Shown here: in pieces, positions 1 to 35,656 of the stretch
How positions within the stretch are numbered: the stretch's first letter is position 1
How the letters are laid out: every line of letters starts with the position of its first letter
Source of the DNA: an uncultured Anaerolineaceae bacterium
Lineage (GTDB): Bacteria; Chloroflexota; Anaerolineae; Anaerolineales; Anaerolineaceae
Length of the DNA: 35,656 nt
Assembly: GCA_927443345.1 (NCBI GenBank)
Contig: CAKMKJ010000050.1
Span: 1 to 35,656, forward strand
Direction of reading: 5' to 3'
The notes under the pieces: generated by a model
Databases searched by the model: none
Told to the model about the DNA's origin: nothing
What the model saw: only the letters and a program-made list of their open reading frames with translations
Position numbers and translations under genes: made by a program

Positions 1-159
1 CGCGTTATCGATCTGATCGTATGCCCGAAATTCTGCGTGTCCTAAAAATCCACAGTATTTGGTGATGGCAGCCGTCAGGGTCGTCTTTCCATGGTCAATG
101 TGACCCATCGTGCCAATATTCAAATGCGGTTTGTTTCGTTCGAACTTCTGCTTGGCCAT
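1..159 (-). CDS. tuf: Elongation factor Tu, N-terminal 53 residues (cut by window edge)
   Basis: EF-Tu is the GTPase that delivers aminoacyl-tRNA to the ribosome. The visible 53 residues start [20 protein letters not shown] and include the G1/P-loop GHIDHGKT at residues 19-26, followed by the usual LTAAITK helix. The ATG (157-159 on the plus strand) is preceded on the coding strand by AAGGAGAGG, a strong ribosome binding site. The gene runs off the window at base 1. It sits directly downstream of three tRNA genes on the same strand, the familiar tRNA-tuf arrangement, so it is probably co-transcribed with them from the promoter near 613-641. The G1 box has Ile where Val is more common, which is a conservative change. 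Confidence 0.97.
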
Positions 160-217
160 GATCCTCTCCTTAAATAACCATTTATTCGCTTAGTATTTTT
201 GTACAACCGGCAAAAAG

Positions 218-290
218 AGCCCTCAATGGGAATTGGACCCATGACCTCGCCCTTACCAAGGGCGCGCTCTACCAACTGAGCTATGAGGGC
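218..290 (-). tRNA. tRNA-Thr (anticodon GGT)
   Basis: This is a 73-nt cloverleaf on the minus strand. The acceptor stem pairs GCCCTCA with TGAGGGC, followed by discriminator T. The D arm reads AGCTCAGTTGGTAGAGC, the anticodon loop TTGGTAA gives GGT, and the T arm contains the expected GGTCCAATTCC-type loop. CCA is not encoded. It is the last tRNA before tuf, the position of thrT in the E. coli thrU-tyrU-glyT-thrT-tufB operon. Confidence 0.95.
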
Positions 291-336
291 TTGCCGATGA
301 TGGGGCCAATCTTGGTAGAGTAAAGCCCCAGTCGAG

Positions 337-420
337 TGGACGGTGAAGGATTCGAACCTCCGAAGGCGTGTCGCCAACTGATTTACAGTCAGTCCCCGTT
401 GGCCACTTGGGTAACCGTCC
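337..420 (-). tRNA. tRNA-Tyr (anticodon GTA)
   Basis: This is an 84-nt class II tRNA on the minus strand. The acceptor stem pairs GGACGGT with ACCGTCC and the discriminator is A. The anticodon loop CTGTAAA gives GTA. The long variable arm and the T loop GGTTCGAATCC are as expected for bacterial tRNA-Tyr. CCA is not encoded. It lies between two tRNA-Thr genes. Confidence 0.95.
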
Positions 421-492
421 TAATTCGAGCCGTTACCGGTTCGCAAGTGAGGGCATCTGTGAAGATGTGTCTCACTCAACAACCTGTAACTG

Positions 493-565
493 AGCCGATG
501 ATGAGGTTCGAACTCATGACCTCCCGCTTACAAGGCGGATGCTCTACCAACTGAGCTACACCGGC
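493..565 (-). tRNA. tRNA-Thr (anticodon TGT)
   Basis: This is a 73-nt cloverleaf on the minus strand with acceptor pairing GCCGGTG/CATCGGC including one G-T pair. The D arm is AGCTCAGTTGGTAGAGC, the anticodon loop CTTGTAA gives TGT, and the T loop is GTTCGAAC. CCA is not encoded. It is the first gene of the tRNA-tuf transcript and corresponds in position to E. coli thrU. Confidence 0.95.
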
Positions 566-612
566 AATGCATGTACTTATTAAATTTTTAAGTTGCGTGC
601 ACAGCGTGCTAG

Positions 613-641
613 ATTATACCAAAGCTAATTTACTTCGGCAA
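613..641 (-). promoter_or_regulatory. Promoter of the tRNA-tuf operon
   Basis: On the minus strand a perfect -10 TATAAT (plus-strand 613-618) lies 17 bases downstream of a -35 TTGCCG (636-641). Transcription would start near base 606, about 40 bases before the first tRNA-Thr. Spacing and hexamers fit a sigma-70-type promoter. Confidence 0.8.
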
Positions 642-651
642 GGTTATTCGT

Positions 652-676
652 AGAAATAAAAATCACCCGCAGGTGA
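652..676 (-). terminator. Rho-independent terminator closing the 4719-740 operon
   Basis: On the minus strand, downstream of the toroid pseudogene stop, TCACC-TGCG-GGTGA forms a 5-bp stem with a 4-nt loop (663-676), followed by TTTTTATTTCT. It lies just upstream of the tRNA operon promoter, so it would also insulate that promoter. The short stem keeps confidence moderate. Confidence 0.6.
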
Positions 677-739
677 ACGGGCTTACTTATATCAAAGCAT
701 GGGTGAACCGTCAAGGATAATGTGTTCTATTTAATGAAA

Positions 740-1691
740 TCAGATCCGCGAGGCAGCTTTTAAGATACCTAACGCCTCTGCTGTGACAAAAGGATTGAAT
801 TGCCGTTTACTGGTGCCGCCCCAATCTACCAAAGAGTGACCTGTTTGAGTCTTATGTGAGTGTTGGTAGTATTTGGCTTCTGCTCGAAATCCGCCATCGA
901 GCAGCCGCCTGGATTCAAGAAGATCAAGTGCATCTTTGCAGCGCGGATCGTTTATCAGTCCACATTCAACCATGGTACGCAGGCCATAAAGGTAATCATA
1001 GTGCCAGTATGCCGGGTAAGCTGGTTTGGTGAATTCAGGGTTGATGGCGATTCCGGTTGCAGGGTTTTTATAAAGGAAACGAGATAGAAATCGTTCTGCT
1101 GCGCTGTCTCGTGCTATTTTGATTTTCTCATCACCTGATGCCAGCCAGAAAGCGTTTAATGCCCTTAAAGGAATGCATGACTCATGGATGGGATGCTTCA
1201 GGGTGCTTGTCACAATTCCAGCCGCCGTCAGGCCACTGCCACTTGATCAGCATATGCACCAGGTGCTCCACACGAGAATCAGCCAGGCCCAGTCTTAATA
1301 ACGAAAAGACAGCGCCGCCTTCTTGACAAGCACAACGCCGCCAACGTCCATTAATGAGTGGGATGGCCTTTAATCGACCTGGATCAAGCAGCCACTCAAG
1401 CGTCTGTTCTCGTAATGGTATTAATGTTTCATCACCATAAGGATACCCCATGTCTGCCAATACCAAAAATGTCCAAAACGAACCATTCCATTTTTGGTAA
1501 GCGTGCCAGGGAAACCTGTCTTGAGAATCTCGTGACCCCAGCATGGTCTGCACACGAGATGAGTTCTTAACCTCCAGCCTGAGTGAGATCATTTCTGATG
1601 AATGCTCGTTTTGATTAAGAAAATTTTTCTTATAGATGTACCGCACTGAAGGTTCGGATGATAATTCAATGAGATTTACGATATCCAACAT
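740..1691 (-). pseudogene. Alpha-toroid (prenyltransferase/squalene-cyclase-like) protein, frameshifted
   Basis: Two overlapping minus-strand frames read as one protein. The first (1691 down to 1182, 169 residues) starts at an ATG with GGAGG eight bases upstream and contains the repeats FPWHAYQKWNG and PDGGWNCDKHPE. It stops in frame at 1182. The second continues from about 1205 to 740 with HESCIPLRAL and LDGGFRAEAKYY. Gly/Trp-rich repeats of the DGGWNCD kind are typical of the alpha-alpha toroid fold of terpenoid cyclases and prenyltransferases; no DxDD-type catalytic motif is evident, so catalysis is doubtful. The break lies in the phrase that should read NCDKHPEAS...HESCIPLR, so one extra base or two missing bases would restore it. 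The start overlaps the end of the upstream esterase by 26 bases, so it is the last gene of the operon. A sequencing error is possible. Confidence 0.7.
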
Positions 1692-2541
1692 TTTTATCCT
1701 CCAAACTCTTTAATAAAAATTTAAGCGGAATGTGTACGCGCTTTCGCCAATCAGTTTCGCTGTGAATGTGACCCTCAAATTTACGGGTGATCCAATTCTC
1801 TTCAGAGATAAACTTATTTTCTTTCAATATTATGTCAGCCTTTTTTTGATATGGCTCATAGGTACGGTCAAGTGTTTTTGTGCCGTAGTCAAAATAAAAC
1901 TTATGAGTTGCCGGATCTGGAAGATGCTCCTTCAGATACTTTAGCGCAATGCCACTCGCAATTGGAAAAGCAGTTGAGATACATCCCGCGCCGCTGAAAA
2001 CTTGTGGGTATTCACACATGGCGTACATCGAGATTAATCCACCCATACTTGACCCCATTACAAAAGTGTTTGATGGGTCGGACAAAGTGCGATAATGGAC
2101 ATCGATGTAAGGCTTTACTTCCTCAACGATGAATTTTAGATAATTATCTGAACAAAGATCCCCTTTTTCTTGATGGTTCATCTGAAAAACCATTAGATGA
2201 TAAGCCAATGTATGTGGGAGTTTTTGAGGCATGTATTCAAAGCCTCGTTTTTCGGTAGACCACATACCCACAACGATTGTAGGACGAATCTTTGATTCAG
2301 TCATCAAGCGTGTAATGGTTTCGTCCATCCCCCAGTCAGCGTGACTAATTGAAGAAGTGGATGGATCAAACAGGTTCTGTCCGTCATGCATGTAAAGTAC
2401 GGCGAATTTTTGATGCTTATTTTCATCGTATTGTGGAGGAGTCCAGACATCTACAATGCGTGGAATGACAAAATTTGAAACAAAGGGTTCCAGACGCTCA
2501 ATTTTTCCAACCAGGCCAGGAAATGTAAATGAAGTCATCAT
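1666..2541 (-). CDS. Alpha/beta hydrolase of the esterase D / enterochelin-esterase-like family
   Basis: The 291-residue protein carries the nucleophile elbow GSSMGG after a DPSNTFVM strand, and an early VLYMHDGQNLFD strand-loop typical of the esterase D (COG2819-like) family. A late GHIHSETDWRKR segment probably supplies the catalytic His. The family hydrolyses esters of varied substrates; the substrate here is unknown. No signal peptide is visible, so it is probably cytoplasmic. The chosen start is the ATG whose A is the last base of the preceding kinase's TAA (TAATG), with AGAGGG directly upstream; a second ATG follows immediately and is equally possible. A longer open frame reaches 2610 but lies inside the kinase gene. 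Its end overlaps the toroid gene by 26 bases. Confidence 0.85.
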   Translation of the reverse strand: MMTSFTFPGLVGKIERLEPFVSNFVIPRIVDVWTPPQYDENKHQKFAVLYMHDGQNLFDPSTSSISHADWGMDETITRLMTESKIRPTIVVGMWSTEKRGFEYMPQKLPHTLAYHLMVFQMNHQEKGDLCSDNYLKFIVEEVKPYIDVHYRTLSDPSNTFVMGSSMGGLISMYAMCEYPQVFSGAGCISTAFPIASGIALKYLKEHLPDPATHKFYFDYGTKTLDRTYEPYQKKADIILKENKFISEENWITRKFEGHIHSETDWRKRVHIPLKFLLKSLEDKNVGYRKSH

Positions 2542-3446
2542 TACCCTCTTTGATAGTGATCCATCAAATCCCTGGTGATCATGCAGTCTGAAGTGGCCCG
2601 TTGAGCACATTTATAGCGGGCGGAGATTTGTCCGCGCTGAACTGACTCTTCAAGTGAACACCCCTCCAAAACATGGCTGGTCAAAAACCCGACTGCCAGG
2701 GCATCTCCTGCGCCATTCGTATCCACCACAGGGAGATCAATATTTACAGGCGGAAAATATTGAACCCTATTACCAGTTCCAAGCGCACAACCTCTCTCAC
2801 CCATACCTGAAATGATCACAAGAGACGGATTCTTTTGTAGATAGTAGTGCATTAAGGGGGCAGGATCAGGATGGTTGGCCGCCGAGAAAAACAAAATATC
2901 GGCCATTTTTACAAAATCAGTCCGGTAAGGGTCTTCAAACTCCACGACGTCTTGAATATCACAGGCAATGGTCACACCAGCTTGCCTTGCGACAGGCAGC
3001 AAATTACGCGCCCAATTGGGAATATTGAAATGGGCCAGTCGTGCACCTGCAAATATTTTTGCAGCAACATCCACCGGCGGACTGAGTTTCATATGGCTTT
3101 TGCCGTCATAAAAATTTTTTCGCTTGCCGCTGCGATACATAAAGTTGATACTGCGGCTGGTGCCCTGAGGATCGATGAAAAATCCATCAGTATTGATGCC
3201 TTCAAGCGTAAAAACTTTTTTAATGTAGTCGCCTGAAAAATCCGCACCGACGCAGCCGATAAAAGCGGTTGAAGCCCCACGTCGGGCATAACCGCGGCTT
3301 GCATATCCGCCGGCCTGACCCAAGACATCAATGTTTTCAGTGAAATTAGCTTCAACTGAAAAATCAATTTCGCCAGATTGGAAAAAAACATTGGTATCTA
3401 TGCCAACGTTTCCCACCACGACGACATCAACATTTTTAGAAGCCAT
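2541..3446 (-). CDS. PfkB-family carbohydrate kinase
   Basis: This 301-residue protein has the PfkB (ribokinase-like) layout. It starts with VVVVGNVGIDTNVF, continues with the GGYASRGYARRGASTAFIG substrate-binding region, and ends with the signature DTNGAGDALAVGF, whose Asp is the catalytic base and whose GAGD forms the anion hole. It should phosphorylate a sugar or nucleoside with ATP; the substrate cannot be told from sequence. ATG at 3446 is preceded by AAGGTGA. It starts 8 bases after the PhzF gene ends and its stop shares a base with the esterase start, so the genes are translationally coupled. Confidence 0.9.
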   Translation of the reverse strand: MASKNVDVVVVGNVGIDTNVFFQSGEIDFSVEANFTENIDVLGQAGGYASRGYARRGASTAFIGCVGADFSGDYIKKVFTLEGINTDGFFIDPQGTSRSINFMYRSGKRKNFYDGKSHMKLSPPVDVAAKIFAGARLAHFNIPNWARNLLPVARQAGVTIACDIQDVVEFEDPYRTDFVKMADILFFSAANHPDPAPLMHYYLQKNPSLVIISGMGERGCALGTGNRVQYFPPVNIDLPVVDTNGAGDALAVGFLTSHVLEGCSLEESVQRGQISARYKCAQRATSDCMITRDLMDHYQRG

Positions 3447-3454
3447 GAATCACC

Positions 3455-4246
3455 TTATGATAATAGTTTACCTGCGAACACGGTAACCGCCGTACCACCC
3501 ACATAAGTGCGGTCAGCGCTAATTCTCACATGTACGATTCCGCCGCGAGCAGAAACCTGCCGGGCAGTCAGATGGCTTTTGCCCAGTTTTTGCGCCCAAT
3601 ATGGACCCAAAAAGCAATGAGCGGACCCGGTAACCGGATCTTCGTCAATGCCAATCCAGGGGGCAAAATAACGGGAAACAAAATCAAACCCAGGGCTGGA
3701 GGATGGTGCAGTGACAGATAAAGCCCTGCCCTTGCGCAGCTTAAGAGCTGCGAAATCAGGTTTTAAGCCACGAACAATCCTCTCATCAGCGTATTCAAAA
3801 AGCCATTTTTCGCCGCTGATAAAAGAAAAATCCGGGCGAACTCCGACTGCGGTGATTATCTCTTCAGTAACATCAACCGGTTCGACCGGCGAGGAGGGAA
3901 AATCCATTTCGATCAGGTCATTACGTTGAGAGGCTGTGAGCCAGCCTGAACGGGTGAAAAAGCGGATAGTTTCTGCGGTTTTCGCTAACCCGGTTTGCCA
4001 GAGGATGTGCGCAGTGGACAGGGTGGCGTGTCCGCATAAATCCACCTCGACCTCAGGGGTGAACCACTGAAGATGATAGCCTCCCTGCTGCGGATGGACA
4101 AAAGCGGTCTCAGACAGATTCATTTCACGCGCTATGGATTGCATCCATTCTGTCTCAGCCTGCTGCTCCAACAACACCACTGCCGCGGGGTTGCCTGCAA
4201 ACAACTTGTCTGTGAAGGCGTCCACCTGATAGATTGGGATTGGCAT
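3455..4246 (-). CDS. PhzF-like isomerase
   Basis: The 263-residue protein begins MPIPIYQVDAFTDKLFAGNP, the conserved opening of the PhzF/DapF-like fold. The catalytic Glu is in MNLSETAFV. The GGYHLQWFTPEVEVDLCGHAT motif and the second-domain GIDEDPVTGSAHCFLGPYW motif are both intact. Family members isomerise small carboxylates or act as hydrolase-like enzymes; most standalone copies, such as this one outside any phenazine cluster, have unknown substrates. AGAGGA lies four bases before the ATG. It is the second gene of a five-gene operon, 17 bases after the DUF5680 gene. Confidence 0.92.
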   Translation of the reverse strand: MPIPIYQVDAFTDKLFAGNPAAVVLLEQQAETEWMQSIAREMNLSETAFVHPQQGGYHLQWFTPEVEVDLCGHATLSTAHILWQTGLAKTAETIRFFTRSGWLTASQRNDLIEMDFPSSPVEPVDVTEEIITAVGVRPDFSFISGEKWLFEYADERIVRGLKPDFAALKLRKGRALSVTAPSSSPGFDFVSRYFAPWIGIDEDPVTGSAHCFLGPYWAQKLGKSHLTARQVSARGGIVHVRISADRTYVGGTAVTVFAGKLLS

Positions 4247-4263
4247 ACAGTCCTCTGGAATAA

Positions 4264-4719
4264 TTATTCTCGAATTTCTCCGCCGTGAAAACTCAGGCGG
4301 TAGATGACCTGTTTTTTGAAAGAGATTGCTTCTTCACCTTCAAAAGAGATCAGAGTGCCCCTCCACGAACAATGAAACTCAAAATCATCTTCAGTATATA
4401 ACGAAGGTCCACGATAGGGGGCATCAGCCGGCGCTTTGGAGAGGGCAGCTTTCAGAAAGTGGCTAAAGCCATCGGGTACCTGCGCAGTCAACATTTTGCC
4501 GTAATAGTTCATTCCCCAAACCGCCACGCCCTTTTGCCAAACGGCCTCTTCGCCAATAAAATGGAAGCCGCCCAACCAGGTATCAATGTAGAGGTAAGGC
4601 TCTTCTTCATATTGCATGTCGTGTGAAAGTGGTCGTGATGTCTGGTCAGCAGGTTTGCCTGAAGCGTAGGTATTCTGCTTGGCACGGATTAGAAATTTGA
4701 CGAACTCTTTTGATAACAT
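4264..4719 (-). CDS. DUF5680 domain protein
   Basis: The 151-residue protein matches the DUF5680 pattern as I remember it: FLIRAKQNTYA near the start, RPLSHDMQYEEEPYLYIDTW, then FIGEEAVWQKGVAVWGMNYYG. In some bacteria this domain is fused behind a helix-turn-helix; here it stands alone. Function is unknown. The ATG is preceded by AAGAGGG. It is the first gene of the minus-strand operon running to 740, and the operon promoter should lie in the 94-bp gap shared with rarA. Confidence 0.8.
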   Translation of the reverse strand: MLSKEFVKFLIRAKQNTYASGKPADQTSRPLSHDMQYEEEPYLYIDTWLGGFHFIGEEAVWQKGVAVWGMNYYGKMLTAQVPDGFSHFLKAALSKAPADAPYRGPSLYTEDDFEFHCSWRGTLISFEGEEAISFKKQVIYRLSFHGGEIRE

Positions 4720-4765
4720 ATGGCCCTCTTAAATTGAAATGAAGTAATTATGAAACAGAATGAAC

Positions 4766-4771
4766 ATTATA
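4766..4771 (-). promoter_or_regulatory. Putative -10 box for the DUF5680-led operon
   Basis: A perfect TATAAT on the minus strand lies about 47 bases upstream of the ATG at 4719. I see no good -35 at 16-18 bases. The -10 overlaps an imperfect inverted repeat (AGGA-ATTATG-TCCT at 4771-4784), which could be an operator. Confidence 0.45.
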
Positions 4772-4798
4772 GGAATTATGTCCTAATTATATCATTTA

Positions 4799-4814
4799 TG
4801 CTACAATAATCAAA
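4799..4814 (+). promoter_or_regulatory. Extended -10 promoter of rarA, likely leaderless
   Basis: TGC followed by TACAAT (4802-4807) is an extended -10 element. Only six bases separate it from the rarA ATG at 4814, so transcription would begin at or next to the start codon. There is no Shine-Dalgarno sequence upstream of this ATG. The same spacing occurs before the genes at 19784 and 27348. Confidence 0.55.
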
Positions 4815-6160
4815 TGGATTTATTTGAACATGCGATGAATGAAAACCTGGCCTCAGAGGGGCCGCTGGCCGCGCGGCTGCGTCCGCGCACGCTGGATGAG
4901 TTTGTCGGTCAGGAACATATCATCGGAGAGGGCAAGCTGCTGCGCCGCGCGATCACGGCTGACAGGCTGTTTTCATCAATCATCTTCACCGGCCCACCGG
5001 GCACAGGCAAAACGACGCTGGCGCGATTGATTGCAGCCCACACTGAGGCGCATTTTGAAAGCATTTCTGCGGTACTGGCCGGTGTGGCAGAACTTCGGCG
5101 TGTCATCTCAGAAGCAACTGACCGGCGCAAACTTTACCGCAGACGCACCATCTTGTTTGTGGATGAGGTACACCGCTGGAACAAGGCGCAGCAAGACGCA
5201 CTGCTGCCGCATGTAGAAACCGGCATGATCACCCTGATCAGCGCCACCACCGAAAACCCCTACTTTGACGTCATTCCCGCGCTGGTCTCACGCTCGCGCA
5301 TTTTTCTACTGGAATCACTTACTCCTGAACACATGAGCACCATCCTCACGCGTGCGCTGACCGACCAGGAAGTGGGTTACGGCAAGCGCAATATACAATT
5401 CGACGAGGATGCCCGCGAACACCTGATACATATGGCAGGCGGGGATGCGCGCAACCTGCTAAACGCGATTGAACTCGCTGTAGAAAGCACACCCCCTGAA
5501 GGGGACGGCAGCACCCACATCACATTGGATGTGGCGCAAGAATCCATTCAGCGTCGGGCGCTGCTTTACGACCGTATGGGCGATGCGCATTACGACACGA
5601 TATCAGCTTTCATCAAATCGGTGCGCGGCTCAGACCCCGATGCGGCGCTCTACTGGCTGGCCAAGATGATCCTGGCCGGCGAGGATCCGCGTTTTATTTT
5701 GCGTCGATTGATTGTGCTGGCCGGTGAAGATATTGGGCTGGCTGACCCGCGCGGTATTCAGGTCGCCTCGGCGGCAGCCTATGCCTATGAATATATTGGC
5801 ATGCCCGAGGGCATTTATCCGATCGTGGAAGCGACATTATTTCTGGCCACGGCACCGAAATCCAACTCGGCTGGCGCTTTCTTCAAAGCCAGGGAGAGCA
5901 TCGAAACCCAGGGCAGCGGAGATGTTCCCATCCATTTGATGGACGGGAACCGCGATGCCAAAGGCTTTGGCCACGGCAAAGGCTACCAGTATCCACACAT
6001 GTTTGAAGGTCACTTCATCCCGCAGCAATACCTGCCAAGTAAGCTATTGGGTACACATTTCTATGAACCTTCTGACCAGGGCTATGAGGGTCAGATGTCA
6101 GCATGGCTGACGCGCTGGCGCACAGCACAGGAACAGGCATTAGGCAAAAAAGAACAGTAA
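4814..6160 (+). CDS. rarA: Replication-associated recombination protein A (RarA/MgsA, AAA+ ATPase)
   Basis: RarA is a clamp-loader-like AAA+ ATPase acting at stalled replication forks. The 448-residue length is normal. It opens with the RLRPRTLDEFVGQEHI phrase of the family. Walker A is GPPGTGKTT (about 60-68), Walker B is LFVDEVH (about 114-120) and the sensor region reads SATTENPYF. The C-terminal tetramerisation region contains the diagnostic EDIGLADPRG and FFKARE stretches. The start codon has no ribosome binding site and sits six bases after a -10 box. A histidine phosphatase gene follows 17 bases downstream and is probably co-transcribed. Confidence 0.96.
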   Translation: MDLFEHAMNENLASEGPLAARLRPRTLDEFVGQEHIIGEGKLLRRAITADRLFSSIIFTGPPGTGKTTLARLIAAHTEAHFESISAVLAGVAELRRVISEATDRRKLYRRRTILFVDEVHRWNKAQQDALLPHVETGMITLISATTENPYFDVIPALVSRSRIFLLESLTPEHMSTILTRALTDQEVGYGKRNIQFDEDAREHLIHMAGGDARNLLNAIELAVESTPPEGDGSTHITLDVAQESIQRRALLYDRMGDAHYDTISAFIKSVRGSDPDAALYWLAKMILAGEDPRFILRRLIVLAGEDIGLADPRGIQVASAAAYAYEYIGMPEGIYPIVEATLFLATAPKSNSAGAFFKARESIETQGSGDVPIHLMDGNRDAKGFGHGKGYQYPHMFEGHFIPQQYLPSKLLGTHFYEPSDQGYEGQMSAWLTRWRTAQEQALGKKEQ

Positions 6161-6177
6161 AACAACGGGGAGGGGTT

Positions 6178-6774
6178 ATGGCAATTATTTACCTGGTGAG
6201 ACACGGCAGAACGGATTTCATTGGCAAGAAATTGTGCGGCAACCTGCCTGGTATCCATTTGAATGAAGAAGGGCGAGTCCAGGCGCAAAAAGCGGCTGGG
6301 TGTTTGAGCAACTTTCCAATCAAGGCGATCTATTCCAGCCCAATTGAGCGCGCCATGGAGACCGCGAAAATTATCGGCTCCAAATCTGGTCTAGAGATAG
6401 ACCCTGTTGATTTCCTGCGAGAAATCCATTTTGGCGATCTGCAAGGCATGGGAGGAAAAGATCTGACAGATCACCCATTGTGGATAAAATTTAACAGCGA
6501 ACCTTGTGATATTCATTTTCCAAATGGAGAGAGTGTGTCAGAGGTTTATAATCGGGTTTCAAAAGGATTGGAATTAATATCTCAACAATACGACAAAGAG
6601 GATCAAATCGCCTGCGTGGCACATAGTGATGTGCTGCGTCTGGCTGTATGCTGGGTGCTAGAATTGCCATTGGATCATTTTCACCGGCTGACGATTGACC
6701 CGGCCAGTATTTCAAAAATCGAAATCACACCAGAACGCAAAAAACTTAGACTATTGAATCTTCAGCCCGATTAG
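6178..6774 (+). CDS. Histidine phosphatase superfamily protein (phosphoglycerate-mutase-like)
   Basis: The 198-residue protein has the catalytic LVRHGRTD motif at residues 6-13 (phospho-accepting His9), YSSPIERAMETA, the acid/base region REIHFGDLQGM and the second His in CVAHSDVLR. These are the RHG-family active-site elements. The branch resembles GpmB/CobC-type small-molecule phosphatases; the substrate is unknown. I chose the ATG at 6178 because GGGGAGGGG lies just before it; a longer frame from 6103 lies inside rarA. The stop overlaps the convergent rdgB stop by three bases. Confidence 0.9.
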   Translation: MAIIYLVRHGRTDFIGKKLCGNLPGIHLNEEGRVQAQKAAGCLSNFPIKAIYSSPIERAMETAKIIGSKSGLEIDPVDFLREIHFGDLQGMGGKDLTDHPLWIKFNSEPCDIHFPNGESVSEVYNRVSKGLELISQQYDKEDQIACVAHSDVLRLAVCWVLELPLDHFHRLTIDPASISKIEITPERKKLRLLNLQPD

Positions 6775-7358
6775 TCTTTTATCAAATATTGAATCGCTTT
6801 GTTGACCGCCACAGCCCGGTGGCTGATCTGGTTCTTTTCTGGCATGGGCAAGTCTGCAAGGGTTCTATCGGCTTGTGGAACCCAGAAGAGGCGGTCGTAG
6901 CCAAAACCGTATTCGCCGCTCTCACGGGTGATAATCTCACCCTGCACCTCGCCATCGAAATATTGCGTGGGCATGCCAGGGGCAGCCACAGCCACTGAAC
7001 ACACAAAACGCGCCAGCCAGGGAGTGGCTTTATCTGCCAACTCCGCCAGCAGTTTGGCACGGCGGTCAGCATCTGTGGCGCCGGCGGTGGGCACGTAACG
7101 CTTGGAGTGCAATCCTGGCCGCCCATCCAGGGCTGCGACCTCAAGGCCGGTATCATCCGCCAGGGTCACGAGTCCAGAAAGCTGACACAAAGTCTCGGCC
7201 TTTAGCGCTGCGTTTTCAGCATAGGTAGAGCCTGTTTCATCTACATCCGTGTCAATGCCAAGATCCGTAGGGAAACACAATTCAAACGGAAAGCCCTCAA
7301 ACAAAGCGGAAATCTCTGCTTTCTTACCTTTATTATTAGTCGCAATGAGAATTTTCAT
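6771..7358 (-). CDS. rdgB: XTP/dITP pyrophosphatase (RdgB/HAM1 family)
   Basis: RdgB hydrolyses non-canonical purine NTPs (ITP, XTP, dITP) to the monophosphate, keeping them out of nucleic acids. The 195-residue length is standard. Motifs seen are ATNNKGKKAEI near the N-terminus, LADDTGLEVAALDGRPGLHS with the metal-binding acidic residues, YGFGYDRLFWVP, and KNQISHRAVAVNKA near the end. AAAGGG precedes the ATG. The gene is convergent with the histidine phosphatase and divergent from the DUF177-sigma operon. Confidence 0.96.
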   Translation of the reverse strand: MKILIATNNKGKKAEISALFEGFPFELCFPTDLGIDTDVDETGSTYAENAALKAETLCQLSGLVTLADDTGLEVAALDGRPGLHSKRYVPTAGATDADRRAKLLAELADKATPWLARFVCSVAVAAPGMPTQYFDGEVQGEIITRESGEYGFGYDRLFWVPQADRTLADLPMPEKNQISHRAVAVNKAIQYLIKD

Positions 7359-7396
7359 TTTTACCCTTTAATATTTATGAATAATATCATAAAAAA

Positions 7397-7425
7397 TTGA
7401 CTTCGATAAACCGGTATGCTATAAT
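7397..7425 (+). promoter_or_regulatory. Strong sigma-70-type promoter of the DUF177-sigma operon
   Basis: TTGACT (7397-7402), a 17-base spacer, TGC, then a perfect TATAAT (7420-7425) give a near-consensus promoter with an extended -10. The start would be near 7432, leaving a leader of about 34 bases. Confidence 0.85.
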
Positions 7426-7465
7426 TTGAATCGTTGAAATTATATCCTTGTAAACGGCCGACACC

Positions 7466-7951
7466 TTGACTATTCAACGTTTTCCATTACGCTTTAATGT
7501 TGGTTACTTTCACAATTTACCGGTGGGAAGTCATCGAGACATCCATTTTGAGTTCCCGGAAATCCATTTACCACCCGATTTAGATTTAAAACAGTTTTCT
7601 GGTCTTGTTCACATTTCGCGGACGCCACAAGGGTTGCTTTTCGAGGGCAAATTTGAAGCAATCGCCCAAACTGAATGCGTACGTTGTCTTGAACCATTTG
7701 ATCTTCAACTCAACACCGAGTTTGATGAGGTATTTGCCTATAATTCAGGTTCATTTACCGAATCGGGGTTGTATGTACCTGAAGACGGCAACATTGATTT
7801 GAGTCCGGTGGTTCGCGAATATTTATTGGTCGAAAGTCCGATCAAACCAATTTGCACACCAGAATGCCAGGGGTTATGTATCGAATGCGGCGAAAATCTC
7901 AATTTATCAACCTGTGAACATCAGGCTCGTATCGTGTTGGATAACGCTTAG
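7466..7951 (+). CDS. DUF177 (YceD-like) protein
   Basis: The 161-residue protein shows the DUF177 pattern: a central TECVRCLEPF motif and a C-terminal CTPECQGLCIECGENLN segment, with Cys pairs that may bind zinc. In many bacteria this gene precedes rpmF (ribosomal protein L32) and is linked to 23S rRNA accumulation. Here no rpmF follows; the sigma factor gene comes next, 64 bases on. The start is uncertain: an in-frame stop at 7451 and the lack of ATG leave TTG at 7466 as the first candidate, with no clear ribosome binding site. Confidence 0.85.
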   Translation: MTIQRFPLRFNVGYFHNLPVGSHRDIHFEFPEIHLPPDLDLKQFSGLVHISRTPQGLLFEGKFEAIAQTECVRCLEPFDLQLNTEFDEVFAYNSGSFTESGLYVPEDGNIDLSPVVREYLLVESPIKPICTPECQGLCIECGENLNLSTCEHQARIVLDNA

Positions 7952-8015
7952 CGGGATATTGTTTAGTAGAAAAGCGGTCCATCCGCAAAATAATAAAAAT
8001 AATGAGGGAGTTGTT

Positions 8016-9197
8016 TTGGCTAATCCTGGAAGGCGCGTGCGCAGCACCGAGATCCTGAATATGCTGCTAGAAAAAGCAGATATACAGGGCTACCTGACCA
8101 CCGAGGATCTGATGGAGTTCTATCCAGACGTCAGCAAAGACGCGGAGAGAATCGAATCAGTGATGGTGGCCTTACGCCGGCACGGGGTTGAGATATTAGA
8201 CACCGATCTTGAAATGGATATGGGTGAGATTGACCCCACCCTTCCGGCATCAGATATGGACACCTTCAATAACCTGGATAATATCTCATCCGATGACACG
8301 ATTGGCCTTTATCTCAAAGAAATGTCACGCGTTCCACTGCTGAGTCTCAATGAAGAGACCGAGATCGCCCGCCGCGTTGAAGACGGCCGTGCCAGCAAAA
8401 AAGAACTGGATCGCTGCAATGGCACCTGTCCTGCTGATCGCAAGCTGCTGCTGCAAAGTCTGGTCGAAGATGGTATTCTGGCCCGCGAACACTTGATCAA
8501 GGCCAACACCAGGCTGGTGGTCAGTGTGGCCAAACGCTATGTGGGCCGGGGTGTGCCTTTTCTTGATCTGATCCAGGAAGGCAACCTGGGCTTGATGAAA
8601 GCGGTTGAGAAGTTTGATTATCACCGCGGATTCAGGTTCTCCACCTACGCAACCTGGTGGATAAGGCAGACCATCACCCGCTCCATCGCAGACCAGGGAC
8701 GCACCATCCGTGTACCGGTGCACATGGTGGATCGCATCCGCCAGCTTTACAAGATCACCCACGAGATGGAACAAACACTGGGCCGGATCCCCAACACCGC
8801 TGAACTATCAGAAAAACTTGAGCTGCCAATCGACAAGATCGAATGGATGCTGCAGGTATCATGGCTGCCCCTCTCGCTGGAAAGTCCGATCAACGACGAT
8901 GAAGAAGACTCCGAGTTGGGTCAATTCGTCGAAGATCAACTCACTCCCTCCCCCATGGACAGCACCTACGCCAAGCTGCTGCGCGAAAAGATAGAAGAGG
9001 TGCTCGACACCCTGCCCCCGCGTGAAGCACGCATCCTGCGGCTGCGCTTCGGTCTTGAAAACGGACATAACTACACGCTTGAAGAGGTGGGTGAAAAATT
9101 TGGTCTGACCCGCGAACGCATCAGGCAAATCGAAAGCAAAGCCTTAAGACGGCTGCGCCATCCGCGGCGGGCAAGACAATTGAAGGAATATTTATAA
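8016..9197 (+). CDS. rpoD: Primary-type RNA polymerase sigma factor (RpoD/SigA)
   Basis: The 393-residue protein has all sigma-70 regions in order: a short region 1.1-like N-terminus (1-80), region 1.2 DTIGLYLKEMSRVPLL (about 94-109), region 2 from ANTRLVVSVAKRYVGRG to FSTYATWWIRQTITRSIADQ (163-227), region 3 around 240-300, and region 4 LPPREARILRLRFGL (333-347) plus the helix-turn-helix TLEEVGEKFGLTRERIRQIE (354-373). The intact core -10 recognition and melting residues suggest the housekeeping sigma or a close paralogue. The chosen start is TTG at 8016 with GGGAG five bases upstream; the open frame extends upstream to 7914 but that part overlaps the DUF177 gene. A terminator follows directly. 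Confidence 0.93.
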   Translation: MANPGRRVRSTEILNMLLEKADIQGYLTTEDLMEFYPDVSKDAERIESVMVALRRHGVEILDTDLEMDMGEIDPTLPASDMDTFNNLDNISSDDTIGLYLKEMSRVPLLSLNEETEIARRVEDGRASKKELDRCNGTCPADRKLLLQSLVEDGILAREHLIKANTRLVVSVAKRYVGRGVPFLDLIQEGNLGLMKAVEKFDYHRGFRFSTYATWWIRQTITRSIADQGRTIRVPVHMVDRIRQLYKITHEMEQTLGRIPNTAELSEKLELPIDKIEWMLQVSWLPLSLESPINDDEEDSELGQFVEDQLTPSPMDSTYAKLLREKIEEVLDTLPPREARILRLRFGLENGHNYTLEEVGEKFGLTRERIRQIESKALRRLRHPRRARQLKEYL

Positions 9198-9234
9198 AAA
9201 CACCTCTTTGAGATTTGACAAAGTGGTGTTTTTT
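9197..9234. terminator. Bidirectional Rho-independent terminator after the sigma gene
   Basis: AAAACACC (9197-9204) pairs with GGTGTTTT (9225-9232) and CTTTG (9206-9210) with CAAAG (9219-9223), with one mismatch between the blocks and an 8-nt loop. A-rich and T-rich flanks let it work on both strands, which suits the convergent gene ending at 9240. Confidence 0.85.
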
Positions 9235-9239
9235 ATCAG

Positions 9240-9932
9240 TTATTTTTCCGCTTCCATTTCGCGCTCCCACTGAGCGACCGCTTCACGGATGAGCTGCTGC
9301 ACCTCTGGGTAAGGGATGGCGTCAATACCGTCAAATTTCTCAAGGCCAATCCACACATCCACACCGTGACGGCTGTTCTCAATCAACTTGATACCTTTTT
9401 CTTTGATAGGGCTGTCAACCAGCATTCTTTCGATAATCAGACTGATCTGGCCGGCGATGGTCTTGGGTTTATCTTGAATAGGTAACACAGCCGAATCTTC
9501 TGCCTTTTCAGATTTCAACGCTTTTTCCACAGACCAATCCAACACTGGCTCGATGGGAGGAAGATCAGCCGTTTCACTGATTGTGCCATTAATTGCATCT
9601 ATTGAAGTTGATTCATCGACTTCAGGGGTTCTGCCTGCCCACGCAGTCCACAACGCCAGCAGTTTGTTTACCCTGGTTTTTTGATCAACAGTTAATACTG
9701 AATAATCACGATAATAGCCACCATCTATTTGAGTAACAATTTTTTTACCGCTCGGGCTATACAATAGGCTGGCAGCCTGGACAAAACCGTCTTTCACTAA
9801 ATCTTGAGGCGGTGGGTTGGGTTCATCCGATTTTGATTCACGTGAAGAAAACAGGCTTGCAACCAACAGCCCGACCAGAAGACCAATCACTGCTGCCAGG
9901 ATCAAGAAAATGGGAGTAATTTCAACCTGCAT
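9240..9932 (-). CDS. Single-pass membrane protein of unknown function
   Basis: I do not recognise this 230-residue protein. Residues about 8-28 form one hydrophobic helix (Leu/Ile/Val/Gly-rich), followed by SSRESKSDEPNPPPQ, so it is probably anchored by its N-terminus. The middle (about 110-165) is acidic and low in complexity. The C-terminal block (about 165-225) looks folded, with ISLIIERMLVDSP and a final helix QLIREAVAQWEREME. Its tail resembles conserved domains in other Chloroflexota membrane proteins, but I cannot name one. GAGG precedes the ATG. It lies downstream of mutM on the same strand, separated by 93 bases containing an AT hairpin. Confidence 0.75.
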   Translation of the reverse strand: MQVEITPIFLILAAVIGLLVGLLVASLFSSRESKSDEPNPPPQDLVKDGFVQAASLLYSPSGKKIVTQIDGGYYRDYSVLTVDQKTRVNKLLALWTAWAGRTPEVDESTSIDAINGTISETADLPPIEPVLDWSVEKALKSEKAEDSAVLPIQDKPKTIAGQISLIIERMLVDSPIKEKGIKLIENSRHGVDVWIGLEKFDGIDAIPYPEVQQLIREAVAQWEREMEAEK

Positions 9933-10004
9933 GGCTGCCTCAAGAGTTGTTCACAAAAGGATAATAACAAATGGATACCCCTAAATGATACATGATTCCC
10001 AGTG

Positions 10005-10022
10005 ATTTATTACCCAATAAAT
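10005..10022 (-). other. AT-rich hairpin just downstream of mutM
   Basis: ATTTATT (10005-10011) and AATAAAT (10016-10022) form a perfect 7-bp stem with a 4-nt loop four bases past the mutM stop. It lacks GC pairs and a T tract, so it is a weak terminator at best, or an mRNA 3' hairpin. Confidence 0.35.
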
Positions 10023-10025
10023 TTG

Positions 10026-10841
10026 TTAAGCTGCCTTTGGCTGGCAGTACGGACAAAAATGAGTGCCCCGCTGACCAACTACCATTCGCTGTAAGATCGC
10101 TCCACAGCGGTGGCATGCTTCACCATCACGCTGATAGACCTTAAAGTGATTCTGAAAATCGCCCCCACGATAAACCCAGTCAATGCTTGCGCCATTGCGC
10201 TTGATGCCTTCACTTAACACTTCTCTGATGGCGCTCAAGAGCAAAGCAGTTTTTTCGAATAGAATCAAATTTGCAGGTGTAGTTGGATGGATGCTCGCAA
10301 TAAACAGGGATTCATCCGTGTAGATGTTGCCCATGCCAGCCATAAAAGTTTGATCGAGCAGCAGGGGTTTAATCTGGCGCTTACTGCGGTTAAGCTTTTC
10401 AAAAAAGATCTCCGGCGTCAGTGACTCTTCAAACGGTTCAGGACCCAGCTTGCCAAATACAATCTTCGGATCATCCACCAGCCAGATGCGCCCAAATTTG
10501 CGCGTATCGTTGAATGACATTCGACTGCCATCGTCAAAGTCAAGAATGACACGGTCATGTTTCTGATTGCGGTTGGATTCGCCGCTTTCAACAAAAATAT
10601 CGCCGCTCATGCGCAAGTGAATTAAGAGTGATTGACTGGTCAGTTTGATGACAATATACTTGCCCCGCCGATCCACTGCGAGGATTTTCTGACCTTTGAT
10701 TAATTGCTGGAACTCAAGGGGTAAAGGAACAGCCAAGCTGCGCTGCCATAACACCCGGCTGTTTATAATAGTTTTTTCGACAATGGTGTTAGCAGCCCTT
10801 AAGCCACGGACGATGGTTTCAACTTCAGGAAGTTCAGGCAC
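10026..10841 (-). CDS. mutM: Formamidopyrimidine-DNA glycosylase (Fpg/MutM)
   Basis: MutM excises 8-oxoguanine and formamidopyrimidines and nicks the abasic site. The 271-residue protein starts PELPEVETIVRGL, with the catalytic N-terminal Pro and Glu. The conserved Lys lies in DRRGKYIVI, the GMGNIYTDESLF helix (with the catalytic-site Asn) is intact, and the C-terminal zinc finger has the CHRCG and CPYC pairs. The start codon is GTG, with GGAG four bases upstream. It begins 15 bases after the prs stop and is probably the last gene of the operon that starts at 15200. Confidence 0.96.
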   Translation of the reverse strand: MPELPEVETIVRGLRAANTIVEKTIINSRVLWQRSLAVPLPLEFQQLIKGQKILAVDRRGKYIVIKLTSQSLLIHLRMSGDIFVESGESNRNQKHDRVILDFDDGSRMSFNDTRKFGRIWLVDDPKIVFGKLGPEPFEESLTPEIFFEKLNRSKRQIKPLLLDQTFMAGMGNIYTDESLFIASIHPTTPANLILFEKTALLLSAIREVLSEGIKRNGASIDWVYRGGDFQNHFKVYQRDGEACHRCGAILQRMVVGQRGTHFCPYCQPKAA

Positions 10842-10856
10842 AACACTCCAAACCGA

Positions 10857-11852
10857 TTATTCGTTGAAGAGCTCGCCCACGCTGCGACCCTCATTTGCAC
10901 GCTGAATCACTTCTCCAAGCAAGGGGGCAATGGAAAGTATGGTCAGACGCCCATTGAACATTGCCATCTTCGCCGGGGGCACGGGGATGGTATCGGTGGT
11001 AATAAATTCTGTCACAGGCAGAACAGATAAACGGCTGGCTGAATCGCTAGAAAACACCGGATGCACAAATACAACAAAAATATTTGCAGCCCCGTATTCT
11101 CGTGCCAGGTTGACCGCCTGAGAAATAGATCCGCCGGTATCAACTTCATCATCCACAATAATCACATCTCTACCCTTGACATCGCCAATGATTGAGAGCG
11201 CCTGTGCTTTGGAATCATTTCCGCTGCGGCGTTTTTCAATAAACGCCAGGGGAACATCCAGTGATACCGCAAAGTTGCGAGCTTTCTTCGCAAATCCCAA
11301 ATCAGCAGTGAGAACGACAGGCTTGTTCATGCGGTCTCGCTTGCCCTTCAGATATTCAATCAGGATGTAAAAAGCGGTCAGCACATCGCCGGGGATAGAG
11401 AAAAAGCCCTGGATTTGACCGGCGTGCAAGTCCATGAACATATAACGATCCGCGCCGGCGACTTCGATCATGTCGGCAACGAGTCGAGCAGTGATGGGGA
11501 TGCGAGGCTGATCTTTCTTATCCGACCGGGCATAGCACAGGTAGGGAACCACCGCCGTGACACGCGCAGCGGAATCAAGACGCAGGGTTTGCAGCATAAT
11601 TAACAGTTCCATCAGATTGCGATGCACCGGTGCAGATGTGGTCTGAATCACATAGCAATCTTGACCACGCACGGATGAATGCAATTGAACAAACAGATTG
11701 TCATTGGGGAACATAATGATATCGCGTTCGCACAACGATAGATCCATATGGGTGGCTATACGAGTAGCCAGTTCCGGGCACGAAGTACCTGCGTACAATT
11801 TGATGTCCCCATATTTCATGCGATCATATCGAGTCGAATGTGTTAATGGCAT
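10857..11852 (-). CDS. prs: Ribose-phosphate pyrophosphokinase
   Basis: PRPP synthetase transfers pyrophosphate from ATP to ribose 5-phosphate, feeding nucleotide, His and Trp synthesis. The 331-residue protein contains the family's ARSDKKDQPRIPITARL flexible-loop region, MDLHAGQIQGFF, and the PRPP-binding loop VIIVDDEVDTGGS. I chose the ATG at 11852 because AGGAG lies nine bases upstream; twelve further residues would be in frame upstream but overlap the GNAT gene. Slight departures from the usual class I sequence (EVDTGG for the common IIDTGG) do not remove key residues. Confidence 0.95.
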   Translation of the reverse strand: MPLTHSTRYDRMKYGDIKLYAGTSCPELATRIATHMDLSLCERDIIMFPNDNLFVQLHSSVRGQDCYVIQTTSAPVHRNLMELLIMLQTLRLDSAARVTAVVPYLCYARSDKKDQPRIPITARLVADMIEVAGADRYMFMDLHAGQIQGFFSIPGDVLTAFYILIEYLKGKRDRMNKPVVLTADLGFAKKARNFAVSLDVPLAFIEKRRSGNDSKAQALSIIGDVKGRDVIIVDDEVDTGGSISQAVNLAREYGAANIFVVFVHPVFSSDSASRLSVLPVTEFITTDTIPVPPAKMAMFNGRLTILSIAPLLGEVIQRANEGRSVGELFNE

Positions 11853-11872
11853 TTCGTTTTCTCCTAAGTGTT

Positions 11873-12412
11873 TCAGCAGCCCTTCCACTCAGAGTGGAGC
11901 ACGCTCATTACCAAAACATTATAATATCTGCCGTTCTTGTATATAGCTTCTCTTAAGGTTCCTTCTTGCACAAAACCAGCCGCCTTATAAGCAGCGATGC
12001 CGCGAAGATTGTATTCAAAAACAAACAAAAAGATGCGGTTCAAATTCAGGTCTTCAAACCCGTGTTTTAAGGTCAGAAGCGTGGCCTCACGACCCAACCC
12101 TTGACTCCAATAGCTTTTTTCACCAATGAAGATGCCGAATTCTGCTTCGCGGGTGACCATATCAATGTTGTGCAAACCCGTATTGCCAATGTGCACCCAA
12201 TCAGTGCCCACACTGGCATCAATTGCCAGAACCTGCCCACTGGTTGGCGGAATGGAAAGTTGTGTGTCGAACCACTTTTCTTCCATGGCCTGAGACATGG
12301 GGGAGTGCTGCAACAAGAACTCTGTAACCTCGCGGTCATTCAACCAGCGCACACAATTGGGAAGGTCTTCCCGTTCTAATGCTCGTAAGCGAACTTTCTT
12401 TCCGATCAACAT
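11873..12412 (-). CDS. GNAT-family N-acetyltransferase (RimJ/RimL-like)
   Basis: The 179-residue protein begins with LIGKKVRLRALEREDLPN, usual for RimJ/RimL-type acetyltransferases. The acetyl-CoA pyrophosphate loop is SQGLGREATLL (Q/RxxGxG/A motif), and a late helix reads FEYNLRGIAAYKAAGFVQEG. The acceptor (protein N-terminus, amino acid or antibiotic) is unknown. TGGAG precedes the ATG. It sits 18 bases after aspS and 20 bases before prs, inside a housekeeping operon. Confidence 0.9.
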   Translation of the reverse strand: MLIGKKVRLRALEREDLPNCVRWLNDREVTEFLLQHSPMSQAMEEKWFDTQLSIPPTSGQVLAIDASVGTDWVHIGNTGLHNIDMVTREAEFGIFIGEKSYWSQGLGREATLLTLKHGFEDLNLNRIFLFVFEYNLRGIAAYKAAGFVQEGTLREAIYKNGRYYNVLVMSVLHSEWKGC

Positions 12413-12430
12413 TGCGACTCCAGGATCGAT

Positions 12431-13747
12431 TTATGGGATCAAACGGGTAGGACCGCGGAAGAGGAACACCGATTCGCGGATATTGCCGACACCCAACATG
12501 ACCATCATTAAACGTGCCAAACCGAGGCCGAAGCCACCATGAGGCGGGCAGCCGTAACGGAAGAAATCCAGGTAGAACTGAATGGGCTCAAAATGCAGAC
12601 CCTTTTCAGTGGCCTGTTTTTGAAGCACTTCAACGCGGTGCTCGCGCTGAGCGCCGGTGGTGATCTCAAGACCGCAGGCGATCAGGTCAAAGCTGCGGGT
12701 AAGGGTTTCATCTTCAGGCTTGCGCATATGATAGAACGGACGCACCCCAATGGGCCAATCAGTGAGAAAGACAAAATCGTGATTGTATTTTTCTTTGACA
12801 TAGGCCGCAATATCGCGTTCGCCGGCGGGGTCTATATCACCCTTTTTGTCAGCAGGAACCCAACCACGGCTCTTTAAAATTTCGACTACTTCCTTCATGG
12901 GAATGCGCGGGAAAGGCAATGTAGGCACGACCAGATCCACACCAAAGTGTTCTTTGATGGCATCGCCGTATTGTTCTTTGACACGGGTGTAAATATAGTT
13001 GATCCATGCTTCTTCAGAAGCCATCACGTCTTCGTGGCTTTCAATCCACGACATTTCCATATCTACACCGGTGAACTCGGTCATGTGGCGAGAGGTGAAG
13101 GAGGGATCCGCTCTAAAGACAGGGCCAATCTCAAAGATGCGTTCAAAACCAGAGGCCATGGCCATCTGTTTGTAGAACTGGGGAGATTGAGCCAGGTAGG
13201 CTTTACGTTCAAAATAATCAAGCGAAAAAAGTTCCGCACCGCTTTCGCTGGGGGCGCCGACAAGTTTTGGCGTGTGAATTTCAATGAAATTGTTCTTGGT
13301 CCAATATTCACGCATGGCCAGTTCGACGAGGGTTTCCACCTGGAAGAAGAGATTATTCACAGGGCGGCGCAGATCCATGTAGCGCCAATCCTGACGGTAA
13401 TCAATGGTGGGCAGCGTTTCAGCGAATGGGTCAAATGGCAGCGGACTTTCAGCATTGTTATCTACCGTTAACGACTCTAGTTGAATCTCAAGGCCGTTCA
13501 ATTTAACCACCGGGTTATCAATAACTTTGCCGGTGATGGTCAACGCAGACTCAGTTCCCAGCTTGGCGATTTCTTCAGCCAGGGCTTCGTTATTGGGCTT
13601 CCAGTGGGCTACCTGGGCAGCACCGGTTGGATCACGAAGAATAATAAATTGAATTTTCTTCTGATCGCGTAAAACCTGAAGCCAACCTTTAAGTTCAACC
13701 GTTTGATCGATCTTGCTGCGTAAATCCTTAATCAGGGTGCGTTCCAT
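12431..13747 (-). CDS. aspS: Aspartyl-tRNA synthetase, archaeal/eukaryal type
   Basis: This class II synthetase is 438 residues long, the size of archaeal AspRS, and lacks the large insertion domain of the usual bacterial enzyme. The N-terminal anticodon-binding OB fold (about 1-105) is followed by catalytic motif 2 (VFRADPSFTSRHMTEFTGVDME) and motif 3 (GGFGLGLARLMM). The ending GNIRESVFLFRGPTRLIP resembles archaeal AspRS rather than AsnRS. Such enzymes in bacteria often charge both tRNA-Asp and tRNA-Asn for the GatCAB route; the OB-fold residue that is His in several non-discriminating enzymes appears to be Gln24 here (GWLQVLRD). AsnRS is the main alternative. GAGGAGAG precedes the ATG. Confidence 0.88.
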   Translation of the reverse strand: MERTLIKDLRSKIDQTVELKGWLQVLRDQKKIQFIILRDPTGAAQVAHWKPNNEALAEEIAKLGTESALTITGKVIDNPVVKLNGLEIQLESLTVDNNAESPLPFDPFAETLPTIDYRQDWRYMDLRRPVNNLFFQVETLVELAMREYWTKNNFIEIHTPKLVGAPSESGAELFSLDYFERKAYLAQSPQFYKQMAMASGFERIFEIGPVFRADPSFTSRHMTEFTGVDMEMSWIESHEDVMASEEAWINYIYTRVKEQYGDAIKEHFGVDLVVPTLPFPRIPMKEVVEILKSRGWVPADKKGDIDPAGERDIAAYVKEKYNHDFVFLTDWPIGVRPFYHMRKPEDETLTRSFDLIACGLEITTGAQREHRVEVLQKQATEKGLHFEPIQFYLDFFRYGCPPHGGFGLGLARLMMVMLGVGNIRESVFLFRGPTRLIP

Positions 13748-13782
13748 TTTCTCTCCTCACAGATCAATAATGACAAATTTTT

Positions 13783-14778
13783 TTACTTTGCAGGTCTGGT
13801 TAATTCTTCTACGGCGCTGGCCGGGGATCGCTTGCGCGAATAAACCGCATCCATTACCCGAGAAATATTTTCTGTTGATACTTGTGCTTTCCAATTTTGC
13901 ACCAGCGTGTGGCGCAATAAATGGTCAAATTCATCCATTAGTCGTTCACGTTCACGGTGGGCCAACAAACCGGTTTTCTGCAAATAATCGCGGTGACTCG
14001 CAATCGCATTAATTAACTCAGGAAAACCCGTTTCTTCGGTGGCAATGGTCTTGATCACTGGAGGAACCCACTCCTCGGAATTAACTATGGTGTTTTCTTC
14101 TTTAAACTCGCCATGCCCAGCTTTGCCGTTGACACGATGAGAGTATCCCAATTCAAGGTTGGCGCGTAATGCACGCTCAGTGTTTTCAATGCCAGGTCGG
14201 TCTGCCTTGTTGACCACCAGAATGTCGGCAATTTCAAGTATGCCGGCTTTAATCGCCTGAATGTCGTCACCCATGCCTGGGCTTTCAACCACTATAGTCG
14301 TGTGCGCGAGCCGTGCAATATCTACTTCAGATTGTCCTGCACCGACCGTCTCAATAAGGATCAGGTCATAACCCGCCGCATCCATCAATTGCACCACTCC
14401 GGCAGTCGTGCGTGCCAGACCGCCCAATTCTCCGCGCGAGGCCATCGAACGGATGAACACGCCGGGGTCTCCAGAAAGGTCGCGCATTCTGACCCTGTCA
14501 CCCAAGATAGCACCGCCAGTGAATGGGCTGGAGGGATCAATGGCGACAATAGCAACGGTTTGTTTGCCTTCCCGTCTGATCAACTGGGCCAACCTGTTGA
14601 CCAGCGAAGATTTGCCGGTTCCAGGAGCTCCAGTAACGCCTATGAGATGGGCTTTACCAGAGCGGGGGAAACAACCATCCAGCGCGGTTTTACCTGCACT
14701 GGTCTCATTTTCCACTTCGCTGATCAGGCGTGATAACGCCAATTTATCTGCAGCGGAGAGGAGGTCTGAGGATTTCAT
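13783..14778 (-). CDS. meaB: Methylmalonyl-CoA mutase-associated GTPase MeaB
   Basis: MeaB is the G-protein chaperone that loads and protects adenosylcobalamin in methylmalonyl-CoA mutase. The 331-residue protein has Walker A GAPGTGKSS (50-58), VAIDPSSPFTGGAILGDRVRM, the G3 region ETVGAGQSEVD and the NKAD guanine-specificity motif. It lies 20 bases downstream of the mutase B12-binding subunit, which supports the mutase assignment over other members (ArgK-like, IcmF-type). The ATG has only a weak ribosome binding site, so translation may be coupled to the upstream gene. Confidence 0.95.
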   Translation of the reverse strand: MKSSDLLSAADKLALSRLISEVENETSAGKTALDGCFPRSGKAHLIGVTGAPGTGKSSLVNRLAQLIRREGKQTVAIVAIDPSSPFTGGAILGDRVRMRDLSGDPGVFIRSMASRGELGGLARTTAGVVQLMDAAGYDLILIETVGAGQSEVDIARLAHTTIVVESPGMGDDIQAIKAGILEIADILVVNKADRPGIENTERALRANLELGYSHRVNGKAGHGEFKEENTIVNSEEWVPPVIKTIATEETGFPELINAIASHRDYLQKTGLLAHRERERLMDEFDHLLRHTLVQNWKAQVSTENISRVMDAVYSRKRSPASAVEELTRPAK

Positions 14779-14798
14779 TAATTCATGCGCTCACAATC

Positions 14799-15200
14799 TC
14801 AGGCGATGTGGGCAAAAGACTTGACGTCTTCAATCACCGTAACCGTTGAAGTACCCGGGCCGTAAACTGCATTAACCCCGGCAGCTTTTAGCACTGCTAC
14901 GTCTTCTTCAGGGATTATGCCGCCCACGAAGAAACCAACATCCGTGAGACCCGTTTTTCTGACCGTATCAATCACTTTTGGCACCAACACCAGGTGGGCA
15001 CCTGACAGAATGGACATGCCTATGACATCCACGTTTTCTTGTACGGCTGCTTCTGCGATCATCTCCGGAGTTTGGCGCAAACCGGTGTAGATCACTTCCA
15101 TGCCGGCATCGCGTAAAGCACGCGCGATGACTTTCGCTCCACGATCATGCCCATCCAAACCAGGTTTTGCGATCAAGACACGAATTTTACGATCCGCCAT
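14799..15200 (-). CDS. Methylmalonyl-CoA mutase small subunit, cobalamin-binding domain
   Basis: This 133-residue protein is a standalone B12-binding domain. The DxHxxG motif DGHDRG has His18 as the lower axial cobalt ligand; MSILSGAH and the terminal VYGPGTS motif complete the cobalamin site. It should pair with a separate large (catalytic) subunit to interconvert methylmalonyl-CoA and succinyl-CoA; that subunit is not in this window. The start at 15200 follows GAGGAGAG; ten upstream in-frame residues are possible but unlikely. It is the first gene of the operon reaching mutM. Confidence 0.94.
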
Positions 15201-15229
15201 TGAGCTCTCCTCACGAATTGATGTTAACA

Positions 15230-15235
15230 ATTATA
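15230..15235 (-). promoter_or_regulatory. -10 box of the mutase-meaB-aspS-prs-mutM operon
   Basis: A perfect TATAAT on the minus strand lies 29 bases upstream of the ATG at 15200. A GTGACA (15256-15261) is present but at 20-base spacing, longer than ideal. The start would be near 15223. Confidence 0.55.
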
Positions 15236-15553
15236 CCGCCTGAATAAATATATGCTGTCACTTCCAGACATCATTTACTTCATTAGATTCGTGAAAGTGA
15301 AACGATTTACTAAAAAGCATAGCTCATTTAATAATGTATCATATGGTAAGGATGGACTTTGCAAAAGAAACGGTAAATCTTCAGTTAAAAGAGGTAATCA
15401 GAATAAATTCTAGAGTATTTAATAAATTTAATGCAAAATGGAAAAAATTATGTTACAGTGTTTTTAGAAATATATTTACACACAAAGCAATGGAGTGGGG
15501 ATTTTGACGTATTAATTCACAAAAATTTATTCTTAAAAAAGGGAGATACAGAA
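15236..15553. other. AT-rich gene-free spacer
   Basis: This 318-base stretch between divergent genes holds the upstream part of the mutase operon promoter and presumably the promoter of the lipoprotein gene at 15554. It is clearly more AT-rich than the flanking operons. I see no convincing gene, tRNA or terminator in it. A frame open from 15431 runs into the lipoprotein gene, but it has no ribosome binding site and is probably not translated. Confidence 0.5.
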
Positions 15554-16522
15554 ATGAAAAGTCTAGTCTTTAAAGGTTTACTAGTGCTCATGGTATTATT
15601 AGGGGTTTTAAGCGGATGTACTTCAAGTCAACAGGTAGCTCAACCAACCGCCACAATCGAAGTGGCGACTATTCAACCAACAAATACAGTCCAACCGACC
15701 AATACAGCCCAACCGACCAACACACCCCAGCCAACACCTCTTCCAGGGAAAGTAGTATTTCCGATAAATTCATTGGATTACGGCATCCCGTGGATGCCAT
15801 TAGTTAAATCTAAAACTCCCATGTTGGTAGCTATTGGTTTTAATGTAAATAATCCTCCATTTAATGTTCCTGAAGTGCGGCAGGCTTTCACCGCTGCGTT
15901 AGACACTGAGGTACTAACTATAATTTATCAAAAAGGTGCTTTTTACAATGACGAAAAATCGACACGCACAATTATTCCACCAGAAGTTCTAAGCATGGAT
16001 GTATCTGGCGAGATCGGGATTCCTTACAATCCCGAGTTAGCAAAACAATTGCTTGTGAAGGCTGGTTATGAGGATCCATCAAGTTTTCCAGAGGTGAACC
16101 TTTTAGTTCCATATCTCAATGGTCAAGGATATCCTGGTCTAATAATCCAAGCCATGGAAGAAGCGATAAAAATGTGGCAAGATAACCTTGGCGTTTCAGT
16201 AAAACTTGAAGTTGTTTCTTTTGATGGAGGAACAGAAACCCAAACGGAATTAATAAAATCAGGTCAATATGACCTATTCGAATATGGCGTGTGGGGAGAA
16301 AATGATCCAAATAGTTTTGTTTACAATATGTTCCATCCAGAGGGAGAAAGAAACTTAAACGGGTTCGACAGTGCTCGTATCACAAAACTTATCAATGATT
16401 CACAAAATGAGGTTGACCCAGCCAAACGTCTGCCCATGTATCTTGAGTTGGAAAGGATATTATCCGAAAAGGAATTACCCGTAATTCCTCTTTTCCATTG
16501 TACGGTTGACTTTGATTTTTGA
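15554..16522 (+). CDS. Lipoprotein with only the C-terminal half of a family 5 ABC solute-binding protein
   Basis: The 322-residue protein starts with a lipoprotein signal peptide ending LGVLSGC, with Cys22 as the lipid-attachment site. A Thr/Pro linker with PTNT repeats follows (about 31-64). From about residue 92 it matches the second half of SBP_bac_5 (oligopeptide/dipeptide-binding) proteins: PPFNVPEVRQAFTAALD, IPYNPELAKQLLVKAGY and a C-terminal RLPMYLELERILSEKELPVIPLF. The roughly 250-residue N-terminal lobe is absent and the extreme C-terminus is short. A half binding protein could not form the normal two-lobe clamp, so it is either a remnant that kept its export signal or a repurposed extracellular domain. 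GGGAGA precedes the ATG. No permease genes are nearby. The gene is AT-rich compared with its neighbours. Confidence 0.82.
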   Translation: MKSLVFKGLLVLMVLLGVLSGCTSSQQVAQPTATIEVATIQPTNTVQPTNTAQPTNTPQPTPLPGKVVFPINSLDYGIPWMPLVKSKTPMLVAIGFNVNNPPFNVPEVRQAFTAALDTEVLTIIYQKGAFYNDEKSTRTIIPPEVLSMDVSGEIGIPYNPELAKQLLVKAGYEDPSSFPEVNLLVPYLNGQGYPGLIIQAMEEAIKMWQDNLGVSVKLEVVSFDGGTETQTELIKSGQYDLFEYGVWGENDPNSFVYNMFHPEGERNLNGFDSARITKLINDSQNEVDPAKRLPMYLELERILSEKELPVIPLFHCTVDFDF

Positions 16523-16605
16523 TCTTTCAATTCAAACCCATCGTCTAATTTTCGAAATTAGATAACAAAGTAAAAATTTACTAATGTAATTATGATGTTA
16601 AGATG

Positions 16606-16642
16606 AAGTGCTTTCCAAAATAGAAGTAGGAGAGCACTTTTT
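16606..16642 (+). terminator. Terminator after the solute-binding lipoprotein gene
   Basis: AAGTGCTTTCC (16606-16616) pairs with GGAGAGCACTT (16629-16639) with one G-T pair and a 12-nt loop, followed by a short T run. It lies about 85 bases after the stop. A second, AT-rich hairpin (16544-16562) sits closer to the gene. Confidence 0.65.
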
Positions 16643-16724
16643 GGTTGACATGTGTTTAGTGAATGTAAATAATAAAGCCGATATATAATTAATCCATCAG
16701 TCTTTATATTCAGAAGGAGAAACG

Positions 16725-17066
16725 ATGACAGACCAAATTCCGCAACAACAATACACCAGCATCCCAACACAGCCAAAAGACAGCACCCTGGCACTGCTCA
16801 GCCTGATTTTTGGTATTGGAGCCTACTTTATCTTGCCGTTCCTCGGCGCAATCGCTGCAATCGTCTTGGGCCATCTTGGCAAGAGCGAGATTAAAAAGAG
16901 CGCCGGCATGCTTAAAGGTAACGGCATGGCTACCTGGGGGCTCATTCTAGGTTACATCCAAATTGGTTTATTCGTGCTTTCATTGTGCGCCATCCTGGTT
17001 CTTTTACCCCTCTTGGGATCCTCAATCGCTGATATCTTCGCTAACATCAACACCAGCATGTACTAA
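16725..17066 (+). CDS. DUF4190 membrane protein (copy 1)
   Basis: The 113-residue protein matches DUF4190: a short polar N-terminus ending in DSTLALLSLIFGI, a first helix through ILPFLGAIAAIVLGHLGKSEIKKS, then GNGMATWGLILGYIQIGLFVL as the second helical region. Function is unknown; such proteins are small two- or three-helix membrane proteins common in Gram-positives and Chloroflexota. GGAGA lies before the ATG. A possible promoter -35 TTGACA is at 16645-16650, and a TATAAT at 16684-16689, but they are too far apart to belong together. A paralogue follows. Confidence 0.85.
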   Translation: MTDQIPQQQYTSIPTQPKDSTLALLSLIFGIGAYFILPFLGAIAAIVLGHLGKSEIKKSAGMLKGNGMATWGLILGYIQIGLFVLSLCAILVLLPLLGSSIADIFANINTSMY

Positions 17067-17156
17067 TAAGTATTTAACTTGTGAGTTTTGCTACCTTCTA
17101 TCAATAGTCGCGTATATCTATTAAAGATCAAATACAAGAAATTGATAGGAGAAAAA

Positions 17157-17519
17157 ATGTCAATACCTGAAAATCAAACACAAGTAACCCTGCCCCCCAT
17201 GCCTTACGGCAAAAAGGACAGTGCGCTGGCAATCATCAGCCTGGTCTCTGGATTAGTCGCCTGGACCATCCTGCCCTTTATTGGCGCCATCGCTGCAGTC
17301 ATTACCGGCCACCTGGCAAAGAAAGAAATTCGAGATAGCGGCGAAACTTTGAGCGGCAATGGTATGGCTCTTGCGGGCTTGATCCTGGGTTACGTTCAAC
17401 TTGGCCTGGCCCTACTCGGAATCATACTCTTCACTGTATTGATTATCGTGTTTGGGTCTAACCTTCATTTAGGTGATGGGTTCAACAACTTTTCTTACCT
17501 GATTCCAAATCTGATATAG
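17157..17519 (+). CDS. DUF4190 membrane protein (copy 2)
   Basis: This 120-residue protein is a tandem paralogue of the preceding gene, sharing the pattern [37 protein letters not shown] and [21 protein letters not shown]. The ATG at 17157 follows GGAG six bases upstream; a longer frame from 17088 has no ribosome binding site. The pair probably arose by duplication. A strong terminator follows 20 bases after the stop. Confidence 0.85.
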
Positions 17520-17538
17520 GTTTCACCAGTTTCAAAAT

Positions 17539-17570
17539 TACCGCCCTCGTCTGAGGGCGGTTTTGTTTTG
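17539..17570 (+). terminator. Rho-independent terminator after the DUF4190 pair
   Basis: CCGCCCTC (17541-17548) and GAGGGCGG (17553-17560) form a perfect 8-bp GC-rich stem with a 4-nt loop, followed by TTTTGTTTTG. Confidence 0.93.
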
Positions 17571-17611
17571 TCTAAGCTTTTAAAATAGTGCAGGAAATGA
17601 TTATTTGATTA

Positions 17612-17620
17612 TGGTAAACT
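17612..17620 (+). promoter_or_regulatory. Extended -10 promoter of the chelatase gene
   Basis: TGG followed by TAAACT (17615-17620) resembles an extended -10 element; no clear -35 is seen. It lies 38 bases upstream of the ATG at 17659, which has AAAGGAAG as its ribosome binding site. I looked for cobalamin-riboswitch features in 17520-17658 and saw none. Confidence 0.4.
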
Positions 17621-17658
17621 TCACTTAAGTAACTAAATTATCTAAAGGAAGTCACTCT

Positions 17659-18762
17659 ATGCCTGCAATCTATCCATTTACTGCAGTTGTTGGTCAGGAA
17701 CGTATGCGGCGCGCGCTGGTCTTAAACGCCGTTGATCCCCGCATTGGCGGTGTATTAATCCGTGGAGAACGCGGAACTGCCAAATCTACAGCCGCGCGTG
17801 CGCTGGCTGCCCTGCTGCCTTCAGTAAAAACGGTTGAAAACTGCCGTTTTAGCTGTGACCCTGACCGACCCGCCACCTGGTGCACCGAATGCCGCGACCG
17901 CAGCGCAGCCGGTGAACAGTTGAAATCTGTTTCAAGACACACCCCCTTCATCAATCTGCCAGTTTCAGCCACTGAAGACCGCGTGGTTGGCACCCTGGAT
18001 ATTGAGAAAGCCATTCAAAAGGGTGTCAGAGCCTTTGAGCCTGGCGTGCTGGCTGCTGCCAACCGCGGATTGCTATATATTGATGAAGTCAACCTGCTGG
18101 ATGATCACGTGGTGGATGTGCTGCTGGATGCCGCCGCAATGGGTGTCAACAACGTTGAACGTGAAGGGATTTCATTCACCCATCCCTCCCGCTTTATATT
18201 AGTGGGCACCATGAACCCCGAAGAAGGCGATTTGCGCCCACAACTGCTAGACCGCTTCGCTCTTTCCGTTGAAATTAGCGGTATTCGTGACGCACGCGAA
18301 CGTGTAACGATTATGGAACGCAACCTGGCCTTTGAAGCCGATTCTGTGGTTTTTAGAAAAGACTTTGAAGGCAAAGAAGAAGAACTTTCTGAGCAGATCG
18401 AAAAAGGCCGTCACCTGGTTGACCAGGTAACCCACACCAAACAAAATCTGCTTTCGATTGCCGCACTGACCTCTTCATTAAATGTTGACGGCCACCGTTC
18501 TGACCTGGTGATTCTAAAGACTGCGCGAGCGCAAGCAGCTTTTGACGGCCGCACCTCCATTACAGACCGTGATATTGCCCTGGCCGCCGAACTGGCCCTG
18601 CCACACCGCCTCAAGAGCGGCCCCTTCCAACGCGAAGAGATGGGCATGGAAGAACTGCAGGAGCGCATTGAACAGCTCTCAGGCGGAACACCAAGCGGTG
18701 CCAATCAACCATCCACCTCTGAATTGGGTGACGAAGAGTCTTCATCCCCAAAAAAAGCGTAA
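17659..18762 (+). CDS. chlD: Metal-chelatase AAA+ subunit (ChlI/BchI-like), zero-frame product of the chlD frameshift gene
   Basis: The 367-residue zero-frame product is the AAA+ ATPase part of a magnesium/cobalt chelatase. It opens YPFTAVVGQERMRRAL, has Walker A GERGTAKST (36-44), four Cys (62, 66, 75, 78) in a CRFSC...WCTEC cluster, Walker B LLYIDEVNLL (137-146), the GTMNPEEGDLRPQLLDRF sensor region and a C-terminal LPHRLKSGPFQ segment. It ends K-K-A-stop at 18762, just after a run of seven A. The VWA half follows in the -1 frame with no start codon of its own that has a ribosome binding site. Reading through by a -1 slip would give a fused 695-residue ChlI-VWA protein, the usual form of CobN-type chelatase medium subunits. 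The short product alone would act as the small ATPase subunit. The large subunit (CobN/ChlH) is not in the window. Confidence 0.92.
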   Translation: MPAIYPFTAVVGQERMRRALVLNAVDPRIGGVLIRGERGTAKSTAARALAALLPSVKTVENCRFSCDPDRPATWCTECRDRSAAGEQLKSVSRHTPFINLPVSATEDRVVGTLDIEKAIQKGVRAFEPGVLAAANRGLLYIDEVNLLDDHVVDVLLDAAAMGVNNVEREGISFTHPSRFILVGTMNPEEGDLRPQLLDRFALSVEISGIRDARERVTIMERNLAFEADSVVFRKDFEGKEEELSEQIEKGRHLVDQVTHTKQNLLSIAALTSSLNVDGHRSDLVILKTARAQAAFDGRTSITDRDIALAAELALPHRLKSGPFQREEMGMEELQERIEQLSGGTPSGANQPSTSELGDEESSSPKKA

Positions 18763-18780
18763 CGCCGGAACAAGCCGGCG
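18750..18780 (+). promoter_or_regulatory. Programmed -1 ribosomal frameshift signal
   Basis: The zero-frame codons are cc-A AAA AAA gcg TAA, so bases 18750-18756 form the slippery heptamer A AAA AAA. A stop follows one codon later. After a six-base spacer (18757-18762) comes a perfect hairpin, CGCCGG (18763-18768) with CCGGCG (18775-18780) around a six-base loop. A weak purine-rich GAAGAG (18733-18738) sits 11 bases upstream, where a stimulatory Shine-Dalgarno is expected. A -1 slip enters an open frame beginning S-V-T-P-E-Q that leads without stops into the VWA domain. Frameshifting in chlD has been reported in other genomes (I. Antonov, Mol. Biol. Evol. 2020, from memory). Confidence 0.85.
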
Positions 18781-19745
18781 AACAAACCCCGGAACAAGGG
18801 GAGCCGCAACCCTCCCCCCAAAATGTGTTTGATAAAAACGACGCCTTCTGGTGGACGGGTGGTCAAAAGACACCTGTTGGCGAGGAGTTTAATCCCCGTA
18901 AACTGGATACACCGTTGGACAAGATGATGCGTTCTTATGCAGGCAGGCGCTCTGTGACCCGCACCGAACGCAAACGAGGGCGCTATATCCAATCTACCCC
19001 GGCCAACGGACGCACCAACGACCTGGCCTTTGACGCCACCATTCGTGCAGCGGCGCCTTTTCAGCGCGACCGTCGTGAAATCCGCGAACGCAACAAAGTA
19101 GCCTTCGCCATTCGTCCCGGCGATTACATGAAAAAAATCAGAGTACGCAAAGCAGCAAACCTGATTCTGTTTCTGGTGGATGCTTCGTGGTCAATGGCAG
19201 TGGCTGAACGCATGGCTGCCACCAAAGGCGCCATCCTCTCGTTGCTGACGGATGCTTATCAGCGGCGTGACCGGGTGGGATTAATCGTATTTCAAAAGAA
19301 CAAAGCCACACTGGTGCTGCCGCCAACCAACTCAGTGCTGCTGGCACAAGAAGCTTTAGCTGATGTACCGGTGGGTGGCAAAACACCGCTCAGTGCGGGT
19401 TTGCTGATGTCTTATGAAGTACTGAAAAGGGAAAAGAATCTGCACCCCGAAATCATGCCGCTGCTGATCATCCTCACCGATGGTGCAGGTAATGTTTCAA
19501 TCGGTCACCAACCACCTCAGGAAGAAGCCTTTAAGTTCGCCGAAATGATCGCCAAGGATAAAGTCCATTCTGTGGTGATCAACATGGAGCACGCCGCCTT
19601 TGATCAGGGGTTGGCTCAGGCCCTGGCTGACCATCTCAACTGCCCATGCTATACCATCACCGACCTGAAAGCTGAAAGTTTGTTTGTGACGGTTCAACAA
19701 GAAATTCGACAAGTTAATGCCAACCCACCGATGGATTTCAAATAA
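18756..19745 (+). CDS. chlD: Metal-chelatase linker and VWA domain (ChlD/BchD-like), reached by -1 frameshift
   Basis: This is the -1-frame continuation, 329 residues. It begins with a Pro/Glu/Gln-rich linker (TPEQAGEQTPEQ...), typical of the joint between the ATPase and integrin-like halves of ChlD. A basic segment (RTERKRGRYIQS) and a conserved block (RERNKVAFAIRPGDYMKK) follow. The VWA domain has the MIDAS motif DASWS at 19179-19193 (Asp508, Ser510 and Ser512 of the fused protein) and ILTDGAGN further on. With the upstream ATPase it would form the medium subunit that couples ATP hydrolysis to metal insertion by the large subunit. An internal GTG at 18825 or ATG at 18823 (another frame) lacks a ribosome binding site, so separate initiation is less likely. 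A plain frameshift mutation is excluded only by the match to a complete slippery-site signal. Confidence 0.88.
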   Translation, partial: SVTPEQAGEQTPEQGEPQPSPQNVFDKNDAFWWTGGQKTPVGEEFNPRKLDTPLDKMMRSYAGRRSVTRTERKRGRYIQSTPANGRTNDLAFDATIRAAAPFQRDRREIRERNKVAFAIRPGDYMKKIRVRKAANLILFLVDASWSMAVAERMAATKGAILSLLTDAYQRRDRVGLIVFQKNKATLVLPPTNSVLLAQEALADVPVGGKTPLSAGLLMSYEVLKREKNLHPEIMPLLIILTDGAGNVSIGHQPPQEEAFKFAEMIAKDKVHSVVINMEHAAFDQGLAQALADHLNCPCYTITDLKAESLFVTVQQEIRQVNANPPMDFK

Positions 19746-19748
19746 ACC

Positions 19749-19777
19749 CTGCCGATGATGAAAAGGTGAGTTAGAAT
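19749..19777 (+). promoter_or_regulatory. Possible promoter placing the next mRNA start at its ATG
   Basis: CTGCCG (19749-19754), 17 bases, TAGAAT (19772-19777), six bases, ATG at 19784. The -35 is close to the TTGCCG of the tRNA operon promoter. The spacing would give a leaderless transcript. A GGTGAG 13 bases before the ATG is too distant for a good ribosome binding site, though it is an alternative. Confidence 0.4.
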
Positions 19778-19783
19778 TAGTGC

Positions 19784-20176
19784 ATGGTTCGAAATCCGGT
19801 TCGTAAAAACAAGCTCCGTTCAACGCTAATTATAATTATATTTGCGACTCTGCCCTGTTATCTGCTGGGCATGATCGTGTTGTGGATTGGCAATAGCGTG
19901 ATCAATCAACAAAACATCACCCCAACCGTTACGGTGACTGCCACGCTTGATCCCTGGGGAGGGCTTCCTACAGCAACACTTCCTCCCATCCCCACCAGCC
20001 CTGTTATTCCAACGGCAACACCTACCATCACCATAACTCCAACAGCTACGATCACATATGTGATTCCCAGCAATACGCCCACAAATACGCTTACGAACAC
20101 ATTCACACCAACGGTCACCCAAACACCAACAGCAACAGAAACTACCGTTGTGGTAGAAACCACCACAACCCCATAG
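19784..20176 (+). CDS. Membrane-anchored Thr/Pro-rich extracellular protein
   Basis: The 130-residue protein has a basic N-terminus (VRNPVRKNKLR), one hydrophobic helix at about 13-38, and then a tail of about 85 residues made almost wholly of Thr, Pro, Val and Ile (TPTVTQTPTATE and similar). It should be anchored by the helix with the tail outside the cell, possibly glycosylated. There is no folded domain. Similar Thr/Pro stretches link the lipid anchor and the binding domain in the lipoprotein at 15554. It ends eight bases before the first M42 peptidase gene and may be in the same transcript. Confidence 0.75.
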   Translation: MVRNPVRKNKLRSTLIIIIFATLPCYLLGMIVLWIGNSVINQQNITPTVTVTATLDPWGGLPTATLPPIPTSPVIPTATPTITITPTATITYVIPSNTPTNTLTNTFTPTVTQTPTATETTVVVETTTTP

Positions 20177-20183
20177 GGACAAT

Positions 20184-21248
20184 ATGGAAGATATAACACC
20201 GTTTTTGCTTTCATTATTATCGAAACCAGGGATTTCTGGTTACGAAGAATCGGTGAGTGAAATCATAGCAGATAGATGGCGCCCGCTGGTAGATGAGCTG
20301 ACCATCAGTCCGCTGCGTAGTTTGCACGGCTTGCGCAAAGCTGCGACAAACGAGAGGCGACCAACATTGATGATCGCCGCCCACATGGATGCCATCGGCT
20401 TGATGGTGAAGACTATTAATCATGGTTTCTTTACCATCACCACAGTTGGAGGCATTGATCCGCGTGTACTGCCGGGGCAACTGGTAACTGTTCATGGCAA
20501 AAAAGAATTACCCGGTCTGGTGCAGTTAATGCCCGACAGGTTACTCAACAACGAGACCGCCAGCAAAGCCCCCACCAAAAATCAACTATTTGTCGATACC
20601 GGTCTGACACAAAAAGAACTCGCTGACCTGGTAAAACCTGGCGACCTGATCTCATTCGCACAGCCGCCTTTCGAAATGACGGGGGGGTATATCGCCGGTC
20701 ACAGCCTGGATAACCGCGCCTCCGTGGCAGCGCTTACGCTTTGCCTTGAAGAGATTAAGAATTACAACCTGGATTGTAATGTAGTGGCCGCAGCCACCGT
20801 TCAAGAAGAATTGCATGGCATAGGGGCAGCCACATCCACTTTCAGCGTACGCCCTGACCTGGCCTTTGCGGTGGATGTCACCTTTGCCAAAGGACCCGGG
20901 TCGAACGACTATCGCACTTTTTCGCTGGGAGAAGGCCCTGCCATCGGGTTAGGCGCAAACAATCACCCGGCACTGACCCAAAAAATGACCTCTTTGGCCG
21001 AAGAGTTGGATATTCCCTATTTTATAGAAGCCATGCCGACCAGTTCTGGAACGGATGGCATGGCTATGCAAATCACAGCAAATGGCATTCCCACACAGGT
21101 GCTAAGTATGAGCCTGCGCTATATGCACACCTCTGTTGAAATGACCTCTCTCAAAGATATAGCACGGACTGGCCGATTGCTGGCACGTTTTATCACTGAC
21201 CTCAACCCAGACTCTTTTTCTAAACTGTTTGAGGAGAAAACCTTATGA
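20184..21248 (+). CDS. M42-family aminopeptidase (copy 1)
   Basis: M42 peptidases are dinuclear metallo-aminopeptidases that form large tetrahedral (TET) dodecamers and trim peptides after proteasome-like degradation. This 354-residue copy has AAHMDAIG (metal His67 and catalytic Asp69), HSLDNRAS (bridging Asp), VQEELHGIG (catalytic and metal Glu), FAVDVT (metal Asp) and RYMHTSVEM (metal His), so the active site is complete. A short AGGGA-like site precedes the ATG. The stop overlaps the next M42 gene by four bases (ATGA). Confidence 0.93.
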   Translation: MEDITPFLLSLLSKPGISGYEESVSEIIADRWRPLVDELTISPLRSLHGLRKAATNERRPTLMIAAHMDAIGLMVKTINHGFFTITTVGGIDPRVLPGQLVTVHGKKELPGLVQLMPDRLLNNETASKAPTKNQLFVDTGLTQKELADLVKPGDLISFAQPPFEMTGGYIAGHSLDNRASVAALTLCLEEIKNYNLDCNVVAAATVQEELHGIGAATSTFSVRPDLAFAVDVTFAKGPGSNDYRTFSLGEGPAIGLGANNHPALTQKMTSLAEELDIPYFIEAMPTSSGTDGMAMQITANGIPTQVLSMSLRYMHTSVEMTSLKDIARTGRLLARFITDLNPDSFSKLFEEKTL

Positions 21249-22327
21249 GCCCTCAGACTAAACAAGTTTTGCGTGTTGGCAAAGCCCAACTTGACCTGCT
21301 TGAAGAGTTAACCAATGCCAACGGCGTTTCTGGCAACGAGATAGAAATCCGCGAAATCATCCGCAAAAAAGTCGCCCCATTCGCGGATGAAATTAAAGTG
21401 GACGGCATGGGTAACTTGCTGGTGATCAAACATGCCAAAAAACCCAATGCCATCAAGGTCATGCTGGATGCTCACATGGATGAAGTCGGCTTTATGATCG
21501 TTGAAGAAGACGGTGATGGCCTGTATGAATTTGAACATGTTGGCGGCGGTGATGAACGCCAGTTCGTTTCAAAGCCGGTGAGCGTTGGCAGCCAAAAGCT
21601 GCCGGGTGTCATCGGCAGCAAACCCATTCACCTGGCAAGTGAAGATGAAATGAACGCAGTCATTTCACAGCAAGGCATGCGTATTGACCTTGGTCCTGCA
21701 GGCAAGGGTAAAGCCAAACGTGGTGATTACGCGGCGTATGCCACCAAATTTATCCGTTCAGGTGACGCCATCTTTGCCAAAGCGCTCGACAACCGTCTGG
21801 GCTGCGCAACCTTGATCGAATTATTGAAAACCGCGCCGGAACATATTGAACTGCTGGCGGCCTTTACCGTTCAAGAGGAAATTGGTCTGCGCGGTGCAAA
21901 GGTAGCTGCTTACGATTTTTACCCCCAAATGGCCATCGCCGTGGATTCCACGCCCGCCTTTGACTTTGAGCGACCGGATGGCAATGAGAACACTGAATAT
22001 AACTGCAAACTTGGTGGCGGACCTGCGATTTACATTGCTGATCGCGGCACCCTTTCAGACCCGCGCTTGATCCGCTTTTTGACCCAGGTGGCCGAAGAAA
22101 ACAAGATCAATTATCAATACCGTCAACCCGGCGGCGGTGGCACGGATGCCGGCGCGCTGCATCTGACGCGCGGAGGTATTCCTTCGGTATCGGTGTCGGT
22201 TCCAGGCCGTTATGCTCATACTGCGGTGATGCTGGCCCGCATCAGTGACTGGCAAGATACGCTAAATCTGCTGCAGCAAGCCCTCGCGGCTTGGACCCCT
22301 GAAATCCTCTCTGGCGACCGGGCATAA
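21245..22327 (+). CDS. M42-family aminopeptidase (copy 2)
   Basis: This 360-residue paralogue has LDAHMDEVGFM, KALDNRLG, TVQEEIGLRG, AVDSTPAF and RYAHTAVM, the full set of M42 metal ligands and catalytic residues, and NANGVSGNEIEIR at the N-terminus. The ATG overlaps the stop of copy 1, and GAGGAG lies upstream inside copy 1, so translation is coupled. Specificity (Glu/Asp, Leu or Lys) cannot be read from the sequence with confidence. Confidence 0.94.
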   Translation: MSPQTKQVLRVGKAQLDLLEELTNANGVSGNEIEIREIIRKKVAPFADEIKVDGMGNLLVIKHAKKPNAIKVMLDAHMDEVGFMIVEEDGDGLYEFEHVGGGDERQFVSKPVSVGSQKLPGVIGSKPIHLASEDEMNAVISQQGMRIDLGPAGKGKAKRGDYAAYATKFIRSGDAIFAKALDNRLGCATLIELLKTAPEHIELLAAFTVQEEIGLRGAKVAAYDFYPQMAIAVDSTPAFDFERPDGNENTEYNCKLGGGPAIYIADRGTLSDPRLIRFLTQVAEENKINYQYRQPGGGGTDAGALHLTRGGIPSVSVSVPGRYAHTAVMLARISDWQDTLNLLQQALAAWTPEILSGDRA

Positions 22328-22351
22328 TCCCCGCCAGGAATTGGAGCTGAA

Positions 22352-23344
22352 ATGAAAACCCTTCTCAAGAAACTCACCGAAACAGCCTCACCTTCAGGAT
22401 ACGAATCTGCGATTCGCGAAGTGATCCGGGCGGAAATTTCTTCACTATCTACTAATATCAAAGTTGATGCACTTGGCAACCTGATTGTGACGATGGGGAA
22501 GAAAACTGACAATGGACTGCGCGTGATGATTGCCGCTCATATGGATGAGATCGGTGTAATCGTCAGCTATGTAGAAAAAACAGGATTGGTGCGTTTTTCA
22601 AACCTGGGCACTATTTTGCCGCAATACCTTGCCGGCAGCCGGGTGGTTTTTCTGAACGGCGCCCGTGGCGTTATCAACCATGACCTACCGGATGATCTAC
22701 ACAAGATTATGCCTCTCAATAAACATTTCATTGATGTCGGCGCAACCAGCGACAAAGATTGCCTCCTCAAAATTGGCGACGTCGGTGTTATTGACCGCAG
22801 CTTTGTTGACTTAGGAAAAAGGGTATCCGCCAAATCGATGGATGACCGTGTTGCTTGCGCCGTTATGATTGAGACGATGAAAAAAATCAAAAACAATCCA
22901 CATGAACTGGTTTTTGTATTCAGTACACAAGAAGAAGTGCAATGCAAAGGTGCCACAACCGCAGCTTATGAGATCGAACCAGACCTCGGCATTGCGCTTG
23001 ACGTGACGCCATCACTCGATATTTTAGGTATCAAGATGCAGGTTGATCTGGGCAAAGGCCCTGCCATCAAAGTGCGAGATATGGGCATGTTGAGTGACCC
23101 ACGCGTGGTAAGTTGGATGGAAAGCACCGCCAAAAAGAACAAAATAGCCTATCAACTTGAAGTGTTGGATGTTGGCACCACGGATGCAAAAGTGATGCAG
23201 ATTAGCAAAGCGGGTTTGCCCTCCGGAGCGCTTTCTATCCCCTGCAGATATGTGCATTCGCCCTCCGAAGTTGTCGACATGGATGATGTGCAAGCGACAG
23301 TGAACCTCTTAAGCGCGTTATTGAATAATCCGATCAGTTTATAA
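22352..23344 (+). CDS. M42-family aminopeptidase (copy 3)
   Basis: This 330-residue copy has TASPSGYESAIREV at the N-terminus, AAHMDEIGVI, KSMDDRVAC, STQEEVQCKG, IALDVTPS and RYVHSPSEV, so the active site is intact. It is shorter than copies 1 and 2. A GGAG precedes the ATG by six bases, 24 bases after copy 2. Three consecutive M42 genes suggest subunits with different specificities or a mixed TET particle. Confidence 0.94.
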   Translation: MKTLLKKLTETASPSGYESAIREVIRAEISSLSTNIKVDALGNLIVTMGKKTDNGLRVMIAAHMDEIGVIVSYVEKTGLVRFSNLGTILPQYLAGSRVVFLNGARGVINHDLPDDLHKIMPLNKHFIDVGATSDKDCLLKIGDVGVIDRSFVDLGKRVSAKSMDDRVACAVMIETMKKIKNNPHELVFVFSTQEEVQCKGATTAAYEIEPDLGIALDVTPSLDILGIKMQVDLGKGPAIKVRDMGMLSDPRVVSWMESTAKKNKIAYQLEVLDVGTTDAKVMQISKAGLPSGALSIPCRYVHSPSEVVDMDDVQATVNLLSALLNNPISL

Positions 23345-23432
23345 TTAATTAAGCATTATTGAGACTGAATAACTAATCATTAAGAATGTTGGAGAAGACC
23401 GATCTTTTTCGGCAGAAAAAGGATTTAGTCGC

Positions 23433-23738
23433 ATGCCCAAGAAAAATTCACTTTTATCCATTTTTCATTCTGAAATAACCAGTCGGGTTTTGACTATACT
23501 GGCGGTCATTAGCGTTCTAATCATTGCGATCTTATTAAGCGGACCCAAACCCATGGATTACACTGAAGAATCCGCTGCGGTTACGCAAGTGGATATTACA
23601 AAAAATGGGGATGAAGCCAGCAACCTGGCTGACTTTGTCAGTGAGCCCTCGGTTACATCAGGGGTGATCGCCGGAACAACCGCAGTTTTAGTGATTATTT
23701 TTGTGGGAACGATGATTGAAATGCGCAGAAATCCCTGA
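23433..23738 (+). CDS. Small two-helix membrane protein of unknown function
   Basis: I do not recognise this 101-residue protein. Hydrophobic helices lie at about residues 18-36 (RVLTILAVISVLIIAILL) and 76-94 (TSGVIAGTTAVLVIIFVG), joined by an acidic 35-residue loop; the end is basic (MRRNP). AAGGA lies nine bases before the ATG. A weak promoter (TTGAGA at 23359-23364, AAGAAT at 23382-23387) is possible. It is convergent with the glycosyltransferase gene. Confidence 0.65.
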   Translation: MPKKNSLLSIFHSEITSRVLTILAVISVLIIAILLSGPKPMDYTEESAAVTQVDITKNGDEASNLADFVSEPSVTSGVIAGTTAVLVIIFVGTMIEMRRNP

Positions 23739-23752
23739 GAACAATCAAATTC

Positions 23753-24769
23753 TCAAATATCGAAAAGTACTTTTAGATACTGGTCCGCAATCCGTTCAAT
23801 GTTAAATTTCTCTTCAGCCCGTACTCTGGCAGCAGCCCGTTTTTGCGCGTGATGGGTCAGCGCCTGTTGAGCTGCATCTGCAAGAGCATGAATATCCGGT
23901 TTTTGAAGCTTCCAGGGATCGGAACCGTATCGGGCGACAGCGCCGCAGTCAGCAGTAACCAACTCTGAGAGTGAACCGGTGTCAAAGCCGATCACCGGCA
24001 CACCACTAGCCAGAGCTTCAATCACCGAATTTGGACAGGCGGCGTTTATATCTGAAGAGAAAAATAAATGAGCTGACCGATCAATCGCCGGGATAGCCTC
24101 GCGTTTGACCAGACCTTTCCAGACAATATCCACGCCGCAGGCAAGATAACTGATTTGCAGGTTGGCAGGCACGCTGCCCACCACCATCAGTTCCACAGGG
24201 TTAGCCTGCCGTTTGGAGAGCAGCTTTGCCATCTGCACAGCTGAATCCAGACCACCTTCGTAACCTCCGCCGTGATTACCTTCGACGAGCAAAATACGGG
24301 TGCGATCTGTTGGCGGCGACCCTGCCCCTTGCGGATTGAATATGTCAAGGTTGACGCCGTTATAGATCACACGTCCAGGTATTTTTGTTTCACCGTAGAC
24401 ACGATTCCACCACCCCTGGGTGAAATTGCTTTGATAAACAATTTGATCCGCCATGCCGCGGATGGTTTTCAGAATCCAGTTGTTCACTTCAGCACGTAAG
24501 AAATGCTTGAGCCCGGTGCGCGATTGACGATGCACCCAGTTCATGCCGTTAAGACGCTGCACGATGCGTACGCCATTGCGTTTGGCTTCTCGGAGCAAAC
24601 CAATGTGACGGGTGCCGCCAATCACTAAAATGACAGCGTTGGCAGGGTCAAGCGCGTCATGATTAACATTGTATCCGCGCGAAGACAAAACTTCTGCAAA
24701 CCTGGAATGAAAAGATCCCGGTCCGCCGCGTCCGATTTTTTGGGGAAGAATACAGATGGTTTTTTTCAT
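23753..24769 (-). CDS. GT4-type glycosyltransferase
   Basis: The 338-residue protein has two Rossmann-like halves. The N-terminal half has GRGGPGSFHSRFAEVL, and the C-terminal half has IYNGVNLDIFNP and CPNSVIEALASGVPVIGF, the nucleotide-sugar binding region of GT4 enzymes. The first Glu of the usual EX7E motif appears to be Ala (INAACPNSVIEAL), with only the second Glu kept. It follows wecB by 15 bases and lacks a clear ribosome binding site, so it is probably coupled to it. With wecB and wecC upstream it likely adds a sugar, perhaps ManNAcA-derived, to a surface polysaccharide; the acceptor is unknown. Confidence 0.88.
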   Translation of the reverse strand: MKKTICILPQKIGRGGPGSFHSRFAEVLSSRGYNVNHDALDPANAVILVIGGTRHIGLLREAKRNGVRIVQRLNGMNWVHRQSRTGLKHFLRAEVNNWILKTIRGMADQIVYQSNFTQGWWNRVYGETKIPGRVIYNGVNLDIFNPQGAGSPPTDRTRILLVEGNHGGGYEGGLDSAVQMAKLLSKRQANPVELMVVGSVPANLQISYLACGVDIVWKGLVKREAIPAIDRSAHLFFSSDINAACPNSVIEALASGVPVIGFDTGSLSELVTADCGAVARYGSDPWKLQKPDIHALADAAQQALTHHAQKRAAARVRAEEKFNIERIADQYLKVLFDI

Positions 24770-24784
24770 AAGAGGATAAGTCAG

Positions 24785-25918
24785 TTATGCAACGTAATCC
24801 AACAGTCCCTTGATGATACGTTCCGCGGCGTGGCCGTCGCCAAATGGGTTTTCAGCATGTGCCATGAGACGATAAACCTTCATATCATCCAGTAGATTTT
24901 TGGTTTCAGTGATGATTTTTTGGGGGTCCGTACCGACCAACTTCAATACCCCGGCGGTAACACCTTCTGGCCGCTCTGTTTTCTCGCGCAGCACAAGCGT
25001 GGGCTTGCCCAAACCGGTAGCTTCTTCCTGGATGCCGCCAGAATCGGTCAGAATAACCGTAGACGCTTTCATCAAATGCACCAGAGAAATATACTCCAAC
25101 GGCGGCAGCAAGGTCACACCTGAAACGCCGCCCAATAAACGTTTTACTGTATCTTGAATAATGGGATTTAAGTGAACAGGGTAAACCAACTGAATAGCAT
25201 CGCCATAATGTTGGGCAAGCGCCTTGATGGCTTTACAGATGGATTCGATCGGTTCGCCGAAATTTTCTCGTCGATGCGCAGTGACTAATACCAGACGCCG
25301 TTTGCCTGGCGAAATTCCCCACTCTTTCAACCAGTTATTCACCTGAGCCGGGGCAGGCATCGTGACGATTTGCTGCAGCGCATCAATGGCAGGGTTGCCG
25401 GTGACAATAATATGCTTATCTGGGATGCCTTCATTTAGCAAGTTTTGACGGCTTAGCTGGGTCGGCGCAAAATGCAAGTCGGCAGTTACACTGGCAATAC
25501 GCCGGTTGATTTCTTCAGGGAAAGGCTGCAGTTTATCATTAGTCCGCAGGCCGGCTTCAACATGGCCTACTTTTATGCCTCGGTAGAAAGCTGCCAGGCT
25601 GGCTGCCATCACGGTGGTGGTATCGCCCTGGATTAACACCCAATCTGGACGTTCCTCCGCGAGCACGGGATCAATACTTTCAAGAATTAGGGCGGTTAAT
25701 TGTGCCAGAGATTGGTTCGACTTCATCAGGTTCAGGTCAATATCGGGTTTGATCTTGAAGAGTTCTAGAACCTGATCCAGCATCTCACGATGTTGGGCGG
25801 TCACACACACACGAGATTCAATACCGTCAGCGCACTCCAAAGCCTTGATCACCGGAGCCATCTTGATTGCTTCAGGTCGGGTGCCAAAAATCGAAAGTAC
25901 GCGTAAGTGAGTCATCAT
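24785..25918 (-). CDS. wecB: UDP-N-acetylglucosamine 2-epimerase, non-hydrolysing
   Basis: WecB converts UDP-GlcNAc to UDP-ManNAc. The 377-residue protein has FGTRPEAIKMAPV (11-23), VQGDTTTVMAASLAAFY (here IQGDTTTV), the VEAGLRTND motif, TAHRRENFGEP and LTDSGGIQEEA, all diagnostic of the family. Its ATG directly abuts the wecC stop (TAA then ATG). The product is the substrate of WecC. Confidence 0.96.
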   Translation of the reverse strand: MMTHLRVLSIFGTRPEAIKMAPVIKALECADGIESRVCVTAQHREMLDQVLELFKIKPDIDLNLMKSNQSLAQLTALILESIDPVLAEERPDWVLIQGDTTTVMAASLAAFYRGIKVGHVEAGLRTNDKLQPFPEEINRRIASVTADLHFAPTQLSRQNLLNEGIPDKHIIVTGNPAIDALQQIVTMPAPAQVNNWLKEWGISPGKRRLVLVTAHRRENFGEPIESICKAIKALAQHYGDAIQLVYPVHLNPIIQDTVKRLLGGVSGVTLLPPLEYISLVHLMKASTVILTDSGGIQEEATGLGKPTLVLREKTERPEGVTAGVLKLVGTDPQKIITETKNLLDDMKVYRLMAHAENPFGDGHAAERIIKGLLDYVA

Positions 25919-27217
25919 TTATTGATTCTTGCGATCACCGAGACGATAAACGGTGAACCCTGCATCCAGCCAGAGTTGACGTTTTTCGCTATTTTGCCAA
26001 TTTAGGGTATCGACACAATCGATAATAATCTTTGAAGAGGTGAGCTTTTGAAGCTCGGAGGGGCTGATTGACTTGAATTGGGTATGCCCCACCAGGAACA
26101 TCACAGCATCTGCTAATTTGACTGTCTCTTCCAATGAAGCGCTAACAGTGATGCCATCAAGTTTGAAATCTGGTTTGTAAGGTTCACATGCCATCACTTC
26201 AGCGCCTGCTTTGTGCAGCTTTTCAGCCACTTCAACTGCCGGGCTTTCGCGCAGGTCATCCACATCGGGTTTAAAAGCCAGACCCAACACGGCTATCTTT
26301 TTGTTCTTCAGATCACCCAGTGCGCGTTTTGCCAGTGAAATAACAAAATTGGGTTGTTGGTCATTCACATTTCTGGCCGTGTTGATCAGGGGGGTGATAT
26401 CAGGCGCTTTTTCAACCAGAAACCACGGATCCACGCTGATGCAGTGGCCGCCCACACCAGGGCCGGGATTGAGAATCTTCACTCGCGGATGTTTATTGGC
26501 AATTGAAATCGCTTCCCACACATCCACTCCCAAACGGTCTGCCAGACGTGAAAATTCATTGGCGATGGCAATGTTGATATCCCGATAGGTGTTTTCCATC
26601 AGCTTGACCATTTCAGAAGTGGTTGAGTCTGTGGTAAAAATCTCGCCTTCTACAAAAACACGGTAAAGATCGCGGCCAGCTTCAGCGGAAGCCTGGTCAA
26701 TACCACCAATCACACGCGAATTATGAATTAGTTCATCCATAATCTTGCCGGGCAGCACCCTCTCGGGTGAATAAGCCAGTAAAAAGTCTTGACCTGCCTT
26801 AAGCCCGGATTTTTCGAGAATGGGCAGCACCCGTTCGCGGGTGGTTAATGGCGGCGAGGTGGATTCAAGCACCACCAGATTACCCTTACGCAATACAGGC
26901 ACAATGGATTCTGCGGCAGCATCCACGAAATGCATGTCTGCCTTTTTGCCATCCTGAAAGGGGGTCGGTACCGCGATGATGAAGGCATCTGCTGCCACTG
27001 TTTTTTGAGAAATATTTAAATTGCCGCTCTGAATGGCATCATGAACTACTTCATTCAACCCGGGTTCAAAGATATGTACTTTTCCTGATTGCAGGCTTTT
27101 AACCACATCAAGATTATTATCTACGCCAGTCACTTTCACTCCGTGAGAGGCAAAGGTGCTTGCGGTGGGTAAGCCGATGTATCCAAGACCGATAACGCAA
27201 ATTGATTTAATTTGCAT
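25919..27217 (-). CDS. wecC: UDP-N-acetyl-D-mannosamine dehydrogenase (UDP-sugar dehydrogenase family)
   Basis: WecC oxidises UDP-ManNAc to UDP-ManNAcA with two NAD. The 432-residue protein has the Rossmann motif VIGLGYIGLP (8-17), AVPTPF, ESTSPPLTT, the SEMVKLMENTYRD helix with catalytic-site Lys205, and the catalytic Cys259 in GVGGHCISVDPW. The C-terminal UDP-binding domain has LGLAFKPDVDDLRESPA. Pairing with wecB supports the ManNAc substrate over UDP-Glc or GDP-Man. AAGGA lies seven bases before the ATG. Confidence 0.93.
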   Translation of the reverse strand: MQIKSICVIGLGYIGLPTASTFASHGVKVTGVDNNLDVVKSLQSGKVHIFEPGLNEVVHDAIQSGNLNISQKTVAADAFIIAVPTPFQDGKKADMHFVDAAAESIVPVLRKGNLVVLESTSPPLTTRERVLPILEKSGLKAGQDFLLAYSPERVLPGKIMDELIHNSRVIGGIDQASAEAGRDLYRVFVEGEIFTTDSTTSEMVKLMENTYRDINIAIANEFSRLADRLGVDVWEAISIANKHPRVKILNPGPGVGGHCISVDPWFLVEKAPDITPLINTARNVNDQQPNFVISLAKRALGDLKNKKIAVLGLAFKPDVDDLRESPAVEVAEKLHKAGAEVMACEPYKPDFKLDGITVSASLEETVKLADAVMFLVGHTQFKSISPSELQKLTSSKIIIDCVDTLNWQNSEKRQLWLDAGFTVYRLGDRKNQ

Positions 27218-27260
27218 AAATTTTCCTTATTATATAGATGAAAGGATTATGCCACAGGAT

Positions 27261-27277
27261 GCCTCCCTTGGGGAGGT
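27261..27277. repeat. Inverted repeat between wecC and the 977-residue protein gene
   Basis: CCTCCC (27262-27267) and GGGAGG (27271-27276) flank TTG, with a G-T pair outside. No T tract follows on either strand, so it is not a standard terminator. It lies in the 130-base divergent gap and could be an operator or an mRNA hairpin in either leader. Confidence 0.35.
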
Positions 27278-27312
27278 TATCAAAATCCTTAACCGCGTGG
27301 CAAGAATATTGC

Positions 27313-27341
27313 TTGCATCGATAATAACGCCGTGATACACT
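27313..27341 (+). promoter_or_regulatory. Promoter of the 977-residue protein / polA operon, likely leaderless
   Basis: TTGCAT (27313-27318), 17 bases, then TGA-TACACT with the -10 at 27336-27341 in extended form. Six bases separate it from the ATG at 27348, which has no Shine-Dalgarno upstream. Confidence 0.6.
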
Positions 27342-27347
27342 TTTTAC

Positions 27348-30281
27348 ATGCACCGTGTAATCTTAGTCGTTTCACCAGATACCGAGTTTTTACAACAATT
27401 GCGTTCTCACCTTGAAGAAGGTGGACGCTATCAAGTGTCTGTCGCATTAAGTGCACATGAAGCTCTAAATCTGGCCAATAGTAATTTCTTTGAAGTGGCA
27501 ATCGTGGATGGAGAATTGGACGACATTCCGGTAGCTGCCTTTACAAGAGATCTTACGGCCTTACAATCTGATTTAAAAATCTTGGTCTTCCCGCCTGATA
27601 ACAATCCACAACATCCGGTGTTGGATGGAATGGCTATCAACGGTTTCTTAACCAAACCCTTCTCAGGTCAGGAAATTGGTAAAGCATTATCAAGTCTATT
27701 TTCAGATCAACCCTTGCCAAATAATATGCAGGTTAAAGAGGTGGATGATCTGGTCAAGCAATGGCTGCAAATCCCCGAGACAGGCGGAAAAAAAGCAGAA
27801 CAGATCCTCAAAGCCACGTCAGCCCAAACGATTTTAATAATCATTAAAGATCAAGTAATTGCCAATGCAGGTCCAATGGATGACGGCCTGGTGACGAATG
27901 TAACTGGCTTCTTATCACGCTATTGGAAAGACGAAGAAAACAGTGAACTTGCTCGTTACATAAAACTGGATGGTGACGGCAGTGATCAATTCTTGTACGC
28001 TACCAAACTGGTAAGCAATCTGGTACTGGTGATGGTTTATCCAATGAAAGCCACGATCCAACTGGTTCGGCGTGAATTGAATAATGTCAAAGATGATTTT
28101 CAGAAACAGTATCCCACTACAAGTGAAATAAAGCAGGATCTAGCCAAATATGTACTCGCTGGTATCAATGTAAGAAACAAGGTACTTGAAACACTGCAGA
28201 AAGATAGCAATACTTTTTCACAAGACGATATAGATGCTTTGGGTCAATTGAACCAACAAGCAGAAAATACCGGCGCTATTTCTCAAGCTGAACTTGAAGC
28301 GCGTAAACTATTTGAACAAGAATCGTTAATTTCAAAGCCCAAACCAACGATTAATGCGATTTCTCAAGAAGAAATTGATTTATTGAAGGCTTTACAGAAT
28401 GAACCATCACAACCTGCCGTAGATAGTGTTTCACAAGCCGAGTTGGATGCAAAAAAATTATTTGAACAAGAATCAGTAAAACCAAAACCAATGATTGCTG
28501 GTATTTCTCAAGAAGAGATTGATTTTTTGAAAGCCATGCAAAATGCACCAACTCAGTCCGCAGTAAATGCCGTTTCACAAGCCGAGTTGGAAGCACGCAA
28601 GCTTTTTGAACAGGAATCAGTAAAACCAAAACCAATGATTGCTGGTATCTCTCAAGAAGAGATTGATTTGTTGAAAGCCATGCAAAATGCACCAACTCAG
28701 TCCGCCGTAGATAGTGTTTCACAAGCCGAGTTGGAAGCACGCAAGCTTTTTGAACAGGAATCAGTAAAACCAAAACCAATGATTGCTGGTATCTCTCAAG
28801 AAGAGATTGATTTGTTGAAAGCCATGCAAAATGCACCAACTCAGTCCGCTGAAAATGCCGTTTCACAAGCCGAATTGGATGCACGTAAGCTTTTTGAACA
28901 GGAATCAGTAAAACCAAAACCAATGATTGCTGGTATTTCTCAAGAAGAGATTGATTTGTTGAAAGCCATGCAAAATGCACCAACTCAGTCCGCAGTAAAT
29001 GCCGTTTCACAAGCCGAATTGGATGCACGTAAGCTTTTTGAACAAGAATCAGTAAAACCAAAACCAATGATTGCTGGTATCTCTCAAGAAGAGATTGATT
29101 TGTTGAAAGCCATGCAAAATGCACCAACTCAGTCCGCAGTAAATGCCGTTTCACAAGCCGAATTGGATGCAAAAAAATTATTTGAACAGGAATCCTTAAA
29201 CAAAACAACAGTTACTTCAAATGATGTCTCACAGGTGGAGTTGGATGCCCTTAATCTGGCTAACCAGGCATCGGTAACACCTGAAAGTGTTAACCCGGCT
29301 AATATCAGTGAGCAAGAATTGGCGCAGTTATCAAAGCTGCTTGAACAAATGCCAACACCGGATCCACAATCTGAGGGCGAGACTGCTGTTGAAGATAAGA
29401 AACTTCCCGAATGGTTAAATGAACTCGAAACAGCAGATAATATAACCCAATCTTCAGTCGCCAATAACGCAGAGCCTATGGCAAACACACCCATTGGAAT
29501 ATCACCATTTTTAGAAATAGACGAAAATCTGAAAACATCCCTTGAAAAGGGAGAACCCTTACCAGAGATTGATTTCACGCTGCCTTGGGAAATAGAAGAA
29601 ACCCCCGTTCAAACGGTCGTAGAAATAACTGCCGATCGAATCATTGAGGCAAAGACTGACGATACTCTTAAACCAGTAATTGAGCAACCTGTTGCATTGG
29701 TTGAGGCAGTTGGTGAAGCCGCTATTGAAGCATTACAGCCTACACCAACATCGTTTGCAGAAGTGTTAAACGCGGTTGCTCCGCAAGTAGAAACCGCTCC
29801 TGCAACGGTTGAATCGGCAGCTTCTCCTGCGCCAGAATCCGTTGTAATGGAGGAACCTGCAACCCCGCCTGCCCCTCCCAGTCTGAAAGATTTTCGATTT
29901 AACTACACCCTGGTTTTGTTGCCCGGGGACCGCAACCAATTTTTGACGAAAAATCTTTCTGATAAATTAAGTGCGATCATGCCAGACATCCATGAAGACC
30001 AGGGATGGAAAATGACCAGCATCACTGTCCGTCCGCAATATCTGCTTTGGACGGTTGCAGTATCCATGGGTATCTGCCCCAAACAAATATTGAATGAAGT
30101 CCGCAATCTCACTTCAAACGCAATTTTTGCCGCATTCGCAGAAATCGCCAAAACAAAAAAATCCAACGATTTCTGGTCATCTGAATATCTGGCGGTCAGC
30201 GGTTCTGAACCAGCTCCAGCCAATTTGGTCTTTGATTTCGTCAAAACTGCCTGGAAGACACCCGAAACCGTCACTGCCTGA
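27348..30281 (+). CDS. Receiver - Roadblock/LC7-like - SQxEID-repeat - inactive IS200-transposase-like protein
   Basis: This 977-residue protein is unlike any single family I know. Residues 1-120 look like a response-regulator receiver domain: Asp54 (AIVDGELDD) and Lys103 (FLTKPF) are kept, but the acidic pair is Ser9-Pro10 and the Thr/Ser switch is replaced by Phe81, so it is degenerate. Residues about 125-245 resemble a Roadblock/LC7 domain (ILIIIKDQVIANAG; LVSNLVLVMVYPMKATIQLV). Residues 291-633 hold fifteen SQxx(I/L)(D/E) motifs, starting at Ser291 and ending at Ser628, like the N-terminal CheY-binding peptide of FliM. Residues 670-845 are an acidic, Pro/Ala-rich linker. Residues 848-970 resemble an IS200/Y1 transposase, but the HUH motif position reads PQYLLW and the helix that should hold the Tyr reads DFVKTAW, so no DNA cleavage is expected. 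It is 24 bases upstream of polA. Domain calls are by eye. Confidence 0.7.
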   Translation: MHRVILVVSPDTEFLQQLRSHLEEGGRYQVSVALSAHEALNLANSNFFEVAIVDGELDDIPVAAFTRDLTALQSDLKILVFPPDNNPQHPVLDGMAINGFLTKPFSGQEIGKALSSLFSDQPLPNNMQVKEVDDLVKQWLQIPETGGKKAEQILKATSAQTILIIIKDQVIANAGPMDDGLVTNVTGFLSRYWKDEENSELARYIKLDGDGSDQFLYATKLVSNLVLVMVYPMKATIQLVRRELNNVKDDFQKQYPTTSEIKQDLAKYVLAGINVRNKVLETLQKDSNTFSQDDIDALGQLNQQAENTGAISQAELEARKLFEQESLISKPKPTINAISQEEIDLLKALQNEPSQPAVDSVSQAELDAKKLFEQESVKPKPMIAGISQEEIDFLKAMQNAPTQSAVNAVSQAELEARKLFEQESVKPKPMIAGISQEEIDLLKAMQNAPTQSAVDSVSQAELEARKLFEQESVKPKPMIAGISQEEIDLLKAMQNAPTQSAENAVSQAELDARKLFEQESVKPKPMIAGISQEEIDLLKAMQNAPTQSAVNAVSQAELDARKLFEQESVKPKPMIAGISQEEIDLLKAMQNAPTQSAVNAVSQAELDAKKLFEQESLNKTTVTSNDVSQVELDALNLANQASVTPESVNPANISEQELAQLSKLLEQMPTPDPQSEGETAVEDKKLPEWLNELETADNITQSSVANNAEPMANTPIGISPFLEIDENLKTSLEKGEPLPEIDFTLPWEIEETPVQTVVEITADRIIEAKTDDTLKPVIEQPVALVEAVGEAAIEALQPTPTSFAEVLNAVAPQVETAPATVESAASPAPESVVMEEPATPPAPPSLKDFRFNYTLVLLPGDRNQFLTKNLSDKLSAIMPDIHEDQGWKMTSITVRPQYLLWTVAVSMGICPKQILNEVRNLTSNAIFAAFAEIAKTKKSNDFWSSEYLAVSGSEPAPANLVFDFVKTAWKTPETVTA
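28344..29207 (+). repeat. 144-bp coding tandem repeat, six units
   Basis: Inside the 977-residue protein, a 144-bp (48-residue) unit is repeated: a diverged unit at 28344-28487 and five units from 28488, 28632, 28776, 28920 and 29064 (the last diverging after about 130 bases). Each unit encodes one ISQEEIDLLKAMQ motif and one VSQAELDARKLFEQ motif, 23 residues apart. Units differ by few bases, including the alternates VDSV, VNAV and ENAV, which points to recent duplication or gene-conversion-like homogenisation. The reverse strand also stays open here, but only as a by-product of the repeat. Confidence 0.95.
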
Positions 30282-30304
30282 CCGCAAGTAAAGGATAAGC
30301 AACT

Positions 30305-33091
30305 ATGCCCCCAGTTCTCTATTTAATCGACGGACATGCCCTGGCCTATCGTGCTTACTTTGCTCTTACGGCCGGTGCTGGCAGCGAACGGCTGCAAACC
30401 AAATCAGGTGAACCCACCGCAGGGATTCTGGGATTCGCCAATGTGGTGATGCGTCTGCTGGAACAAGAAAGACCTGAATACCTGGCAGTTGCATTCGACA
30501 CCGGCAAAACCTTCCGCAATGATTTGTTCCCGGGTTACAAGGCCACACGCGCGAAAATGCCTGATGACCTGCGCCCGCAAATTGACCGCATCCGTCAACT
30601 GGTGGATGCTTTTAACCTGCCCCGACTTGAGCAGGAAGGCGTCGAAGCGGATGACATCCTCGGCACGATCGCTTATCAGGCGGTGGAACAAGGCTTCGGC
30701 GTCAAGATCATAACCGGCGACCGCGACCTGCTGCAACTGGTAAACGAACGCATTGTAGTGGCCTTATCAGGAACAAAAATCTCTGAAGCCAAGAACTATA
30801 CCGCTGAAGACGTTAAAACATACCTGGGAGTGAACCCCGACCAGGTGGTGGATTATAAGGCCCTGGTGGGCGACACATCAGATAACATTCCCGGCGTGCC
30901 AGGAGTAGGCCAAAAGACTGCCGTTAGCCTTTTGGAGAAATACCAGACCCTGGATGAAGTTTATGCCCACGTGGCTGAAATCCCCGGCAAGATGGGTCAA
31001 AAAATTGCTGATGGAAAAGACTCTGCCTATATGAGCCAGACACTGGCCAGAATTAAGACGGATGTAAGCATTACCTTGAAGCTGGAAGACGCCAGAACCG
31101 ATCACATTAATGTGCCGGCTGTCGAAGCGCTTTTCCGAGAGCTTGAATTTCGCACCCTGGTCACCCGACTGCACACGGTCGCAGCGCCTTTTGTCAAAGC
31201 CGCGCAAAAAGGACAGATGAATCTGTTTGGCAGTGAAGTGCAAGTGATCGGCGTGCCTTCACAATATTCATTGGAAACCGTGATTGTCAACACAACAGAA
31301 AAACTAAGAGAATTATCCGCTTTGTTAGCCGTTTCGCCAAAAATCGCCTTTGATACCGAGACCACTTCAACCGACCCGCTCAAAGCGGACCTGGTAGGTA
31401 TTTCAGTGTCGGTCAAGGAAGGCACCGGGTATTACATCCCGGTTGGACACACCGGCTTAACTGCCCAATTGCCCACAGCAGAGGTTATTCAAGCGCTCAA
31501 ACCAGCCTTTACCGATCCAAAAATCGAAAAGATCGGACACAACATCAAATATGATGCGTTAGTTTTGGCTAACTACGACCTTGAAGTTTTTCCGCTTTCT
31601 TTTGACACCATGTTGGCCGAATGGCTTATTGACCCCTCTTCACACAATCTTGGGCTTAAAGACATGGCAGCCGACTATCTCAATGCCAGCATGACCCATA
31701 TTGAAGAATTGATCGGTAAAGGCAAAACTCAAATTACGATGGACCAGGTGCCGGTTGAATCTGCCGCTCCTTATGCTGCCGCGGATGCTGAAGTCACCTT
31801 TAGACTGGCTCCGCTGGTCGAAAAGAAAATGGAAGATCGGAAATGTACCAAGATCTTCAATGAAATTGAAATGCCACTGGTGCCTGTTTTAATGCAGATG
31901 GAACGCAATGGCATTTTGCTGGATGTAGAATTCTTCAAGAAATTCAGCGGCGAAATGAACATCAGGTTGCGAGAAATCGAAGACCAGGTTTACAAAGCCG
32001 TCGGGTATCCCTTCAACCTCAATTCAACGCAGCAGCTATCAAAAGTGCTGTTTGAAACCCTCAGGCTGACTCCGCCTGACCGCAACAAAAAAACCGCAAG
32101 CGGACATTTTTCAACCTCGGCGGCGGTTTTGGATGAACTGAGTGGCAAACACCCGGTAGTGGATCTGCTGCTGGAATACCGAGAACTGGCCAAATTAAAA
32201 TCTACTTATCTTGATTCGCTGCCGCTGCAGGTGAATTCACGCACCGGCAGAGTGCATACCAACTTCAATCAAACCGGATCCGTGACAGGCCGATTGGCTT
32301 CCACTGACCCGAACCTGCAAAACATCCCCACCCGCACCGAAATTGGACGACAAGTGCGGCTCGGGTTTAAATCTTCCCCTGGCTGCGTGCTGCTGGCTGT
32401 GGATTATTCACAAATAGAACTGCGAATTGTGGCACACATGTCTGGTGATGAGGCCATGTTGAACGCCTTCCGCGCTGGCCAGGATATCCACGCTGCGACA
32501 GCGGCGGCCATTAATGGGATTACGCTTGAAGAGGTCACCAAAGATCAACGCCGTCACGCCAAAGCCATTAATTTTGGTTTGATTTACGGCATGAGTGCGT
32601 TCGGCTTGAGCCGTTCGACCGATTTAACCCTCGGAGAAGCCGAAAACTTTGTAAAAGGCTATTTTGAAAACTTCCCGGGTGTTAAGAGCTACCTTGATAA
32701 CATCCGCATGGTAGCAACGCGCCAGGGGTATGTCGAAACCATGCTGGGACGCCGCCGCTACTTTCCCAACCTGGCTAATCCAATTAATGTCAATATGAAA
32801 AACCGTGAAGAAAGAGAAGCCATCAACGCTCCCATCCAGGGCACGGCTGCGGATATTATGAAACTGGCATTAATCCAACTGCCGCCGGTGCTCAAGGCAA
32901 AAAAATTACAGGCAAAAATTCTTTTACAAGTACACGATGAACTTGTTTTGGATGTACCCGAAGGCGAATTGGCTGATACTGCTAAAGTAGTTCAAAGTGT
33001 AATGTCTGAAGCTTACAAGTTGTCGATCCCCTTGTCGACTGAAGCCCGAAGCGGCATCAATTGGGGAAGCATGCAAGTGCTTAATATTTGA
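30305..33091 (+). CDS. polA: DNA polymerase I with active-looking proofreading domain
   Basis: Pol I fills gaps and removes RNA primers. At 928 residues it matches the E. coli enzyme in length. The 5'-3' nuclease (about 1-300) has LIDGHALAYRAYFA, EADDILGT, TGDRDLLQL and GDTSDNIPGVPG. The 3'-5' exonuclease keeps Asp350 and Glu352 (FDTETTS), NIKYDALV and YAAADAEVT, unlike many Pol I enzymes (such as Taq) that have lost it. The polymerase part has motif A DYSQIELR (Asp700), the O-helix RRHAKAINFGLIYG and motif C VHDEL (Asp878). AGGA lies before the ATG. It sits between the 977-residue protein and the TPR gene with short gaps (23 and 22 bases), so it should be co-transcribed with both. Confidence 0.98.
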   Translation: MPPVLYLIDGHALAYRAYFALTAGAGSERLQTKSGEPTAGILGFANVVMRLLEQERPEYLAVAFDTGKTFRNDLFPGYKATRAKMPDDLRPQIDRIRQLVDAFNLPRLEQEGVEADDILGTIAYQAVEQGFGVKIITGDRDLLQLVNERIVVALSGTKISEAKNYTAEDVKTYLGVNPDQVVDYKALVGDTSDNIPGVPGVGQKTAVSLLEKYQTLDEVYAHVAEIPGKMGQKIADGKDSAYMSQTLARIKTDVSITLKLEDARTDHINVPAVEALFRELEFRTLVTRLHTVAAPFVKAAQKGQMNLFGSEVQVIGVPSQYSLETVIVNTTEKLRELSALLAVSPKIAFDTETTSTDPLKADLVGISVSVKEGTGYYIPVGHTGLTAQLPTAEVIQALKPAFTDPKIEKIGHNIKYDALVLANYDLEVFPLSFDTMLAEWLIDPSSHNLGLKDMAADYLNASMTHIEELIGKGKTQITMDQVPVESAAPYAAADAEVTFRLAPLVEKKMEDRKCTKIFNEIEMPLVPVLMQMERNGILLDVEFFKKFSGEMNIRLREIEDQVYKAVGYPFNLNSTQQLSKVLFETLRLTPPDRNKKTASGHFSTSAAVLDELSGKHPVVDLLLEYRELAKLKSTYLDSLPLQVNSRTGRVHTNFNQTGSVTGRLASTDPNLQNIPTRTEIGRQVRLGFKSSPGCVLLAVDYSQIELRIVAHMSGDEAMLNAFRAGQDIHAATAAAINGITLEEVTKDQRRHAKAINFGLIYGMSAFGLSRSTDLTLGEAENFVKGYFENFPGVKSYLDNIRMVATRQGYVETMLGRRRYFPNLANPINVNMKNREEREAINAPIQGTAADIMKLALIQLPPVLKAKKLQAKILLQVHDELVLDVPEGELADTAKVVQSVMSEAYKLSIPLSTEARSGINWGSMQVLNI

Positions 33092-33113
33092 TTTTCAAGG
33101 TGAAAGAGAAATC

Positions 33114-35444
33114 ATGAGCCAAGAAACTGCCCAATTTCAAACCCTAATGAGCCAGGGGCACACGGCTGCCTGGGAGCAAGACTGGGCCAAAGCTCTGGAA
33201 AACTATCGCCTAGCCCTGCTTGAAAATCCACAAGATGCAATGGCTCTTGCAAGCGCCGGTTTGGCCTGCTATCAACTGGAACAGTATGACGAGGCATTAA
33301 AGTTTTACATCCGCTGCTCTAGCATCACCCCTGATGACCCAATGCCGTATGAAAAGATGGGGCGGATATTTGAACACACAGGCGCAATTATCGATGCTGT
33401 CAAAGCTTTCATGCAATGCGGAGAAAAGCAGTTGAAAGCGCGTGATGCCGAACATGCTATTGCTGCATTCAAAGAAGCCATTCGTTTGGATCCAAATAAT
33501 CAGACGGTACGCATGCGGCTGGCTATGATCTATGACAAAATGGGATTGAAAGCCGAAAGTGTCAGTGAATATTTGTTTGTTGCCGCCTTAATGCAATTCA
33601 GCGGAGACCCCTCCAAAGCAAGCCAGGTGGTGCAATATACACTGGGACTTGAACCGCAAAACCAGGCAGCCCAAAATGCCATGATGCAGCTAAAAACCGG
33701 CCAACAAATGACCCTGCCCCTATCCACCAATGGTGGCACCGGACCAATTCAATCACCAAAAATAAAACAAACTGAAAATCTCGTTCCGTCAACAGAAACC
33801 CTGCCAAAATATGATCCGCTCACTGAAGCACGACTGGTTGCTGTAAAAGAAATGGCTGGCATGCTGTTTGAACAGTCAGAGGCTGCCAGCGCTGACGGAC
33901 ATGTTCCCATGCGCCGCCAGATTCATTTGCTGCGCGGAACCGGTGATCTTTCGTCAAAAGATGCAGAACGATCACGGGCGCGCACCCACTTGAGCCGCAC
34001 CATTGATTTGCAGACTGCCGGCAAAGATGACGAAGCAGCCGTGGAACTGGAAAGAGCCATCGACCTCGGGCTCAACCTTTCTGCTGCGGAATATGTGCTT
34101 GCACTGCTGACGCATTCAGCCAATCCGCAAAAAGCACTCAAGCATCTGCAAAAGGCTGTCAGAAATCCGGCCTATGCACTGGCATCGAATTTATTAATGG
34201 CACAAATTCAAGAAAAAGCCGGCCATTTGAAAGAATCAAGCACCTATGCGTTGCAAGCCCTGAAATTAGCAGATGTGCTATCAGTGCCTCGCGAGATGGA
34301 AAACGAGCTCGTCCAGCTATATGAACCCATACTCGAAGCACACGAGCGGGTTAATGAAGAAAAAGACCTGACCAGTATCACAAAAACCATTCAAGCCCAG
34401 CTCATGCGCACTGATTGGCGGGAGTATATCAAAGAAGCCCGCAGTCAACTGCCGCATCAACCCGAGGGAAGTCCTCCCATTCCGCTGGCAGAAATGCTGC
34501 TCGAAACCACCAGCAGCCAGGTGATTGAAGCACTGGCTTTTATCAAACAACTGGCAGCTGAAGGCAAGATCCGCACAGCCATGGAAGAAGCATTTTATGC
34601 CCTCACCCACGCGCCCAACTATTTGCCGCTGCATGTTCAGATCGGTGAACTGCTAATCATAGAAGGACGCATCCACGAAGCGGTTGAAAAATTTAATCTG
34701 GTGGCTTATCTCTATAATGTCAGGGGTGAAACCAACCAAGCCGTGAGGTTGTTAACGCGCGTTTCAAAACTTGCGCCAATGGATCTTTCGGTCAGGGACA
34801 TGTTGATCGACTTGTTGATCTCATCAGGCCGCATGGATGAAGCCGTGCAGCAATACATGGATATTGCCAATGTTCACTATCTGCTGGCTGAACTGGATCT
34901 GGCCAGAGTAGATTATCAAAAGGGCTTATCTCTTTCACAAAAGACAGTTACATCACGCACCTGGGCTGTGCAAATTCTGAATAAATTGGCCGATATCGAA
35001 CTTCAGAGCCTGGATCTGAAACAGGCGATCAAAATTCTTGAACAATTGCGCAGTCTGGAACCTCTTGAATCCACCACGCGGGCGACCTTGATTGATCTTT
35101 ACTTGCGTATTGGTCTACCATCAGGCGCGATGAATGAATTGGATGCTTTCCTCAGGCTGCTTGAAACTGCAGGCCACTCTGATCGGTCAGAACGTTTTCT
35201 TGACAGTATATTGGATGACCGCCCCGATAATATCGACATTCAAAAACGCTTGATTCGGTTTTATCAAAATCAAAATAAGCAGTCAGAAATCATTGCAAAA
35301 CTGGATGCCCTGGCGGAAAAATGTCTGCGTCAAGAAAATCGCGATGGGGCATTGGCAACCTTACAAAACTTGATCACCTTGAATCCACCCAACAGCAACG
35401 ATTATCGCAGACTTTATGAAGAGTTGAGAAATCAAAAGAAATAA
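33114..35444 (+). CDS. Large TPR-repeat protein
   Basis: The 776-residue protein is built of tetratricopeptide repeats, clear at the N-terminus (WAKALENYRLALLENPQDAMAL; YDEALKFYIRCSSITPDDP; EHAIAAFKEAIRLDPNN) and again in the C-terminal half (IHEAVEKFNLVAYLY; QAVRLLTRVSKLAP; KQAIKILEQLRSLEP; GALATLQNLITLNPP). A less regular region (about 195-270) with a Gln/Thr/Pro-rich stretch separates them. No signal peptide or membrane helix is visible, so it is probably a cytoplasmic scaffold. AAGGTGA lies before the ATG, 22 bases after polA. Its partner is unknown; the 977-residue protein two genes upstream is a candidate from operon sharing. Confidence 0.85.
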   Translation: MSQETAQFQTLMSQGHTAAWEQDWAKALENYRLALLENPQDAMALASAGLACYQLEQYDEALKFYIRCSSITPDDPMPYEKMGRIFEHTGAIIDAVKAFMQCGEKQLKARDAEHAIAAFKEAIRLDPNNQTVRMRLAMIYDKMGLKAESVSEYLFVAALMQFSGDPSKASQVVQYTLGLEPQNQAAQNAMMQLKTGQQMTLPLSTNGGTGPIQSPKIKQTENLVPSTETLPKYDPLTEARLVAVKEMAGMLFEQSEAASADGHVPMRRQIHLLRGTGDLSSKDAERSRARTHLSRTIDLQTAGKDDEAAVELERAIDLGLNLSAAEYVLALLTHSANPQKALKHLQKAVRNPAYALASNLLMAQIQEKAGHLKESSTYALQALKLADVLSVPREMENELVQLYEPILEAHERVNEEKDLTSITKTIQAQLMRTDWREYIKEARSQLPHQPEGSPPIPLAEMLLETTSSQVIEALAFIKQLAAEGKIRTAMEEAFYALTHAPNYLPLHVQIGELLIIEGRIHEAVEKFNLVAYLYNVRGETNQAVRLLTRVSKLAPMDLSVRDMLIDLLISSGRMDEAVQQYMDIANVHYLLAELDLARVDYQKGLSLSQKTVTSRTWAVQILNKLADIELQSLDLKQAIKILEQLRSLEPLESTTRATLIDLYLRIGLPSGAMNELDAFLRLLETAGHSDRSERFLDSILDDRPDNIDIQKRLIRFYQNQNKQSEIIAKLDALAEKCLRQENRDGALATLQNLITLNPPNSNDYRRLYEELRNQKK

Positions 35445-35473
35445 AGATCACTTGGAACCTTGCGTTATCGAGC

Positions 35474-35656
35474 TTAGAAAACCCCGCAATTGTTTAAATA
35501 TCTGGTGTATTCTTTATCACACCCTTGTATGTGACCCATCCACCAATCTGCAAGAAAACCTATTGTTTCCAATATTACTGTATGCCCTTCCGACTCAATC
35601 CTTTGCATGAATCCGTTAATTTTCAGTTGGTATAAATTATGTTCACTTTTTTGAGT
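35474..35656 (-). CDS. Bacteriohemerythrin, C-terminal 60 residues (cut by window edge)
   Basis: A minus-strand frame is open from the window end to a TAA at 35474-35476. Its last residues read FLADWWMGHIQGCDKEYTRY, matching the end of hemerythrin domains, where the HxxxxD pair (here His42 and Asp47 of the fragment) ligates the di-iron site. An upstream Glu (HTVILETIGFL) may correspond to the preceding helix. Hemerythrins bind or sense oxygen or transfer it. The gene begins outside the window. It is convergent with the TPR gene, 29 bases away, with no obvious terminator between. Confidence 0.65.
   Translation of the reverse strand, partial: TQKSEHNLYQLKINGFMQRIESEGHTVILETIGFLADWWMGHIQGCDKEYTRYLNNCGVF

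Follow-up and report, generated by a model that had tools for sequence, protein, structure and literature searches.

The window is a stretch of 35,656 nt that makes up the entire contig C50 of genome G000 (completeness 98.8%). We examined a two-frame gene within it, all features of which lie on the forward strand. The zero-frame ORF (17659-18762) codes for a 367-aa AAA+ ATPase product, a ChlI-like half assigned from the ORF list and from Pfam and TIGR02442 matches. Its last codons are CCA AAA AAA GCG TAA. The sequence thus reads as an A7 run at 18750-18756 in the register A_AAA_AAA and a zero-frame TAA stop at 18760-18762, which would give the short product a K-K-A terminus. A spacer of 6 nt separates the run from a 3′ RNA hairpin with a perfect 6-bp stem (18763-18780), built from the arms CGCCGG (18763-18768) and CCGGCG (18775-18780) and the loop AACAAG. 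The -1 frame (18756-19745) encodes a linker and a VWA domain and stays open until a stop at 19743-19745; joining the ATPase and VWA halves at A7 yields 695 aa. The junction therefore has the parts of a canonical -1 signal: an X_XXY_YYZ heptamer in zero-frame register with a 3′ structure at 6 nt. A sequence-only reading had described the A7 register, the stop, the 6-nt spacer, the 6-bp hairpin and the open -1 frame, and its account was exact on re-reading.

The hairpin is the minimum free energy structure for the 40 nt 3′ of A7 (-11.8 kcal/mol). Its z-score varies with the window chosen: placing the window start 0-5 nt beyond A7, at lengths of 40 or 60 nt, gave values from -1.7 to -4.3, with -4.3 at the +5 start. 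Two features weigh against a ribosomal reading: the short length of the hairpin and a z-score of just -1.78 for the plain 40-nt window. Folding 60 nt added a possible second small hairpin (CCCC/GGGG, 18787-18801) that is absent from some relatives and appears optional. An Rfam search returned two matches (E 1.3 and 1.7), both far under gathering scores. The earlier description of the spacer as very short does not hold, as 6 nt sits inside the 5-9 nt range given as common to many studies in the available text of PMC5009743. The weak upstream GAAGAG that it put forward as a stimulator is GAAGAC in L174, L175 and L242. We found no conserved GAAGAG across close relatives that could act as an optional 5′ Shine-Dalgarno-like stimulator.

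We compared the junction with its counterparts in 12 named MAGs (L174-L184 and L242), which are titled Chloroflexi or Anaerolineaceae bacterium and are 78-97% identical to the window VWA half. All 12 carry A7 in the identical register, a stop at the matching place and an identical stem; the stop codon is TGA or TAG in L181, L182 and L184. Across these 13 sequences, the stem bases are invariant at 12/12 positions, compared with 15/45 other nearby bases. The third codon positions show the same pattern, with 4/4 invariant in the stem and 0/15 invariant nearby outside it. Over the VWA half as a whole, 22/329 third positions are invariant (11 rows). This invariance points to selection on the RNA and not on the protein alone, and it is this comparison that carries the case for the hairpin because the z-score of the window sequence is weak and window-dependent. 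A-runs of this length are also rare elsewhere in these genes: the non-linker sequence of 140 class genes (254,028 nt) holds 12 runs of at least 7, and base-shuffling the linkers produced such a run in 1.9% of cases. The sequence-only reading had predicted that A7 and the hairpin would be kept in relatives while flanking codons drift, and the alignment bears this out. We conclude from these comparisons that the cassette is real and under selection. Conservation likewise supports the proposal of a selected -1 slippage site with two predicted products, a 367-aa ATPase and a 695-aa ATPase-VWA protein.

Profile searches placed the gene in a published family. The ATPase half matches PF01078 (ChlI ATPase, E 1.3e-13) and PF17863 (AAA lid, E 1.2e-16), and the -1-frame half matches PF13519 (VWA, E 2.4e-11). 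The joined product barely passes the TIGR02442 cut-off (779.6 bits against 779.45). Each half alone falls short of it, with 504.4 bits for the ATPase half (positions 1-343) and 262.6 bits for the other. The ATPase half scores 424.6 bits with TIGR02030 (BchI; cut-off 466.95) and the joined product 437.3 bits with TIGR02031 (BchD; cut-off 499.55), both under threshold. Frameshifted chlD genes (fs-chlD) have been described by Antonov et al. 2013 (PMC3711429) and Kuznetsov et al. 2022 (PMC9227772). The window gene has the hallmarks of this group: halves in overlapping frames, a ChlD-type joined product, a conserved poly-A site and a downstream structure. It is a new member of the fs-chlD family and an ordinary representative of it. 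According to the available text of the same two papers, fs-chlD has already been reported in Chloroflexi, in Herpetosiphon, Brevefilum fermentans, Anaerolinea thermophila, Ornatilinea, Longilinea and Levilinea.

The earlier suggestion that the two products are chelatase subunits fared less well. The genome has no match to PF02514 (CobN/ChlH large subunit), the single profile with which we checked the chlorophyll pathway, and none to PF01903 (CbiX) or PF01888 (CbiD), the two B12-pathway markers we tried. PF02514 is matched in just 36/298 class genomes. A search for a separate bchI/chlI, proposed in the same reading, found no second ATPase-half homolog in this 98.8% complete genome at E ≤ 0.001, a lack that the reading had said would fit. 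The lack of a large subunit and of the two B12 markers suggests that the complex probably serves some other client and is not a cobalt or magnesium chelatase. The label "chelatase" is therefore doubtful for this gene, and we tentatively regard its products as an AAA+/VWA machine that acts on a different client. The available text of PMC9227772 states the same gap for genomes that carry fs-chlD without chlH or cobN, where function is not known.

Gene neighborhood did not help to assign a function. We clustered the 1,359 ORFs flanking 141 class loci and found no widely kept neighbor. The largest cluster covered 18/141 loci, and the window is absent from all 13 listed neighbor clusters. We rejected function by neighborhood on these grounds. 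Genes for a B12-binding mutase subunit and a MeaB GTPase lie at 13783-15230 despite the lack of CbiD, CbiX and PF02514 matches, and since the neighborhood is not conserved we note them without drawing a functional inference. Three M42-type aminopeptidase genes stand in a row downstream of chlD (20184-23344). A 977-aa ORF at 27348-30281 contains several near-identical repeats (SQEEIDLLKAMQN...SQAELDARKLFEQES...), which we spotted by eye in the ORF list.

We surveyed the class for split and fused forms of the gene. A search with the ATPase half found matches at E ≤ 0.001, distant AAA proteins included, in 296/298 class genomes; by hand count, about 259/298 hold a close homolog (E < about 1e-96). 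The class-wide search listed 150 matches, from which we analyzed the window and 140 others and left out nine. Among these 141 loci, the VWA half lies in the -1 frame in 104, in the +1 frame in 4 and fused in frame in 32, and one locus (L056) has no VWA. L056 was excluded from run counts. It is a second ATPase gene (G202:C23), 68% identical and without a VWA match; the same genome retains a split A8 gene for which a 9-bp stem is predicted. Every split locus (108/108) carries an A-run of 7-11. A separate set of 80 named loci, which partly overlaps the class sample and was not summed with it, comprised 79 in the -1 frame, 1 in the +1 frame and no fused genes, every one with an A-run of 7-10.

Fused genes also carry the run. 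A-runs of A7-A10 are present in 29/32 fused class genes, and a -1-frame stop lies 0-9 codons from each. At random places in the same genes, a -1 stop that near occurred in 13% of draws for the A7-8 set and 24% for the A9+ set. Slippage at these runs would thus yield a short product, as in dnaX. Codon preference cannot explain the lysine A-run, since AAG is commoner than AAA outside the linker (1,760 and 1,390 codons). Three of the 32 fused class loci lack an A-run; the genes in G076, G044 and G008 have one ATPase-half match at E ≤ 1e-40. Three fused chlD genes of family f11 (L133, L148 and L166) have linkers free of A-runs of at least 6 and group together, set off by a branch whose support is 100. 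A further fused class gene without a run, L259 (52% identical), shares its genome with a split A9 gene (L323). In family f6, 9/9 genomes examined, all of which have a PF02514 match, keep the split gene alongside further homologs that are about 48% identical. The idea that every genome needs the short product is not supported, as fused genes without an A-run occur, including in genomes with a single homolog match.

The slippage sites fell into two classes by run length. In -1 genes, the last A of 45/45 A7-8 sites falls at the third codon position with G as the next base, and the A9 sites are spread over the three phases (24, 13 and 20). Structure 3′ of the run is pronounced at A7-8 sites, with a mean z of -2.78 (n=45, 40 nt from +5) and -2.59 in 60 nt. 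At A9+ sites (n=59), the corresponding means are -0.39 and -0.83. Control windows at -120, -60, +60 and +120 gave mean z of -0.20 to -0.02 for A7-8 and about -0.3 to 0 for both classes. Scoring the lower of the two windows at z < -2, we found structure in 41/56 short runs and 15/81 long runs. Tree-independent pairs joining a short run with structure, 5 of them on starred branches, gave 2.6-2.8 for and 0.1 against at thresholds of -1.5 to -2.5, and 2.0 for and 0.5 against at -1.0; with 5 pairs, too few, this link is not significant. Control windows elsewhere gave 0.4-0.9 for and 0.7-1.1 against. Predicted structures differ by clade. Base pairs changed on both sides number 3/14 in f6, 3/11 in f33, 5/17 in f52, 0/16 in f23 and 1/20 in fused f13, counted without a shuffle control, and double-sided changes occur in 3 of the 4 split clades examined.

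Stops in the other frames follow the same division. Counting stops no more than 9 codons from the run, fused A9+ genes show one in the -1 frame in 19/19 cases and in the +1 frame in 16/19. In fused A7-8 genes, 8 of 10 from one genus, the counts are 10/10 for -1 and 0/10 for +1 (nearest +1 stop at 10). Among split genes, such a stop is present in the third frame for 90% of A9+ genes and 67% of A7-8 genes. Mean anti-Shine-Dalgarno energy in split A7-8 genes dips slightly near the run, to -4.1 to -4.9 kcal/mol compared with -2.6 to -3.6 further upstream. In the fused A7-8 group (n=10, 8 from one genus) it reaches -9.3, a strong Shine-Dalgarno-like signal before the run that resembles the E. coli dnaX set. 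Upstream of A9+ runs (split -1 genes, n=59), four window settings gave mean z of 0.01 to -0.57, which indicates no clear 5′ hairpin. We therefore rejected such a hairpin as a stimulator of transcriptional slippage at A9+. The sole A8 split gene in the +1 frame of the class sample (L155, genome G288) fits neither site class well. Structure immediately 5′ of its run is strong (z -4.85, 30-nt window) and might suit stem-loop-mediated transcriptional slippage.

From the differences in register, 3′ structure and near stops between the two classes, we infer that A7-8 sites, including the window gene, would act by ribosomal frameshifting and A9+ sites by RNA-polymerase slippage. Ribosomal slippage could also operate at A9+, since A9 in any register contains an in-frame A_AAA_AAA. 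In E. coli reporters of chelatase cassettes, frameshifting was 10% at A7, 40% at A9 and 63% at A11 (PMC3711429), values that, in the available text, do not separate the ribosomal from the transcriptional process.

We traced run class and gene arrangement on a tree of 140 rows made by a quick method (LG+G4). By parsimony on this one tree, in which 36/137 inner branches are open, run class requires at least 11 changes over the 137 run-bearing rows, and the fused and split forms interchange at least 14 times over the 140 rows. Counting "no run" as an extra state gave 12 and 17 changes; without it the counts were 11 and 16, or 14 for fused versus split. Split and fused genes are interleaved on this Chloroflexota tree, and in the window's own family (f1) the gene carries A7, A8 or A9.

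The survey outside the class covered 70 loci, of which five have no VWA match, one (L308) gave an unusable frame call, four (L256, L257, L264 and L265) were already in the class sample, and one (L269) is the same gene as L311 and was counted once. In f71, which belongs to another class, 18/18 fused genes examined among the matches listed have a run of A8-A10 and, 0-1 codons beyond it, a -1 stop, and 10/10 split genes examined among the matches listed have A7, A9 or A10. In twelve other families outside the class, 29/29 distinct fused genes examined among the matches listed lack an A-run, which shows that the run is no general feature of fused linkers. The fused genes examined from f69 and f65 have no A-run. 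TIGR02442 at E ≤ 1e-60 has one match in all f69 genomes examined and in 3/4 f65 genomes, with at most 3 candidates scored per genome.

We lean towards a model, drawn from these sequence patterns, in which the feature that Chloroflexota chlD retains is a slippage switch with two products, and not a given arrangement of frames. Ribosomal and polymerase slippage would have repeatedly replaced each other, with the frame flipping between slipping to lengthen and slipping to truncate. Many seemingly ordinary fused chlD genes (29/32 in the class and 18/18 in f71) would then be cryptically recoded in the style of dnaX.

For the window gene itself, we consider it highly probable that it is an fs-chlD whose ribosomal -1 frameshift makes 367-aa and 695-aa proteins, which together are probably not a cobalt or magnesium chelatase. 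Ribosomes would translate the ATPase half up to A_AAA_AAA at 18750-18756, where both Lys tRNAs would occasionally slip one base backward, aided by the hairpin that begins 6 nt downstream. Unslipped ribosomes would terminate one codon on and release the 367-aa ChlI-like ATPase. Slipped ribosomes would cross the Pro/Glu linker into the VWA domain and make the 695-aa ChlD-like protein. By analogy with ChlI/ChlD, both products may join in one AAA+ complex.

We infer a ribosomal rather than a transcriptional mechanism, and the two products, from the features of the site. In principle, A7 could also slip in transcription, with RNA polymerase gaining or losing an A so that altered mRNAs encode the VWA fusion. 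Polymerase slippage is likely in A9-A10 relatives, where the register varies and 3′ structure is weak, and the early stops of fused A9+ genes in both other frames recall the description of Thermus dnaX (PMC5009743). The window run is just A7, in a register suited to tandem tRNA slippage on AAA AAA, and its invariant hairpin is 3′ of the run, where it presumably could not yet exist while the polymerase slips. Fused A7-8 genes, 8/10 of which are from one genus, have their near stop in the -1 frame alone, as a directional shift requires. We consider transcriptional slippage improbable at this gene.

Two further explanations would dispense with slippage, and both are less probable still. The VWA protein could be the product of a second, overlapping gene translated by separate reinitiation. 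An in-frame GTG at 18825 would give a 306-aa protein, and a later in-frame GTG (18954) is preceded by a Shine-Dalgarno-like stretch of -6.5 kcal/mol; the GTG at 18825, however, has no Shine-Dalgarno sequence (+3.7 kcal/mol). We looked for -1-frame start codons from 60 nt upstream of the stop up to the VWA block. Of the 104 split -1 genes, 64 lack one and 40 have one, and a Shine-Dalgarno-like stretch precedes such a start in just 2/104. The numbers are higher in fused genes, for which no start is required in this region (26/32 with a start and 10/32 with a Shine-Dalgarno-like stretch). The scarcity of starts in split genes makes reinitiation very unlikely, and it accounts for neither the A-run nor the stem. 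The split could otherwise be a sequencing error or a pseudogene, in which a base lost or gained in the A-run broke a normal fused gene. Fused relatives exist (32/141 class loci), and most genomes compared are draft assemblies. The sequence-only reading had held that fused relatives without an A-run would mark the site as an error or mutation. Such relatives do occur (3/32 fused class loci, L259, and the 29/29 fused genes examined in the twelve other families), but the window site is not an error on that account, as all 12 close-relative assemblies keep the cassette with the same A7 and frame relation. The -1 split recurs in 104/141 class loci, single-contig genomes (G027, G213 and G228) among them, and the stem is conserved at the RNA level. 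We regard an error or pseudogene as extremely improbable.

The window gene extends frameshift cassettes under selection to one further lineage. More broadly, closely related genes seem to meet one recoding decision by two machines, some with the frame order reversed, and the chlD family thus offers a natural test of how ribosomal and polymerase slippage substitute for one another. Our results also suggest that the annotation of fused chlD genes may be missing a short product. The two-class pattern at the level of the family looks new and testable, with priority subject to Antonov 2020 (MBE), which is reportedly further work on fs-chlD. We found neither this pattern nor recoded in-frame fused chlD in the available text of the fs-chlD literature searched. 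The present data sharpen the question, raised in PMC9227772, of what role an I/D-type AAA+ machine plays where no chelatase large subunit is encoded.

We compared the window gene with known two-product systems. It shares with fs-chlD genes, as these are portrayed in the available text on the family, the two-frame ATPase and VWA halves, the A-run site, the downstream structure and the -1 shift (in fs-chlD the structure is usual and the shift mostly -1). The two-class site pattern and the A-runs with near stops in fused genes are, relative to that text, features of the present class survey. ChlI/ChlD of magnesium chelatase and CobS/CobT of cobaltochelatase similarly pair an AAA+ ATPase with a VWA partner. 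They differ in that the window products come from one gene, score under the TIGR02030 and TIGR02031 cut-offs and have no large subunit that we could find. The closest parallel in logic is dnaX, where one gene yields a short and a long AAA+ subunit through an A-run; both mechanisms and both frame orders have been described (PMC3711429, PMC5009743). The forms on record in these sources are the ribosomal frameshift of E. coli, the transcriptional slippage of Thermus, with near stops in both non-zero frames (PMC5009743), and the two-ORF dnaX seen in Chlorobium. The protein and the complex are different, however, and the C-terminal part of the window product is a VWA domain.
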